A stretch of 64,000 nucleotides of DNA from Chloroflexota bacterium (GTDB lineage: Bacteria; Chloroflexota; UBA11872): the NCBI GenBank assembly GCA_028873795.1, contig JAPPNP010000043.1, positions 18,941 to 82,940 on the forward strand. Reading direction: 5' to 3'. Below are positions 1 through 64,000 of the stretch, in pieces (position 1 is the stretch's first letter; every line of letters begins with the position of its first letter). A model generated the notes under the pieces. The model ran no database searches, had not been told where the DNA came from, and saw nothing but the letters and a program-made list of their open reading frames with translations. Made by a program: the position numbers and the translations under genes.

Positions 1-34
1 CTTGGGTCGTGCTTCCGGGCTGCCGCGTTTTTGC

Positions 35-92
35 GGGGGGGGGGGCGCTTGGGTCGCCTCTGGTTTAGTGCTTATTGGGGGGGGGGGGGGGG
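35..92. repeat. Two homopolymeric G tracts
   Basis: There are 11 consecutive G at 35-45 and 16 consecutive G at 77-92, the second directly followed by TCCCCC. I see no gene in positions 1-135. Long G runs can be slippage-prone, form quadruplexes, or be assembly artefacts near a contig end; the sequence alone does not decide between these. Confidence 0.6.
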
Positions 93-135
93 TCCCCCAC
101 CCGCCCCTACTCGTGGGGAGTGAGCCCCCGTCACG

Positions 136-1158
136 TCACTCGAACAGGTGGTGAAAGGGCTTGGACGCTTTCTCTTGCTCGGCTTCCTTGGTGTAGCCGA
201 TATGGAAGAGGGCGTCGCCTTCGTGGGCGAGGGGTAGGTTGGTGCGGCCGACGATCACGCCGTCCATGGGTGATTTGATTTCGGTTTCGGTCTCGCCCAG
301 CGGATCCGAGACGACGGCCAGCAGATCGCCGTCCTCGACTGCGGCGCCAGTCGGCTGTCGCATCCTGATCACGCCGCTGGCCGGCGCCCTTACCCAGCTG
401 CTTTCGCGCAGAATTACGGAGGCTTTCGATTCGGTGCCCCGCTTTTGCTTGGGCAACATGCCGAGGTGCTCCATGACCCCGATTACGCCCCATAGGCCCG
501 TCCGAATCGCCGTTTCACCAAAGCGGAGCGCCTCGCCGGCTTCGTAGACGATTACGGGAACGTCTCGCTCGTCGGCCGCCTCACGCAGACTTCCATCGCG
601 CGACGCGGAGTTCACCACCAGCGGGGCGCCAAATGCGCGCGCCATGGGCTCGGCCGCCGGATCGTCCAGATCGACCCGGATTTGCGGAAAGTTTTCCCGG
701 TGCACGGCGCCGGTGTGGAGATCGATGCCGTGCGTGGCGTTCGAAAGGATCTGGTCCACGAACATCTCGGCGAGGCGGGCGGCCAGCGAGCCCTTGGCGG
801 ACCCCGGAAACGAGCGGTTGAGGTCGCGCCGGTCGGGGAGGTAGCGGCTCAGATTCAGAAAGCCGGGCACGTTCACGATGGGAACGGCGATCAGCGCTCC
901 CTTGAGGCGTCTCAGGGCAGCCAGCTTGATGATGCGCCGGATGATCTCGACCCCATTGAGCTCGTCGCCGTGGATGGCCGCCGAGATGAACAGCACCGGC
1001 CCATCCTCGGAGCCGTTGATGACGTGCACCGGCATCGCCATGGGGACGTGAATCGACAGATCGGCGATCGGCAGGTCCACCTGGGTCCGATACCCAGGTA
1101 CGACTTCGACATCGCCTATGCGAATCGATTCGGTAGACCCGCCGGCGGGGGTGCTCAT
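136..1158 (-). CDS. Succinylglutamate desuccinylase/aspartoacylase-family zinc hydrolase
   Basis: A predicted M14-like zinc-dependent deacylase or carboxypeptidase of the COG3608 type, 340 aa. The zinc site is visible as the HGDE motif in the first third and the DLHTG motif in the middle. The C-terminal ~80 residues look like a small beta-barrel domain usual in this family. The ATG at 1158 is chosen because AGGGA lies 7 nt upstream; an ATG further upstream (1221) would run 53 nt into rimK. It is the last gene of a three-gene set with the RimK-type ligase and the RimB-type protease. The context suggests it trims or releases amino acids or acyl groups ligated by RimK, but the substrate is not identifiable. 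Confidence 0.85.
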   Translation of the reverse strand: MSTPAGGSTESIRIGDVEVVPGYRTQVDLPIADLSIHVPMAMPVHVINGSEDGPVLFISAAIHGDELNGVEIIRRIIKLAALRRLKGALIAVPIVNVPGFLNLSRYLPDRRDLNRSFPGSAKGSLAARLAEMFVDQILSNATHGIDLHTGAVHRENFPQIRVDLDDPAAEPMARAFGAPLVVNSASRDGSLREAADERDVPVIVYEAGEALRFGETAIRTGLWGVIGVMEHLGMLPKQKRGTESKASVILRESSWVRAPASGVIRMRQPTGAAVEDGDLLAVVSDPLGETETEIKSPMDGVIVGRTNLPLAHEGDALFHIGYTKEAEQEKASKPFHHLFE

Positions 1159-1168
1159 CAGACGGTCC

Positions 1169-2068
1169 CTAGCCCTGCGTCTCGACAAGCGCGGGCTTGG
1201 CATGCGTTTCCAGGAACCCAATCATCTGCCCGGCGATGTCAAGCCCGGTCGACTCTTCGATTCCTTTCAAGCCCGGGGTTGAGTTCACTTCGATGAGCAC
1301 CGGTCCGCGGCTGGATCGGAGCATGTCCACGCCGGCGACGTTGAGTCCCAACGCCCGGCAGGCGCGCAACGCCGCCGAGCCTTCTTCGGGCGTGATCTCG
1401 AGCGCCTCCGCCGTGCCGCCACGATGAAGGTTGGAGCGAAACTCGCCCGGTCCGCTCTGGCGCTTCATGGCGCCGACCACGCGGTCGCCGATGACGAAGG
1501 CTCGAATATCGGCCCCGCCCGCTTCCTTGACGTATTCCTGCACCAGGATGTTGATGTTGGCCTCGCGGAACGCCTCGAAGGTGCTCTTGGCCGAGGGCAT
1601 GGTCTCGCCGAGCACAACGCCCAGGCCTTGCGTCCCTTCCACCAGCTTGATGACGACGGGCGGGCCGCCGACCATGCGGATCAGGTCCTCGGCTCGCCGG
1701 GCGGAGTTGGCAAAACCGGTAACCGGCAACCCAAGCCCCAGGCGCGACATGATCTGCAGCGCCCAGAGCTTGTCGCGGGCGCGACCGATGGCTTCCGACT
1801 CGTTGAGCGACCAAACGCCCATCATTTCGAACTGGCGCAACACCGCCAGTCCGTAGAAGGTGATCGAGGCGCCGATGCGTGGAATCACGGCGTCGTAGCC
1901 GGAAAGGACGGCGCCTCGGTACAGCACCTGGGGTCGGTCGGACGTGATGTTGGCGTAGCACTGCGTGGTATTGATGATGTCGATGCGGTGCCCGTTGGCC
2001 TCGGCGGCTTCCACGAGGCGCCGGTGGCTATAGAGATCCGGATTCCGCGCCAGCATTGCGATTCTCAT
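1169..2068 (-). CDS. rimK: RimK-type ATP-grasp amino-acid ligase
   Basis: ATP-grasp ligase of 299 aa, the same size as E. coli RimK, which adds glutamates to the C-terminus of ribosomal protein S6. The N-terminal preATP-grasp domain is followed by the ATP-grasp core with [14 protein letters not shown] and the metal-binding C-terminal segment [13 protein letters not shown]. Its ATG overlaps the stop of the upstream rimB-like gene by four bases (ATGA), indicating translational coupling. The target here (S6, a free peptide or a small molecule) cannot be read from sequence; 'rimK' denotes the family, and gamma-glutamyl or other amino-acid ligation remains possible. Confidence 0.9.
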
Positions 2069-2574
2069 GTGCCCGCCCCTCCCGCCTCGGGGCCGCCCCG
2101 ATCCTTCGATGGACCGTCGACAGCTTTTCTTGGCTTCCTTCCTGCGCGGTATGAGGCGTGAGGATCGACGATCAGCCGGTCCCGCATGGCTTCCCGGCCG
2201 ATGATCATGGGAAAGCCCATGGCGTCACGATTGGCCAGGCTCAACTCGATCGGCCAACGGCTGGAACCTATCTGAAGGTTTGTGCTGATTATGTATCGGC
2301 GCTCGCGCGAGCCGCTCGAGTTGGTGACCCATCGCCGATCGCTGACCGGCGCCTCACAGACCACGGACGTGACCTTGTCACGCTGCAAGGGGTGGACGCG
2401 AAACCGTATCCACTGCTGACCGTCGACCATGCGAAGGCTGAGGTCCCACGCATGCAAGGCGGAGGTCTTGGCACCCGTATCGAGCTTGGCCTTGATGGCG
2501 GCAATGCCAAGGCTTGGCAACGATGCCCATTCCCGCCATCCGAGTATTCGTCGATTCTTGACGCCGGAAGCCAT
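2065..2574 (-). CDS. RimB-like retropepsin-fold protease (COG4067)
   Basis: A 169-aa protein of the 'ATP-dependent zinc protease' or RimB family, which adopts a retropepsin-like fold. The family signature is [15 protein letters not shown] near residue 30, with the DTG catalytic-type triplet, and [11 protein letters not shown] near residue 130. The last ~25 residues are a polar, Gly/Arg-rich tail after the domain and look disordered. It is first in an operon with rimK and the aspartoacylase-like gene, and its stop overlaps the rimK start. In Pseudomonas, RimB modulates RimK-dependent S6 modification; the same functional link is inferred here. Confidence 0.85.
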
Positions 2575-2680
2575 TGAACGCTTATCGCGAGCCGATCGCC
2601 GCTGGATCGCCGCTTCTCACTCTACCCACCGCGGTATGGCTGGTCATCGGGCGGCCGCCGCGAGGGGCGCCCGGCCGAGT

Positions 2681-5532
<2,852 letters not shown>

Positions 5533-5592
5533 GGTTCGACTCGTCAACATTCGAGAAGCCGCCGATTGCCTTCGTCGGCGATGCTGAAGGCA

Positions 5593-6399
5593 TCATCCGC
5601 GTCTCTGCCGTTGGAGTCCCTTGAAATATCCAGCCGGGCTTGGGGATGAATGGGCGCATCCATTCCGCTCCCAGGTCCAATGAGGGGTGGATTCCCGCCG
5701 CGTATCGAGTACGGGGCAGGCTCTCCGCGGGAATGACGAAGAATCTTGCAAGTGTCTCCGCTGCGCCAGGACCACGGGATGGTCCTCGATGGTCCCCTGG
5801 ACGGCCTCGTCGTGGCCGCACGCCGTCGATGAGGTCTCAAGCACTTCGAATCCGGAATCGGCCAGAATGCCGAGGTATTCGCCGAGGCCGTAGTTGCTCC
5901 AATACATCGTCACGCCATGGAAGTCATCTTCGGTGTAGCCCGGTTCGCTTTCGTGACTCAGCGTGCACAGCAGATATCCGCCCGGCCTGAGCCAACGGTG
6001 CAGCCGCTGAAACAGCGACGGCTGCGCCTCTCGCGGAATATGGAAGATGGAGTTGATGGCGACGATGGCGTCGAAGCTGGATGGCTCAAGGCTGACCGAC
6101 ATGACGTCGGCGCAGATGAAGTCGCCAGCTGGAACGTGGCGCCGCGCCAGATGCACCATCTCCCGCGAGACATCCACTCCGGTGAGGCGGTGACGTGCCG
6201 CCAGCGACTGAGCGATCGGGACACCTGCTCCACAGCCCACATCGAGCACCGCGTCGCCGTCGCCGAGCCGATCCAAGAGTCCCCGTATCTCGGTTGCCGC
6301 CTCGGCCCTTCGAGACTCGTGATAGGCCCGCGCGCACGCGTCATATCCTCGTGTCACCAGCGCTCGGTAGTCTGCTGGTGGATTGGTCGCCGGGATCAC
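5593..6399 (-). CDS. Class I SAM-dependent methyltransferase with repeat-derived C-terminus
   Basis: Rossmann-fold methyltransferase of 268 aa. The SAM-binding motif I is VLDVGCGAG at residues 51-59, with the acidic motif II residue in LTGVDVSRE and the post-motif LRPGGYLLC near 138. The start is GTG at 6399. The enzyme fold appears complete by about residue 215 (DHPVVLAQRR). The remaining ~50 residues are encoded by the interspersed repeat at 5613-5738 and its flanks, so the natural stop was apparently lost when the repeat arrived. The methyl acceptor is unknown. Confidence 0.8.
   Translation of the reverse strand: MIPATNPPADYRALVTRGYDACARAYHESRRAEAATEIRGLLDRLGDGDAVLDVGCGAGVPIAQSLAARHRLTGVDVSREMVHLARRHVPAGDFICADVMSVSLEPSSFDAIVAINSIFHIPREAQPSLFQRLHRWLRPGGYLLCTLSHESEPGYTEDDFHGVTMYWSNYGLGEYLGILADSGFEVLETSSTACGHDEAVQGTIEDHPVVLAQRRHLQDSSSFPRRACPVLDTRRESTPHWTWERNGCAHSSPSPAGYFKGLQRQRRG
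5613..5738 (+). repeat. Composite palindromic repeat, copy A
   Basis: One of three copies (also 10013-10139 and 26887-26992) sharing a core that runs from GGAGTC through a CCAGGTTCAATGAAGGGTGG-like block into the hairpin arms ATTCCCGC and GCGGGAAT, followed by GACGAA. In this copy the hairpin loop carries a 24-nt insert at 5700-5723. The copy lies inside the 3' end of a methyltransferase gene. Confidence 0.8.
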
Positions 6400-6476
6400 G
6401 ACGCCACGTCCGTAGATGCCGCCGGCGTCATGGCAGCGGCAGTGCCGAGACTTTGTAGGAGATAGGAGACTCGCTC

Positions 6477-7349
6477 ATGGACAAGCTGGCATTCATTGAT
6501 TCGCACGTTCACTACTACGACCTGCAGCATCCGGAGCTGGTGTACGAGCACTGGAAGCCGGGGGTTCCGCACCCGACGATGGGGTGGAAGTTGCAAAAGC
6601 TGGCCGAGCGGAGCTACCTGGCCGAGGACTATATCGCCGAGACGCGGAACGCAAACGTTACCAAGTCGGTGCACGTGCAGGCGGCCATCGGCAGCCCGGA
6701 TCCGGTGACCGAGACGGAGTGGTTGCAGGAGGCGGCGGACCGCACCGGGTTTCCGCACGGGATCGTGGCCCATGCGGACCTGCGGGACCCGGACGTAGCC
6801 ACGGTGCTGGAGCGTCACGCCGAGTCGCCCAACATGCGGGGAATCCGCGACTTCTCCCACGGGGACTACCTGGTGGAACCGGACTTCCACCGGGGCTTCG
6901 CGCTGCTGGAGACGTTCAACCTGGTATCGAGCCTGTCGGTGCAATGGCAGGAGATGGAGAAGGTGCGGGACCTGGCGCGCAAGTTTCCGAACATCACCGT
7001 GGTCGTTGATCACACAGGATGGCCGGCGGAGCGGACGGATGAGTATTTCGCGAACTGGAAGCGCGGGGTGGCCACCGCGGCCAGTTGCGACAACATCCGC
7101 TGGAAGATATCTGGCCTGGGCATGGGCGACAACGACTGGACGGTCGACAGCATCCGGCCGTACGTGCTCGCGTCGATCGAGACATTTGGCGTCGAGCGCT
7201 GCTTCTTTGGCACCAACTGGCCGGTGGACTGGCTGTGGAGCACCTTCGACGAGTTGATCGACGCCTACACCGCGATCATCTCGGATTTCAGCCGGGACGA
7301 GCAGGCCCGGCTCTTCTCCGGGACGGCCGAGGAGATTTACCGCATCTAA
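6477..7349 (+). CDS. Amidohydrolase family 2 (lactonase-like metal hydrolase)
   Basis: TIM-barrel amidohydrolase of 290 aa, closest in style to the COG3618 group that includes L-rhamnono-gamma-lactonase and 2-pyrone-4,6-dicarboxylate lactonase. The N-terminal metal-binding motif is FIDSHVHYYD, DHTGWP lies mid-protein, and the C-terminal motif FGTNWPVD carries the expected catalytic Asp. The ATG at 6477 has AGGAG 8 nt upstream. The gene is divergent from the methyltransferase and convergent with the sterol-reductase-like genes. It probably hydrolyses a lactone or ring carboxylate; the substrate is not assignable. Confidence 0.85.
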   Translation: MDKLAFIDSHVHYYDLQHPELVYEHWKPGVPHPTMGWKLQKLAERSYLAEDYIAETRNANVTKSVHVQAAIGSPDPVTETEWLQEAADRTGFPHGIVAHADLRDPDVATVLERHAESPNMRGIRDFSHGDYLVEPDFHRGFALLETFNLVSSLSVQWQEMEKVRDLARKFPNITVVVDHTGWPAERTDEYFANWKRGVATAASCDNIRWKISGLGMGDNDWTVDSIRPYVLASIETFGVERCFFGTNWPVDWLWSTFDELIDAYTAIISDFSRDEQARLFSGTAEEIYRI

Positions 7350-7371
7350 GGTCGGGCGCCTTGGCGCCGGC

Positions 7372-8511
7372 TCAATAGACCCAAGGGCAGATCCGGTACT
7401 TGACCCGCGCCTTGTATTCCGCCCACTTTTCCTCACCGTACTTTTCGACGCAGTGCTCCTCGTCGTCCCGCTGGCGCCAGGTGAAGAGGGAGACGATGAA
7501 GATGAAGTACGTCCAGGCCCAGAGATTCCCGAAGTGACCAAACGAAAGGCCGATGGCAGTGCAAATGATGCCCTCGCCCATGTAGTTGAAGTGGCGGGCC
7601 GCGCCCCAGAATCCGCTGCAGAGGATCTTGCGGTCGCCGGCCTGGATGTATTCGGGCTCGATGATTCCCAGGAACTTCCGGTCGGGCCAGCGCTTGAAGG
7701 TGTACTTCTGCAAGTTGCCGCCACGCGTGATGGTCCAGCCGAAGAAGAGCATCAAGCCTAACCCGATCAGCCACACGTACGTCCAAGGCTCCGAGAATCC
7801 GGGGTGCGGATACGCCGCCATGCCCCACAACGGGAGGATGTACAGCCAGCCATAGATGATGAGCCCGCCCCAAATCAGCTTGAACCCCAGCTTTTCGTGA
7901 ATCAGATCGTAGGTGTAGAGCTGAACGCGCTCGAAGATAAAGTAATCCATGATGTAGAGCCCGAAAAACCCCGCATACAGAAACACGCCGGGGTTGACGT
8001 TATCTCCAAATTGCTGGACGTGCCAGGCGGCGCCAGACAGGGCGTTGAGCGTCAGCATGGTCCCGCCGACAACGTACAGATACATCTTGAGATCGAATCG
8101 TTCGTTGAACAGCGGGTGCTCCAGAGATCGACCGGTCCAGAAGGCGTGAAACGGATTCTTGATCTCACCTCGCGGCTGGCTCAGCATGGCGACGAGGGCG
8201 ATGAGCGCCGAGACTACGGTTCCTCCAGCCACCGCGTAGACCGCGGACCGGTAGAACCAGTCACGCGGCATTCCGGTGACTTCGGTCGCCCACACGGCGA
8301 TCGCGACCGCAAATACCAAGAGGCCGTTCAACCGATAGTTGCGAGGTTCACCGGTTTCGGGATTGATGACATACCCGGGAACCCGCCGAGCCGGCAGGAC
8401 GATCTGGGCGACGAAGAACGCAGCAAAAACAATCAGCGGGGTGAAAAAGCCCCAAAGGGCTTCCGCCCCCGAGAGCTCGAACAAGTGTTCAATACCAAGC
8501 CACTCAATCAT
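7372..8511 (-). CDS. ERG4/ERG24-family sterol reductase-like membrane protein, copy 1
   Basis: Integral membrane protein of 379 aa with about ten hydrophobic segments. Family hallmarks are the N-terminal RLNGLL block, the RHFNYMGE motif, and the C-terminal KYGEEKWAEYKARVKYR segment ending in PWVY. In delta-14 and delta-7 sterol reductases the corresponding regions bind NADPH and sterol. The start at 8511 was chosen because it aligns with the start of the neighbouring paralogue; an upstream ATG at 8532 would add seven residues. It sits 135 bp downstream of copy 2, same strand. A role in reducing a sterol or other isoprenoid double bond is inferred. A methyltransferase-like (ICMT-related) activity is the alternative. 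Confidence 0.8.
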   Translation of the reverse strand: MIEWLGIEHLFELSGAEALWGFFTPLIVFAAFFVAQIVLPARRVPGYVINPETGEPRNYRLNGLLVFAVAIAVWATEVTGMPRDWFYRSAVYAVAGGTVVSALIALVAMLSQPRGEIKNPFHAFWTGRSLEHPLFNERFDLKMYLYVVGGTMLTLNALSGAAWHVQQFGDNVNPGVFLYAGFFGLYIMDYFIFERVQLYTYDLIHEKLGFKLIWGGLIIYGWLYILPLWGMAAYPHPGFSEPWTYVWLIGLGLMLFFGWTITRGGNLQKYTFKRWPDRKFLGIIEPEYIQAGDRKILCSGFWGAARHFNYMGEGIICTAIGLSFGHFGNLWAWTYFIFIVSLFTWRQRDDEEHCVEKYGEEKWAEYKARVKYRICPWVY

Positions 8512-8646
8512 GGGCGAATATCCCGGTTCCAAATCATGCGGCGATTATGGGCACCGGCAATGAGGCGGTCAATCACGCGCCGCCGACTGAAACACGGGCG
8601 AAACCACGCGCGTGGAGCGGATCGACGTCGATGGCCGGCCGACGGC

Positions 8647-9786
8647 TCAGTAGAGCCAGGGGCAGATGCGGTACTTCACGCGGGCCTGGTATTCCGCCCA
8701 CTTCTCCGGCCCGTACTTCTCGGCGCAGTAGTGATCGTCCTCGCGCTGGCGCACCACGAATAGCGCGACGATCCAGATGAAGTAGGTCCAGGCCCACAGA
8801 TTGGTGAAGTGACCGAACGACAGCGCGATTGCCGCCGAAATGAACCACTCGCCCATGTAGTTCATGTGGCGGGCCCTTCCCCAGAAGCCGCTCACCAGGA
8901 TCTTGCGGTCGCCGGCCTGGATGTACTCAGGCTCGATCAGTCCGAGGAACTTGCGCTCGGGCCAGCGCTTGAAGGTGTATTTCTGCATGTTGGCGCCGCG
9001 GGAGATGCCCCACCCGGCCAGGAACAGCAGAGCCGTGGCGATGAGCCAGCCATACGTCGCTGTGGTCGAGAACCCCGGAGTGGGATGTGCGGCCATGCCC
9101 CACCACGGGAGGATGTAGAGCCAGCCATAGACCATCAAGCCACCCCAGAACATCTTGAAGCCGAGCTTTTCATAAATCACGTCGAAGGTGTAAAGCTGAA
9201 CACGCTCGAAAATGAAGTAGTCCACGACGTAGAAGGTATAGATCGCCGCGCACAGGAACACTCCCGGATTGAAGTTCTCCCCAAAGTGCTCGACGTTCCA
9301 CGCTGCCCCGGAGAGGGCGTTGAGCGAAAACATGGTTCCGCCAACGACGTAGAAGTACATCTTGAGATCAATTCGCTCTTTCAGGAACGACAGCTCCTGG
9401 ATTCGTCCAAGCCAGAAGGCCGCAATCGGGTTCCTGGTTTGGTCTTGCGGCTGGGTAAACACCGCGATCAACGTGAATATCGTGACGGTTATCGTGCCGC
9501 CGGCAAACGCGAAGATGGCCGACCGATAGAACCAGTCACGCGGCATGCCGGTGACTTCGGTCGCCCACACGATCACCGCGATTGCGTACACCAGGAGTCC
9601 GTTGAGCCGATAGCTACGTGGCTCCCCGGTCTGGGGACTCATGACGTATCCGGGCACGCGGCGACCCGGCAGGATGAGCTGCACGACGAAAAATACGGCG
9701 AAGATAATCAGCGGGGTGAAGAAGCCGAGGATTGCTTCCGGCGGGGAAAGGTCGAACAGGTGTTGGATACCAAGCCACTCAATCAT
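8647..9786 (-). CDS. ERG4/ERG24-family sterol reductase-like membrane protein, copy 2
   Basis: A 379-aa paralogue of the gene downstream; the two proteins have the same length and align without obvious gaps, with well over half of residues identical by eye. It carries the same motifs: RLNGLL, RHMNYMGE and a KWAEYQARVKYR ending in PWLY. Several transmembrane segments differ, mainly around residues 90-135 and 275-300, so the copies are diverged rather than recent duplicates. No squalene epoxidase, oxidosqualene cyclase or other sterol gene is in the window, so the substrate may be imported or made elsewhere. Confidence 0.8.
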   Translation of the reverse strand: MIEWLGIQHLFDLSPPEAILGFFTPLIIFAVFFVVQLILPGRRVPGYVMSPQTGEPRSYRLNGLLVYAIAVIVWATEVTGMPRDWFYRSAIFAFAGGTITVTIFTLIAVFTQPQDQTRNPIAAFWLGRIQELSFLKERIDLKMYFYVVGGTMFSLNALSGAAWNVEHFGENFNPGVFLCAAIYTFYVVDYFIFERVQLYTFDVIYEKLGFKMFWGGLMVYGWLYILPWWGMAAHPTPGFSTTATYGWLIATALLFLAGWGISRGANMQKYTFKRWPERKFLGLIEPEYIQAGDRKILVSGFWGRARHMNYMGEWFISAAIALSFGHFTNLWAWTYFIWIVALFVVRQREDDHYCAEKYGPEKWAEYQARVKYRICPWLY

Positions 9787-9897
9787 GACCGGTTACCCCT
9801 TCCGCCAGCGGCGTGGCGAGGATACGTCACCCGGGTGGGCTCCGCCCATAGGGAGCTTGTTGGAGTCTCGCGCCGGGAGTCCCTCGAACTAAGAGGT

Positions 9898-10000
9898 AGG
9901 GGCGGGTCTGCGACCCGCCCGACGCCAAGCGTCCGGCGCGGCTTCAGATTCGACCGGACTGGATTCCGGCCTTCGCCGGAATGACGGAGGGGTTGCGCAG
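9898..10000 (+). repeat. Composite palindromic repeat type 2, copy 1
   Basis: About 100 bp containing two hairpins, closely matched by 35956-36065. Shared blocks include GTCTGCGACCCGCCCGACG and GACCGGACTGGATTCCGG, then GCCGGAATGACGG. It lies head-to-tail with a copy of the first repeat type at 10013-10139. Confidence 0.75.
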
Positions 10001-10012
10001 TGGTCTCCCTTC

Positions 10013-10139
10013 GGAGACTTTCGCAACACCAGGCCGGGCTAGGCGATGACCGGGCGCATCCTGTCCGCTCCCAGGTTCAATGAAGGGTGGATTCCCGCCC
10101 CGTATCAAGTACGGGGCAGGCTCTTCGCGGGAACGTCGG
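10013..10139 (+). repeat. Composite palindromic repeat, copy B
   Basis: Second copy of the repeat also found at 5613-5738 and 26887-26992. The terminal hairpin (ATTCCCGC at 10091-10098; CGCGGGAA near 10126-10133) has a 24-nt insert at 10100-10123 that itself forms a stem, CCCCGTA pairing with TACGGGG around TCAAG. Confidence 0.8.
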
Positions 10140-10226
10140 AGGGGTTACGCGCGGATCCTCGCCTGCCGGATGCCGGCTCGGCTCGGGTGCGCATGACGAC
10201 CGGCGCCGAGATCGGCCCGTTGGCGG

Positions 10227-10649
10227 CTAGCCTTGCGGCTGCTCGCAGCTGATCATCCAGTTGATGCCGAACCTGTCGATGCAGGCGCCGAAGTAGTCGC
10301 CCCAGAACATGTCCTGCAGCGGCATCGTCACGGTGCCGCCTTCCGAGAGCCTGGCAAACAGGTCATCGGTCTCCTTGCGGCTCTGGGCGGCGTACGAGAT
10401 CGACATATTGCTGCTTGATGGGGCCGGTTCACCGAAGGTGGACGGCACGTCGCTGCCCATCAGCACGCCCGCGCCGACGGGAAGCGAGACGTGCATTATG
10501 TTGTTTCGTTCGTCGTCCGGGACCTGCATGTCGGCCGGACCCTCGCCAAACGTCTGCAGGACGGTGAAGTCGCCGCCAAAGGCCGCGCGGTAGAACTCGA
10601 ACGCCTCGCGGCAGTTGCCGTTGAAGTGGAGATATGGGCTCAGGCTCAT
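10227..10649 (-). CDS. VOC-superfamily protein, PhnB/YjdN-like
   Basis: A 140-aa glyoxalase/bleomycin-resistance fold protein. It opens with MSLSPYLHFNGNCREAFEFY, the usual start of PhnB-like (3-demethylubiquinone methyltransferase-domain) VOC proteins, and ends with the typical DRFGINWMI. The ATG at 10649 is preceded by GGAGG with a 4-nt gap, a strong site. It follows the response-regulator pair on the same strand but 105 bp away, so it may have its own transcript. Function within VOC is not predictable. Confidence 0.85.
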   Translation of the reverse strand: MSLSPYLHFNGNCREAFEFYRAAFGGDFTVLQTFGEGPADMQVPDDERNNIMHVSLPVGAGVLMGSDVPSTFGEPAPSSSNMSISYAAQSRKETDDLFARLSEGGTVTMPLQDMFWGDYFGACIDRFGINWMISCEQPQG

Positions 10650-10753
10650 GGTGGCCTCCTCGGGGCTTGCCGGCGAAGCTACCAGAGCGCGCTCGCCGCT
10701 GCTCGATCTTCGGATCCCAAGCGCCGGCACGCCCTCTGGCGGCGAGCTGAAGG

Positions 10754-11923
10754 CTAGGCGCCGTCCTCGGCGCGCCGCAGCACCAAACAGGTGATGTCGT
10801 CGGATTGCGGCGTGTCGCCCACGAACTCCCGCACGGCCTCGAACAGGGCATGCGTGGCCTGTTCGGAGTCCGTGGGAGGGTTCGCCTCGAACACTTGCTG
10901 AATCCGGTCGACCCCGAACTGCTCGCCGTCGCCGTTCATGGCTTCGGTGACGCCGTCGGTATACAGCACGATGGTGTCGCCCGGTTCGAGCTGCATGGTT
11001 TGGCTTGGAAAGTTGATGTCCGGCGCCACGCCCAGCGCCACGCCGCCGGTCAGTGACAGGAGTTCCGCTCCCCCTCCCGCTCGAACCAGCACCGGAGCGT
11101 CGTGCCCGCCGTTGGAATAGGTGAACATGCCGGTCGCCGGGTCGAAGATCGAGTAGAGCACGGTGACGAACATCATGGTTTCGTTTTCTTCGTAGAGCAG
11201 CTCGTTCACTTCGCGCAGGGCCTCGCCGGGATTCCCGAGGCCGATGGCCGCGCCCTTGAGCAGGGTGCGGCTGGACATCATGAACAGGGCGGCTGGAACG
11301 CCTTTGTCGGAAACGTCGGCTATCGCCAGTCCGACCTTGCCGTCTTCCAGACGAATCACGTCGTAGAAGTCGCCGCCGACGTTGCGCGCCGGCTCCATGT
11401 TGGCGAAGACCTGGTATTCGTCGCTCTTGGGAAAGGTCTTGGGCAGGATCGACTGCTGCGTGCTGCTCGCGACCTCGAGCTCGTTTTGCAGGGCCACCAG
11501 CGCATCGCGCGAGGAGAGCGCCGCCCGCCACTCCTCGAGGTGGTGGAGCGCCCGCTCCATGGTGATCTGCAGGTCTTCGAAGTCGAGCGGCTTGGTGACG
11601 AAGTCGAACGCGCCGCGGTTCATCGCCGTACGGATGTTCTGCATATCGCCGTAGGCGGAAACGACGATGCACCGAACATCGATGTCGGAGACATTCGGTA
11701 TCTGATCGAGCAGCGTGAGCCCATCCATCCGCGGCATGTTGATGTCCGTGATGACCATGTCGATATCGGGATTGGCGTTGAGCTTCTCCAGCGCCTCGAT
11801 CCCGTCTTGCGCGAATTCGAAGCTGTGCGTCCCCCGGCGGATTCGGCGCCGCATGCGTTGGGTAATCAGCGGCTGGAGGTCCGGCTCGTCGTCAACCACC
11901 AGGATGTTGTAGGGCCGCTTCAT
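10754..11923 (-). CDS. Response regulator with PP2C (RsbU/SpoIIE-type) phosphatase output
   Basis: A 389-aa two-domain signalling protein. The N-terminal receiver domain (about residues 1-125) has the acidic VVDDEPD, the phosphoacceptor Asp in MVITDINMPRMDG and the Lys in FVTKPLD. After a short helical linker, the PP2C domain shows GGDFYDV, IADVSDKGVPAALF, YTDGVTEAMN and DDITC metal-binding motifs. Such proteins dephosphorylate anti-anti-sigma factors in partner-switching stress systems. The ATG at 11923 matches the start of the neighbouring receiver and has AGGAA upstream; an ATG at 11944 would add seven residues. No kinase, anti-sigma factor or STAS protein lies nearby. Confidence 0.9.
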   Translation of the reverse strand: MKRPYNILVVDDEPDLQPLITQRMRRRIRRGTHSFEFAQDGIEALEKLNANPDIDMVITDINMPRMDGLTLLDQIPNVSDIDVRCIVVSAYGDMQNIRTAMNRGAFDFVTKPLDFEDLQITMERALHHLEEWRAALSSRDALVALQNELEVASSTQQSILPKTFPKSDEYQVFANMEPARNVGGDFYDVIRLEDGKVGLAIADVSDKGVPAALFMMSSRTLLKGAAIGLGNPGEALREVNELLYEENETMMFVTVLYSIFDPATGMFTYSNGGHDAPVLVRAGGGAELLSLTGGVALGVAPDINFPSQTMQLEPGDTIVLYTDGVTEAMNGDGEQFGVDRIQQVFEANPPTDSEQATHALFEAVREFVGDTPQSDDITCLVLRRAEDGA

Positions 11924-11953
11924 GGCGCGTGATTCCTGAGTCATGTCACCAGC

Positions 11954-12436
11954 TCAGTTCGCCGCTTCACGGTCGGGAGCCGGCCCAGCGTCGGTCGCGC
12001 CTTGCGCCGTCACCAGGGCGTCCCGCGACGTCAGCGCCTCCCGCCACGCATCGAGATGGTGCCGGGTCCGCTCGATGGTCTCCTGCAGGTCTTCGAAATC
12101 GATCGGCTTGGTGATGAAGTCGAACGCGCCGCGTCGCATCGCCGTGCGGATATTGTCCATATCGCCGTACGCCGAGAGGATGACGGCGCGGACCGAGGGA
12201 TCGACCCTCGGGATCTGCTCCAGCAGCGTCAGGCCGTTCATGTGCGGCATGTTGATATCCGAGATCACGATGTCGATGTCCTGATCATCCTGCAGCATGT
12301 CCAGCGCATCGACGCCGTTGCTCGCGAAGACAAAGCAGTATTCGCCCGATTGAATCTTGCGCCGCATGCGCTGCAGCACCAGCGGCTCGAGATCGGGCTC
12401 GTCGTCAACCATGAGGATCTTGTAGGGTCGTCCCAT
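11954..12436 (-). CDS. Stand-alone response regulator receiver protein
   Basis: A 160-aa receiver domain with only a short C-terminal tail and no output domain. It carries MVDDEPD, the phosphoacceptor Asp in IVISDINMPHMNG, and FITKPIDFEDLQ with the conserved Lys. Its opening (MGRPYKILMVDDEPDLEPL) and middle closely resemble the receiver of the downstream PP2C protein, so the two probably arose by duplication. The ATG at 12436 has AAGGGG 5 nt upstream, making the longer N-terminal extension unnecessary. The downstream gene starts 30 bp after its stop, consistent with one operon. Confidence 0.88.
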   Translation of the reverse strand: MGRPYKILMVDDEPDLEPLVLQRMRRKIQSGEYCFVFASNGVDALDMLQDDQDIDIVISDINMPHMNGLTLLEQIPRVDPSVRAVILSAYGDMDNIRTAMRRGAFDFITKPIDFEDLQETIERTRHHLDAWREALTSRDALVTAQGATDAGPAPDREAAN

Positions 12437-12697
12437 CTCCGCCCCTTCTGCTTCGCCGGCCTCGCCGTCCGCTGACCTACGACAGCCGCCCAATGCCCAG
12501 AAGCAGGCGTATCCACGCAAGCTAGCCCAGGAGCGCCGTCACTGTAGCGAATTCCGAGGATGCCTTGGCGGCCCGCGGGCGATCCGTGAGACCGCATTGG
12601 CTTGGGCATTCGCGGCGCCAAGCTGCGAACCTGCAACAATTGCGGCCTGGCAGCTTGCCGGCCCGTCCGGTATCCGCCCTGAATTTAGGAACGCATC

Positions 12698-14740
12698 ATG
12701 CGAAACAGGTTGATGGCGCTGCTCGTCGCCGGGCTGCTCCTGTCGCTCGTGACGCCGGTGGGAGCCACCGACGACTGCGAATTCGTCCTCGGATTCGCCA
12801 CGCTCAACACGCTCATCGCCGCCGCCGAGGGGCCGGACGTCGTGGGCGACTGCCTGGAGAACGAGGGCTTCAACCCGGTGTTGGGCGAGGCGCACCAGCG
12901 GACCACCGGCGGGCTGATGGTGTGGCGCAAGGCCGACAACTGGACCAGCTTCACCGACGGGCAGCGCACGTGGATTCACGGGCCCGAGGGGCTGCAATCC
13001 CGCCTCAGCACCGAGCTGCTCGACTGGGAACGCATTGCCCAGCTCCGGCTGAATGCCTCGAGCTTCGAGTACGCCGTCGGCCAATCGGGCGGGTCGCTGC
13101 AGGTCGCGACCATCTCCGAGCCGCTCACCTTCAACCTGGCCCTATCCAACGACGCCTCGTCATCGGGGATTCTGGGCTACCTGTTCGACGGCCTCACGGA
13201 GACTTCCTGGCTTACGGATGAGGTCGAGCCGTCGCTGGCGGAGTCCTGGGAACATTCGGATGACGGACTGACCTGGACCTTCCACCTCCGCCGGGACGTC
13301 ACCTGGCACGACGGGCAACCCTTCACCGCCCACGACGTGGACTTCACGTTCAACCGGCTCATCTACAACGACGACATCGCCGCCAGCAGCCGCGCGTCGT
13401 TCGAATTCCGCGTCTTCGACGAGGAAACCGGCGCGTGGCGAGAGTCGCCAATGACGGTCACGGCGCTGGACGACTACACCGTGCAGTGCGTGCTGCCGGT
13501 GCCGTTCGCCACCTTCCTGCGCTCGATGGGAACGGCAATCTACCCGAAGCACATCCTCGAGCCGCACGTGGACGACGGCACGTTCGCCGACGTGTGGGAC
13601 ATCGACACCGACCCGGCCGAGATTATCGGCACTGGGCCGTTCACCATCGCGAGCTATATCCCGGGTGATGAGATCGTGCTGCGGCGCAACCCGAGCTACT
13701 GGCTCACGGACGCCGCCGGCAACCGCCTGCCGTACCTCGAGACGATCGAGTACACGATCGTCGAAGATCTCGAATCGGAGCTCGCCAGGTTCCTGGCCGG
13801 CGAGGCCGACATTCACGGCGTGTTGGGCGAAGAGTTCGCCGATCTCGAGCCGCTGCAAGCCGACGCCGACTTCACCATCCACCGGCGCGGTCCGGCGTTT
13901 GGGACGACGTTCCTGGGATTCAACATGAACCCCGGGACCAACCCCGACACCGGCGAGCCGTATCTCGCGCCCGAGAAGCTGAAGTGGTTCCAGAACGTGA
14001 AATTCCGCCAGGCCGTCGCGCACAGCATCGACAAGGACGCGATCATCAACGACGTGCTACGCGGGCTCGGCTATGCCCAGTGGTCGTCCGTCAGCCCGGC
14101 CGCGGGTGACTTCCACAACCCCGATGTCCGCCGCTATCCCTACGACGTCGCCCGGGCCAACGAGATCCTGGACGACCTTGGGTGGGTGGACACCGACGGC
14201 GACGGCATTCGCGAGGACGATGCCGGCCACCCAATCTCTTTCACGCTGGTGACCAACACCGGCAACACCGTGCGCGGCAGCGCCGGCGAGATCATCCACC
14301 AGGGCATGACCGCGATCGGCATCGACGCGGACTACCAGCTGATCGACTTCGGCGTGCTCGTGGGCCAGTTGGTCAGCACGTATGACTGGGAAGCCATGGT
14401 CATCGGCTTCACCGGCGGATCGGACCCGCACAGCGGCATCGTCTTCTGGCACACCTCCGAGGCGCTGCATCTGTGGCACCCGAACCAGCCGGCGCCGGCG
14501 ACGGCGTGGGAAGCGGAGATCGATGAGCTGTACATCAAGGCCAGCCAGGAACTCGACCGCGACCGGCGCGTGGCCTACTACCACCGCGCGCAGGCGATCG
14601 CCGCCGAGAACGTGCCGGTGATCTACACCACGCTCACCGAGCGGCTGACCGCGGTGCGCAACGTCTTCGGCAACACCACGCCCACGCTTTACGGGCTGTG
14701 GGACATCCGCTATCTCTACCGGACGGACCTGGCCGGCTAG
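12698..14740 (+). CDS. Peptide/nickel-type ABC solute-binding protein with extra N-terminal domain
   Basis: Secreted protein of 680 aa. A signal peptide covers residues 1-23, ending after GATD, with no lipobox. Residues ~27-111 form an extra domain with two Cys (27 and 52) and the aromatic block GGLMVWRKADNWTSFTDG. From ~131 the family 5 extracellular solute-binding domain follows (TFHLRRDVTWHDGQPFTAHD, GTGPF, FRQAVAHSIDKDAI). AGGAA precedes the ATG. No permease or ATPase gene is adjacent, so its partner must be elsewhere; the fused DppB-DppC permease at 31.3 kb is one conceivable candidate. The ligand may be an oligopeptide or another substrate. Confidence 0.9.
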   Translation: MRNRLMALLVAGLLLSLVTPVGATDDCEFVLGFATLNTLIAAAEGPDVVGDCLENEGFNPVLGEAHQRTTGGLMVWRKADNWTSFTDGQRTWIHGPEGLQSRLSTELLDWERIAQLRLNASSFEYAVGQSGGSLQVATISEPLTFNLALSNDASSSGILGYLFDGLTETSWLTDEVEPSLAESWEHSDDGLTWTFHLRRDVTWHDGQPFTAHDVDFTFNRLIYNDDIAASSRASFEFRVFDEETGAWRESPMTVTALDDYTVQCVLPVPFATFLRSMGTAIYPKHILEPHVDDGTFADVWDIDTDPAEIIGTGPFTIASYIPGDEIVLRRNPSYWLTDAAGNRLPYLETIEYTIVEDLESELARFLAGEADIHGVLGEEFADLEPLQADADFTIHRRGPAFGTTFLGFNMNPGTNPDTGEPYLAPEKLKWFQNVKFRQAVAHSIDKDAIINDVLRGLGYAQWSSVSPAAGDFHNPDVRRYPYDVARANEILDDLGWVDTDGDGIREDDAGHPISFTLVTNTGNTVRGSAGEIIHQGMTAIGIDADYQLIDFGVLVGQLVSTYDWEAMVIGFTGGSDPHSGIVFWHTSEALHLWHPNQPAPATAWEAEIDELYIKASQELDRDRRVAYYHRAQAIAAENVPVIYTTLTERLTAVRNVFGNTTPTLYGLWDIRYLYRTDLAG

Positions 14741-14762
14741 AGCGCGCGAACCATTTTGAGGC

Positions 14763-14914
14763 AGGGGCGGGTTTTAAACCCGCCCCTACGCGGCTCGCCG
14801 GTGTGGGGGCGTCCGTGCCGGTGGCCCACGCTGCGTGCAGCGTGGGACTCGCCGCTGATGTATCGCAGCGCCTTCTTCGGGCACGGTCCGGCTCCCTCTC
14901 CCGTGGGGAGAGGG
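14763..14914. repeat. Cluster of three perfect palindromes downstream of the solute-binding gene
   Basis: Three hairpins lie in tandem: AGGGGCGGGTTT/AAACCCGCCCCT (14763-14787, 12-bp arms), CCCACGCTGC/GCAGCGTGGG (14825-14846) and CCCTCTCCC/GGGAGAGGG (14894-14914). None is followed by a T run. They sit between convergent genes and could terminate or protect both transcripts. The third is related to the CCCTCTCCCGTC block at 26873-26884. Confidence 0.75.
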
Positions 14915-14983
14915 TCGGGGTGAGGGGATCCGCCCCCAGGGACCTCAATCCGCGTAGGGGCGTCCGCTGTGGGCGCCCGTGCC

Positions 14984-16135
14984 TTACCCCGCCTTCGGTC
15001 GAAAGATCGCCAGGCTGGCCGTGAACCCGTGCACGAAGTTCGATCCGCCGATCGGACCCAGCTCCCCGCCGCAGAAGAAGCCGCTGACCGGCACCTCGCT
15101 GCCGAGCGCCTGGCGGACCAGGGAGATATCTCCGTCGGGCCGGCCGTACATCCGCGCGCCGCGTCCGTTGCAGGTGAACAGCAGCGCCCCGGCGGCCTCC
15201 GGCTCGAACGCCTGGGGCGTGAGCAGCAGCTCCAGGTCCTCTTGGGCCGTCGCCGCGTCGCGCACGTGAAACTGCACCGTGTCCTGCTCGCTCACGATGC
15301 CGGTCACGGCCAGCGCACCGGACCCGGCGTCGGCGCCCATCAGACCGCGGATGAGAAACCCGCCGCGGCCCCAATCGTCGGCGTCGGTCGAGATCGCGTG
15401 GCCCAGCATCACGCCCACGCGCATCAGCTCCTGGTCTTTTTCGGCGGCCTCGGCGAACACCTGGCGCAGGGTGTCGATCGGCGACTGCCCGTCAAGCTCG
15501 GTGATGATGTTGCCCTTGGCGCCGGTCACGGTGCGCGGCGAGCCGACCGGCCGGCATCCCTGTGAGACCACGATGCTCACGTCCACCGCGCCCCGCAGCG
15601 CCACCGCAACGGCGCCCCGGTCGGTGATGGCGTCGTCGTTCGCCAGGCGATTGCCGCCCGCCGAACGCGCCCAGCTGGCGATGCCGCCGATGAGCGGCAC
15701 ACCCGGCGCAAGCGCGTTCATGCGCTCGACGAGCTGTTCCGTGTGCACCGAGAAGGGATCGACCAGTGCCACCACCGCCGCGGCGTCCCGCAGGTGCGCC
15801 GCGGCCGCCTCGCCGTCCTCGAGCAGCGCCGCCAGGTCCGGCAGCGGGTCGATCTCAACACCCGGCAGCGAGCCGACCAGCAGCGCCGTGGCCGCCTCGT
15901 CTTCGATCTCGCGTCCGGCGGCCACCACGCTCTCGGCCGTGCAGGCCAAAAAGTGGCGTGCCGGCAGCGCTTGGCGAACCGCCTCGATGATGGGCGCGAT
16001 CTCGGTGTTGTCCGGCGGCCGCACAAACGCCACCGCCAAATCCAACGCCCCGTCGCCGCCCTGCACCTGGTCCCGCAGGTCCGCCGCAATGGCCTCGGGC
16101 GCATGCTCCAGCGACGCCGCCGACCAGAAGTTCAT
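14984..16135 (-). CDS. FIST-domain sensory protein
   Basis: A 383-aa protein with FIST N and FIST C domains and nothing else: no PAS, kinase or receiver part. The N-terminal half shows the small-residue-rich LPARHFLACTAE and VPLIGGIASWARSAGG segments. The C-terminal half ends with GALLFTCNGRGARMYG and a GFFCGGELGPIGG block typical of FIST C. FIST domains are thought to bind small ligands such as amino acids. It converges on the solute-binding protein gene across ~240 bp of palindromes. No signalling partner is adjacent. Confidence 0.88.
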   Translation of the reverse strand: MNFWSAASLEHAPEAIAADLRDQVQGGDGALDLAVAFVRPPDNTEIAPIIEAVRQALPARHFLACTAESVVAAGREIEDEAATALLVGSLPGVEIDPLPDLAALLEDGEAAAAHLRDAAAVVALVDPFSVHTEQLVERMNALAPGVPLIGGIASWARSAGGNRLANDDAITDRGAVAVALRGAVDVSIVVSQGCRPVGSPRTVTGAKGNIITELDGQSPIDTLRQVFAEAAEKDQELMRVGVMLGHAISTDADDWGRGGFLIRGLMGADAGSGALAVTGIVSEQDTVQFHVRDAATAQEDLELLLTPQAFEPEAAGALLFTCNGRGARMYGRPDGDISLVRQALGSEVPVSGFFCGGELGPIGGSNFVHGFTASLAIFRPKAG

Positions 16136-16314
16136 TGGCTCAAGGTCCGTAGCTTGTAGCCCCGCATACCCGAATCTACACCGTGCAGGCGAATCTGATT
16201 AAGCGGGTCGCAATTCAGCGTGAATCGAGTCCCGAAGCTTCACGTCCGGAATGGTTTGTTGGTATCGTCTAGCCACCGTTTGAGGCTGCCGGGGGCGACC
16301 GGAGGAGCGAGCAG

Positions 16315-16755
16315 ATGGCAAAGATGATTCCGATGATTGGATCAAGCGAAGCCGGACCGCTGGGGGCGATGCACCTGCCGAGGCTGTGGCTGAAGGTTTC
16401 GCTGTCGGCCGCCGGCCAGCTCAACGACGAATACGACGCCTGCGGCGCCGGGTTCGACCAGATGGTGCTGGACGGCCTGGGCGTCGACCGCGACGCCGCG
16501 GTGGACTTCATTTCGAGCAGCCGACCGACGTACCCGCAGTTCGAGCAATGGGTCGTCGACCAGAACGGCGGCAGCATCGACCAGTCGGTGATCGACGCCT
16601 CAAACGCGGCGATCGCAGGCTACGAGCACGGCGACGACATCGTGGCGGCGATTTCCGAGGGCGCGGGGACCAACGCGGACCACGCCATCAAGGACGCCGT
16701 GACGCTGAACGCGCTCGAGGACTGGAGCGACTTCCACGCGTCCCTGAGCGGATAA
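16315..16755 (+). CDS. Small DUF5069-like protein
   Basis: A 146-aa cytoplasmic protein without signal or membrane segment. The segment MHLPRLWLKVSLSAAGQL, followed by a region rich in Asp and Gly, resembles the DUF5069 family as I remember it; I am only moderately sure. GGAGGAG lies 7 nt before the ATG, so the gene is very likely real. It lies 83 bp upstream of the dehydrogenase gene on the same strand. No function can be suggested. Confidence 0.6.
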   Translation: MAKMIPMIGSSEAGPLGAMHLPRLWLKVSLSAAGQLNDEYDACGAGFDQMVLDGLGVDRDAAVDFISSSRPTYPQFEQWVVDQNGGSIDQSVIDASNAAIAGYEHGDDIVAAISEGAGTNADHAIKDAVTLNALEDWSDFHASLSG

Positions 16756-16838
16756 GCGTTCAACCAGCGACGGAAGACGGGGTGCGGGCAGTCCTTCGCG
16801 GCTTGTCCGTACCCCGCAACACTTAAAGGGGTCTAGCG

Positions 16839-17729
16839 ATGGCGGACATGGCGCAGCGAATTGGGTTTGTGGGCGTGGGCCGGATGGGCGCCAACATGGC
16901 GCGCCACCTGAACGACGAGGGCTATACGGTTTCGGCCGTCTACGACGCGCAGCGCGGCTTGGCCGAGTCGCTGGCCGGCGAGCTTGGCTGCGAGGCACCG
17001 GACACCCTGGCCGGCGTGACGGCGGCGTCCGACATCATCATCACCGTGGTCACCGACGACGGCTCCATGGGGGAGATTTTCAGCGAGAGCGGCGACAGTC
17101 TGCTGACCGGCGCCGAGGGCCGGGTGTTCATCAACTGCGCCACCATCACGCCGCAGGTGCACGTGGACGTGGAGGCCCTGGCGGAGGGCGCCGGCGCGAG
17201 CAGCCTGGAAGCCTGCATGGCCAGCAGCATCACGCAGGCGCGCGACGGCACTCTCTACCTGATGTGCGGCGGGCGCGAGGCGGTCTACCAGGAGGTCGAG
17301 CCGCTGCTGGAGACCCTGAGCATTTCGCGCCGCTATATCGGACCGGCCGGGACGGCGGCGCAGGTGAAGGCGCTGGTCAACATGGTGATGAACATCAACA
17401 CCGCCGGCTTGGCCGAAGGTCTGGGCCTCGGGTCGGCGCTGGGATTGGACCTGGGCGTACTTCAGGAGGTGTTCTCGCAGACCGGGGCAAACTCGCGCGT
17501 GCTTGAGACCGACGGCGAGGACATGGTCATCCGCGACCACGAGACCTATTTCTCGTCGGCGCACGCGTCCAAGGACTCGGGCATCGCCCTGTCGCTGGCC
17601 GACGATGCCGGCCTCGACCTGCCGCTGGCGAAGGCCACGAAAGCCCAGTACGACAAGATGATTGCCGTGGGCAAGGGTGAGCTGGACAAGTCGGGTGTCG
17701 CGGAGCTGACGTTCCCCGGACGAAACTAA
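16839..17729 (+). CDS. NAD(P)-dependent beta-hydroxyacid dehydrogenase (3-hydroxyisobutyrate dehydrogenase-like)
   Basis: A 296-aa enzyme with an N-terminal Rossmann domain (GFVGVGRMGANMA) and an all-helical C-terminal domain. The catalytic lysine is K177 in AAQVKALVNMVMN. The usual substrate-binding loop of this family (APVSGG followed by a Gly-rich stretch) is replaced here by CMASSITQARDGTLYLM, so the substrate probably differs from hydroxyisobutyrate; glyoxylate/succinic-semialdehyde reductase or imine reductase relatives are alternatives. AAAGGGG precedes the ATG. A cupin gene follows 38 bp downstream. Confidence 0.85.
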   Translation: MADMAQRIGFVGVGRMGANMARHLNDEGYTVSAVYDAQRGLAESLAGELGCEAPDTLAGVTAASDIIITVVTDDGSMGEIFSESGDSLLTGAEGRVFINCATITPQVHVDVEALAEGAGASSLEACMASSITQARDGTLYLMCGGREAVYQEVEPLLETLSISRRYIGPAGTAAQVKALVNMVMNINTAGLAEGLGLGSALGLDLGVLQEVFSQTGANSRVLETDGEDMVIRDHETYFSSAHASKDSGIALSLADDAGLDLPLAKATKAQYDKMIAVGKGELDKSGVAELTFPGRN

Positions 17730-17767
17730 GCTCGCGGGCACGCCGCCGGTCGTAGGAGGACTGCGTC

Positions 17768-18160
17768 ATGCCCATCGTGCGCATTGCCGACCAGCCCGAG
17801 GCCGCGTGGCGGCCCGGGCAGTCGCTGCGCCAAGTCGTCGACCCCGCGCGGGGCTCCACCTCACTCTCCATGCAGCATTTCACGGTGGCCCCCGGCGGCA
17901 AGACGCCGCTGCACCGGCACGACGTGGACGAAGCGCTGCTACCGCTGAGCGGATGCATTCACGTATTTCTGGACGATGCGTGGCACGCGGTGGGGCCAGG
18001 CGATGTCTGTGTCTTTCCCGCGGGAATACCGCACGCCTTCACCGGGGCCGGCGACGAACCTGCGGAGATCCTGACCGTGTTTCCGGTTCACGACGCCCTG
18101 ACGGCCGGGCACACCACCTACCTCGAAGGCGAGCCGCCGATCCCCTGGTCGGAGCCCTAA
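17768..18160 (+). CDS. Cupin domain protein
   Basis: A 130-aa single-domain beta-barrel cupin. The metal-binding motif 1 is visible in TPLHRHDVDEALLPLSG (two His and Glu), and motif 2 in FPAGIPHAFTG. AGGAGG stands 8 nt before the ATG. It follows the dehydrogenase gene and probably shares its transcript; the pair could act on the same small metabolite. Cupins of this type bind a divalent metal and may be dioxygenases, isomerases or plain ligand binders. Confidence 0.85.
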   Translation: MPIVRIADQPEAAWRPGQSLRQVVDPARGSTSLSMQHFTVAPGGKTPLHRHDVDEALLPLSGCIHVFLDDAWHAVGPGDVCVFPAGIPHAFTGAGDEPAEILTVFPVHDALTAGHTTYLEGEPPIPWSEP

Positions 18161-18213
18161 GGGACCAAAAATTCAGCGACCACCCGCGCTTAGAAAGCTG
18201 CTCTGGCCAAGGT

Positions 18214-18253
18214 GAGCCAGCGTCTCGCGTTTGCCTATCTGCGAGACCGGCTC
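18214..18253. promoter_or_regulatory. Stem-loop upstream of livK
   Basis: Arms GAGCC + GTCTCGC pair with GCGAGAC + GGCTC around a 12-nt loop, about 85 bp before the livK start. No T run follows. It could be a terminator for the dehydrogenase-cupin transcript or an operator for the transporter. Confidence 0.4.
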
Positions 18254-18335
18254 CTACACTTTCAACCCGAACTTGAATAGGCATTGCTATACGTACCTGC
18301 ATGCCTGGGTGGCCTCGGTCCGAGGAGGGAATCTC

Positions 18336-19514
18336 GTGAACATCTTTTCATGGCAACGAATCGCCGCGCTGGGGCTGCTGGCGGTGCTCGTGGTCGCCGC
18401 CGTGGGATGCGGCGAAGCCGCCAGCGACGAGCCGTTTCGGATCGGCGTGATGGAATCCGTCACCGGCCCCGGTGAGACCTACGGCACCGTGGCGGTGCAG
18501 TCCAAGGAAATGGCCGTCGCCGAGATCAACGCCGCGGGCGGCATCAACGGGCGCATGCTGGAGCTCGTGGTCGAAGACTCGAAGTGCAACGCCCAGGACG
18601 CCATCACGGCCTACACCAAACTCACCGACGTTGACGGCGTGAAGATCATCCTGGGCACCTCGTGCAGCGGCGCGATGCTCGGGGCCGCGCCCCTGGCGGA
18701 GCGCGACGGCGTCATCATGTTCTCCGGATTGGCTACCAATCCGGACATCGCCGAGGCCGGCGACTACATCTTCCGCACGTCGCTGAGCGACGCCACCGTG
18801 GGCGTGGACACGGGCAACGTCCTCTGGGCCGACGGGATCCGCCGGCTGGCGACCATCAGCGAGTCGACCGACTACGCCGAGGGGGTCCGCCGGACCACCG
18901 CCGAACACTTCCAGAGCCTGGGTGGCGAGATCGTGGCCGAGGAGCGATACGCCTCCGACACCACGGACTTCCGAACCCAGCTCGAGAAGCTCCTTGGCGC
19001 GAACCCGGACGCCTTGCACATCGCGGCGCAGTCGGAGTTCACCGGCGGCACCATCATCAAGCAGGTCCGCGAGTTGGGCTACGACGGTCCCATCTACGCC
19101 GACGTGGTGCCGATCGGAACAACGGCGCTCGAAATCGCCGGCGACGCCGCGACGGGCGTGAAGGCCATCACTCCCGACCTGGACCCGGCGAACGCCAAAG
19201 CGCAGGAAGTCCTGGCGAACTTCAAGGATCGCTACGACTACGTGACCCTGCCCTGGTTCCTCGGTTCGGCCTATGACAACGTCTACATCGCCGCCGAGTG
19301 CCTCAAGAAGACCGGCGACGACCAGGATGCCGATGGGTTCCGCGACTGCATGTACGAGATCACGTGGAGCGGAACGATCGGCGACGACTACAGCTTCGAC
19401 GAGAAAGGCGAGGTGGTGGGTCTCTCCAACGCAGTGTTGGAGGTGCTGCCGACCGCCGAGCGAACCGAAGAAAACGGAGGCTACAAGGTCCTCGGCCCGG
19501 CGCCGAGTGGCTAA
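18336..19514 (+). CDS. livK: Branched-chain amino-acid-type ABC solute-binding lipoprotein
   Basis: Type 1 periplasmic-binding-fold protein of 392 aa. The GTG at 18336 has GGAGG 7 nt upstream and puts a clean lipoprotein signal (a hydrophobic run ending in the lipobox AVGC) at the N-terminus; a more upstream ATG would bury it. The mature part begins with FRIGVMESVTGPGETYG and shows the ABC-binding-protein features AAGGINGRMLELVVEDSKC and ILGTSCSGAMLG. It is the first gene of a livKHMGF set. The ligand could be a branched-chain amino acid, an amide or an aromatic acid; LivK-type proteins are promiscuous as a family. Confidence 0.93.
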   Translation: MNIFSWQRIAALGLLAVLVVAAVGCGEAASDEPFRIGVMESVTGPGETYGTVAVQSKEMAVAEINAAGGINGRMLELVVEDSKCNAQDAITAYTKLTDVDGVKIILGTSCSGAMLGAAPLAERDGVIMFSGLATNPDIAEAGDYIFRTSLSDATVGVDTGNVLWADGIRRLATISESTDYAEGVRRTTAEHFQSLGGEIVAEERYASDTTDFRTQLEKLLGANPDALHIAAQSEFTGGTIIKQVRELGYDGPIYADVVPIGTTALEIAGDAATGVKAITPDLDPANAKAQEVLANFKDRYDYVTLPWFLGSAYDNVYIAAECLKKTGDDQDADGFRDCMYEITWSGTIGDDYSFDEKGEVVGLSNAVLEVLPTAERTEENGGYKVLGPAPSG

Positions 19515-19540
19515 GCCCAACCGCAGCGTCGAACGATCCG

Positions 19541-19572
19541 TGGGGCCGGTCCCGGCATGGTGACCGGCCCCA
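19541..19572 (+). promoter_or_regulatory. 11-bp perfect hairpin between livK and livH
   Basis: TGGGGCCGGTC (19541-19551) pairs perfectly with GACCGGCCCCA (19562-19572) around a 10-nt loop. No T run follows, so it is more likely a partial terminator or 3'-end protector that raises solute-binding-protein mRNA over permease mRNA, an arrangement common in ABC operons. Confidence 0.55.
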
Positions 19573-19654
19573 TGGGCGCAATGGCTGACCCGCTGATCGT
19601 CAGAGTCGTCGCGGCCGGCCCGGACGGCGGACGACGCGTCGGCATCTACGTCGA

Positions 19655-21040
19655 ATGAGCCTGGCGCAGCTCAGGGCGGCCCCGCTCGGCGCGTGGACTC
19701 GCTTTCGCGAGCACCACAGCCGGGCGCTGGCGACGGTGCTCACCACCGCGGTGATCGCCTACGTCGCCTGGAAGATCTTTCAGTCTCCCAGCCAGGCCCT
19801 GCAGTTCGCCTTCAACGGCCTGCCCGTGGGCGCCGTCTACGCCCTGCTCGCCATGGGCTTCACGCTCGTCTACAGCACGGTGTGGTTCTTCGATCTGTAC
19901 TACGGCGCGGCCGCCGCGCTGGGCGCCTACGGCGTCTTCTATCTGCGATCGCAGGACTTCCTTGGCGGTCGCTACGACGTCAACAATCACTTCGTCAACA
20001 TCGCCTTTGCGCTGGTGGTCGCGGGCGTCGTCGCGTGGGCGCTCCACGTGAACTTCCACAGCCGCCTTCGGACCCGACTGAGCCCGACCGCGCTGCGCGC
20101 CGTCGGCGGCGCGCCGAGCCTGGCAATCGGCGTCTATATGTGGTTGGTCCTCGCCAATCCAAATCAGCTCAACGCCATGCTCAGCCCGGTGATCGGCGCC
20201 CTGGTCGCGGCGGTGGCGTTTTGGCTGCTGCACCGAGGCTACGGACGCCTGGCGGACAACTCTCGGCCCATATCGGTGCTTGCGCTCGCTCCGCCTGCGG
20301 CGGCGCTGGGATCGTATTGCGGATTCCTAGTCGCGGCGACCCCGGATGCCAACCTCTATCTGAGTTGGGGCGTCTCCTGCGTGCTGGCGGGGGCCGTGAG
20401 CCTGGCCCTGTACCGCGGTCTCTACGTCTACATGCGCCTGAGGGCCAAGTCGCCCCTGATCATGCTCGTGGCGTCGCTGGGGATCCTGCTGGCGATCACC
20501 GCCATCACCACCATCATCTTTCGAGCCGCGCCGCGCCCGCTGCCGGAAGCGTTCGGCAGCGATGTGTGGACCGTTGCCGGAGCGAACATCAAGGGATTCA
20601 ACGTCTTCGCCATCGGCGTGGCGATGGCGGGCTTTGCCGGCCTGTTGCTGCTTCTCAAGAAGACGGCCTTCGGCACCGCGGTGCGGGCCATTGGCGACGA
20701 CGAGGAAGTGTCGAAGGTGGTGGGCATCAACACCACGGTCGTCATTGCCGTGGTGTTCTTCATCGGTGCGATATTCGCCGCCCTGGCCGGGATTCTCAGC
20801 GGCCACGACACCGCCATTCAGCCTCGGATGGGTCTCCTGCTGCTGCTGAAGGGCTGGATCGCCTCGGTGATCGGCGGCATCGGCAATCTCCATGGCGCCA
20901 TCATCGGCGGTTTCGCGCTGGGCATGATCGAGCAGTTCGGCATCTGGGACTTGGCCGGCGAGTGGAAGGATGTGATTTCGTTCGTGGTCCTCATCGTCTT
21001 CCTGTCGTTCTGGCCCCAGGGCCTGTTGCCGCGGAGGTAG
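19655..21040 (+). CDS. livH: Enlarged LivH-type ABC permease
   Basis: Inner-membrane permease of 461 aa, where LivH proteins usually have about 290-310. The standard start is visible (FNGLPVGAVYALLAMGF, residues 53-69; GAYGVFYL, 90-97) and the standard rest resumes near residue 252 (YRGLYVYMRLRAKSPLIML, then KTAFGTAVRAIGDDEEVSKV). Between ~103 and ~250 lies an insert with several hydrophobic segments. The usual N-x-A-H-G motif after the third helix is replaced by FDLYYGA. It pairs with LivM to form the channel. Confidence 0.88.
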   Translation: MSLAQLRAAPLGAWTRFREHHSRALATVLTTAVIAYVAWKIFQSPSQALQFAFNGLPVGAVYALLAMGFTLVYSTVWFFDLYYGAAAALGAYGVFYLRSQDFLGGRYDVNNHFVNIAFALVVAGVVAWALHVNFHSRLRTRLSPTALRAVGGAPSLAIGVYMWLVLANPNQLNAMLSPVIGALVAAVAFWLLHRGYGRLADNSRPISVLALAPPAAALGSYCGFLVAATPDANLYLSWGVSCVLAGAVSLALYRGLYVYMRLRAKSPLIMLVASLGILLAITAITTIIFRAAPRPLPEAFGSDVWTVAGANIKGFNVFAIGVAMAGFAGLLLLLKKTAFGTAVRAIGDDEEVSKVVGINTTVVIAVVFFIGAIFAALAGILSGHDTAIQPRMGLLLLLKGWIASVIGGIGNLHGAIIGGFALGMIEQFGIWDLAGEWKDVISFVVLIVFLSFWPQGLLPRR

Positions 21041-21044
21041 CAAG

Positions 21045-22100
21045 GTGGCGCTGAGTTCCCACGCAATCTCGAATCTCGTGCGGCGCACGCGGGACTTTAC
21101 AGAGCGTCCACGGTTCGCCAAGGGCAACGTCGAGCTGTGGGCCAACCTCTTGATCATCTCCTGGGCCGCGGCGTTCATGCTGTGGCAAGGCGTCGGTTTT
21201 GCCATCACCGTGAGCACGGTCTTCGCCATCTGGGCGATTTTGGCCGTCAGCCTGAACCTGGTGGTTGGCTATACCGGCCTGCTGTCGGTGGGGCACATCG
21301 GGTTCTTCGGCATCGGGGCCTACGCGATGGCGATTCTCAGCTCCGACGCCTCGTACGAGCAGTTGCGCACGGAGGCCATTCCGACCTTCGGCTGGCCCTT
21401 CTTTGCCGCGTTGCCGATCAGCGTGGTCCTGGCCGGACTCGTGGCCGTCGTAGTGGGCGTCGCATTCAACCGATTCCGCGACGACATCTACGTGTTGGTT
21501 TCGTTTGGATTCGCCGTCATCGCCTTCAACCTCTTCCTGAATTGGCGCCCGCTGACCCGGGGGGCATTCGGCATCCACGAGATCGCCAGGCCCGAGATCG
21601 GCGGCTGGACGCTCAGCGGCCCGTTCGAGTTTCTCGTCCTGGCCCTCGTGTTCCTGGGCATCGTGGTGCTGATCTCGTGGTTCATCGTGACGTCGTCGTT
21701 TGGACGGGTGCTCAGGGCCATCCGCGAGGACGAGCAGGCCATCGAGGTCTTCGGCTACCAGACCGCCCACTACAAGCTCGCCATATGGGTCATCTCGGCG
21801 ATGATGGCGGGCCTGGCGGGCGCCCTGTTCGGCAGCTGGACGAGCTTCATCGATCCCAACTCCTTCGTCCTGCTGGAGTCGATCCTCCTCGTGTCAATCG
21901 TCATCCTTGGCGGGCTGGCCACGATTTGGGGATCGATTCTTGGGGCCATGGCCTTCGTGATGCTCGAGGAGGGGATGCGCTTCCTGCCGTTTCTGCCCCC
22001 CGAGTTCATCGGTCAGGCGCGACAGGTCGTGCTGGGCATCCTGCTGGTGCTGCTGATGCTGTTCCGGCCGCAGGGTCTGGTCGGGAGGTTCCGGCTGTGA
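21045..22100 (+). CDS. livM: LivM-type ABC permease
   Basis: Inner-membrane permease of 351 aa with about ten hydrophobic segments. The family start NLVVGYTGLLSVGHIGFFGI is clear, as is the cytoplasmic coupling loop SSFGRVLRAIREDEQAIEVFG that docks with the ATPase. The start is GTG at 21045, with GGAGG 7 nt upstream and only 4 bp after the livH stop. Its own stop overlaps the livG start (GTGA). Length is normal for LivM. It forms the heterodimeric channel with the enlarged LivH. Confidence 0.93.
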   Translation: MALSSHAISNLVRRTRDFTERPRFAKGNVELWANLLIISWAAAFMLWQGVGFAITVSTVFAIWAILAVSLNLVVGYTGLLSVGHIGFFGIGAYAMAILSSDASYEQLRTEAIPTFGWPFFAALPISVVLAGLVAVVVGVAFNRFRDDIYVLVSFGFAVIAFNLFLNWRPLTRGAFGIHEIARPEIGGWTLSGPFEFLVLALVFLGIVVLISWFIVTSSFGRVLRAIREDEQAIEVFGYQTAHYKLAIWVISAMMAGLAGALFGSWTSFIDPNSFVLLESILLVSIVILGGLATIWGSILGAMAFVMLEEGMRFLPFLPPEFIGQARQVVLGILLVLLMLFRPQGLVGRFRL

Positions 22101-22852
22101 CGACCGAAGTCGATCCCCGCGTCTTCGCCCTGGAGACGAAGGCGATTTCCAAGAGCTTCGGCGCGGTGCGCGCCGTGGACGATCTGTCGATATCCATCTT
22201 CAGCGAGTGGATCACCTGCATCGTAGGGCCGAACGGCTCCGGCAAGTCCACCCTGATCAACCTGTTGAGCGGAATGCTGCCGATCGACGAAGGCATCGTC
22301 ATCATCGACACGGTTGGCATCCGTGTCTTGCGAGCGCACGAGACGCCCGAACATGGAATCACGCGGACCTTCCAGGAGGTGCGGCTCTTCGACCAGATCA
22401 GCGTGTGGGACAACATCATGGTGGGCCTGACTGAGCGGCGACTCTTTCCCTCGCTGCTGGAGCGGACGAAGTCCCGCCACGAAGCGAAGGCCGAGGAGAT
22501 CCTCCGGAGCGTCGGCATGTGGGAGAAACGCGACGCCATGGCCGGCGACCTCTCCTACGGCCAGCGGAAGCTGCTGGAGATTGGTCGCGTGATGGCCCTG
22601 GACGTGAAGATCTATCTGTTCGACGAGCCCTTCGCCGGTCTGTTTCCCCGGATGCTGGAGCGGGTCAAGGCCATCCTGAAAGAGATGCGGCAGCAGAAGC
22701 GCACCATCATCTTCGTCTCCCACAACATGGACATCGTGCGTGAGCTGTCGGACCACATCTTCGTGCTGGACAGCGGCGCGCTCCTCGCCGTGGGTGAAGT
22801 CGACGAGGTGCTCGGCAGGTCCGACGTCATCGACGCCTACCTGGGCCACTAG
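22097..22852 (+). CDS. livG: LivG-type ABC transporter ATPase
   Basis: ATP-binding subunit of 251 aa. Walker A is GPNGSGKST, the signature is LSYGQRK, Walker B is IYLFDEPFAGL and the switch His is in FVSHNMD. The start is GTG at 22097, overlapping the livM stop in GTGA, with GGGAGG 8 nt upstream. The signature has Tyr in place of the second Gly of LSGGQ, a variation seen in LivG proteins. It energises transport together with LivF. Confidence 0.93.
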   Translation: MTTEVDPRVFALETKAISKSFGAVRAVDDLSISIFSEWITCIVGPNGSGKSTLINLLSGMLPIDEGIVIIDTVGIRVLRAHETPEHGITRTFQEVRLFDQISVWDNIMVGLTERRLFPSLLERTKSRHEAKAEEILRSVGMWEKRDAMAGDLSYGQRKLLEIGRVMALDVKIYLFDEPFAGLFPRMLERVKAILKEMRQQKRTIIFVSHNMDIVRELSDHIFVLDSGALLAVGEVDEVLGRSDVIDAYLGH

Positions 22853-22870
22853 CGTGGGCAGCCGGCAGCG

Positions 22871-23611
22871 ATGATGCTCCTCGAGATGGCCGACGTCTCC
22901 GTGCGCTACGGGGCGGTGCGGGCCCTAACCGAGGTGTCGCTGGGGATCCAGAAGGGCGAGGTCGTCGCGGTCATGGGACCCAACGGGGCCGGAAAGTCCA
23001 CCGTGCTCAAGGCCATCATGGGCCTGGCGCCGGTGGTCGCGGGGAGCGTGTACTGGCGTGAAGAACTCCTGGTGGCCGCGACCCACGAGATCGTGAAAGA
23101 GGGCATTGCCTTCGTGCCACAGGGTCGGCGGGTGTTTACCCACCTCACCATCCAGGAAAACCTGGAGATGGGCTGTCTCTATCTCAACGACGCGGCGGAG
23201 AAAGCCAGACGCCTGGACTCGGTGCTGGAGCTCTTCCCGGTCCTGCATGAGAAGCGCGCAGACTACGCCAGCCAGATGTCCGGGGGACAGCAGCAGATGC
23301 TGGCCCTGGGCCGGGGGCTCATGGCCGGGCCGGACGTGCTGCTGCTCGACGAGCCCACCCTGGGGCTGGCGCCGGTCGTGGTCAAAGAGGTGTTTCAGAA
23401 GGTCGCCGAGATCAGCGAGCGGCACAACACCACGATCATGGTCGTCGAGCACAACATCAAGGGCGTGCTGGACATCGTCGACCGCGCCTACGTCCTCGAC
23501 ATGGGCCGCGTCGTCCACGACGGCACGCCGCAGTCGATCCAGGAGACGGACATTCTGACCCAAGTCTTCCTGGGCAAGGTCGACGCGGGGGATGGTGATG
23601 AGACGGAGTAG
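22871..23611 (+). CDS. livF: LivF-type ABC transporter ATPase
   Basis: ATP-binding subunit of 246 aa. Walker A is GPNGAGKST, the signature is MSGGQQQM, Walker B is LLLDEPTLGLAP and the switch His is in VVEHNIK. The ATG at 22871 is 18 bp after livG; the ribosome site is weak. It completes the five-gene transporter. The next gene is on the opposite strand 47 bp away. Confidence 0.93.
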   Translation: MMLLEMADVSVRYGAVRALTEVSLGIQKGEVVAVMGPNGAGKSTVLKAIMGLAPVVAGSVYWREELLVAATHEIVKEGIAFVPQGRRVFTHLTIQENLEMGCLYLNDAAEKARRLDSVLELFPVLHEKRADYASQMSGGQQQMLALGRGLMAGPDVLLLDEPTLGLAPVVVKEVFQKVAEISERHNTTIMVVEHNIKGVLDIVDRAYVLDMGRVVHDGTPQSIQETDILTQVFLGKVDAGDGDETE

Positions 23612-23658
23612 GGAGTCAGCGACGGGCGTCGCGGATCATCGCGGTCGGCACCGCGCAT

Positions 23659-24351
23659 TCACGAAGCACACCGAGCCAGTTCGAGCAGCATAATTTTGGG
23701 CACCGAGTCGTCTGGTAAGTGCGGATCGGACGGGTTGGGCGGGACGTCCACCAGGCTCCGCAGCAAGAACCCCTGCTGCCGAAATGCCGACATCAGGTCC
23801 TCGAACGTCCGGTAGTAAAACGGGACTTCGTACCGCGCTTGCTCCGTGCCGAACGTTTGCGCGAGCGTCCTCGACCTGAAGTAGTCGTCCACCTTCCCGC
23901 GTGCGGCGACCGCGTAGGGATTGTTCAGCGACAGCAGGAATCGACCGCAGGGCTTGAGGGCGTCGGCAACTGCGGAGAGAACGCCGACGTGATCCTCACA
24001 GTCTTCGAGCACCATGTTCGCGATCGCCAGATCAAAGGACTGCCGGTGAGACGGCAACCCATCGGCTAGGTCCGCCTCGACGAAATCTATTCCGAGTTGA
24101 TCCTGCTCCTCAAAGGCCCGCGCCAGGTGCAAGAGCTTCGGCGAGATGTCAACGGCCACGACTTCTGCCCCGTGGCGAGCGAACAAGCGCCCAACATGGC
24201 CTTCGCCGCAGCCCGCGTCCAAAACCCTCATGCCGGAAACATCGCCGGCCATATCAAGGAGACAGCAAGCTAGGTGGTGGAGAAAGGCGTTCAACGAACC
24301 CGAGCGAACCTGGGCTGCATACCAATCGGCGATGGGGTCGTAGGCAACCAT
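23659..24351 (-). CDS. Class I SAM-dependent methyltransferase
   Basis: A 230-aa Rossmann-fold methyltransferase. SAM motif I is RVLDAGCGEGHVGRLF, the motif II acidic residue is in VVAVDISPK, and DLAIANMVLEDC corresponds to motif IV. The ATG at 24351 is preferred over the GTG one codon upstream. It starts 4 bp after the stop of the upstream metallophosphoesterase and is probably co-transcribed. The C-terminal half resembles small-molecule methyltransferases with a FYYRTFEDLMSAFRQQGF helix; the acceptor is unknown. Confidence 0.85.
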   Translation of the reverse strand: MVAYDPIADWYAAQVRSGSLNAFLHHLACCLLDMAGDVSGMRVLDAGCGEGHVGRLFARHGAEVVAVDISPKLLHLARAFEEQDQLGIDFVEADLADGLPSHRQSFDLAIANMVLEDCEDHVGVLSAVADALKPCGRFLLSLNNPYAVAARGKVDDYFRSRTLAQTFGTEQARYEVPFYYRTFEDLMSAFRQQGFLLRSLVDVPPNPSDPHLPDDSVPKIMLLELARCAS

Positions 24352-24355
24352 CACC

Positions 24356-25123
24356 TCAGGGGCTCACGTCCGTCCAGCTCGGGTCACGCGGCTCGAAGGG
24401 CGCCCACTCGAAGGCAATGCTCCAGCGAGCGAATCCGGGCAACGGACCGCCGGTATCCGTAATGACACAAATCCCCTGATACCACGGCCCCAGACCATTG
24501 CCGGGCCGGTACCCGGAGCTGCGAACCACGAGCGCCGCCCGGCCGTTTGGAAGCGCGATTCGCAGGAGCGTTGGGCCCGGAGCGTGGCCGCACAAGATCA
24601 GGTCGGCCGACACGACATCATCGCGGGACAGCGCCGCGTCGATTTCGTGATCGGTGAAAGCGGGCGTGAAGGCCGGATCCGTGTCCCAGATCGTGGCAAA
24701 CGGATTGCCAGGCATGCCATGGCACACGTACACGTCTCCCGCCCGAGCCCCGTCCAGTGAAAGCTCCGCCGGCAAGGCTCGCAGCCATTCGAGGTCCGCG
24801 GAACTGATCTCGGCCTGCCCTCGCGCGATGTGCGCCAAGAAGTAATCAGGCGAGTCCGGCCGACGCCGGCGGGCGGCGACTGTCGAATCCCAGCGAGGCG
24901 TTCCCCAGTCGCGCAGATAGGCCTCGTTGTTGCCGTAGATGACGTCGATTCGCTCCGCGCGCAAGAGGTCCATCGTCTCGCCGGGCCGGTCGGGCGAAAA
25001 CGGTGCCGTCAGAAAGTCGCCGCAATGCACGATGCGATCCGGCGCGTGACGCCGGCATGCCCCGATCGCGGCCTCGAGTCCCGGCACGAAGCCGTGCGTG
25101 TCACCGATCAGGCAAATCCGCAT
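24356..25123 (-). CDS. Calcineurin-like metallophosphoesterase
   Basis: A 255-aa two-metal phosphoesterase. The metal-binding motifs appear in order: ICLIGDTHG, IVHCGDF, YGNNE, VYVCHG and LILCGHAP. The YGNNE replaces the more usual GNHD/E. The start at 25123 places the catalytic motif at the extreme N-terminus, as is normal; a GTG four codons upstream is possible. It is upstream of, and nearly contiguous with, the methyltransferase gene. It may act on nucleotides, phosphoproteins or phosphodiesters. Confidence 0.85.
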   Translation of the reverse strand: MRICLIGDTHGFVPGLEAAIGACRRHAPDRIVHCGDFLTAPFSPDRPGETMDLLRAERIDVIYGNNEAYLRDWGTPRWDSTVAARRRRPDSPDYFLAHIARGQAEISSADLEWLRALPAELSLDGARAGDVYVCHGMPGNPFATIWDTDPAFTPAFTDHEIDAALSRDDVVSADLILCGHAPGPTLLRIALPNGRAALVVRSSGYRPGNGLGPWYQGICVITDTGGPLPGFARWSIAFEWAPFEPRDPSWTDVSP

Positions 25124-25235
25124 GGCGCACACCACAGGAGATCGCGAAGCAGAGGTCTCGCTTGGTCAAGTCTACGGATGAGGCTCCGCTTCCATCATTC
25201 GACCGCGGCGTCGCGCCTACTCCGGAAAGGACCGC

Positions 25236-25592
25236 CTAGACGTGAACGTAAAGCTCGCCGTCGTCCACCTCGACGGTGTATGACCTGAGGCGCTCCCCGA
25301 GGCCGCGGATGCGCTCGCCGGTGTCGAGGTCGAACTCCACCTGGTGCCACGGGCAAAGCAGCACGCGGCCGTCGAGGACCCACTCCAGCTGCCAGTCGGT
25401 GTCCGCCGAGCCCATCAACGTGCCGCTGATCGCGCCTTCGCAGGCAGGGCCCAGCTGGTGCGGGCAGCGATTGCGATAGGCCCGGAACTTACCGTTGACG
25501 TTGAAGACGCCGATTTCGAAGTTGCGGTGCGTGACGAAGGTGCGTTCGCCGGGCGCCAACGCGTCGGCTGGGCCTGCGGATATTCGCGCCAT
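25236..25592 (-). CDS. Rieske [2Fe-2S] ferredoxin
   Basis: A 118-aa stand-alone Rieske protein. The two cluster-binding motifs are CPHQLG and CPWHQVEFD, with Cys-His in each, separated by a long loop. The C-terminus (YTVEVDDGELYV) is the usual final strand of dioxygenase-type Rieske ferredoxins. The ATG at 25592 lies 5 bp after the amidohydrolase stop, so the two form an operon. It probably passes electrons to an oxygenase or other redox enzyme encoded elsewhere; no oxygenase is in the window. Confidence 0.88.
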   Translation of the reverse strand: MARISAGPADALAPGERTFVTHRNFEIGVFNVNGKFRAYRNRCPHQLGPACEGAISGTLMGSADTDWQLEWVLDGRVLLCPWHQVEFDLDTGERIRGLGERLRSYTVEVDDGELYVHV

Positions 25593-25597
25593 CGGGG

Positions 25598-26716
25598 TTA
25601 GCCGGCCCGCACGGGCGCGTCGATGCCGAACAGCGCCAGCGCGTTCTCGCCCATGATCTTTCGCTTCGCGTCCGCCGAGAACGGCATGTTGAGCACCTGG
25701 CGCGGATGATCGAAGTCGTGGTGGGGCCAGTCTGACGCGAACAGCACCTGGTCGGCGCCGTCGAACATATCGAGCATCGTCACCAGGTCCTGGGGTCGCT
25801 CGGGCTCCTCGATGGGCTGGGTCGAGAAGTAGAACTTCCGGATGTAGTGACTCGGGGGGTGTTCCAGTAGGGGCGCCAGCGAGCGGTATTCGTGGTACTC
25901 CTTGTCCAGCCGCCACATCGTAAAGGGCACCCACGAAATGCCGCCCTCGGTGAAGACGATGCGCAGGTCGGGGAATCGCGCCGGAATGGCCGATTCGAGC
26001 ATGCTGAACATGTTGGCCATCAGGGCAAACTCGTGCTGGATCGGGTGGCGGAAGAGAATCGTGCGAAATTGCTCGACGTTGAACGGGAAGGCGGCGTGAA
26101 TCAGGCCCACGCTGTGGAGCATCACCGGCAGCCCCATCTCGGCGGCAGCCTCGAAGATCGGCGTGTAGCGCCGGGCGCCCCACAGCGGATTGACGCCCGC
26201 CGTCGGCAGGTAGACGCCGACAAACTCGTCGAGCGCGCCGTAGCGGCGGATCTCGCGCGCGGCGTCCTCCGGGTCCTGCGGCGCGGCGACCACCGCCCCG
26301 TAGAGCCCTTCTGCGCGGCTCACCCACTCCTCGGCCAGCCAGGCGTTGTAGGCGCGGCCCAGCGCGGCGGCGTACACATCGTCAGGCAGCGCCGCCATCG
26401 TCAGCAGGTGGTCCGGGAACAAGATGCCGATATCGACCGCCAGGGCGTCCAGGTCCTCCCGCATCTGCTGCGGCGTGTGCACGGACCGCGCGCCCGCCCC
26501 GCGGTCGGGCAGGGGCAGATCGATGGCGAGCCTGAGCGCGTAGCCCGGAATGTCCAGATAGCGGCGCGGCAGCGTGCTGATGTGCTCCAGCACGCGGCGA
26601 TAGGGCGCGTCGCAATAGGGCGCCAACGCCTCAGGCGTGTCGTTGACGTGGACGTCGACATCCACGATGACCAGGTCGTCGCGGGTGGTGGTCGGTCGAT
26701 CGGCGGTGACCGACAT
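25598..26716 (-). CDS. Amidohydrolase family 2 metal-dependent hydrolase/decarboxylase
   Basis: A 372-aa TIM-barrel protein of the COG2159 group. The N-terminal metal motif is VIVDVDVHVND, the mid-barrel His lies in VMLHSVG, and the C-terminal motif is LFASDWPHHDFDHP with the catalytic Asp. GAGGGA precedes the ATG. Members include ACMSD-like decarboxylases and 2,3-dihydroxybenzoate decarboxylases. The adjacent Rieske protein suggests a role in ring or carboxylate catabolism, which is inference only. Confidence 0.88.
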   Translation of the reverse strand: MSVTADRPTTTRDDLVIVDVDVHVNDTPEALAPYCDAPYRRVLEHISTLPRRYLDIPGYALRLAIDLPLPDRGAGARSVHTPQQMREDLDALAVDIGILFPDHLLTMAALPDDVYAAALGRAYNAWLAEEWVSRAEGLYGAVVAAPQDPEDAAREIRRYGALDEFVGVYLPTAGVNPLWGARRYTPIFEAAAEMGLPVMLHSVGLIHAAFPFNVEQFRTILFRHPIQHEFALMANMFSMLESAIPARFPDLRIVFTEGGISWVPFTMWRLDKEYHEYRSLAPLLEHPPSHYIRKFYFSTQPIEEPERPQDLVTMLDMFDGADQVLFASDWPHHDFDHPRQVLNMPFSADAKRKIMGENALALFGIDAPVRAG

Positions 26717-26761
26717 GCGTCAAGTCCCTCGGCAGCGGGCCAAGCGCGCCATTCTATGCCG

Positions 26762-26789
26762 GATCGCCGGATGCGACCTACCGGCGATC
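26762..26789. promoter_or_regulatory. 9-bp perfect inverted repeat between amidohydrolase and pyk
   Basis: GATCGCCGG and CCGGCGATC are perfect arms around a 10-nt spacer, 46 bp upstream of the amidohydrolase start and 238 bp upstream of pyk. No T run follows on either strand, so an operator for the divergent genes is as likely as a terminator. Confidence 0.35.
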
Positions 26790-26886
26790 GGAACTCCTTG
26801 CCTCAATGGGCGACAACGCACAATCACGCCTCGGATCACCCTCACCCCATCTCAAGTACGGGGCAGGCTCTGTCCCTCTCCCGTCA

Positions 26887-26992
26887 GGAGTCCTTTGCAA
26901 CACCCAGCCGAGCTCGAGGATGACCGGGTGCATCCAATCGGCCCCCAGGTTCAATGAAGGGTGGATTCCCGCCTTCGCGGGAATGACGAAGG
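26887..26992 (+). repeat. Composite palindromic repeat, copy C
   Basis: Third copy of the repeat at 5613 and 10013. Its terminal hairpin is uninterrupted: ATTCCCGC (26965-26972), CTTC loop, GCGGGAAT (26977-26984). It therefore shows the 'empty' state of the site that carries 24-nt inserts in copies A and B. Confidence 0.8.
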
Positions 26993-27026
26993 AGGACGCC
27001 ACGGTCTCTAGCTGTCCGATTGCGGC

Positions 27027-28457
27027 ATGACTGCCGAGCGGATCACTCGGCGCCGCACCAAGATCGTCGCGACGATTGGCCCCGCCAGCGTCGGTCGGGT
27101 GGACGAACTGGTGGGCGCCGGCATGGACGTGGCGCGGCTCAACTTTTCACATGGCACTCCGGCCGACCACGAGGCTGCGGCGCGGGCCGTGCGTGAGGCG
27201 TCCGCACGCGCCGGCCGGCCGGTGGCGGTGATGGCGGACCTGGCCGGGCCGAAGGTGCGGCTTGGCAGGCTGCCTCCGGGCGGGGTGGTGCTCACCGCCG
27301 GGGCAACCTTCACGCTGCGACGCGAATTGGCCATCGGGAATACGCAAGGAGCGGCAACCAATCACGAGGGGCTGGAGGGCGACCTTCAGCCGGGCGATCG
27401 GATATCGCTGGCGGACGGCGCGGTTGAGCTGCGCGTGACGTCCATCGGCGATGCCGTGGACTGCGAGGTTGTGACGGGAGGCTCACTGCGGTCGCACGCC
27501 GGCGTCAACGTCCCGGCTTCGAGGCTCTCGCTTCCGGCCATCACGGACCGCGATCGTGAAGACCTGGTGCGGGCCCGCGCGCTCGGGGCCGACTACATCG
27601 CGCAGTCCTTCGTGCGCCAGGCGTCCGATGTGGATGCCCTGCGCGCCGAGCTTGGGGAGCCGATGATCCCAATTATCGCCAAGATTGAGACCGGCGCCGC
27701 CGTCGAAGCGGCGGCCGATATCCTGCACGCGGCCGACGCCGTGATGCTCGCTCGCGGCGACCTGGGCGTGGACGTGGACCTGGAGCGCGTGCCGCTGATC
27801 CAGAAGCGACTGACCCGCCAGGCCGTCGCGATGGGTGTTCCGGCGATCATCGCGACACATATGCTGGAGTCCATGATTGACGACCCGCGTCCCACGCGCG
27901 CCGAGGTGAGCGACGTCGCCAACGCCGTCCTCGACGACGCCGACGCCGTGATGCTTTCGGGCGAAACGGCAATCGGCCGGCATCCCGTCGCCGCAGTGCA
28001 GACGGCGGCGCGCATCGTCACCGAAACCGAGCGCCACGGCGACGAGTTCCCGACGCCGGCGCTCGAGCCGGAACCCGGCGATTCAGCCGCGGCCGTGGCC
28101 CGCGCGGCGGCGGACGTGACGGCCGCCAATTCAGAGATTGCCGCGATCGCCTGCTTCACCGAAACCGGCACGACGGCGGAGTTGCTGGCGGCGGCAAGGC
28201 CGCGCGTGCCCATCGCCGCCTTCTGTGCCGACGAAGCCGTGGCCCGCCGCCTGACGCTGCGCCGCGCCGTACATCCGGTCCTCACCCACCGCATGCCCGA
28301 TACGGACGCCGTTATCGGGATGCTCGACGCCGGCTTGAGCCGCGATTTCGGCCTCGCCCCGGGAACCCCCGTAGTGCTCGTGGCGGCGTCGCCGGTGGGC
28401 AAGGCCAGCACCAACCTGCTCAAGCTGCATCGCGTCGGCGAATGGGCGGCGCCGTGA
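27027..28457 (+). CDS. pyk: Pyruvate kinase
   Basis: Glycolytic enzyme of 476 aa converting phosphoenolpyruvate and ADP to pyruvate and ATP in the cytoplasm. The N-terminal barrel strand RRTKIVATIGPAS, the B-domain boundary MADLAGPKVRLG, the catalytic Lys in IAKIET, MLARGDLGV and the MLESMI helix are all present. The C-terminal allosteric domain is complete. A weak ribosome site precedes the ATG. The last 16 bases may overlap the start of the LutB-LutA fusion gene, indicating co-transcription. Confidence 0.96.
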   Translation: MTAERITRRRTKIVATIGPASVGRVDELVGAGMDVARLNFSHGTPADHEAAARAVREASARAGRPVAVMADLAGPKVRLGRLPPGGVVLTAGATFTLRRELAIGNTQGAATNHEGLEGDLQPGDRISLADGAVELRVTSIGDAVDCEVVTGGSLRSHAGVNVPASRLSLPAITDRDREDLVRARALGADYIAQSFVRQASDVDALRAELGEPMIPIIAKIETGAAVEAAADILHAADAVMLARGDLGVDVDLERVPLIQKRLTRQAVAMGVPAIIATHMLESMIDDPRPTRAEVSDVANAVLDDADAVMLSGETAIGRHPVAAVQTAARIVTETERHGDEFPTPALEPEPGDSAAAVARAAADVTAANSEIAAIACFTETGTTAELLAAARPRVPIAAFCADEAVARRLTLRRAVHPVLTHRMPDTDAVIGMLDAGLSRDFGLAPGTPVVLVAASPVGKASTNLLKLHRVGEWAAP

Positions 28458-30589
28458 GCCACGCGGTTGCACCGTTCAAGAAGCGACTGCGGGACGCGCT
28501 GGAGTCGGACTCGCTGCCGATGGCGCTGGGCCGAGTGTTGCCGCTGCTGGACGGGCGGCGGCGCGAAGCGTTCGACGGGCGCGATTTTCCCGCCGAGCAG
28601 GCGCGGCTGGCGGCGATCCGCAAGCGCGACGTTGCCAATGGCCCGCGATTGCTGGAGCAGTTCACCGAAGTTGCGGAGAAGGCCGGCATGGTGGTGCATC
28701 CGCCGGCAGACGCGGCCGCGGTGCGCGAAACCGTGGCGGAGCTGCTGCGAAATGCGTCGGCGCGCATGGTGGTCAAGAGCAAGTCCATGGCCACCGAGGA
28801 AATCGGCTTGAACCAGGCGCTCGAAGCCGATGGCGTGGAAGTGGTCGAAACCGACCTGGGCGAGTTCCTGGTGCAGGTGGCGGATGAGCTGCCCTCGCAC
28901 ATCGTGGCCCCCGCGCTGCACATCACCCGTGAGCGGGCGGCCGAGCTAATTGGCAGCGTCACGGGACAAGACCTGCCGCCGGACCCCGACACTTTGGTGC
29001 GGGCGGCGCGCGAGTACCTGCGCGACAAGTTCATCGCCGCCGACGCCGGCATCACCGGCGCCAACGCCCTGGTGGCCAGCACCGGCAGCGTGATGCTGGT
29101 GAGCAACGAGGGCAACGCGCGGCTGTGCAGCAGCCTGCCGTCGCTGCACATCGTGGTCGCCGGCGTGGACAAGCTCGTCGCGACGATGACCGACGCGGCG
29201 GCCACGCTGGACATGCTGCCGGCGAGCGCCACGGGACAGACCATGTCCAGCTATGTTTCGTTCATCAGCGGACCCAGCCGCAGCGCCGACATCGAGATGT
29301 CCCTGTCGCTGGGCGTCCACGGACCGCGCGACGTGCACGTCGTATTGCTCGACAACGGGCGCGAGGCCATGCGGCGCGACCCAAAGTTCCAGACCGCGCT
29401 GCAGTGCGTGCGCTGCGGGGCATGCTCGAACGTCTGCCCGACCTATCAGCAGGTTGGCGGCCACGCCATGGGCCACATCTACACCGGTCCCATCGGCCTG
29501 TTGCTCACCTCGTTCCATCACGGCATGGAGAACGTGGCCGGGCCGCAGGCGCTCTGCGCGGGCTGCGGCGCCTGCGCCACGGTTTGCCCCGCCGGGATTC
29601 CGATTCCGGAGCTGATTCAAGAGGTGCGCACGCGGGCCGTGGCCGACGGCGCCGCGAAGAATCGGCTGAAGTCGCTGGCGCTGGGTGTCCTCGCCGACTC
29701 GAGGGCGTTCGAAAAGGGCCTGCGGACCTTTACCCGGATTCCCGGGGCGCAAGCGCTGGCGCGACGGTTGCCCGGATCGCCGCTGCGCGCGCGTCCCTTG
29801 CCACCGGTGTCGGCGCGTCCGTTCCGAGATCGCCTGCCGGCGCTTGCCGCCGATGACGGTGCGAAAGCGCAGGTGGCCTACTTTCCCGGCTGTCTCACCG
29901 ACTGGCTCGCGCCCGAAACCGGCGAGGCCGCCGTGAGCGTGCTGGGCGCCATCGCGCCCGTCGTCTTTGAGTCCTGCTGCGGGCTGCCGGCTATCAACGC
30001 CGGCTACCGCGCACCGGCCGTGCGCATGGCCAAGCAGACCATCGCGGCCATCGAGCGCTCCGGCGTTGAGACCGTCGTCAGCACGTCGACCAGTTGCCTG
30101 GGCGCCATTCGTGACGACTATCCACGGCTATTCGCTGACGAGCCCGAGTGGCGGGAGCGCGCGCTGGCTGCCGCCGGTCGCCTGGTCGATTTCGCCACCT
30201 ACGTCGAGGAGCACAGGCTCGCCGGCGTGCCTGCTCATCGTGCGCGCGGCGTGGTGACCGTGCACGACGCCTGCCAGTCGCGTCACGGGCTGGGCCTCGG
30301 AACTGGGACGCGCCGGCTACTCACGGCCGCAGGCTACACGGTGCGCGAGGCCCCCTACAGCGGCGAATGCTGCGGTTTTGGCGGGTCGTTCTCATTCGAC
30401 TTTCCCGAAGTGGCCGGACGCATGCGCCAACGCAAATTGGAAGCGTTTGCGTCGACCGGCGCCACGCTCGTGTGCGGCGACAATCCCGGCTGCCTGCTGC
30501 ACCTGGATTCGGACGGCGCGACGCCCGACGCCCCGCGCCCGGTGCATCTGGCCGAACTATTGCGAGACGCCGCCCCGGACGCTACGTGA
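28442..30589 (+). CDS. LutB-LutA fusion: LUD domain + two 4Fe-4S + two CCG domains
   Basis: A 715-aa fusion of two normally separate subunits of the LutABC/LldEFG L-lactate oxidation complex. Residues 1-~300 are a LUD (LutB) domain, including STGSVMLVSNEG. Next come two ferredoxin-type clusters (CVRCGACSNVCP and CAGCGACATVCP), then from ~470 the LutA-like half with two CCG motifs (CCGLPAINAGY, CCGFGGSF). The start is ATG at 28442, overlapping pyk by 16 bp, or GTG at 28454 in a GTGA overlap. LutC is not nearby. It probably oxidises lactate or another 2-hydroxyacid to feed electrons to the respiratory chain. Confidence 0.88.
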   Translation: MGGAVSHAVAPFKKRLRDALESDSLPMALGRVLPLLDGRRREAFDGRDFPAEQARLAAIRKRDVANGPRLLEQFTEVAEKAGMVVHPPADAAAVRETVAELLRNASARMVVKSKSMATEEIGLNQALEADGVEVVETDLGEFLVQVADELPSHIVAPALHITRERAAELIGSVTGQDLPPDPDTLVRAAREYLRDKFIAADAGITGANALVASTGSVMLVSNEGNARLCSSLPSLHIVVAGVDKLVATMTDAAATLDMLPASATGQTMSSYVSFISGPSRSADIEMSLSLGVHGPRDVHVVLLDNGREAMRRDPKFQTALQCVRCGACSNVCPTYQQVGGHAMGHIYTGPIGLLLTSFHHGMENVAGPQALCAGCGACATVCPAGIPIPELIQEVRTRAVADGAAKNRLKSLALGVLADSRAFEKGLRTFTRIPGAQALARRLPGSPLRARPLPPVSARPFRDRLPALAADDGAKAQVAYFPGCLTDWLAPETGEAAVSVLGAIAPVVFESCCGLPAINAGYRAPAVRMAKQTIAAIERSGVETVVSTSTSCLGAIRDDYPRLFADEPEWRERALAAAGRLVDFATYVEEHRLAGVPAHRARGVVTVHDACQSRHGLGLGTGTRRLLTAAGYTVREAPYSGECCGFGGSFSFDFPEVAGRMRQRKLEAFASTGATLVCGDNPGCLLHLDSDGATPDAPRPVHLAELLRDAAPDAT

Positions 30590-31176
30590 CTTCCGACCGC
30601 CTCCAGCGTCAGCTCGCCTTCATCGTCGAGATCGACAAGGCCAAGTCCATCCTCCGCAACTCGCTGGTGATCGAAGAGCGGCGGCGCGAGAACGACGCGG
30701 AGCACGCCTGGCACCTGGCGGTGATGGCCCGGCTGCTTGCCGAGTACGCGCGCGTGGAGATCGATGTCGATCGGGTAATCGAGATGCTGCTGGTCCACGA
30801 CCTGGTGGAGATCGACGCCGGCGACACCTTCATCTACGACACCGCCGCCCGCGAACGGCAAGCCGAGAAAGAGCGTGCGGCGGCCGACCGTATCTTCGGC
30901 CTGCTGCCGTCCGACCAGGCGGACGCGTTGCGCGCGTCCTGGGAAGAGTTCGAGGCGCGGCAGACGCCCGAGGCAAAGTTCGCCTTCGCGCTGGACCGCC
31001 TGCAGCCGCTGCTACTCAACTTTCACACCCAGGGCCACGCCTGGCGCAAGCACGGCGTGCGCCGCGCGCAGGTCACGGCCGTCAACGCCACGATCGCCGA
31101 CGGCGCGCCGGAGCTTTGGGACTACGCACGGGGCCTTATCGAGGAGGCCGTGAGGCGAGGCCATCTGTCGGAGTAG
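30586..31176 (+). CDS. HD-domain phosphohydrolase (YfbR/5'-nucleotidase-like)
   Basis: A 196-aa HD-superfamily hydrolase. The metal-binding residues appear as His in NDAEHAWHLAVMA and the HD pair in LLVHDLVEIDAGD, with the conserved Asp in FALDRLQPLL. This layout matches YfbR-type 5'-deoxynucleotidases (COG1896). The start is GTG at 30586, overlapping the stop of the upstream gene in GTGA. It is the last gene of the pyk-lut operon. A nucleotide monophosphate substrate is likely but not demonstrated. Confidence 0.85.
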   Translation: MTSDRLQRQLAFIVEIDKAKSILRNSLVIEERRRENDAEHAWHLAVMARLLAEYARVEIDVDRVIEMLLVHDLVEIDAGDTFIYDTAARERQAEKERAAADRIFGLLPSDQADALRASWEEFEARQTPEAKFAFALDRLQPLLLNFHTQGHAWRKHGVRRAQVTAVNATIADGAPELWDYARGLIEEAVRRGHLSE

Positions 31177-31331
31177 TTACTTCCCGCGACCATTGCACCA
31201 ATCGGCGAGCGTTGCGAGGGGAACACGCGGGGGCTTGCATTCACAAGAACCATCCGTGTACGCTCGCCGATATATATGACTCGACCGACGCTTTCTGATA
31301 CCTATTAGCCGCATGGATTGAGCCTTAGTCA

Positions 31332-33275
31332 ATGATTAGATTTACCGCTCGCCAAGTATTCATTGCAGTCCAGCTATTCCTGGGGATTTCGATAGTCATT
31401 TTCATCGTGATCAGCCTGTATCCCGGCGACCCAATTGCGAATCTCTTCGGCCCCTACGGCCAAGCATGGAGCAATGGGCAGGACACCGCCGACCTACAAG
31501 CACGCTTCAGCGGCGACACTCCCGGGCCAGTGCGGTATCTGTTTTGGATGAAGGAGGTGTTGACCGGGAACCTGGGCCACGTCGGTCAGTGGGCAAGTCC
31601 AGTTGGGGACGTAGTCCGCGAGGCGCTTCCAATCACGCTCGGGCTCGTCGCCGTCTCCCTCGCCGTCGCCTTGATCGGCGGAAGTGTATTCGCGCTGATC
31701 TTGACCCTATGGCCGGAGTCAATTTCGAGCCGTTTCCTGAGTGCGATTCCCATGTTCCTTGCTTCGGTCCCGACGGCATTCCTGACCATTTGGGGAATCT
31801 ACCTGTTTGCCGTTCGGCTCGGATGGCTGCCGGCACTTGGGCTCTGGACGCCCGGCGGTGAGGAGACGCTCAATCTCGATCTCGTACGCCACGCCATCCT
31901 GCCGACCGTGGTCTTGGCTCTGCCCTTCATCGCCATCTACATGCGCTACGCGCAGCAAGCGGTGTTGAACGCGACCGAGGCAGACCCGGCGGGACCAGGA
32001 GCCGAAGAGGTCTCGGCCGGCGAGATGGCCGTGCGCTCGCTTTCCCTGCTGCCGACCGTCGGTGTGCCGTTGCTGAGAAACCTCAGCCAATCCCTGGCGC
32101 CCCTCATGGGCAGCGCGTTGGTAGTCGAGTCGCTGCTGTCCTTGGGCGGCTTGGGGCACGTGGCGTACCGGTCGCTGTTTCAGCGCGAATACCCGGTGGT
32201 GACGGCGGCCATCCTCGTCGGTACGGTCGCGGTGATTGCGGCACGGCTGCTGATCGACGTGATTTGCGGTTGGCTCGACTCGGCCATTCGCCAATCCGCC
32301 GAGAGGTCAACGCCAACGCCCGGCGAGCCGGGCACGGCCGGCCCCGACGCCGCTGCGCGCCAGCTCGGCCCGCCGCTGGAACTGATCGACCGTCCGCTCG
32401 AGCACCGTCCATGGAATACCGCGCGACGCCGCTTCCGGGCACAGTGGCCGGCCATGGCCGGGCTTGTCGTGCTGCTTGCATTCCTTGCCCTTGCGATTCT
32501 GGGGCCGTTCGTGGCCCCCTACGAACCGCACGAAGTGGTCGCCTTGCGGTCGATTGGTGAATCGAGCGCTTCGCCTTGGCTTGGGACCGACAGCTTTGGT
32601 CGAGATGTCTTCAGCCTGCTTCTGCACGGAGCCCGCGGGTCAGTAGGCGTGGGCGCGGTGGCCGTGGTCATCAGCCTCGTGATCGGCTTGGCCGTCGGTG
32701 TGTCCTCGGCCAGGCTGGGCGGTCTGGTCGACGGAGTCCTCATGCGGATTACGGATGTCGTCATGACCGTCCCCGCACTCTTCCTCATGATGTTCCTCGT
32801 GATTCCGCTTCTATTTGGAGTGGCCGGACCAGGAAGCGTGGTGGCCGTAGCGATTGGGATTGTCAGCTGGCCCGGATTTGCCAGACTCGTCCGGCGCCAA
32901 GTCCTCCTCCAGCGTCAAGCGGGTGCTGCCTCTGATTCAGTGGGACCGGAGAGTCGAATGCTCGGCAACCTGGCGGGCCCGTTGATGGTGGCCGTCGCCT
33001 ACGGTTTCGCCGCGGCGCTCTTGGCAGAAGCCGCGTTGAGCTTCCTGGGCCTTGGCAGCTCGATCCCACCAATGACCTGGGGACAGATGCTCGGGCAATC
33101 GCGAGGTCTCGCGTTCTTGACTACTGCACCAGGGGTGATACCCACGATCCTGATCGTTCTCTCGGTCTTGTCGGCTCATCTCGTCGGCGGCGGTCTTCGA
33201 CATGCCTTTGCGACGGGGACTGCGGACCCAGACGCGGCCGAGTCCGGCGACGACCAGGCGGCACTCGACCTTTAA
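31332..33275 (+). CDS. DppB-DppC fusion ABC permease with degenerate coupling loops
   Basis: A 647-aa membrane protein joining two peptide-type permeases. Residues 1-~320 are DppB-like (SLYPGDP near 28; ALPITLGLVAVSL; PLMGSALVVESLLSLGGLG), then a ~50-residue Pro/Gly-rich linker. Residues ~370-630 are DppC-like (AILGPFVAPYEPHEV, WLGTDSFGRDVFS, LLAEAALSFLGLG). The cytoplasmic EAA loops that contact the ATPase are poorly conserved in both halves (about 205-245 and 519-560). No ATPase or solute-binding gene is adjacent. The first ~120 bp and the leader are markedly more AT-rich than neighbours, and no ribosome site is evident. Confidence 0.8.
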   Translation: MIRFTARQVFIAVQLFLGISIVIFIVISLYPGDPIANLFGPYGQAWSNGQDTADLQARFSGDTPGPVRYLFWMKEVLTGNLGHVGQWASPVGDVVREALPITLGLVAVSLAVALIGGSVFALILTLWPESISSRFLSAIPMFLASVPTAFLTIWGIYLFAVRLGWLPALGLWTPGGEETLNLDLVRHAILPTVVLALPFIAIYMRYAQQAVLNATEADPAGPGAEEVSAGEMAVRSLSLLPTVGVPLLRNLSQSLAPLMGSALVVESLLSLGGLGHVAYRSLFQREYPVVTAAILVGTVAVIAARLLIDVICGWLDSAIRQSAERSTPTPGEPGTAGPDAAARQLGPPLELIDRPLEHRPWNTARRRFRAQWPAMAGLVVLLAFLALAILGPFVAPYEPHEVVALRSIGESSASPWLGTDSFGRDVFSLLLHGARGSVGVGAVAVVISLVIGLAVGVSSARLGGLVDGVLMRITDVVMTVPALFLMMFLVIPLLFGVAGPGSVVAVAIGIVSWPGFARLVRRQVLLQRQAGAASDSVGPESRMLGNLAGPLMVAVAYGFAAALLAEAALSFLGLGSSIPPMTWGQMLGQSRGLAFLTTAPGVIPTILIVLSVLSAHLVGGGLRHAFATGTADPDAAESGDDQAALDL

Positions 33276-33283
33276 TTCAGATC

Positions 33284-33299
33284 ACGGCCTGAAGGCCGT
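33284..33299. terminator. Possible bidirectional terminator hairpin
   Basis: ACGGCC pairs with GGCCGT around a TGAA tetraloop in the 47-bp gap between two convergent genes. There is no T run, so factor-independent termination is uncertain; the call rests on position. Confidence 0.3.
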
Positions 33300-33322
33300 C
33301 GTCGGTCGCACACCGAGCCCGA

Positions 33323-34390
33323 CTAGCCCGGTCCCTCGGCAATGCGCTCCACGTGCCAGGGGTGGCGATTGGCGTAGTAGGTTTTCGACTCGTGGAAAGC
33401 GCGGGCGGGCGGATCGAGTACCAGCTCGTACAAGCACACGTCGACCCAGGCCTCCCCGTCGCGGATGCGGTTTGGCAGGCGCGCCGCCTCGGTGAAGCCG
33501 GCGGCGCGTGCGATGGCTGCGAGGTCGTCGTCCGGGGCGGCGATTGGGAACTCGAGCACGCTCACGCCGATCGCGCCGGCCCGGTCGGCCGCGGCGCGCA
33601 GCAAACTCACAGCATGCTCCATGTAGGCCGGTGCCACGCGCAATGAGAGCGTGGCCACGTGCTGTTGCGGGAACGTGTCGCGGCGCACGAAGACCGCCTG
33701 CCCGACCACGCGGTTCTTCGGCGTTGCCAGAACCAGCATGGCGCCCTGCGCATTCGCGACGCGGAGCTTCAGACGGGCGAAGTGGTATTCGTAGCGCGTG
33801 TCGCGGAGGCAGTCGTCCAGGACTTCCTTGAGCAGCCAGACCGGCTCTCGCATGTTGTAGAGAATGGCCGCGCGCGGCAGATCGCCCCAGACGGCGTCCC
33901 GCACCACCGGCTCGCCGTCGAACGCCAGATACGTCGCGTCGAACTCGTCCGCGTCCACCACCGAATACCGCATGCCGTCGCCGACGCGGTACCAGAACCC
34001 GTGGTTCTCATACAGGTGGCCGGCGACCGGATTGGTGGTGCAGAGATGGAGCGCCTGACCGCCATTTGCCACGAACTCGCGCAGCATGCGCGACATGAGC
34101 GCGTCGGCCACGCCCTTGCGGCGGTGCCGGTCGTCGGTCGCCACGAACTCCACGATGCCTACGTCGCGCGTGTCGGTGGGGACGTAGTAGCCCAGCGACC
34201 CGGCGTATTCACCGTCGATGGTTCCCACGAAGTGCGGCGTGTAAAGCGTCTCGGCCAACGCCCCGCTGAACAGGTCGTCTTGCAGCGGATCCCAGGTGCG
34301 GACGCGGCCGCCGAACGTGTCCATGGGCGGGAGGAGACGCTCGATCTGCATGCGCTCGCCGTTCCGCAGCGTGACGCGTTCGGGGGCCAT
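33323..34390 (-). CDS. Double-domain GNAT acetyltransferase
   Basis: A 355-aa protein with two tandem GNAT folds. The first carries the acetyl-CoA loop in DRHRRKGVADALMSRML and a LCTTNPVAGHLYENHGFW C-terminal part. The second, from about residue 180, is more diverged, with its core around VVGQAVFVRRDTF. The start at 34390 fits the domain; a longer extension to 34492 would be low-complexity and has no support. It is divergent from the cyclase gene. The substrate is unknown. Confidence 0.8.
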   Translation of the reverse strand: MAPERVTLRNGERMQIERLLPPMDTFGGRVRTWDPLQDDLFSGALAETLYTPHFVGTIDGEYAGSLGYYVPTDTRDVGIVEFVATDDRHRRKGVADALMSRMLREFVANGGQALHLCTTNPVAGHLYENHGFWYRVGDGMRYSVVDADEFDATYLAFDGEPVVRDAVWGDLPRAAILYNMREPVWLLKEVLDDCLRDTRYEYHFARLKLRVANAQGAMLVLATPKNRVVGQAVFVRRDTFPQQHVATLSLRVAPAYMEHAVSLLRAAADRAGAIGVSVLEFPIAAPDDDLAAIARAAGFTEAARLPNRIRDGEAWVDVCLYELVLDPPARAFHESKTYYANRHPWHVERIAEGPG

Positions 34391-34511
34391 GGCATCGCTC
34401 GGCGTGGGCGGACGCGAGATTCTACGTGTGGCCGGTGGTCTGGAAGCTGCGCGGTGCGCCACTATGGCGGGAATCGGACCCGTTTTCGACACGCCCCCGA
34501 AGGACTCAGCA

Positions 34512-35327
34512 ATGGCTCAGGCAACGGCAGCCAATCCCGGAATGATCGACCAGCTCACGGCGTCGCGCGTGTATGACCTGGGCACGCGCTACGAGATGGA
34601 CATGCCGGTGCACCCGGCGCACCCGCCCTTCATCTTCACCCTGCAGCGGCGCCATGGCGACACGTTTCGACCCGGCGGCTATAGCTCGTCCAACGAGCTG
34701 ATCGTCATGTGCGGCCACACGGGGACGCACATCGATTCCCTGGCGCACGTCTCCGAGCACGGGCAGCTCTTCGGCGGCGTTGACGCGAGTTGCAATCAGC
34801 AGGGCGGTCGGGGGATGAAGTCCATCGGCGTGGACACCATCGAGCCGGTGGTGCGCCGCGGCGTCCTGCTCGACGTGGCCGGCGCGGAGGGCGTGGACAT
34901 TCTGCCGCCGGATTACGGTGCCGATGCCAAGACCCTGCAAGGCGTGGCCAAGGCCCAGGGCGTGGAAATCCAGGCCGGCGATTGCGTCTTGGTGCGCACC
35001 GGATGGATGCGCCACTGGGGCGACCCTCCGGCGTATCTGGCCGAGAGCGAGGGGCAGCCCGGCGTCAACGCCGACGCCGCCGAGTGGCTGGCCGAGCGCG
35101 GAATCTTCATGGGCGGATCCGACACGGCGGCGTTCGAGCAGGTCATCCCCGGCGCGGCCATGCCGGTGCACCTGATCTTTCTGGCGCGCAACGGCATCCA
35201 CATCCTCGAGATGGCCGACTTGGAGACCCTGGCCGCGGACGGCGTCTACGAGTTCGGCTTCGTCCTCTCGCCGCTCAAGCTCGTGGGCGCGACGGGCTCG
35301 CCCGTGCGTCCGCTGGCGCTGGTTTAG
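34512..35327 (+). CDS. Cyclase-family metal-dependent hydrolase (kynurenine formamidase-like)
   Basis: A 271-aa member of the cyclase family (COG1878). The diagnostic metal site HTGTHID is at residues 69-75, followed by SLAHV with another ligand His. DCVLVRTGW and the IFMGGSDTAAFE segment are also typical. GAAGGA precedes the ATG at 34512 by 8 nt. The family includes bacterial kynurenine formamidase KynB and isatin hydrolase. No kynurenine genes are adjacent, so the substrate is open. Confidence 0.87.
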   Translation: MAQATAANPGMIDQLTASRVYDLGTRYEMDMPVHPAHPPFIFTLQRRHGDTFRPGGYSSSNELIVMCGHTGTHIDSLAHVSEHGQLFGGVDASCNQQGGRGMKSIGVDTIEPVVRRGVLLDVAGAEGVDILPPDYGADAKTLQGVAKAQGVEIQAGDCVLVRTGWMRHWGDPPAYLAESEGQPGVNADAAEWLAERGIFMGGSDTAAFEQVIPGAAMPVHLIFLARNGIHILEMADLETLAADGVYEFGFVLSPLKLVGATGSPVRPLALV

Positions 35328-35355
35328 GCCTTCCCGCGGTTATCCGGAGACCTGG

Positions 35356-35838
35356 CTAGCCCAGAAAGAGGTCGTAAGGCCCCGGGATCGGCGACTCTAC
35401 CGCAGCGCGTTGGAGCAGTTCGCGCGAGGGGCTGAGCGCCCGCGCGGCGATGGCTCGGTTGATTTCCGGAACCTTGTCCAGCTCGTCGATTTCCTCCATG
35501 GTGAAGAACCGCGCGGCGTCGACCTCGTCGCCGGGCGTGGGCTCACCAGCCACGCGCCGTAGCAGGAAGACCACGTACGTCGAGTGGTCTTCGCCGTGCC
35601 GCGAGCGCACCGCCAGCAGCCCTTGAGCCTCGGTCGTAAGCCCGGCTTCTTCCTGGACTTCACGGACGGCGGCCTCAGGCAGGGTTTCATCGGGCTCAGA
35701 GAAACCGCCCGGAATCTGCCAGGTGCCGCGCCCGTGGGCGGTGGAGCGGCGCACGAGCAAGACGCGGTCGCCGTCGACCACGGCGCCGCCAACCCCGACG
35801 TTGTAGCCGGTGTTGTAGCGCGCGGGAATCGGGCTCAT
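35356..35838 (-). CDS. NUDIX hydrolase
   Basis: A 160-aa NUDIX pyrophosphohydrolase. The box fits G-x5-E-x7-REVQEEAG, starting in PGGFSEPDETLPEAAVREV. It opens with YNVGVGGAVVDGDRVLLVRR, typical of NADH/ADP-ribose-type NUDIX proteins. The start at 35838 is the ATG closest to the domain. It converges on the cyclase gene. It cleaves a nucleoside diphosphate linked to another moiety; the exact substrate cannot be told. Confidence 0.88.
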   Translation of the reverse strand: MSPIPARYNTGYNVGVGGAVVDGDRVLLVRRSTAHGRGTWQIPGGFSEPDETLPEAAVREVQEEAGLTTEAQGLLAVRSRHGEDHSTYVVFLLRRVAGEPTPGDEVDAARFFTMEEIDELDKVPEINRAIAARALSPSRELLQRAAVESPIPGPYDLFLG

Positions 35839-35871
35839 CGCGCCATAGTACCGGCGTGATTGGCGGCGCAA

Positions 35872-36199
35872 TGGGCCCGTTGGCGGCGAGCGCTCTTGAA
35901 TCGTCAGTAGACACGAGGAGCCTAGACTCCCGCCTTCGGAAACCTATTCGGGATCGGGCAGGGTCGAGTCTGCGACCCGCCCGACGCGAAGCATCCGGTG
36001 CGCCTCCAGCATTGACCGGACTGGATTCCGGCTTTCGCCGGAATGACGGCGAGGTTACGCGGAGATCTCGCCTGTCCCGGGTAAAGCGCGAGCTTCGCGT
36101 CGGAAAGACGGACTCACGATTACCCATTGCCCAGACCGCCGCCCATTGAGTCCACGGCGTGCAGCCTCATAGAATCGGGGGCCTCCCCGGATTCCTAGC
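35872..36199. other. Non-coding gap with type 2 repeat
   Basis: I see no gene in these 328 bp. The middle part (35956-36065) is a second copy of the repeat at 9898-10000, and the rest has no clear structure. It separates the divergent NUDIX and PHP/lon transcripts. Confidence 0.75.
35956..36065 (+). repeat. Composite palindromic repeat type 2, copy 2
   Basis: Closely matches 9898-10000, sharing TCTGCGACCCGCCCGACG and GACCGGACTGGATTCCGG. The hairpin ATTCCGGC (36025-36032), TTTC loop, GCCGGAAT (36037-36044) is intact. The left hairpin is altered by a ~10-nt difference (GGGTCG pairing with CGACCC). Confidence 0.75.
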
Positions 36200-36895
36200 G
36201 TGCCTTTCGTGCTCTTCGACTTCCATACGCACACGTTTTTGAGCGACGGCGAGCTTTCGCCGATCGAGCTGCTGCGGCGTTGTCACGTCGCGGGCTACAC
36301 CGCCGTGGCGGTGACCGACCACGCCAGCCCCGCCAACGTCGGCATGGTCGTGCCGGCCCTTGCCCGCGACTGCCGCATTGCCGAGGAGGCGTGGGGCATC
36401 GTGGCCATTCCGGGCGTGGAGATCACACACGTACCGCCGGACGAAATTGACGCGGTAGCGCGAAGCGCGGCGGAGGCGGGGGCCGAGCTCGTGGCGGTCC
36501 ACGGCGAGACCATCGCCGAACCGGTATCCGCCGGCACCAACCGCGCCGCGTTGGAGTCCGACTACGTGCACGCGCTGGTGCACCCGGGCCTGCTGAGCCC
36601 GGAGCTGGCGCAGTTGGCGCAGCGCAACGGCAAGTGGCTGGAGCTCTCGGCGCGTCGGGGGCACTCGCTCACCAACGGGCACGTGGCCGCGCTGGCCCGG
36701 TCGTCGGGAGCGCGACTGCTCGTCAACAGCGATGCGCATGCTCCCGGTGACCTGCTGTCGGAGCCCTTGGCCCGACGCGTCGCGCGCGGGGCGGGCTTGA
36801 ACGCCGACGAAACCGAGACGGTGGTGACGGACAACCCGCTGGAGTTCCTGCGCCAGATTGGGCGGTCGGTCCCGGACATCAGCCAAGTCCCGTGA
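36200..36895 (+). CDS. PHP-domain phosphoesterase (histidinol-phosphatase-like)
   Basis: A 231-aa PHP metal-dependent phosphoesterase. The metal ligands lie in FDFHTHTFLSDG, VTDHASP, GVEITH, ELVAVHGE, ALVHPG and VNSDAHAPGD, in the order expected for the fold. The start is GTG at 36200, immediately before the first motif. Its stop overlaps the lon start (GTGA). Histidinol phosphatase or a nucleotide/DNA-related phosphoesterase are both possible; the overlap with lon gives no hint. Confidence 0.85.
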   Translation: MPFVLFDFHTHTFLSDGELSPIELLRRCHVAGYTAVAVTDHASPANVGMVVPALARDCRIAEEAWGIVAIPGVEITHVPPDEIDAVARSAAEAGAELVAVHGETIAEPVSAGTNRAALESDYVHALVHPGLLSPELAQLAQRNGKWLELSARRGHSLTNGHVAALARSSGARLLVNSDAHAPGDLLSEPLARRVARGAGLNADETETVVTDNPLEFLRQIGRSVPDISQVP

Positions 36896-39279
36896 CGATC
36901 CTCGAGCACGAGGCGATACCGCCGGAGTTCGAGATCATCGAACCCGACGACCCGGACGCGTCGGGAGACGACCGGGTGGAGCTGCCGGTGCTGCCCCTGC
37001 GCGCCGAATCGCTCTACCCCATCCCCGAGACCATGACGCCGTTCCTCGTGGGTCGCGAAGGCTCCGTGTCGGCCATCGAAGACGCGTTGGCCCGCGACCG
37101 GCGCATCCTGGCCGTGGCCCAGCGCGATCCCAACAAGGAAGAAGTCGGCTTCGACGACCTGCATGAGCTGGGCACCGAGGCGCGGATCATCCGCATGCTG
37201 CGGTTGCCGGACGGAACGACGAGCGTGCTCGTGCACGGCGTCAGACGCGTCCGCGTAGTCTCGGTCATCAGCGAGTACCCCATCGTGCGCGTCGTGGGTC
37301 AGGTCGTGGAGGACTTGGACGAGGACCCCGCGGCCTCACGCGCGGCGATGCCGAAGGTGCTGAAGCTCTTCGAGCGAGTCTCCCGGCTCAGCGACACCAT
37401 CTCGGAAGAAGCGCAGATTCGCGCCATGAACGCCGAGACGCCCGGGTTGCTCGCCGACGTGGTGGCGGCGTCGCTGAGCCTCTCGCTTGACGATCACCAG
37501 ACGCTGCTCGAAATGCGCGACGTGGCCGAGCGGCTGGATCGCGTGCGCACGCTGCTGGACGGCGAGATTCAGGTGCTCAAGCTCGAGCAGGAGATCCGGG
37601 AGAGCACGCGCAACGACGTCGACATCAAGCAGCGTGAGTTCTATCTGCGCGAGCAGATGCGGGCGATCATCAAAGAGATTGGGGAAACCAACTCGCAGAA
37701 CGCCGAGATCGCCGCCATTCGGGAGCGGTTGGAGTCCGGTGCGTATCCCGAGGCCGTCGTCACCCGAGGACTCAAGGAGATCGACCGTCTCAACGCTCTC
37801 CCTCACGGCTCGCCTGAAACCAGCGTGCTGCGCACTTATCTGGAGTGGCTCACGGAATTGCCGTGGCGGCGCCGGTCCAGGGACAAGACGGATGTGGCGC
37901 GCGCCGAGGAAATCCTGAACCAGCACCACTACGGGCTGAAAGACGTCAAGGAGCGCCTGCTGGAATACATTGCGGTGCGTCATCTCGCGCGGCGCTCGCG
38001 CAGCCCCATCCTCTGCTTCGTGGGGCCTCCGGGCGTCGGCAAGACGAGCCTGGGTCGCTCCATCGCCGATGCCCTGGGCCGAACGTTCGTGCGGGTGTCG
38101 CTGGGCGGGGTACGCGACGAGGCCGAGATTCGCGGCCACCGCATGACCTACGTGGGCTCCATGCCGGGCCGGATTCTGCAAAAGATGCGCGAAGCGGGGA
38201 CGGTCAACCCCGTCTTCATGATCGACGAGATCGACAAGCTGGGGCTGGACTTCCGCGGCGACCCCGCCGCCGCGCTACTCGAAGTGCTGGACCCGGAACA
38301 GAATCACACCTTCAGCGATCACTATCTGGAGCTGCCCTTCGATCTGAGCAAGGTGATGTTCATCGCCACGGCCAACACGCTGCACGGTCTGCCGCCGGCG
38401 CTCGTCGACCGTATGGAGGTGATTGAGCTTCCGGGCTACGTCGAGGACGAAAAGGTGGCAATCGCGGAGCATTTCCTGGTCGCCCGGCAGCTGCGTGAGC
38501 ACGGGCTGAGCGCGACCGCGCTCCAGTTCGAACGGGAAACGCTGCGGCGCATCGTGCAGGCCTACACACGCGAGGCCGGCGTCCGCGAGCTGGAGCGCGC
38601 CATCGCCACCATCGCCCGCAAGCAGACCCTGGCACGCGCCGAGGGCCGCGAGGGGCAGCCGAGCATTCGCGCCGGGGACGTGGCGGACTATCTCGGCCCG
38701 CCAAAATATCGCTTCGGCAAGGCCGAGAGCGAAGACGCGCCCGCCGTGGCGACCGCGGTGTTTACCACGCCGGCCGGCGGCGACTTGTTGCCGATCGAAG
38801 TGTCGATTGCCGAGGGCGCCGGCAAGGTCACGCTGACGGGCTCCCTTGGCGACGTGATCCGAGAGTCCGCGCACGCCGCCATCACCTATGCGCGAGCCCA
38901 CGCCGGCAAGTTTGGCTATGGCGCCTCCGACTTCGACGCCATGGACATTCACGTGCACGTGCCCCAGGGGGCGCTGCCGAAGGAAGGCCCGGCGTCCGGG
39001 GTGGCCATTGCCGCCGCGCTGGTCTCGGCCCTAGCCCGCCGCAAGGTCCGTGGCAGCGCGGTGATGACCGGCGAGATCACGCTTCGGGGACGCGTGCTGC
39101 CGGTGAATGGAATCAAGGAAAAGGTTCTTGCCGCCCAACGTGCGGGTATCGAGACCTTCGTGCTGCCGCATGGCAACCGGCAAGACCTCGATGAGCTGGA
39201 CGCGGACACCCGGCGCGGCCTGGACTTCGCCCTGGCGGCTACGGTGGACGAAGCGCTCGCGCACGTCCTGGTGGCGTAG
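36892..39279 (+). CDS. lon: ATP-dependent Lon protease
   Basis: Cytoplasmic AAA+ serine protease of 795 aa, full length. The N-terminal substrate-binding domain begins with LPVLPLRAESLYPIPETMTP, Walker A is GPPGVGKTS, Walker B is VFMIDEIDKLG, and the Ser-Lys catalytic dyad is S702 (GPASGVAIAAAL) and K744 (GIKEKVLAAQ). The start is GTG at 36892, overlapping the PHP gene stop. It degrades misfolded and regulatory proteins. No heat-shock promoter element is evident, as the gene seems to be read from the PHP transcript. Confidence 0.97.
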   Translation: MTILEHEAIPPEFEIIEPDDPDASGDDRVELPVLPLRAESLYPIPETMTPFLVGREGSVSAIEDALARDRRILAVAQRDPNKEEVGFDDLHELGTEARIIRMLRLPDGTTSVLVHGVRRVRVVSVISEYPIVRVVGQVVEDLDEDPAASRAAMPKVLKLFERVSRLSDTISEEAQIRAMNAETPGLLADVVAASLSLSLDDHQTLLEMRDVAERLDRVRTLLDGEIQVLKLEQEIRESTRNDVDIKQREFYLREQMRAIIKEIGETNSQNAEIAAIRERLESGAYPEAVVTRGLKEIDRLNALPHGSPETSVLRTYLEWLTELPWRRRSRDKTDVARAEEILNQHHYGLKDVKERLLEYIAVRHLARRSRSPILCFVGPPGVGKTSLGRSIADALGRTFVRVSLGGVRDEAEIRGHRMTYVGSMPGRILQKMREAGTVNPVFMIDEIDKLGLDFRGDPAAALLEVLDPEQNHTFSDHYLELPFDLSKVMFIATANTLHGLPPALVDRMEVIELPGYVEDEKVAIAEHFLVARQLREHGLSATALQFERETLRRIVQAYTREAGVRELERAIATIARKQTLARAEGREGQPSIRAGDVADYLGPPKYRFGKAESEDAPAVATAVFTTPAGGDLLPIEVSIAEGAGKVTLTGSLGDVIRESAHAAITYARAHAGKFGYGASDFDAMDIHVHVPQGALPKEGPASGVAIAAALVSALARRKVRGSAVMTGEITLRGRVLPVNGIKEKVLAAQRAGIETFVLPHGNRQDLDELDADTRRGLDFALAATVDEALAHVLVA

Positions 39280-39390
39280 CACGGCGCCGTCCGCCGCCCG
39301 GGCGACTCGATTGACGGCCGGGAATGGCTATTCTGCGTAGCGTGTCTGCGGCACGCCTCGCGCAACGGGAGAGCTAAGGCAAACGTTCTG

Positions 39391-40446
39391 ATGTTCGGGC
39401 CGTTCAACACGCTCCTCGGACTCTTCTCGCGCGACCTGGGCATCGACTTGGGCACCGCCAACACCCTGGTCTACGTGAAAGACCGCGGCGTGGTGCTGTC
39501 GGAGCCGTCGGTGGTGGCCACGGATCAGAACACCATGCGAGTGCTGGCGGTGGGCGCCGAGGCCAAGAAGATGGTCGGGCGCACGCCGTCCAACATCATC
39601 GCCATGCGGCCGTTGCGAGACGGAGTGATCGCCGACTTCGACACCGTGGAGACGATGCTGCAGTACTTCATCAGCCGGGTGCATGACGAGCTGCCCTTCG
39701 CGCCGCGTCCGCGCGTGATCGTCGGCGTGCCCTCGGGCGTCACCGAGGTCGAGAAGCGCGCGGTCCACGAGGCGAGCTTGCAGGCCGGCGCGCGCGAGGT
39801 CTACCTGATCGAAGAGCCGATGGCCGCCGCCATTGGTGCCGGACAACCGATTCAAGAGGCCACCGGCAACATGATTGTGGACATTGGCGGCGGCACGACC
39901 GAGGTTGCCGTGATCTCGCTGGGGGGCGTCGTGGTGAGCCACAGCATTCGCGTGGCGGGCGACGAGATCGACGAGCAGATCGTGGAGTACTGCCGCAACG
40001 AGCACATGTTGCTGATCGGGGAGCGCACGGCAGAGGCGTGCAAGATCGCCGTGGGATCGGCCTACGCCGGATTGCAGGAAGACACGGTGCTCGTGCGCGG
40101 CCGTGATCTGCAGAGCGGGCTGCCGCGTCAGGCGGAGCTGACCTCCGGGCATATCCGCGAGGCGATCAGCGCGCCGGTGACCGAAGTCGTGGACAACGTG
40201 AAGCTCGCCATCGAGGCCACGCCCCCCGAGCTGCTGGCCGACATCATGGAGCACGGCATCTATCTCGCCGGCGGCGGGGCGCTGCTGCGGAATCTGGACA
40301 AGCGCATCGAGCAAGAGGCCGACATCCCGGTGCACGTCGCGGAAAACCCGCTCGAAGCGGTGGTGCGCGGCACCGGGGCGTGCCTGCACAACCTCGAGGC
40401 TTACCGCGAGGTGTTCGTCTCCGAGAACAGATCCCCCTACGCCTAG
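39391..40446 (+). CDS. mreB: Rod-shape-determining actin homologue MreB
   Basis: Bacterial actin of 351 aa. The phosphate 1 loop is IDLGTANTLVY, phosphate 2 is MIVDIGGGTTEVAVISL, and the adenosine loop is YLAGGGALLRN. An N-terminal amphipathic start (MFGPFNTLLGLFSRD) is present for membrane contact. It heads the mreB-mreC-mreD-mrdA-rodA operon that directs lateral wall synthesis. A TTGACG resembling a -35 lies about 75 bp upstream, but no matching -10 is visible. Confidence 0.97.
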   Translation: MFGPFNTLLGLFSRDLGIDLGTANTLVYVKDRGVVLSEPSVVATDQNTMRVLAVGAEAKKMVGRTPSNIIAMRPLRDGVIADFDTVETMLQYFISRVHDELPFAPRPRVIVGVPSGVTEVEKRAVHEASLQAGAREVYLIEEPMAAAIGAGQPIQEATGNMIVDIGGGTTEVAVISLGGVVVSHSIRVAGDEIDEQIVEYCRNEHMLLIGERTAEACKIAVGSAYAGLQEDTVLVRGRDLQSGLPRQAELTSGHIREAISAPVTEVVDNVKLAIEATPPELLADIMEHGIYLAGGGALLRNLDKRIEQEADIPVHVAENPLEAVVRGTGACLHNLEAYREVFVSENRSPYA

Positions 40447-40458
40447 GTGGTCACGAGC

Positions 40459-41280
40459 ATGCGGGGAGGCCAGCGGGCCGCGATTGTCCTCATCGGACTG
40501 ATCGTGGCCGCCATCGTGCTCTCGATGCTGCACAACACCGGCGCCAGCGTGCCGGTGGAGGGCCTGGTGCTGCGCGTGGTGGAACCCGTGCGAAGCGCCT
40601 TCACCACGGTTGCCAACGGCGCCTCGCGCGCCCTGGCCGACCTCGAGCGGTTTGGGGAGATGCGGGAGGAAAACGCCGCACTTCGTGCGGAAGTCGCCGA
40701 GCTTCGGGCGCAGACGGCCCGGCTCAGCGATGCCGAGCGCGAAAACGAGCGTTTCCGAGAGGCCCTGGCGTACCTGGACGAACACCCCGAACTCAAGCTC
40801 CTCACGGCGCGAATCGTCGGACGGGACAGCCTGGACGTGCTGGACACGATCGTGATCGATCGCGGCGCCTCGCACGGCATCCGGGTTGGCATGGCCGTGG
40901 TGGCGAATGGCGGGTTGGCCGGCCGGGTGACGAAGGTGACCGAAACCACAGCCGACGTGCTGCCCGTGCATAGCCCGCAGAGCACGGTGAACGTGCTGGC
41001 CCAGGCGGAGGACGCCGCGGCGGATGGCACGCTGGACGGCACCACCGGCGCCGACCTGGTGATGCGCCACATCGACGCCGAGGCCGAGATCATGGTCGGC
41101 GACCCGGTCGTGACCTCCAGCCTCGGGGGCGGTCTGCCGCGCGGCATTCCCGTGGGACGAATCGTGGCTATCGAGGTCTCGCCCACCAGCGTGCTGCGCC
41201 AGGCAATCGTGGAACCGCTGGTCCAGCTCGAGCGCTTGGACGTGGTCCAAGTCATTCTCGGGCAGACGGCTGGGAGCTAG
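40459..41280 (+). CDS. mreC: Rod-shape-determining protein MreC
   Basis: A 273-aa bitopic envelope protein. One N-terminal membrane helix (AAIVLIGLIVAAIVLSM) is followed by a coiled coil (EENAALRAEVAELRAQ) and the beta domain with VIDRGASHGIRVGMAVV. The ATG at 40459 has AGGTGG 8 nt upstream; a GTG at 40447 is the alternative. It bridges MreB and PBP2 outside the membrane. Ends 2 bp before mreD. Confidence 0.93.
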   Translation: MRGGQRAAIVLIGLIVAAIVLSMLHNTGASVPVEGLVLRVVEPVRSAFTTVANGASRALADLERFGEMREENAALRAEVAELRAQTARLSDAERENERFREALAYLDEHPELKLLTARIVGRDSLDVLDTIVIDRGASHGIRVGMAVVANGGLAGRVTKVTETTADVLPVHSPQSTVNVLAQAEDAAADGTLDGTTGADLVMRHIDAEAEIMVGDPVVTSSLGGGLPRGIPVGRIVAIEVSPTSVLRQAIVEPLVQLERLDVVQVILGQTAGS

Positions 41281-41282
41281 GC

Positions 41283-41849
41283 ATGGTTTCGCGTCTGGGA
41301 ACGGCCGCGCGCGGCGCGCGATGGCTTCCCTCGCTGGGCACATGGGCGGCGGCGCTGTTCCTCGCGTTGCTGGCGCTGGTGCAAACCTCGGTCCTTCCGT
41401 ACTTCGAAGTCCTTGGCGCGCAGCCGTCGCTGGTGCTCGTCAGCGTCGTGATCCTGGCCACGATGCAGGTCGGGACGCGAGCCCTCGGCTTGGGCTTTGC
41501 GGGCGGGCTGATGGTCGACCTGTTCTCGGCCGCACCGCTGGGCACCAACGCCCTGCTCTTCACCCTGATCGCCTACGTGGCCGGCGGGGGCTTCGGCGGC
41601 GTCGACCGCGCGAACATTGTCATACCAGCCACGGCGGTGGTGTTGGCGACTGCCGCTTACTACCCAAGCGTGCTGCTGGCCCTGCAGCTGCAGGGCGTGG
41701 ACGTCGTGTGGGAGGCCCATCTACCCGCCCGCCTGTGGCCGGCAATCATTGTCAATCTTGGAGCGGCGGCGGTGCTCTACTACCCGGTGCGGATGCTCGA
41801 GCGCTGGACCCACGGTCGCCCGATTCCAACGTATCGAGGAGTACGCTAG
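41283..41849 (+). CDS. mreD: Rod-shape-determining membrane protein MreD
   Basis: A 188-aa integral membrane protein with about five hydrophobic segments. The motif GFAGGLMVDLFSAAPLGTNAL is the recognisable MreD core. It starts 2 bp after mreC and ends 6 bp before the PBP2 gene, so it is firmly in the shape operon. It acts with MreC in the elongasome. Confidence 0.88.
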   Translation: MVSRLGTAARGARWLPSLGTWAAALFLALLALVQTSVLPYFEVLGAQPSLVLVSVVILATMQVGTRALGLGFAGGLMVDLFSAAPLGTNALLFTLIAYVAGGGFGGVDRANIVIPATAVVLATAAYYPSVLLALQLQGVDVVWEAHLPARLWPAIIVNLGAAAVLYYPVRMLERWTHGRPIPTYRGVR

Positions 41850-41855
41850 ATACCT

Positions 41856-43808
41856 ATGGCGGTAAACGGCGACCAGACCGGTCAGACGGCGCCAGGAGCG
41901 CCCGGGACCAAGAGTGACGGCGGCGCGAGCGCCAATCGCAAGCTCAGACGCGGCCTCATTCTTGGCGGGGCGGTTCTGGCAGCCAACTCAGCCTTGGCGG
42001 GGCGACTGTGGCAGCTTCAGGTCGTTGAAACGGAGACTTACCAGGAGCAAGCCGCCCGGAACCGCTTGCGAACCGAGCCGGTGCGGCCGGTGCGCGGGAT
42101 CGTGTTCGACCGCAATCGCGAGCCGCTGGTCCGCAACCTGCCCGAGTTCGGCGTGTGGGTCACGCCGGCTGACGTCCCCAAGTCGCGCGAGGGATCGATC
42201 ATCGCCAGCCTGGCCGCCCTCACGGGCGAGCGGCCCGACGACCTGCGCTTCAAGTTGTCGCAGGCCCGCTACGATCCGGGCCGCCCGGTGCAGGTGGCGG
42301 GGGACGTGCAACGGGATTCGGCGCTGGCCATCGAAGAGCGCCGCCATGACCTGCCGGGGGTGCAGGTCCGCTCAGGGATTCGACGTCAATACCTGCACGG
42401 GGACGCCTTCGGGCACATGCTCGGGTTTGTCGGCCCCGTTCCGGCTGAGTCGCTGGAGGAGTACCAGGCGCTCGGCGTCGGCTTCGATGAGACGGTCGGG
42501 CTAGCGGGCCTCGAGCGCCAGTTTCAGGGGGCGCTGCGCGGCACCGACGGCTCGCGAAAGGTCGAGATCGATGCCCTCGGGCGCGAGCTGAACGAGATCG
42601 AGTCCGAAGCGCCCGTCGAGGGGCGACACCTGGTGCTGACCGTCTCCGTTCGGGAGCAGCGGGCGATTCGGGAGATTCTGGCGCGGCATCTGGCGCTGCG
42701 CGATGCCGGCGCCGGGGTTGCCGTGGTGATTCGACCCGAGGACGGCTCGGTCGTGGCGCTCGCCAGCCTGCCCGACTACGACAACAACGCGTTCGGCGCG
42801 GGGGGCGATCCGAGTGTGCTGACGCGGTTGGTGACCGATCCGCGCCGGCCGCTCATCAATCATGCGGTGGCCGGCCTGTACCCCCCGGGCTCCAGCTACA
42901 AGGTCATTGCCGCCTCGGCGGCGCTCGAAACGGGAATCGTCTTGCCGCAGACCAAGATTCGGTGCGACGGCCAGTTGGTGCTGCCAACGGGCTGGGCGTT
43001 CAACGACTGGTTGCCAACCGGACACGGCATGGTCGACCTGCACCGGGGCATTTCGGAGTCGTGCAACATCTACTTTTACAACATCTCCGGCGGCAATCCG
43101 TATACGAACCTCACCGGGTTCGGCAATCGCCGGCTGGTGGAGTTTGAGCGCGCCTTTGGCTTCGGCGAGGCCAGCGGGATCGACCTTCCCGGCGAGGCTG
43201 CCGGCCTGGTGCCAACCGCCGAATGGAAGCAAGGCAACCTGGGGCAGCCGTGGGTAACCGGCGACACCTATCACGCGGCCATCGGCCAGGGGCTGGTGCA
43301 GGTCACGCCGCTGCAGATCGCCATGATGTATTCGGCAATCGGCAACGGCGGGCGCCTGCTGCGCCCGCGCCTGGTGGACCGCATCGTCGATACGCAAGGC
43401 AACGTGCTCCAGCGGCTGCCGGTGAGTGAGCGCGGGCAATTGCCGGTCTCGGAGGGGCACCTGCGCTTGCTGCGCAATGCGCTCTTGGAGGCGGTCAACG
43501 GTCGCAACGGCACCGGCAAGTACGCGCGCTCTGAATTCGCCGTCGTGGCGGGTAAAACGGGCACCGCCGAATACAGCGGAACACGCGATTCCCACGGCAA
43601 GCTCCCAAGCCATGCCTGGTTCGCGGGCTACGCGCCGGCCGAGAACCCCGAATACGCATTTGCGGTCTTGGTGCGTGACGGTGGCGAAGGCGCTTTCGCG
43701 GCAGCGCCCATCGCGCGGGACATCATCGACTATCTGATGACGGGCGAGATGCCGCCGTTGCCCCAGGACCGCCCGGACTTCATTCCTCCAACGCGGCGAC
43801 TGTCATGA
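41856..43808 (+). CDS. mrdA: Penicillin-binding protein 2 (peptidoglycan transpeptidase)
   Basis: A 650-aa class B PBP. A ~28-residue basic N-terminus precedes one membrane helix (LILGGAVLAANSALAGRLW), then the dimerisation domain (VRPVRGIVFDRNREPLVRN). The transpeptidase motifs are SSYK with nucleophile S346 (YPPGSSYK), the SCN in ISESCNIYF, and KTG in VAGKTGTAEYS. The stop overlaps rodA in ATGA. It cross-links new lateral-wall peptidoglycan in complex with RodA and is the target of mecillinam-type beta-lactams in other bacteria. Confidence 0.95.
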   Translation: MAVNGDQTGQTAPGAPGTKSDGGASANRKLRRGLILGGAVLAANSALAGRLWQLQVVETETYQEQAARNRLRTEPVRPVRGIVFDRNREPLVRNLPEFGVWVTPADVPKSREGSIIASLAALTGERPDDLRFKLSQARYDPGRPVQVAGDVQRDSALAIEERRHDLPGVQVRSGIRRQYLHGDAFGHMLGFVGPVPAESLEEYQALGVGFDETVGLAGLERQFQGALRGTDGSRKVEIDALGRELNEIESEAPVEGRHLVLTVSVREQRAIREILARHLALRDAGAGVAVVIRPEDGSVVALASLPDYDNNAFGAGGDPSVLTRLVTDPRRPLINHAVAGLYPPGSSYKVIAASAALETGIVLPQTKIRCDGQLVLPTGWAFNDWLPTGHGMVDLHRGISESCNIYFYNISGGNPYTNLTGFGNRRLVEFERAFGFGEASGIDLPGEAAGLVPTAEWKQGNLGQPWVTGDTYHAAIGQGLVQVTPLQIAMMYSAIGNGGRLLRPRLVDRIVDTQGNVLQRLPVSERGQLPVSEGHLRLLRNALLEAVNGRNGTGKYARSEFAVVAGKTGTAEYSGTRDSHGKLPSHAWFAGYAPAENPEYAFAVLVRDGGEGAFAAAPIARDIIDYLMTGEMPPLPQDRPDFIPPTRRLS

Positions 43809-44971
43809 CGGACGCCCTGCGGCGCTTCGACCTCGCCATCATCATTCCCGCGATCGCCCTGGTATCGGCTGGGATCCTGATCCTCTCCACCACCGGCGAT
43901 CCCGGCCAAACCGGCCTGGATCACAAGGCGGTGCAGCAAGGCGTGTTCGTGGCCATCGGGCTCGCGGCCGCGCTCGTCATGGCGTTCCTGGACTACCGGC
44001 TGCTCAATGCCGTGGCGCTGCCGGCGTTCATCGGCGGGACGATTCTGGTCGCCGCCGTGGTGGTGTTCGGCGACGCCAACCTGGGGGCCCAGCGCTGGTT
44101 CGTCGTCGGGCCAATTGTGATCCAGCCATCGGAGATCATGAAGCTGGCCGCCATAGTCTTTCTGGCCCGGTATCTGGCGCGGCGCGGCGAAGGCGTCCGG
44201 TCCATTCGGACGCTACTGCTGAGTCTGCTCATCATGCTGGTGCCTGCGGCGCTGGTGTTCATCCAGCCGGATTTGGGCTCGGCGCTGGTATTCGTCGCGA
44301 TCTGGCTGGCGATGGTTTTCGTCGCCGGCGCGCGCTGGTGGCACGCCCTGATTCCGGCGGGGATGGCCTTGGCTGCCTTCCCCTTCGCCTGGTTCTTTGC
44401 CCAGGACTACATGCGGGAGCGCTTCGTCGCATTCCTTGACCCCAGCAGCGATCCGCTTGGCGCCGGCTACAACGTGCTGCAGGCGCGCATCTCCATTGGC
44501 TCGGGCGGCTGGTGGGGGCAGGGCATCGGCCAGGGCACGCAGTCGCAGCTCGAGTTTCTCCGCGTCCGCGACACCGACTTCATCTTCGCCGTGCTGGGTG
44601 AACAGCTGGGGTTCGTCGGCGCGCTTGGCGTCATTCTGTTCTTCACGATCCTGCTCGCGCAGGCTGTGATCATCTCGATTCGGGCGCGCGATGACTTTGG
44701 CCGCTACCTGGCCATCGGCATTGCGGGCATGCTGTTCTTTCAATCGTTCGTCAACATCGGGATGAATGTGGGGCTGATGCCGGTGACGGGGATTACGCTC
44801 CCGCTGCTAAGTTTCGGCCGCAACTCACTCGTGGTCACCCTGGCGGCCATTGGCATCCTCCTCAGCATCAATGCGCATCGGACGGCCGCGCCGCACCGGC
44901 AGCAAGGCGTCTGGTGGGTGTCGAGCGTGAGACGGATGGCGGCGCGCCCGGAGTCTCCCCCAAGACCGTGA
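43805..44971 (+). CDS. rodA: RodA/FtsW-family peptidoglycan polymerase
   Basis: SEDS-family glycosyltransferase of 388 aa with about ten membrane segments. AQRWFVVGPIVIQPSEIMKL, FIQPDLGSALVF and the loop GTQSQLEFLRVRDTDFIFAV are the classic motifs. The late motif usually written PLLSYGGSS reads PLLSFGRNS here, a notable deviation. The start ATG overlaps the mrdA stop, and the stop overlaps the thrB GTG. It polymerises lipid II in partnership with PBP2. Confidence 0.93.
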   Translation: MTDALRRFDLAIIIPAIALVSAGILILSTTGDPGQTGLDHKAVQQGVFVAIGLAAALVMAFLDYRLLNAVALPAFIGGTILVAAVVVFGDANLGAQRWFVVGPIVIQPSEIMKLAAIVFLARYLARRGEGVRSIRTLLLSLLIMLVPAALVFIQPDLGSALVFVAIWLAMVFVAGARWWHALIPAGMALAAFPFAWFFAQDYMRERFVAFLDPSSDPLGAGYNVLQARISIGSGGWWGQGIGQGTQSQLEFLRVRDTDFIFAVLGEQLGFVGALGVILFFTILLAQAVIISIRARDDFGRYLAIGIAGMLFFQSFVNIGMNVGLMPVTGITLPLLSFGRNSLVVTLAAIGILLSINAHRTAAPHRQQGVWWVSSVRRMAARPESPPRP

Positions 44972-45906
44972 ACGGCCCAGGGTGGGCCGAAGTTGCCGTC
45001 CCGGCATCGTCGGGGAATCTGGGGGCCGGGTTCGACGCGCTCGGGTTGGCCCTGGAATTGCGAAATACCTACCGGTTCGAGCCCAGCAGCCACGACCACA
45101 TCGAGGCCAGCGGAAAGTTTGGGGAGTTCGTGCCGCGCGATGTCCGGCGCAATTTGGCCTTCCGCGCGTTCCGCTCCCTGGCGCCGACATCGGCGGGTCC
45201 CTACCGGCTCCACGCGCGGCGGATCATTCCCGCCCAGGGCGGCCTGGGCAGCTCGGCCAGCGCCATCGTCGGCGGGCTGGTGGCGGCGACGCTCGCCTTC
45301 GACCTCGACGTGCCCCGCGATGACCTGCTGCGACGAGCGGCCGAGCTCGAGGGGCATGCGGACAACGTGGCGCCGGCGCTGCTGGGCGGCATGGTCATTA
45401 CCGTGCCGGACGGACCCGACTTGCCCTGGCTGCGGCTCGAGTTTCCGGCAACCGTCGGGATCGTGCTGGTCGTGCCGGGCTACCGGGTGCCGACGCACCG
45501 AGCGCGGCAGGCCCTGCCCGACCAGGTGCCGAGGGCCGACGCCGTGGCCAACCTCGCCCGCGCGGCGTTGATGGCGGGCGCCGTGAGCCACAACCGCTTC
45601 GACCTATTTCGGGAAGCCATGACCGATCGCCTGCATCAGCCCTACCGCGCCGCGCTCAACCCCGCGCTGGAGCCGTGCATGGCGGCGGCGTTCGACGCGG
45701 GCGCCTACGGCGCGGCCCTCAGCGGCTCCGGCCCCACCGTCATCGCCTTCGGCCCACGTGACCGCAATCTTTCGGTGGCCAGCTCCATGGCCGATGCCTG
45801 CCTCGACAGCGGCCATTCATGTGAGACCTACGTGGTCGGTGCGGCGGCTGAAGGGGCTCATCCGACCGAAGCCTGGCGAACGCGCACACCGCAATCCGAC
45901 CTATAA
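44968..45906 (+). CDS. thrB: Homoserine kinase
   Basis: GHMP-family kinase of 312 aa, phosphorylating homoserine in threonine biosynthesis. The N-terminal VPASSGNLGAGFDALGLAL and the ATP-binding PAQGGLGSSASAIVGGL are both typical, and the C-terminal motif ALSGSGPTVIAFG closes the fold. The GTG at 44968 overlaps the rodA stop (GTGA); an upstream GTG at 44914 would reach into rodA. No other threonine gene is adjacent. Its position between rodA and the purine block is unusual. Confidence 0.93.
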   Translation: MNGPGWAEVAVPASSGNLGAGFDALGLALELRNTYRFEPSSHDHIEASGKFGEFVPRDVRRNLAFRAFRSLAPTSAGPYRLHARRIIPAQGGLGSSASAIVGGLVAATLAFDLDVPRDDLLRRAAELEGHADNVAPALLGGMVITVPDGPDLPWLRLEFPATVGIVLVVPGYRVPTHRARQALPDQVPRADAVANLARAALMAGAVSHNRFDLFREAMTDRLHQPYRAALNPALEPCMAAAFDAGAYGAALSGSGPTVIAFGPRDRNLSVASSMADACLDSGHSCETYVVGAAAEGAHPTEAWRTRTPQSDL

Positions 45907-45907
45907 T
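45902..45907 (+). promoter_or_regulatory. Consensus TATAAT before guaA and the purine genes
   Basis: A perfect TATAAT straddles the thrB stop, about 57 bp before the guaA start, in sequence of ~65% GC where it is rare by chance. No convincing -35 hexamer is seen at 16-18 bp. It may give the purine block its own promoter. Confidence 0.4.
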
Positions 45908-45963
45908 CAAGCGTCGGCGTTCACCGTGGCCTGAACCGGCGGCGGGCGCCGCAGGGAGGCCTA

Positions 45964-47574
45964 CTGCTCACCGTATCGAGCCCTCGACGACCGGCCCCGC
46001 GCCCGGACGCGACCAGCGTCGGCGCGGACATCGCCGCATCGGGCGGACACGAGACCATCGCGGTCCTCGATTTCGGGTCGCAATACAGTCAGCTCATCGC
46101 CCGGCGCATCCGCGAAGTCGGCGTCCGGACGGAACTCCTCCCCCACGACCACCTGCACTCGGTTGACCGCCGCACGCTTCGCGGCATCGTGCTTTCCGGC
46201 GGTCCGGCCAGCGTCTACGCGCCGGGCGCCCCTCAGCTTCCAGCGGACGTGCTCGACGCGGGCGTCCCAATTCTGGGCATCTGCTACGGCATGCAACTGC
46301 TGGGCCAGGCCCTGGGCGGACGCGTGCAACCGGCGGCGCGGCGCGAGTACGGCCCGGCGCGAGTGACGGTCGCCGACGAGCAGCACCCGCTCTTCGCCGG
46401 CTTGCCGTCCGCGTTCGACGTGTGGATGAGCCACGGCGACGTGGTCGACGAGCTGCCGCCCGGTTTCCGCGCGGTTGCCGCAACCGCCCACTCGCCGACG
46501 GCGGCCATGTCCAACGGCAACGGCGTGAGCGCCCTGCAGTTCCATCCCGAGGTGCGGCACACCTCACACGGGCTGGACCTGCTGCGCAACTTCGCGCGCG
46601 ACATCTGCGGCTGCCGCGGCGATTGGACCCCGGCGTCCCTCGTGCGGGAGGCCATTGCCGACATCCGCCATCGTGCGGCCGACGCCCGCGTGATCTGCGG
46701 GCTCAGTGGCGGCGTGGATAGCGCCGTGACCGCCGCGCTCGTCCACGCCGCGATCGGCGACCGGCTCACCTGCATCCTGATCGACACCGGCCTGCTGCGT
46801 TCGGGCGAAGTGGAGCAGGTGCGGGACGCCCTGCGCACCAGCCAGAACCTCGACCTCATCGTCGTTGACGCGGCCGACGAGTTCCTGGCCGGCCTGCACG
46901 GCGTGACCGACCCGGAGCAAAAGCGGGCCATCATCGGCGAGGCCTTCATTCGCGCCTTCGAGCGCGAGGCCGGCCGCTTCGAGGACGCGCGCTTCCTCGC
47001 CCAGGGCACCATCTATCCCGACGTGATCGAAAGCGGTGGACGCGTCGGCGCGGCGGTCATCAAGTCGCATCACAACGTCGGCGGACTGCCCGATCGCCTG
47101 GGCCTGGAGTTGCTGGAACCGCTGCGCGAGCTTTTCAAGGACGAAGTGCGCGCCGTGGGGCGCGAGCTTGGGCTGCCGGAATCGATCGTCGACCGCCAGC
47201 CGTTCCCCGGGCCGGGCCTCGCCGTGCGCGCGCTTGGCGACCTGACGCCCGACCGAGTCGACACGCTGCGGGCGGCGGACGCCATCGTGCTTCAGGAGCT
47301 GGAGCCGATCGCCGCGACGCACGCCCTCGCGCAGTACTTTGCCGTGCTGCCCGGCGTGCGCAGCGTGGGCGTGATGGGCGACGAGCGCACCTACGGCGAG
47401 CTAGTGGCCGTCCGCGCCGTCACTTCCGACGACTTCATGACCGCCGACTGGGCGCGGATTCCGAACGACGTGCTGGCGCGAATCTCGAGCCGGCTGGTGA
47501 ACGAAGTCCCAGGCGTCAATCGCGTGGTCTACGACATCACGTCCAAGCCCCCGGGGACCATCGAATGGGAGTGA
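45964..47574 (+). CDS. guaA: GMP synthase (glutamine-hydrolysing) with apparent CTG start
   Basis: Converts XMP to GMP using glutamine and ATP. The class I GATase domain has nucleophile Cys in [10 protein letters not shown] and the His-Glu of FHPEV. The PP-loop is [10 protein letters not shown], and a dimerisation domain follows. The essential N-terminal strand [18 protein letters not shown] (from 46054) lies upstream of every in-frame ATG, GTG or TTG. The only plausible initiator is CTG at 45964, with GGGAGG 4 nt before it. This gives 536 aa with a ~30-residue leader; E. coli GuaA has 525. A start at 46189 would delete the first strand and is wrong. Confidence 0.85.
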
Positions 47575-48866
47575 ACGTGCGGCAGCCGGCTCCCAAGCTG
47601 CTGGTCGTGGGCGGCGGCGGCCGCGAGCACGCGATCTGCTGGCGGCTGCGGCAGGACCGACCGCACGCGGAGATCTTCTGCGCGCCGGGCAACGCCGGCA
47701 CGGCGGACGTCGCCCGAACGCTCGACATCGGCGCGGCCGACATTGACGACCTGGTGTCGTGGGCGCGGTCGGAACGTCCCGATCTGGTGGTGGTCGGGCC
47801 CGAGGATCCGCTGATCGGGGGGCTCGTCGACGAACTGCAAGCGATTGGCGTACCGGCCTTCGGGCCGACAGGCCGCGCGGCTGCGATCGAGGGCAGCAAG
47901 GCCTACTCGAGCGCGCTGGTCACCCGCCTGGGCGTGCCGGCGCCCGACCACGCCACCTTCGACAACGTCGACGACGCGCTGGCCTACGTGGAGGACGAAC
48001 CCGATGGAGTCGTGGTCAAGGCCGACGGGCCCGCCCTCGGCAAGGGTGTGATCGTCTGCGACACCCCGGAAGAGGCCGATGCGGCGGTCCGGCGGATGAT
48101 GGTCGAGGGCGCGTTCGGCGCCTCCGGCGCGCGGGTTGTAGTGCAAGAGCTCCTGCAGGGCCCCGAGCTATCGGTGCTCGCGCTGTCGGACGGCACGACC
48201 TTCCGCACCATCGGCGTGGCCCGCGACTACAAGCGCATCGGCGATGGCGATCGCGGACCAAACACCGGCGGCGTGGGTAGCTACACGCCCGTGCCGGACG
48301 CGTCCGCGGAGCTCGTGGCGCGCGTCGAGCGCGAGATCATCGCTCCGGTCCTGGCCGGAATGCGCGCGGAGGGGCGGCCCTACGTCGGTCTGCTCTACGC
48401 CGGGCTCATCCTGACCGCCGAAGGCCCCAAGGTGATCGAATTCAACTGCCGGATGGGCGACCCGGAAACCCAGGTGGTGCTTCCCGTGCTGCAGGGCGAT
48501 TTCGTCGACCTCATCGACGCCGCGGGCAGCGGCAGGCTGGACCGCACCAGCACGTGCCCGCCGACGCAGGCAGCCGTGGCCGTCGTGCTGACCTCCGAGG
48601 GCTACCCGGGTCCGTCCGCGAGCGGTCACCCGATCGACGGGCTGGACGCCGTGGACTCCGGGCTGGTCTTTCATGCCGGCACGGAGCGGCGCGACGGCGC
48701 CGTCCGAACGGCGGGCGGGCGCGTGCTCGCGGCGGTGGGTCTGGGAGACGACCTGGGCGAGGCGCGCGACGAGGCCTACGCCCTCGCCGCCTCGATCCGC
48801 TTTCGCGGCGCCGGCTACCGCTCCGACATTGCCGCCGATGCGCTCGGCATGGCGGTCGCGTCGTGA
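47565..48866 (+). CDS. purD: Phosphoribosylamine-glycine ligase
   Basis: ATP-grasp enzyme of 433 aa making GAR, the second step of de novo purine synthesis. It opens with [17 protein letters not shown], and carries [13 protein letters not shown] and the metal site [15 protein letters not shown]. The ATG at 47565 overlaps guaA by 10 bp; a GTG at 47571 in a GTGA overlap is an equal alternative. The stop overlaps purB. Confidence 0.96.
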
Positions 48867-50185
48867 TTCCCCGTTACACGCGTCCTGAGATGGGCGCCAT
48901 CTGGGACCGCCAGATGTATTTCGAGTTCCAGCGGCGCGTTGAGCTGGCCGCGGTCAACGCCTGGGCGCGGGACGGCCGGATTCCCGCCGACGAGGCCGCG
49001 CTGCTGCAGCGCGCCAGCTTCACCCTCGAGCGCATCGACGAGTTGGAGCGAACCAGCGATCACGAGACCAACGCGTTCGTCGACGCCCTGGCCGAATCCG
49101 TGGGGCCGGAGGGCCGCTGGCTGCATCTGGGGCTCACGTCGTCCGACGTCTTGGACACCGGGTTGGCGCTGCAGCTCGTCGCATCCGCCGACCAGTTGCT
49201 CGAACGCCTGGATGACCTGTCCCAAGTCCTGACGCGGCTGGCGCTGGAACACCGCCACACGCTGATGATGGGACGCAGCCACGGCGTGCACGCGGAGCCG
49301 ATCACCTTTGGCCTCAAGCTGCTGATTTGGATCGACGAGGTGCGGCGTCAGCGACAGCGCCTGTGCGACGCGCAGGCGACCGTGAGCGTGGGCAAATTCT
49401 CCGGGTCCGTGGGAACGCACGCCCACGTGCCGCCGCGGGTCGAAGAATGGGCCTGCGCCGAGCTTGGCCTGACGGCCGCGCCGGTCACGAATCAGATCGT
49501 GCAGCGGGACCGCCACGCCCATTTCATGACCACGCTCGCCGGCATCGCGAGTTCGCTCGACAAGTTCGCCACCGAGATCCGCAGCTTGCAGCGCACCGAG
49601 ATCCGGGAGGCCGAGGAGCCCTTCGAGGAAGGCCGTCACGGTTCATCCTCCATGCCCCACAAGCGCAATCCGTCGCGCTGCGAGCGCGTTTCGGGGCTGG
49701 CGCGGGTGGTGCGGTCCAACGCCCAGGCGGCGCTGGAAAACGTGGCGCTGTGGCACGAGCGTGACATCAGCCACTCGTCGGCCGAGCGGGTGCTGATCCC
49801 CGACTCGTGCATGGCCCTGGACTACATCCTGTGGCTCTTCACCAACGTCATGCGCGATCTGCGGGTGTACCCGGAGCGGATGCGCGCCAACGTGGACATG
49901 ACCGGCGGCCTCATCTATTCGCAAGGGGTCTTGCTGGCCCTGGTGCGCGCCGGCATGTCGCGTCAGGATGCCTACGCGATCGTGCAGGATCACGCCGGCA
50001 CCGCGTGGAACAGCGGAGCGTCGTTCCGCGACCTGATTACCGGGGACCCGCGCGTGACCGATCGGCTGACGCCGGACGACCTGAATCTGGCCTTCAGCCC
50101 AGACCCGCACTTGAAATGGATCGACGCCGCATACGAGAGACTAGGCTTGAACGAAGACGCCGCGTCGGACGCCCCGGCGCAATAG
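48863..50185 (+). CDS. purB: Adenylosuccinate lyase
   Basis: Fumarase/aspartase-superfamily lyase of 440 aa acting twice in purine synthesis, on SAICAR and on adenylosuccinate. It shows RYTRPEMGAIWD at the N-terminus, LTSSDVLDTGLALQL, the catalytic His region MMGRSHGVHAEP and the signature GSSSMPHKRNP. The start is GTG at 48863, in a GTGA overlap with purD. It ends 17 bp before purC. Confidence 0.96.
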   Translation: MIPRYTRPEMGAIWDRQMYFEFQRRVELAAVNAWARDGRIPADEAALLQRASFTLERIDELERTSDHETNAFVDALAESVGPEGRWLHLGLTSSDVLDTGLALQLVASADQLLERLDDLSQVLTRLALEHRHTLMMGRSHGVHAEPITFGLKLLIWIDEVRRQRQRLCDAQATVSVGKFSGSVGTHAHVPPRVEEWACAELGLTAAPVTNQIVQRDRHAHFMTTLAGIASSLDKFATEIRSLQRTEIREAEEPFEEGRHGSSSMPHKRNPSRCERVSGLARVVRSNAQAALENVALWHERDISHSSAERVLIPDSCMALDYILWLFTNVMRDLRVYPERMRANVDMTGGLIYSQGVLLALVRAGMSRQDAYAIVQDHAGTAWNSGASFRDLITGDPRVTDRLTPDDLNLAFSPDPHLKWIDAAYERLGLNEDAASDAPAQ

Positions 50186-50202
50186 GCGGAGGTGAGCGCG
50201 AC

Positions 50203-51081
50203 ATGACGAACACGGTTACCCAAACCGACCTGGAAGGCCTGCGGCTCATCAACCGCGGGAAAGTGCGTGACATCTATGACCTGGACGACAAGCTGCTGAT
50301 CGTCACCACCGACCGAATATCGGCATTCGACCACGTGCTGCCGACGGCCATTCCAGACAAGGGCGCCGTGCTGACGGGCATGTCGGAGCGCTGGTTTGGT
50401 CTCACCGAGGACATCGTGCCGAACCACCTCATCACGACCGACGTGGACGCCATGGGCGACGACGTGCGCCGGCACGCCGACGTGCTGCGCGGCCGGACCA
50501 TGCTGGTGAAGCGCGCCGAGCGCATCGACGCGGAGTGCGTGGTGCGCGGCTATATCACCGGCTCCGGCTGGGTGGACTACCAGCGCACGGGCCAGATCTG
50601 CGGCATCGACATCCCGCCCGGAATGCAGGAGGCCGAGCCATTCGCCGACACGCTGTTCACGCCGGCGACGAAAGCCGAGACCGGCCACGACGAGAACATC
50701 AGCTTCGCCCAGCTGAGCGACCTGGTGGGGGCGGAGCTGGCCGGGCGGCTGCGCGATGTCAGCATTGCGGTGTACTCGCGCGGCCGTGACTACGCCGGCG
50801 AGCGCGGCATCATCCTCGCCGACACGAAGTTCGAATTTGGCTGGGTCGACGGTGAGTTGACCCTGATCGACGAAGTCCTGACGCCGGATTCGTCCCGGTT
50901 CTGGGCCGTGGCGGAATACGACGTCGGCCTCTCGCCGCCGAGCTTCGATAAGCAGATCGTGCGCAACCACCTGATCGAGATTGGTTGGGACCGGGAACCG
51001 CCGATTCCGGCGCTGCCCAACGAGATCGTGGAGCGCACCGCCGCGCGCTATCGCGATATCCGCGAGCGCCTGGCGGCGTGA
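50203..51081 (+). CDS. purC: SAICAR synthetase
   Basis: Phosphoribosylaminoimidazole-succinocarboxamide synthase of 292 aa. The motifs GKVRDIYDLDDKLLIVTTDR, ECVVRGYITGSGW and LIDEVLTPDSSRFW identify it clearly and it is of the longer, yeast-like type. GGAGGTGA stands 7 nt before the ATG at 50203, one of the strongest ribosome sites in the cluster. It ligates aspartate to CAIR; no purE or purK to make CAIR is present in this window. The stop overlaps purS. Confidence 0.96.
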   Translation: MTNTVTQTDLEGLRLINRGKVRDIYDLDDKLLIVTTDRISAFDHVLPTAIPDKGAVLTGMSERWFGLTEDIVPNHLITTDVDAMGDDVRRHADVLRGRTMLVKRAERIDAECVVRGYITGSGWVDYQRTGQICGIDIPPGMQEAEPFADTLFTPATKAETGHDENISFAQLSDLVGAELAGRLRDVSIAVYSRGRDYAGERGIILADTKFEFGWVDGELTLIDEVLTPDSSRFWAVAEYDVGLSPPSFDKQIVRNHLIEIGWDREPPIPALPNEIVERTAARYRDIRERLAA

Positions 51082-51374
51082 GCGGCCTGCCCCAGATCTA
51101 CACGGCGCACGTGTTCGTGCGCCTCAAGTCCGGCGTCAACGATCCGCAGGGGGCCACGGTGGCCGACGGATTGCGCGACCTCGGCTTCGACGGCATTCGC
51201 GACGTGCGCGTCGGCAAAATCGTCGACGTCGAGCTGGTCGCCCCGGACGCCGCGACGGCGCGGGAGCGCGTCCAGGCCATGTGCGAGCAGTTGCTCACCA
51301 ATCCCGTGATCGAGGATTTCGAGCTGGAGCTGATTGAGCCGCAACCGCTCAAGCTCAGCGACACCGCCTGGTAG
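51078..51374 (+). CDS. purS: FGAM synthase subunit PurS
   Basis: Small 98-aa subunit that bridges PurQ and PurL in the three-part FGAM synthetase. YTAHVFVRLKSGVNDPQG and VGKIVDVEL are the family motifs. The start is GTG at 51078 in a GTGA overlap with purC. The C-terminus is ~12 residues longer than the shortest PurS proteins. It lies directly upstream of purQ (5-bp gap). Confidence 0.94.
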   Translation: MSGLPQIYTAHVFVRLKSGVNDPQGATVADGLRDLGFDGIRDVRVGKIVDVELVAPDAATARERVQAMCEQLLTNPVIEDFELELIEPQPLKLSDTAW

Positions 51375-51379
51375 CCAGG

Positions 51380-52068
51380 GTGCGCGCCGCGGTCATCGTC
51401 TTTCCGGGCAGCAACTGCGACACCGACACGCACCACGCGCTGGCCCGCGTGATGGGGGTGCCGACCGATCTGGTCTGGCACGCCACGCCATCGCTGGACG
51501 GCTACGACCTGGTGGTCCTGCCGGGCGGATTCAGCTACGGGGACTACCTGCGCACCGGCGCCATGGCGGCGCAGGCTCGGGTGATGCGGGCCGTTCGCGA
51601 GGCGGCGGACCGCGGCGTGCCCGTGCTTGGCATCTGCAACGGGTTCCAGATCTTGCTCGAAGCGGGACTGCTTCCCGGCGCGATGCTGCCCAACGACTGC
51701 GTCGAGTTCCGCTGCGAATGGGTGCACGTGCGCGTGGAGACGCGCCGAACGCCCTTCACGCAGGCGACTGACATGGGCCAGGTCCTGCGCATGCCCATCG
51801 CGCACGGTGAGGGCAACTATGTCGCGGACCCCGCCACCGTCGATGCGCTGGACGACAACGACCAGGTCGTCTGGCGCTACACCGACGCCGCCGGCCGGCG
51901 CACGGCGGGGGCCAACCCCAACGGCTCGGTCGCCGACATCGCGGGCATCTGCAACGCCCGGGGCAACGTGGTCGGGCTGATGCCCCATCCCGAGCGCTGC
52001 AGCGAGACGGCGTTGGGCGGCACCGACGGGCGCATGCTGTGGGAGTCCGTGCTCGCTCGCGTGGCCGC

Positions 52069-52072
<4 letters not shown>
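51380..52072 (+). CDS. purQ: FGAM synthase glutaminase subunit PurQ
   Basis: Class I glutamine amidotransferase of 230 aa supplying ammonia to Pur[29 protein letters not shown], the nucleophile Cys in [11 protein letters not shown], and the His-Glu of MPHPER are all present. The start is GTG at 51380, with only a weak ribosome site (CCAGG). Its stop overlaps the purL GTG. Confidence 0.95.
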
Positions 52073-54291
<2,219 letters not shown>

Positions 54292-54435
54292 GATGCGGCA
54301 GGGAGGCACTCCGGGGTAAACCCGCTGGCACTTACGCGCTCCAGTCCATGCGGGCCGACGCCGCCAAACGCACCGGCGCCGGCAACACACCGAGCCCCGT
54401 CGCACCCTCTTCCGATTTATGAGCCCGCGGCCCCA

Positions 54436-55929
54436 TTGGGCCTGCCCAACCTGCGCGAAGCCTGCGGCGTCGTGGCGGTTTATGGACCCGACGCGGATGT
54501 CGCCGCCCTGGCCTACGTCGGGCTCTACGCCGTCCAACATCGGGGACAGGAAGGCGCCGGCATCACCCTGGGGAACGGCGACGACCTCTACACCGTCAAG
54601 GACGAGGGATTGGTCTCCCAGGTATTCCGCGGCGACATCCTGGCCGAAGCCCACGGACATCTCGCCATCGGCCACTGCCGCTACTCCACCAGCGGCTCGA
54701 ACACCACGCAGAACATTCAGCCGGTGCTGCAAGCGACGGACGTGGGGCCGATTTCGGTGGCCCACAACGGCAACATCGTCAACGCCCTGCACCTACGAGA
54801 CTCGAACGGCGAAGCGGGCTTTCACACCACGGCCACGTCCGACACGGCCGTGATCGCCCAGGCGATTGCCGGCGCACCCGGCGCGAGCGTGTTCGAGCGC
54901 GTGTGTCAAACCGTGCCGCGGCTTCAAGGCTCGTTCTGCCTGGCGGTGGCGACGCCCAGCGAAGTCATCGTCGCGCGAGATTCGATGGGCAATCGCCCGC
55001 TGTGTCTCGGCTCGATCGACGGCGCCTGGATCGTCACCTCGGAAACCTGCGCGCTGGACGCGGTGGGCGCGGAGTTTGAGCGAGAAATCGAGCCGGGCGA
55101 GGTCCTGGCCATCGGCGCCAACGGCTTGCGGTCGCAGCACGCCACGCCGCCGCACCGACATGCGCTGTGCGCCTTCGAGTACATCTATTTCACGCGGCCG
55201 GACTCGTCCCTCAGGGGCGAGCTGGTCCATTCCGTCCGTCGCGATATGGGGCGCCGCCTGGCCCTGCAGAGTCCGGTGGACGCCGACCTCGTGGTGGGCG
55301 TCCCGGATTCGGCCATCGCCGCGGCCACCGGATATGCCGAGGCGAGCGGACTGCCCTATGCCGATGGATTCCTGCGCAATCGCTATATCGGGCGCACGTT
55401 CATCGAGCCGTCCACCGAGCTGCGCAAGCTGTGGGTGCGGCTGAAGTACAACGCGCTGCCGAGCGTCACGCGCGGCAAGCGCGTGGTCATGGTCGACGAC
55501 AGCATCGTGCGGGGCACGTCGCAGCACCAGCTGGTGGATCTCCTGCGTGACCGAGGCGGCGCGAGCGAGGTTCACGTCCGCATCACCGCCCCGCCGATCC
55601 GCTGGCCCTGCTTCCTGGGCATCGACATCCCCGATCCCGACGAGCTGATCGCGCACGAGCGCCCGGTGCCCGACGTCTGCCAGGCCATCGGCGCCGATAG
55701 CCTTGACTACCTCTCGATTCCAAACCTGGTGGCCGCCACCCGACAGACGCACGGGGAGCTATGCCTGGGGTGCTTCACGCGGGACTACCCAATCGACGTG
55801 CAGCTGGCCTTCGACAAGTTCGAACTTGAGCGGCCAACCGAGTTGCAGACCGCGCCGGTATTCCCGCGCCAGGCCGCGATGTTTCCGCTGGAGGAATCCG
55901 AGGCCGATCCCGCCGAGAACGGCGCATGA
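54436..55929 (+). CDS. purF: Amidophosphoribosyltransferase
   Basis: First enzyme of purine synthesis, 497 aa as annotated. The Ntn glutaminase Cys follows a short propeptide in LREACGVVAVYG. The PRPP loop is VMVDDSIVRGTS. All four Cys that bind the 4Fe-4S cluster in B. subtilis-type enzymes seem present (CAFEYIYF, WPCFLGIDIP, and the pair in CLGCF). The only in-frame standard initiator before the Cys is TTG at 54436, without a ribosome site. An ATG at 54419 is one base out of frame, so a one-base sequencing or assembly error in the GGCCCCA run is possible. The stop overlaps purM. Confidence 0.92.
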   Translation: MGLPNLREACGVVAVYGPDADVAALAYVGLYAVQHRGQEGAGITLGNGDDLYTVKDEGLVSQVFRGDILAEAHGHLAIGHCRYSTSGSNTTQNIQPVLQATDVGPISVAHNGNIVNALHLRDSNGEAGFHTTATSDTAVIAQAIAGAPGASVFERVCQTVPRLQGSFCLAVATPSEVIVARDSMGNRPLCLGSIDGAWIVTSETCALDAVGAEFEREIEPGEVLAIGANGLRSQHATPPHRHALCAFEYIYFTRPDSSLRGELVHSVRRDMGRRLALQSPVDADLVVGVPDSAIAAATGYAEASGLPYADGFLRNRYIGRTFIEPSTELRKLWVRLKYNALPSVTRGKRVVMVDDSIVRGTSQHQLVDLLRDRGGASEVHVRITAPPIRWPCFLGIDIPDPDELIAHERPVPDVCQAIGADSLDYLSIPNLVAATRQTHGELCLGCFTRDYPIDVQLAFDKFELERPTELQTAPVFPRQAAMFPLEESEADPAENGA

Positions 55930-56945
55930 GCACGGCGCCGCGCTCGGCCTATGCGGACGCCGGCGTCGACCTCGACTACAACGACTCGCTCAAGGCCGCG
56001 TTGCGAACCGCCGTGGCCAGCACGTCGGACGATGCGTCGCTGCCGGGATTCGGGGCCTTTGCGGGCGGCCTGCGATTGCCGTCGGACATGCGGGACCCGG
56101 TGCTGCTGGCGAGCACCGATTCGCTGGGTACGAAGCTGCTGCTGGCGCTGGCCTGGGATCGTCCCGAGCTTGCCGGCGGCGACATCGTGCGCCATTGCAT
56201 GAACGACCTGGCCGTGCAGAACGTGCGACCGGCGGCATTTCTGGACTACGTGGCGGCGGCGCATCTCGAGCGCGACGTGGTCACGCGAATGGTGCAGGGC
56301 ATCGCCGAGGCGTGCCGCGAGGCGGGAGTGGCGCTGATCGGCGGCGAGTCGGCGCAATTGCCCGACACCTACCGGTCCGGCGCATACGACCTCGCCGGCA
56401 CCGTGATCGGCGTCGCCGAGCAGGCCGATCTGGCGAATCCCGCCAACATCCGCGAGGGTGACGTTTGCGTGGGGTTGCCGGCGGCGGGTCCGCATACGAA
56501 CGGCTACAGCCTGGTCCGGAGCGCCCTGGAGCGCGGGAATCCCATGGCGCCGCTCGGCAATTCCACCGTGATAGAGGCCGCGCTGACGCCCCACGAGTCC
56601 TATGTGGAGCCCCTGCTCCGGGCATTCCAGGTCCCGGGCGTGCATGCGGCCGCCCACATTACCGGCGGGGGACTCATCGACAACCTGCCACGCGTGCTGC
56701 CGGATGGGCTCGCGGCGCGGCTGTCACCGGCGGCGTGGACGATTCCGCCGCTGTATGCGTGGATTCAAGAGTCCGCGGACGTGACACGCGACGAGATGTA
56801 CCGCGTGTTCAACATGGGCATCGGCGTGGTCATCGTGTGCCGGCCCGATGCCGGCGGAACGCTGCTGGCCGAGCTTCCCGGCGCGTTCGTGGCCGGCTCG
56901 GTGACGCCGCGCGAGGACGCGGCGGTCGAGCTGACGCAGGCGTGA
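55926..56945 (+). CDS. purM: AIR synthetase
   Basis: Phosphoribosylformylglycinamidine cyclo-ligase of 339 aa, closing the imidazole ring. Seen are LLASTDSLGTKLLLAL, IGGESAQLPDTY and GPHTNGYSLVR, plus AHITGGGLIDNLPRVLP. Its fold is homologous to PurL. The ATG overlaps the purF stop in ATGA. purN starts 20 bp downstream. Confidence 0.95.
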   Translation: MSTAPRSAYADAGVDLDYNDSLKAALRTAVASTSDDASLPGFGAFAGGLRLPSDMRDPVLLASTDSLGTKLLLALAWDRPELAGGDIVRHCMNDLAVQNVRPAAFLDYVAAAHLERDVVTRMVQGIAEACREAGVALIGGESAQLPDTYRSGAYDLAGTVIGVAEQADLANPANIREGDVCVGLPAAGPHTNGYSLVRSALERGNPMAPLGNSTVIEAALTPHESYVEPLLRAFQVPGVHAAAHITGGGLIDNLPRVLPDGLAARLSPAAWTIPPLYAWIQESADVTRDEMYRVFNMGIGVVIVCRPDAGGTLLAELPGAFVAGSVTPREDAAVELTQA

Positions 56946-56964
56946 CGGGTCGAACCACCGCCTG

Positions 56965-57591
56965 ATGCGGCTCGGCATCATGGCATCGGGCCGCGGGTCA
57001 AACGCGCGCGCGATTCTGGAGGCGGTTCGCGAGGGTCGGCTGCAAGCCGAAGTGCCGGCGTTGGTGTGCAACCGCGCCGGCGCCGGGGTGCTCGACGTCG
57101 CGCGGGACTTCGGCGTGCCCGCCCACCTCATCGTCCGCGGCGATTTCCCGACGCGCACGGCACAGCAGCGGCGGATGCTGGAGGTCCTGCAAGACGACCG
57201 GGTCGACACCATCGCGCTCGCCGGATTCAGCGCAATCTTTCGGCCATTCTTCCTGGAAGCGTTTCCCCACCGAATCCTCAACATTCACCCGTCACTGCTG
57301 CCGGCATTCGGCGGCACGATGGCGCCGCGGCCACAGGCCGACGCGCTGGCGGCGGGCGTGAAGCTCTCCGGCTGCACCGTGCACCTAGTGACGGAAGACG
57401 TGGATAGCGGGCCGATCGTGGCGCAAGCGTCGGTATGCGTGCGTCCTGACGACACGGTGGATACGCTCGCGGCACGCATCCTGGAGCAGGAACACCGCAT
57501 CTACCCCGAGGCGTTGCAATGGTTCGCCGATGGGCGAGTTCGCGTGGTCGACGGCATCGCGCGCGTTGATCCGCCGGTGACGGCGGCGTGA
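56965..57591 (+). CDS. purN: GAR transformylase (formyltetrahydrofolate-dependent)
   Basis: A 208-aa formyltransferase. The N-terminal MASGRGSNARAILEAV, the catalytic Asn-His of ILNIHPSLLPAFGG and the Asp of VTEDVDSGPIVAQ form the expected active site. Its stop overlaps the purH GTG. The alternative formate-dependent PurT is not seen. Confidence 0.95.
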   Translation: MRLGIMASGRGSNARAILEAVREGRLQAEVPALVCNRAGAGVLDVARDFGVPAHLIVRGDFPTRTAQQRRMLEVLQDDRVDTIALAGFSAIFRPFFLEAFPHRILNIHPSLLPAFGGTMAPRPQADALAAGVKLSGCTVHLVTEDVDSGPIVAQASVCVRPDDTVDTLAARILEQEHRIYPEALQWFADGRVRVVDGIARVDPPVTAA

Positions 57592-59138
57592 GCGCGCCAC
57601 GCGCCCTGCTGGCCGTCGCCGACAAGCGCGGCATCGACCGCCTGGGCGCCGGTCTGCACGCCCTGGGCTGGGAAGTCGTGGCCTCGTCGGGCACGGCCCA
57701 AGCGCTGCGGGATGCCGGCGTGCCGGCGCGTTCGATCGACGAGGTGACCGGCTGGCCGGAGATGTTCGACGGCCGGGTGAAGACGCTGCACCCCGCGATT
57801 CACGCCGGAATCCTTGCGCGATCCGACCTGGCCAGCGACCGGGAGCAACTGGCCGAGCATGGCCTGACGCCCATCGACCTCGTGGCCGTGAACCTCTATC
57901 CGTTCGCGGCGACCCTGGCCCGAACCGACCACCCGGCGGAGCTGGTCGAGAACATCGACATCGGCGGACCGGCCATGATTCGCGCCGCCGCCAAGAACCA
58001 CGACAGCGTGTGGACGGTCACCGATCCCGACGACTACGAGCGCGTGCTGGACGCGATCGAGAACGGGGAGGACGGCGCGGATTTGCGGCGGGAGCTGGCG
58101 GCCAAGGCCTTCGCGCTCACCGCGTTCTACGAAGCGCACGTGGCCGGGTACTTCCAGGCGACGGCGGGCGACGACTTTCCCCATCGCCTGACGGTCCCGC
58201 TGCAGAAAATGCAAGACCTTCGCTACGGCGAGAATCCCCATCAGCGCGGCGCGTTCTACGCCGCGGGCGACCCGGAGCTCGGCCACGGCGCGCTCGCCGG
58301 CATCGAGCAGCTGCACGGCATGGAGCTGTCCTACGTCAACATCCTCGACCTGCAAGCCGCCTGGGCGGCGGCGAACGACCACGACCGGCCGGCCGTCGCT
58401 ATCGTCAAGCACACCAATCCCTGCGGCCTCGCGGTGCGTGACTCGCTCCGTGACGCCTATGCGAGCGCGCATGCCGGCGATCCGCTGTCGGCGTTCGGCG
58501 GCATCGTCGGATTCAACCGCGAGATCGATATCGAAACCGTCGCGGCGATGAAGGGCCACTTCTATCACGTGGTCGTGGCGCCGGCGTACGCCGACGACGC
58601 GCTGCGACGCCTGCGGCGGCGCAAGAACCTGCGCATCGTCCGCTGGTCCGATCCGCCAGAAAGGCTTCCGCTGCGGTTCGAGTCGGCCCATGTGTGGGGC
58701 CTCGACCGAGGCTATTTGGTGCAGGATCCCGACCGGAGCCCCGGGGACGACCCGGAGATGCGGTCGGTGTCCGCCGCGCCCGCAACCGACGCGGACGTGG
58801 CGGAGTTGCGCTTTGGGATGCGGGTCATTCGCCACGTGAAGTCGAACGCGGTGGTGCTCGTCAAGGTCGGCATGCTCGTTGGCGTCGGTGTCGGCCAAAT
58901 GAATCGCGTCGACGCGGTGCGTCATGCCGTCACGCATGCCGGCGCCGAGGCCGTGGGCAGCTACCTCGTCTCCGACGCCTACTTCCCCAAGACGGACGGC
59001 CCGGAGGAGGCACTGGCAGCCGGCGTCCGGGCGATCGCGGCGCCCTCGGGCTCGATCGAAGACGACGCCGTGGTGGCCGCCGTGGACGCCCATGGCGGCG
59101 TGCTGGTGTTCGTGGGCGAGCGGCACTTCAAACATTGA
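57588..59138 (+). CDS. purH: AICAR transformylase/IMP cyclohydrolase
   Basis: Bifunctional enzyme of 516 aa completing IMP. The N-terminal cyclohydrolase shows VTGWPEMFDGRVKTLHP and VNLYPFA, and the transformylase part has LRYGENPHQRGAFY and VKHTNPCGLA with the catalytic Lys-His. The start is GTG at 57588, in a GTGA overlap with purN. The glgA frame starts from the TTGA that holds its stop. Confidence 0.96.
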   Translation: MSAPRALLAVADKRGIDRLGAGLHALGWEVVASSGTAQALRDAGVPARSIDEVTGWPEMFDGRVKTLHPAIHAGILARSDLASDREQLAEHGLTPIDLVAVNLYPFAATLARTDHPAELVENIDIGGPAMIRAAAKNHDSVWTVTDPDDYERVLDAIENGEDGADLRRELAAKAFALTAFYEAHVAGYFQATAGDDFPHRLTVPLQKMQDLRYGENPHQRGAFYAAGDPELGHGALAGIEQLHGMELSYVNILDLQAAWAAANDHDRPAVAIVKHTNPCGLAVRDSLRDAYASAHAGDPLSAFGGIVGFNREIDIETVAAMKGHFYHVVVAPAYADDALRRLRRRKNLRIVRWSDPPERLPLRFESAHVWGLDRGYLVQDPDRSPGDDPEMRSVSAAPATDADVAELRFGMRVIRHVKSNAVVLVKVGMLVGVGVGQMNRVDAVRHAVTHAGAEAVGSYLVSDAYFPKTDGPEEALAAGVRAIAAPSGSIEDDAVVAAVDAHGGVLVFVGERHFKH

Positions 59139-60619
59139 GCGGAGCTGACACACGCCCCCTGCGGGTGCTGATGCTCGCCGCCGAGTGCACGCCCTACGCC
59201 TGGACCGGCGGCCTGGGCGACGTGGTCGGATCACTGCCAACGGCGTTGCGCAAGCTGGGGGCCGACGTGCGGGTGGCGCTGCCGCACTACGGGTCGATCG
59301 ATCCTGCGGTGCATCCGATCACCACGAACGGCGCCGCTTTGAAGGTCTCCATGAACGGAATCGTCGAGCAGGGCAAGATCGGGGAGGTGGAGCAGAGCCC
59401 CTTTCCGCTCTACCTGATCGGCAGCGACGACTACTTCGCCAACCGGCCAGAGCTTTACGGCTATCCCGACGACGGCCATCGGTTCGTCTTCTTCTCGCGC
59501 GGGGCGCTGGCGGCGACGCGGACTCTGGGGTGGCAGCCCGATGTGGTCCACTGCCACGACTGGCACTCGGGCCTGGTGCCCAACTGGATTCACGCCGCCC
59601 GTGGCAACGGAGCGCAGGCCGATACTCCCGCCACCGCGCTGACGATTCACAACCTCGCGTATCAGGGACTCTTCGGCGAAGACCTCTTGCAAGTCGCCGG
59701 CCTGGCGGAGGGCGGGTTCCTGGAGCATCCGACCGACCCGGAACTCACCTCGCGGTTGAACTTCCTCGCGCGCGGGATTCGCTATGCCGACGCCGTCAAT
59801 ACCGTGAGCGCCACCTACGCCAAGGAGATCTTGACGCCGGCATACGGGGAACGGCTGGACCCGCTGCTGCGTGAGCGCCAGGACGGCATCGCGGGCATTG
59901 TCAACGGCATCGACACCGTCGCCTTCGACCCGGCATGTGATCCGCACCTGGCGGCAAACTTCAGCGTGCGGAACCCGGCGGGACGCGCGCAGAACAAGGC
60001 GGCGCTGCAGCGCGAGCTCGGGCTGCCGGTCGAGGCCGATACGCCCCTGTTGGGCATGGTGTCGCGGCTGGCCGACCACAAGGGACTGGACCTGCTGGCG
60101 CCGGTCGTGCCCCACATCGTCGAGCGCGGCGCCCAGCTGGCAGTGCTCGGCACCGGCGACCCGCGCCACCACGAGCTCTTGGCCCAGGCCTCGCGGGAGC
60201 ATCCGCGCCACGTCGGGTTGGCCTTGCGCTTCGACCCGCCGCTGGCGCAACGCATCTACGGCGGGTCGGACATCTTTCTCATGCCGTCACGCCACGAGCC
60301 GTGCGGCCTGGGCCAGCTCATCGCCATGCGCTACGGCAGCGTGCCCGTGGTGCGCGCCACAGGTGGGCTCGCCGATACGGTTGACGACTTCGACGCGCGA
60401 ACCAAGGACGGTACGGGTTTCGTGTTTCATCGCTACGACCCCATCGACTTCTTCGGGGCCGTTGCCCGCGCGCTGGAGACCTACCGCTATCCCGACGCGT
60501 GGCGGGCGCTCATGCGCCAGGGAATGTCGCGCGATTCTTCATGGGACGCCGCCGCACGCGGCTATCTCGATCTGTACAGCCGCGCGCTCGAGAGCCGGCG
60601 GAGCGCTCGAGCCCCCTAA
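59135..60619 (+). CDS. glgA: GT5-family glycogen/starch synthase
   Basis: A 494-aa GT-B glycosyltransferase elongating alpha-1,4-glucan from a nucleotide-glucose. The N-terminal Rossmann motif LMLAAECTPYAWTGGLGDVV is in place but with Trp where almost all GT5 enzymes have the donor-binding Lys (KTGG or KVGG). The C-terminal SRHEPCGLGQLIAMRYG and ATGGLADTV are normal. The start is taken as TTG at 59135 within TTGA, overlapping purH. It converges on tsaD with a 4-bp overlap. Confidence 0.88.
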   Translation: MSGADTRPLRVLMLAAECTPYAWTGGLGDVVGSLPTALRKLGADVRVALPHYGSIDPAVHPITTNGAALKVSMNGIVEQGKIGEVEQSPFPLYLIGSDDYFANRPELYGYPDDGHRFVFFSRGALAATRTLGWQPDVVHCHDWHSGLVPNWIHAARGNGAQADTPATALTIHNLAYQGLFGEDLLQVAGLAEGGFLEHPTDPELTSRLNFLARGIRYADAVNTVSATYAKEILTPAYGERLDPLLRERQDGIAGIVNGIDTVAFDPACDPHLAANFSVRNPAGRAQNKAALQRELGLPVEADTPLLGMVSRLADHKGLDLLAPVVPHIVERGAQLAVLGTGDPRHHELLAQASREHPRHVGLALRFDPPLAQRIYGGSDIFLMPSRHEPCGLGQLIAMRYGSVPVVRATGGLADTVDDFDARTKDGTGFVFHRYDPIDFFGAVARALETYRYPDAWRALMRQGMSRDSSWDAAARGYLDLYSRALESRRSARAP

Positions 60620-61677
60620 GCCAGCGCCAATCCAGGTTCGGGTTCGAGCGGGCCGTTCGCCACCTCGCCGCGCGCCAGGCGCCAGGCGCCCGCCACCGCG
60701 ATCATGCTGGCGTTGTCGACGCAGTGCCTCAGCGCCGGCACATGGACGGGAACCGGGGAAGCCGCGTCTAGCGCCGCGCGCAGCCTCGCGTTGGCCGCCA
60801 CGCCGCCGGTAAGGGTGATCGTGGCGGCGTGCATTTGCCTGGCCGCGCGCACCGTCTTCGTCACGAGGACGTCAACCACGGAAACCTCGAACGCATAGGC
60901 CACATCGGCCACGAACTCGGGGTCGTCGATGCCTGCGGCGCCATCGTGGGCCGCACCAATCCGCGCCGCCTCGACCGGTCCCAACTCGTCGTGGACCAAT
61001 CGCCGCACCGCGGTCTTGAGCCCGCTGAAGCTGAAGTCGCTGGTGCCCGGCAGCCAGGCTCGGGGCAGCTCCAGGGGTGATCCGTCGCGCCCTTCCGCTG
61101 CCCGCTGGATGGCGGGACCGCCCGGGTACGACAAGCCCAGCATCCGCGCCACCTTGTCGAAGGCCTCGCCGGCGGCGTCGTCTCGGGTGCGCCCGATGAG
61201 CCGATACTCGCCCGGTGCGGCGCCGTAGACGAGCTCGGTATGGCCGCCGGAGACGATCAGCGCCACGAGCGGGAACTCGGGCGGATCGCCCTCGTTGAGC
61301 CACGGCGAGGCGAAGTGGCCTTCCAGGTGGTTCACGGGAATGAGTGGGCAGTCCACGGCCGCCGCCAGTCCCTGCGCGAAGCCCAGCCCCACCAGCAATG
61401 AACCGGGGAGTCCCGGTCCCTGGGTGACGGCCAGCGCGTCGAGCTCCGCCGCGTCAACTCCCGCCTCCGTCAGGCATGCGTGCCACACCGCGTCGATGGC
61501 CTCGACATGAATGCGGGCGGCGGCTTCCGGCACGATCCCACCCATCGCGGCGTGCGGCTCAATTTGCGTCTGGCTCTTGTGCGCCAATTCCTCGCGGCCG
61601 CCCCGCACCAGCGCCACGGAGGTGTCGTCGCAGGACGTCTCGATCGCCGCGATCAGCGGCCCGTCCGTGCCGGTCAC
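60616..61677 (-). CDS. tsaD: tRNA threonylcarbamoyladenosine synthase subunit TsaD
   Basis: ASKHA-fold metalloprotein of 353 aa (Kae1/YgjD family) transferring threonylcarbamoyl to A37 of ANN-decoding tRNAs. Motifs: AAIETSCDDTSVALV, VPEAAARIHVEAI with a metal His, NHLEGHFASPWL with another, and ALIVSGGHTEL. The start is GTG at 61677 in a GTGA overlap with rimI. Last gene of a tsaE-tsaB-rimI-tsaD operon. Confidence 0.96.
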   Translation of the reverse strand: MTGTDGPLIAAIETSCDDTSVALVRGGREELAHKSQTQIEPHAAMGGIVPEAAARIHVEAIDAVWHACLTEAGVDAAELDALAVTQGPGLPGSLLVGLGFAQGLAAAVDCPLIPVNHLEGHFASPWLNEGDPPEFPLVALIVSGGHTELVYGAAPGEYRLIGRTRDDAAGEAFDKVARMLGLSYPGGPAIQRAAEGRDGSPLELPRAWLPGTSDFSFSGLKTAVRRLVHDELGPVEAARIGAAHDGAAGIDDPEFVADVAYAFEVSVVDVLVTKTVRAARQMHAATITLTGGVAANARLRAALDAASPVPVHVPALRHCVDNASMIAVAGAWRLARGEVANGPLEPEPGLALA

Positions 61678-62285
61678 AGGCGCGCCGCCCAGCTGAGGCG
61701 CTCCGCCAGGTCGCGCTCGTTGCGCGTGAGGCGAGCATGAAAGTCGGGCCCGTGGATGGGTTCACTCCACATGATCAGCGCGTCCTCACGATCGTCGCTG
61801 TAGTAGCGGGGGCGCACGCCGTGGTCCACGAAGCCGTATTTCCGATAGAGGTTTTGCGCCGCGCCATTGCTCATGCGCACCTCGAGCGTGATGCGCGTGG
61901 CGCCGCGCAGCCGGCTGAGCTTGGCCATTTCGATGATGAGCGCCTCGGCGAACCCTCGGCGGCGGTATTCGGGATCCACGGCGATGGTCGTGATGTGCGA
62001 CTCGTCGACCATGAGCCACATCCCGCCGAACGCGACGATGTCGTCGCCCGGCGCCGGCGCGCGCGGCCATAGGTTGAATGGGAACCGTCGCGGCGGGGGT
62101 GGCGGCGGCGGCTCAACGTCCGGGAGCCGGGCCACGAAATACCACGCCCGCTGGTTGTCCATGATTTCCCGTCGATACGAGTCGCGCGGCCAGGGCACGG
62201 AGAACGAAGCCTTTTCGATGCGGCGCACCTGGGGCAGGTCCGCGAGCTGCATCGGCTCGATGACGATTTCCGGACCGTCAGCCAT
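61674..62285 (-). CDS. rimI: RimI-type ribosomal-protein/N-terminal acetyltransferase
   Basis: GNAT acetyltransferase of 203 aa. The acetyl-CoA loop is in VDPEYRRRGFAEALI, and NLYRKYGFVDHGVRPRYY is the typical RimI C-terminal part. An insert rich in Pro (seven in a row), Arg and Phe lies between strands 2 and 3 and makes it ~50 residues longer than E. coli RimI. The ATG at 62285 overlaps tsaB by 8 bp. RimI genes commonly sit with t6A genes. Confidence 0.88.
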   Translation of the reverse strand: MADGPEIVIEPMQLADLPQVRRIEKASFSVPWPRDSYRREIMDNQRAWYFVARLPDVEPPPPPPPRRFPFNLWPRAPAPGDDIVAFGGMWLMVDESHITTIAVDPEYRRRGFAEALIIEMAKLSRLRGATRITLEVRMSNGAAQNLYRKYGFVDHGVRPRYYSDDREDALIMWSEPIHGPDFHARLTRNERDLAERLSWAARL

Positions 62286-62910
62286 GGTCGGCCGCCGGGA
62301 CATAGATGGGGCGAGCCACTTCCACGCCAACGGACGACGGATCGCGCTCGCCTGCCAGGCGGCCCACGGCCTCGGCGATTTCGATTGGTCGGATTGGTTT
62401 GAGGCGCAGGCCGGTAGCCCGCAACGCCGCCGCCGTCACGTCGTCGACGTCACCGGCGACCGAGGCTCCGGGTCCAAGGCGCTCGACGAGCGCGCTCGGA
62501 TCGACCGCGGGGCTGAGCGACTCACCCGGTTCACCGGTCCAGCAATAGACGCGGCCGCGCCCGGCCGGGATTACGATCGGACCGATGTGTCCGCCGGCGG
62601 CATGGGCCACGGCCGCGACCGATCGCACGCCGATGAAGGGCGCGCCCCATCCGGTCGCCAGTCCCTTCGCAAACGCCACTCCGGCGCGCAGGCGCGCATA
62701 CCGGCCCGGGCCCATGGCCGCGGCGACGGCGGTCAAGTCTTTACGCAGTGCCGGCATCGAGAGACCCTGGCCGGCGAGCACGGCGCGCAGCCCGTCGAGC
62801 AGCGGCGTTTGCGCGGCATGCCCCTGCCAGGCGGACCGCACCTCGTCGCCGCGCACCAACGCCATGGCGGGCGCGGTCCCCGTGGTGTCGATCGCGAGTA
62901 CCATCGTCAT
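62278..62910 (-). CDS. tsaB: tRNA threonylcarbamoyladenosine synthase subunit TsaB
   Basis: A 210-aa ASKHA-fold partner of TsaD. The N-terminal VLAIDTTGTAPAMALV and AAAMGPGRYARLRAGVAFAKG are the family motifs. The ATG overlaps the tsaE stop in ATGA. It forms the catalytic TsaBDE complex with its neighbours. Confidence 0.92.
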   Translation of the reverse strand: MTMVLAIDTTGTAPAMALVRGDEVRSAWQGHAAQTPLLDGLRAVLAGQGLSMPALRKDLTAVAAAMGPGRYARLRAGVAFAKGLATGWGAPFIGVRSVAAVAHAAGGHIGPIVIPAGRGRVYCWTGEPGESLSPAVDPSALVERLGPGASVAGDVDDVTAAALRATGLRLKPIRPIEIAEAVGRLAGERDPSSVGVEVARPIYVPAADHG

Positions 62911-63401
62911 CGCGCCGCTATCGGCGCCCCCACGGCCGCGAGGAGTTCCCGACTGCGAGGTCCGCCGGCTGAAATCGTCATCGTACGCCGGTTGGTTGAC
63001 TCCGCCTGGATCGATAGGAGCAGCCGGTCATCCGGCATTCGCTCGCCCGCGCGTTCGGGCCACTCCACGACCGTGACCGCCGGCTCGTCGAGCAGGTCCT
63101 CCCAATCGATCGAATCCAGGTCGGGCGCTCCCGCCAGGCGGTAGAGATCAACATGTTGCAGTCGCAGCCGGCCAGTCCCATAGACCGCGACGAGCACGTA
63201 GGTCGGCGACGTCACACCTTCGGCAACCCCAAGCCCTTGCGCGACGCCCTGGGCGACCACGGTCTTGCCCGCGCCCAGATCGCCCTGGAGCGCGACGAGG
63301 TCTCCCGGCCGCGCCGCCCGACCAATGCTATGGCCCACGGCCCGCGTAGCGTCCGGCCCGTCGGACACGATCTGGATGTGGGCAGCCGGTCGGGATGTCA
63401 A
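62907..63401 (-). CDS. tsaE: tRNA threonylcarbamoyladenosine synthase ATPase TsaE
   Basis: A 164-aa P-loop ATPase. Walker A is LQGDLGAGKTVVAQG, followed by VTSPTYVLV and LQHVDLYRL as in all TsaE proteins. The start is taken as TTG at 63401, which has GGAG 6 nt upstream; the longer reading frame upstream is Arg/Ser-rich and unlike the family. First gene of the t6A operon, and head-to-head with the glycosyltransferase gene. Confidence 0.92.
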   Translation of the reverse strand: MTSRPAAHIQIVSDGPDATRAVGHSIGRAARPGDLVALQGDLGAGKTVVAQGVAQGLGVAEGVTSPTYVLVAVYGTGRLRLQHVDLYRLAGAPDLDSIDWEDLLDEPAVTVVEWPERAGERMPDDRLLLSIQAESTNRRTMTISAGGPRSRELLAAVGAPIAAR

Positions 63402-63427
63402 TGCACGCTCCGCGCAAGGCGGCGGCG

Positions 63428-64000
63428 ATGAGCCTGCACGTCGCCATGATCGCGCCGACGGGATTCTTCGCGGACTACGGGTGTCACGTGCGGATCCTGG
63501 AGGAGGCCCGCGCCCTGAAGGCATGGGGCCACGCGGTCACAATTCTTACCTATCCGACGGGCGCCACGCCGGACGGACTGCGCGTGGTGCGACTTCCGGC
63601 GTTTCGCCGTCAATCGGACGCTCACGTCGGCTCGCACCGACGCAAGCTGCTCCTGGACCCACTGTTGGCAGGATTGGTGCTCGCTCGCGGTCTGCGCCAA
63701 CCCATCGACGTGGTGCACGGCCACCTGCACGAAGGCGCCGCAATTGGCTGGCCGCTGGCGCGCGCCCGGCGGGTGCCGCTCATTCTCGACTACCAGGGAA
63801 GCCTGACCAGCGAGATGGTTGACCATCGATTCCTCTCGCCGGACGGCCCCGGACTGCAGATTTTCAGCATGATCGAGCGTGTGACCGAGGCCGCGGCCGA
63901 CCGCGTCGTGACGAGCTCGGCGTTCGCCCGGGACCAGCTTGCCGCGCGCAAGTCGTGGTCGGCGGAACGGATTCTCAGCGTTCCCGACGGAGTGGACGTG
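63428..64000 (+). CDS. GT4-type glycosyltransferase, N-terminal part (runs off window)
   Basis: The first 191 residues of a GT-B glycosyltransferase, cut by the window edge. It opens MSLHVAMIAPTGFFADYGCH and continues with RILEEARALKAWGHAVTIL, DVVHGHLHEGAAIGW and a DRVVTSSAFARDQLA segment ending near VPDGVDV, the pattern of Glyco_transf_4 N-domains. ATG at 63428 is chosen; an in-frame ATG at 63401 abuts the tsaE start. The C-terminal donor-binding half is outside, so donor and product are unknown; lipid or cell-envelope glycans are typical. Confidence 0.85.
   Translation, partial: MSLHVAMIAPTGFFADYGCHVRILEEARALKAWGHAVTILTYPTGATPDGLRVVRLPAFRRQSDAHVGSHRRKLLLDPLLAGLVLARGLRQPIDVVHGHLHEGAAIGWPLARARRVPLILDYQGSLTSEMVDHRFLSPDGPGLQIFSMIERVTEAAADRVVTSSAFARDQLAARKSWSAERILSVPDGVDV

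Follow-up and report, generated by a model that had tools for sequence, protein, structure and literature searches.

A fused OppB–OppC-type permease that has lost both EAA motifs in a genus of Chloroflexota

The fused gene, its slot and its relatives

The window, which is the whole stretch of 64,000 nucleotides analysed here, comes from a Chloroflexota assembly of 3.18 Mb and contains a single open reading frame for a membrane protein of 647 amino acids (Table 1). As a preliminary description of this DNA had claimed, the protein joins a DppB- and a DppC-type permease in one chain. Its two halves are homologous to OppB/DppB and OppC/DppC, respectively. Pfam recognizes BPD_transp_1 twice, OppC_N and a weak BPD_transp_1_N, and the top NCBIfam matches are Opp-type B and Opp-type C models, all scoring far below their equivalog cut-offs (residue ranges in Table 1). 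The conserved core stretches quoted in the preliminary description, TDSFGRDVFS and LLAEAALSFLGLG, are both found in the protein. In alignments, the 3′ part of the linker (GPPLELIDRPLEHRPWNTARRRF) corresponds to the N-terminal segment of split OppC-type proteins of the same genome (C73-C and C78-C), which gives the fusion the appearance of a B frame that was read on into the next C gene. We can eliminate a frameshift or an assembly error as the origin of this frame, since the intact reading frame recurs in three independent assemblies for the orthologous copies (a) and in two for a paralogue (b).

The ribosome-binding site is weak, as had been pointed out, but the start codon is nevertheless backed by the orthologues and by alignment to canonical N-termini. 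The first 300 nt of the gene contain 57% GC vs 64% for the whole gene, and this AT-richer start, also remarked on before, is common to the orthologues. Upstream of the start, a 24-nt block remains constant while its surroundings vary among the a orthologues, and may represent a regulatory element. A scan of the leader returned no consensus sigma-70 match, and the promoter and terminator scans gave nothing that exceeded shuffled sequences.

Table 1. Positions in the window of the fused permease gene, its parts and the genes that bound its slot
Feature	Position	Strand	Basis
Fused OppB/DppB–OppC/DppC-type permease gene	31332..33275	+	ORF, Pfam/NCBIfam, intact orthologues
B half, OppB/DppB type, residues 1–320	31332..32291	+	NCBIfam Opp2B 12–320, Opp4B 1–320; tree
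Periplasmic segment after TM1, residues 30–92	31419..31607	+	dN/dS 0.16, 0.04; counterpart of DppB scoop/alpha-3
Former coupling loop 1, residues 207–242	31950..32057	+	EAA motif lost (alignment); dN/dS 1.03; pLDDT <50 at 216–235
Inter-half linker, residues 316–366	32277..32429	+	C73-C/C78-C alignment; pLDDT <50 at 323–357
C half, OppC/DppC type, residues 359–627	32406..33212	+	OppC_N 360–401, BPD_transp_1 452–615, Opp4C 360–627
Former coupling loop 2, residues 523–547	32898..32972	+	Shortened, without EAA motif (alignment); dN/dS 0.70; pLDDT <50 at 533–539
C-terminal tail, unconserved, residues 627–647	33210..33272	+	dN/dS 0.85; 0% identity vs b copies
24-nt block, candidate promoter region, ~70 nt upstream of start	31243..31266	+	Identical in three a orthologues
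Slot left boundary, HD-domain (YfbR-like) gene, outside the system	30589..31176	+	Pfam HD_3; same flank in six species
Slot right boundary, GNAT acetyltransferase gene, outside the system	33323..34441	-	Pfam Acetyltransf_1; same flank in six species

Our sample of the genus comprises six genomes, the window's own (G000) and G001–G005. The fused gene is present in four of the six species and missing from G004 and G005. Full-length a orthologues in G001 and G002 are 87% and 77% identical to the window protein, and the intact paralogue b (~49% identical) is carried by G002 and G003. All fused copies occupy one slot, between the HD-domain gene and the GNAT gene. In G005 (L074 8442–8496) and G004 (L075 8208–8262) this slot is empty: the HD–GNAT gap measures only 54 bp and holds no detectable remnant of a permease. 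The a and b genes of G002 form a tandem, and between them lies a relic of the HD gene's 3′ terminus (L061 9954–10079), into which the C-terminal tail of a extends. This relic indicates that the duplication took place in situ. The leader of b in G003 resembles the stretch that separates a from b in G002. Since dS between a and b (~1.1–1.3) lies above that among a copies (0.2–0.4), the duplication is an old event when measured against these species, and this age suggests that the absence from G004 and G005 is due to loss. The tree of the flanking genes is compatible with either loss or gain, and a gain in the other species would be the possible alternative. Because two species live without the gene, it is dispensable.

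In the trees of both halves, the fused proteins form a single clade (100/100). In the B-half tree its sister group is the split pair encoded on contig C73 (98/96); in the C-half tree it groups with C73 and C78, with an unsettled branching order. The C73 pair is also the closest relative by identity (40% for B, 44% for C). A search for further fused homologues, as the preliminary description had recommended, yielded congeneric proteins only (G001, G002 and G003). Across 301 sampled Chloroflexota genomes every full-length match from beyond the genus is split by stops, and a scan of GTDB contigs returned congeneric records and split relatives. The EAA loops are kept in the four best matches from outside the genus and in the class-level pairs inspected. 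Neither among the fused copies of the genus nor in the 301 genomes did we find a fused homologue with intact EAA loops next to DppD/F genes. The papers searched contain no description of a fused DppB–DppC protein or of a permease without a coupling helix.

By Pfam, the genes that flank the fused gene encode PK, LUD/ferredoxin, HD, GNAT and cyclase proteins, and no ATPase, solute-binding protein or regulator adjoins it. The lack of an adjoining ATPase or solute-binding gene had been noted before and stands as an observation, but not as an argument: the canonical pairs C73 and C78 are also without a neighbouring ATPase in the stretches read, and many other permeases of the genome lie dispersed and apart from ATPases, so a missing neighbour is uninformative for the fused gene. 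A solute-binding gene does lie near the C73 pair. The genome contains 18 matches to ATPases of the OppD/F type by their C-terminal domain (oligo_HPY) and 22 family-5 solute-binding matches, all scattered. Permease pairs on C73 (L031), C78 (L032) and C35 (L035) have no neighbouring ATPase and OppD/F pairs are found apart (C36, C59), which suggests that ATPases are widely shared among the permeases of this genome. Judged by eye from the translations, the surroundings of C78 include BNR-repeat-like, rhamnosidase-like and sulfatase-like genes. The genome's best-scoring family-5 match is an orphan SBP_bac_5 gene in the window (12698–14740, + strand) without a neighbouring permease. A role of this gene as a co-inherited partner is unsupported: copies of about 90–93% identity occur in all six species, and it does not track the fused gene.

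Coupling loops, selection and predicted structure

In E. coli Dpp, every contact between permease and ATPase is made by way of the coupling helix between TM4 and TM5 (PMC12136057). In both halves of the fused protein, alignment confirms the earlier claim that the EAA motif expected at this place is gone, and the two fragments LSLLP and GAASDSVG remain as quoted. A simple EAA-core pattern is matched by 24 of 25 other permease ORFs of the same family in this genome (the exception is L017:438–1403), but by neither half of any of the five fused proteins. Both loops vary in length and sequence among close fused orthologues. The a and b copies share derived loop residues (AExxS-E in loop 1 and A-DS in loop 2; the C73 counterparts are AKGLSE and the EAA segment), and therefore the motif loss most likely predates the duplication.

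Codon-level comparison between relatives, another suggested check, did not give a gene-wide value near 1. Overall dN/dS (Nei–Gojobori) is 0.34 for window–G001, 0.34 for window–G002a and 0.31 for G002b–G003b. Maximum likelihood estimates are similar (0.27–0.37), and a–b comparisons give ~0.3. The differences show an excess at third positions, and none of the five fused copies contains a stop or a frameshift. When the window–G002a differences were placed randomly, a mean of 5.2 stops resulted, and zero stops occurred in 0.45% of trials. Constraint is nevertheless weaker than in canonical permeases (0.33 vs about 0.1), and GC3 is 0.74 and 0.62 vs 0.85–0.9 in neighbour genes.

Purifying selection acts mainly on the membrane helices and on the periplasmic side of the protein, whereas in the window lineage the coupling loops drift. 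Sorted by topology, dN/dS among a orthologues is 0.18 for the periplasm, 0.24 for TM segments, 0.87 for the coupling loops and 0.68 for linker and tail, and the other cytoplasmic stretches, when pooled, show no stronger constraint. The corresponding values for the split C73 control are 0.09, 0.07, 0.02 and 0.38. Hence, the coupling loop is the most conserved part in C73, but among the fastest in the fused a orthologues. Between the window and G001 the loops reach a dN/dS of 1.13, and dN is higher in the loops than in the core (permutation p = 0.0005). The periplasmic counterparts of scoop and alpha-3, the former a region with an assigned role in DppB (PMC12136057), are among the most constrained parts (Table 1). 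At the same place, in the scoop region after TM1, b copies carry ~25 extra residues that a copies do not have (L062 ~11308–11395, - strand; L061 ~10472–10559, + strand). In the b pair (G002b–G003b) the loops do not evolve faster than the core; with few changes, their dN/dS is 0.31, and the b loops may be under some constraint.

To predict the structure we used AlphaFold2 with a shallow alignment of 11 rows, and supplied the identical rows for a canonical pair as control, the two genes of which were read through the intervening stop for prediction purposes only. The model of the fused protein (pTM 0.71, mean pLDDT 67.8) falls below a pLDDT of 50 in parts of both former loops and in the linker (Table 1), and also in the tail. 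It contains no separate coupling helices, and the pLDDT at these places is about 41–51. The control model (pTM 0.78) has distinct helices at residues 214–221 and 521–528 with a pLDDT of about 77–83. In the fused model the helices of TM4 and TM5 reach into the loop region. By Foldseek, this model matches the DppB/OppB and DppC/OppC chains of solved complexes (TMt 0.67–0.85). Within the limits of a shallow alignment, the prediction supports the loss of the coupling helices, although it does not decide the matter.

Possible functions of the fused permease

The fused protein is probably, if by no wide measure, a functional, genus-restricted permease of Opp/Dpp descent that is uncoupled from OppD/OppF and kept for a function in the membrane and at its periplasmic face. 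The uncoupling from the usual ATPase, which had been surmised in the preliminary description of a former transporter, is well supported by the sequence, by the restriction of selection to membrane and periplasmic parts, and by the structure prediction with its control. Of the roles offered there, a channel, a sensor or a permease for an unusual ATPase may each apply. According to this proposal, a split B–C gene pair would have been fused into a single chain, the cytoplasmic coupling helix that docks OppD/OppF would have been lost from both halves, and tandem duplication of the gene would have followed. ATP hydrolysis would then no longer be coupled to the fused permease. Since the loss seems to precede a duplication with an a–b dS of ~1.1–1.3, the uncoupled state appears to have persisted. 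On the periplasmic side the protein might still meet a solute-binding protein and provide a cavity, the released solute perhaps equilibrating across the membrane; on another branch of the proposal, it could bind the solute-binding protein as a receptor, or as a dock that titrates it. We suggest only tentatively that selection has remade the permease in this manner as a facilitator or receptor that depends on a binding protein but not on ATP, and that keeps the membrane and periplasmic parts of the mechanism but has discarded its cytoplasmic coupling machinery.

An alternative that seems unlikely is that an OppD/OppF-type ATPase continues to dock on the fused protein by way of a diverged surface, formed for instance by other cytoplasmic loops or by remnants around TM4 and TM5. 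With 18 oligo_HPY matches in the genome, some of them in pairs with no permease close by (C36, C59), and with canonical permeases that are likewise without a neighbouring ATPase, potential partners exist. The absence of excess loop change in b copies and the extension of the modelled TM4 and TM5 helices into the loop region are also consistent with such contact. However, both loops are motif-less, variable among close orthologues and near-neutral in the a lineage, the other cytoplasmic stretches together are not more constrained, and no coupling helix is modelled where the control has one. The preliminary description had also considered a decaying gene kept in frame. Constraint below that of canonical permeases, lower GC3, absence from two species and the survival of a single tandem copy in three others could reflect selection relaxed after the loss of coupling, with the frame open by chance. 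This reading is already largely refuted, and we regard it as improbable: the copies are intact, the tandem duplicate is old, dN/dS is ~0.33 with a third-position excess, the stop-free outcome was rare among random trials, and the degeneracy is older than an a–b split with a dS >1 across which dN/dS is ~0.3.

Finally, as one of the two branches of the main proposal, a dead permease could act as a regulatory or receptor protein that binds the solute-binding protein in its loaded state and serves to report or titrate it, without passage of solute. The lost coupling and a periplasmic face that is the most constrained part would suit this role, which we nonetheless hold to be doubtful, given that the protein has no added signalling domain, that linker and tail, on the cytoplasmic side, show little conservation, that no regulator adjoins the gene, and that the constraint on the TM core fits a pore equally well.

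Comparison with known systems

The fused protein resembles DppB–DppC and OppB–OppC (E. coli 8z1v and 8z21; M. tuberculosis Opp/Dpp) in sequence family, fold, membrane helices and scoop region, and has the motifs GTDxxGRD and SFLGLG in common with them. Unlike these systems it is one chain, has lost both EAA helices, and comes without an adjoining gene for an ATPase or a binding protein. The split C73 pair, with orthologues in all six species, differs from it in having two genes, a solute-binding gene nearby and intact EAA loops that are very strongly constrained (dN/dS 0.02 for the loops).

FhuB-type permeases also carry two permease halves per chain, but belong to a different type of ABC importer and are still served by an ATPase, FhuC. 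The likeness lies in the pseudo-dimer of permease halves. The S components BioY and BtuM of ECF transporters are unrelated in fold and family to Opp/Dpp permeases. As solitary proteins they mediate uptake without an ATPase module (PMC6072759), and thus set a precedent for an ABC-related membrane subunit that works without its ATPase; function has been shown in those cases, whereas for the fused protein we infer it.

Type I ABC importers are regarded as dependent on movements that are driven by ATP and relayed through coupling helices. The present locus points to a route by which a permease may be freed from its motor, namely fusion of B and C with loss of both coupling loops and tandem duplication afterwards, and the different strengths of selection on its cytoplasmic loops and its periplasmic face can be measured inside one genus. 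A permease under selection that lacks both helices would provide a direct probe of the membrane and binding-protein parts alone, much as BioY and BtuM do for ECF transporters.
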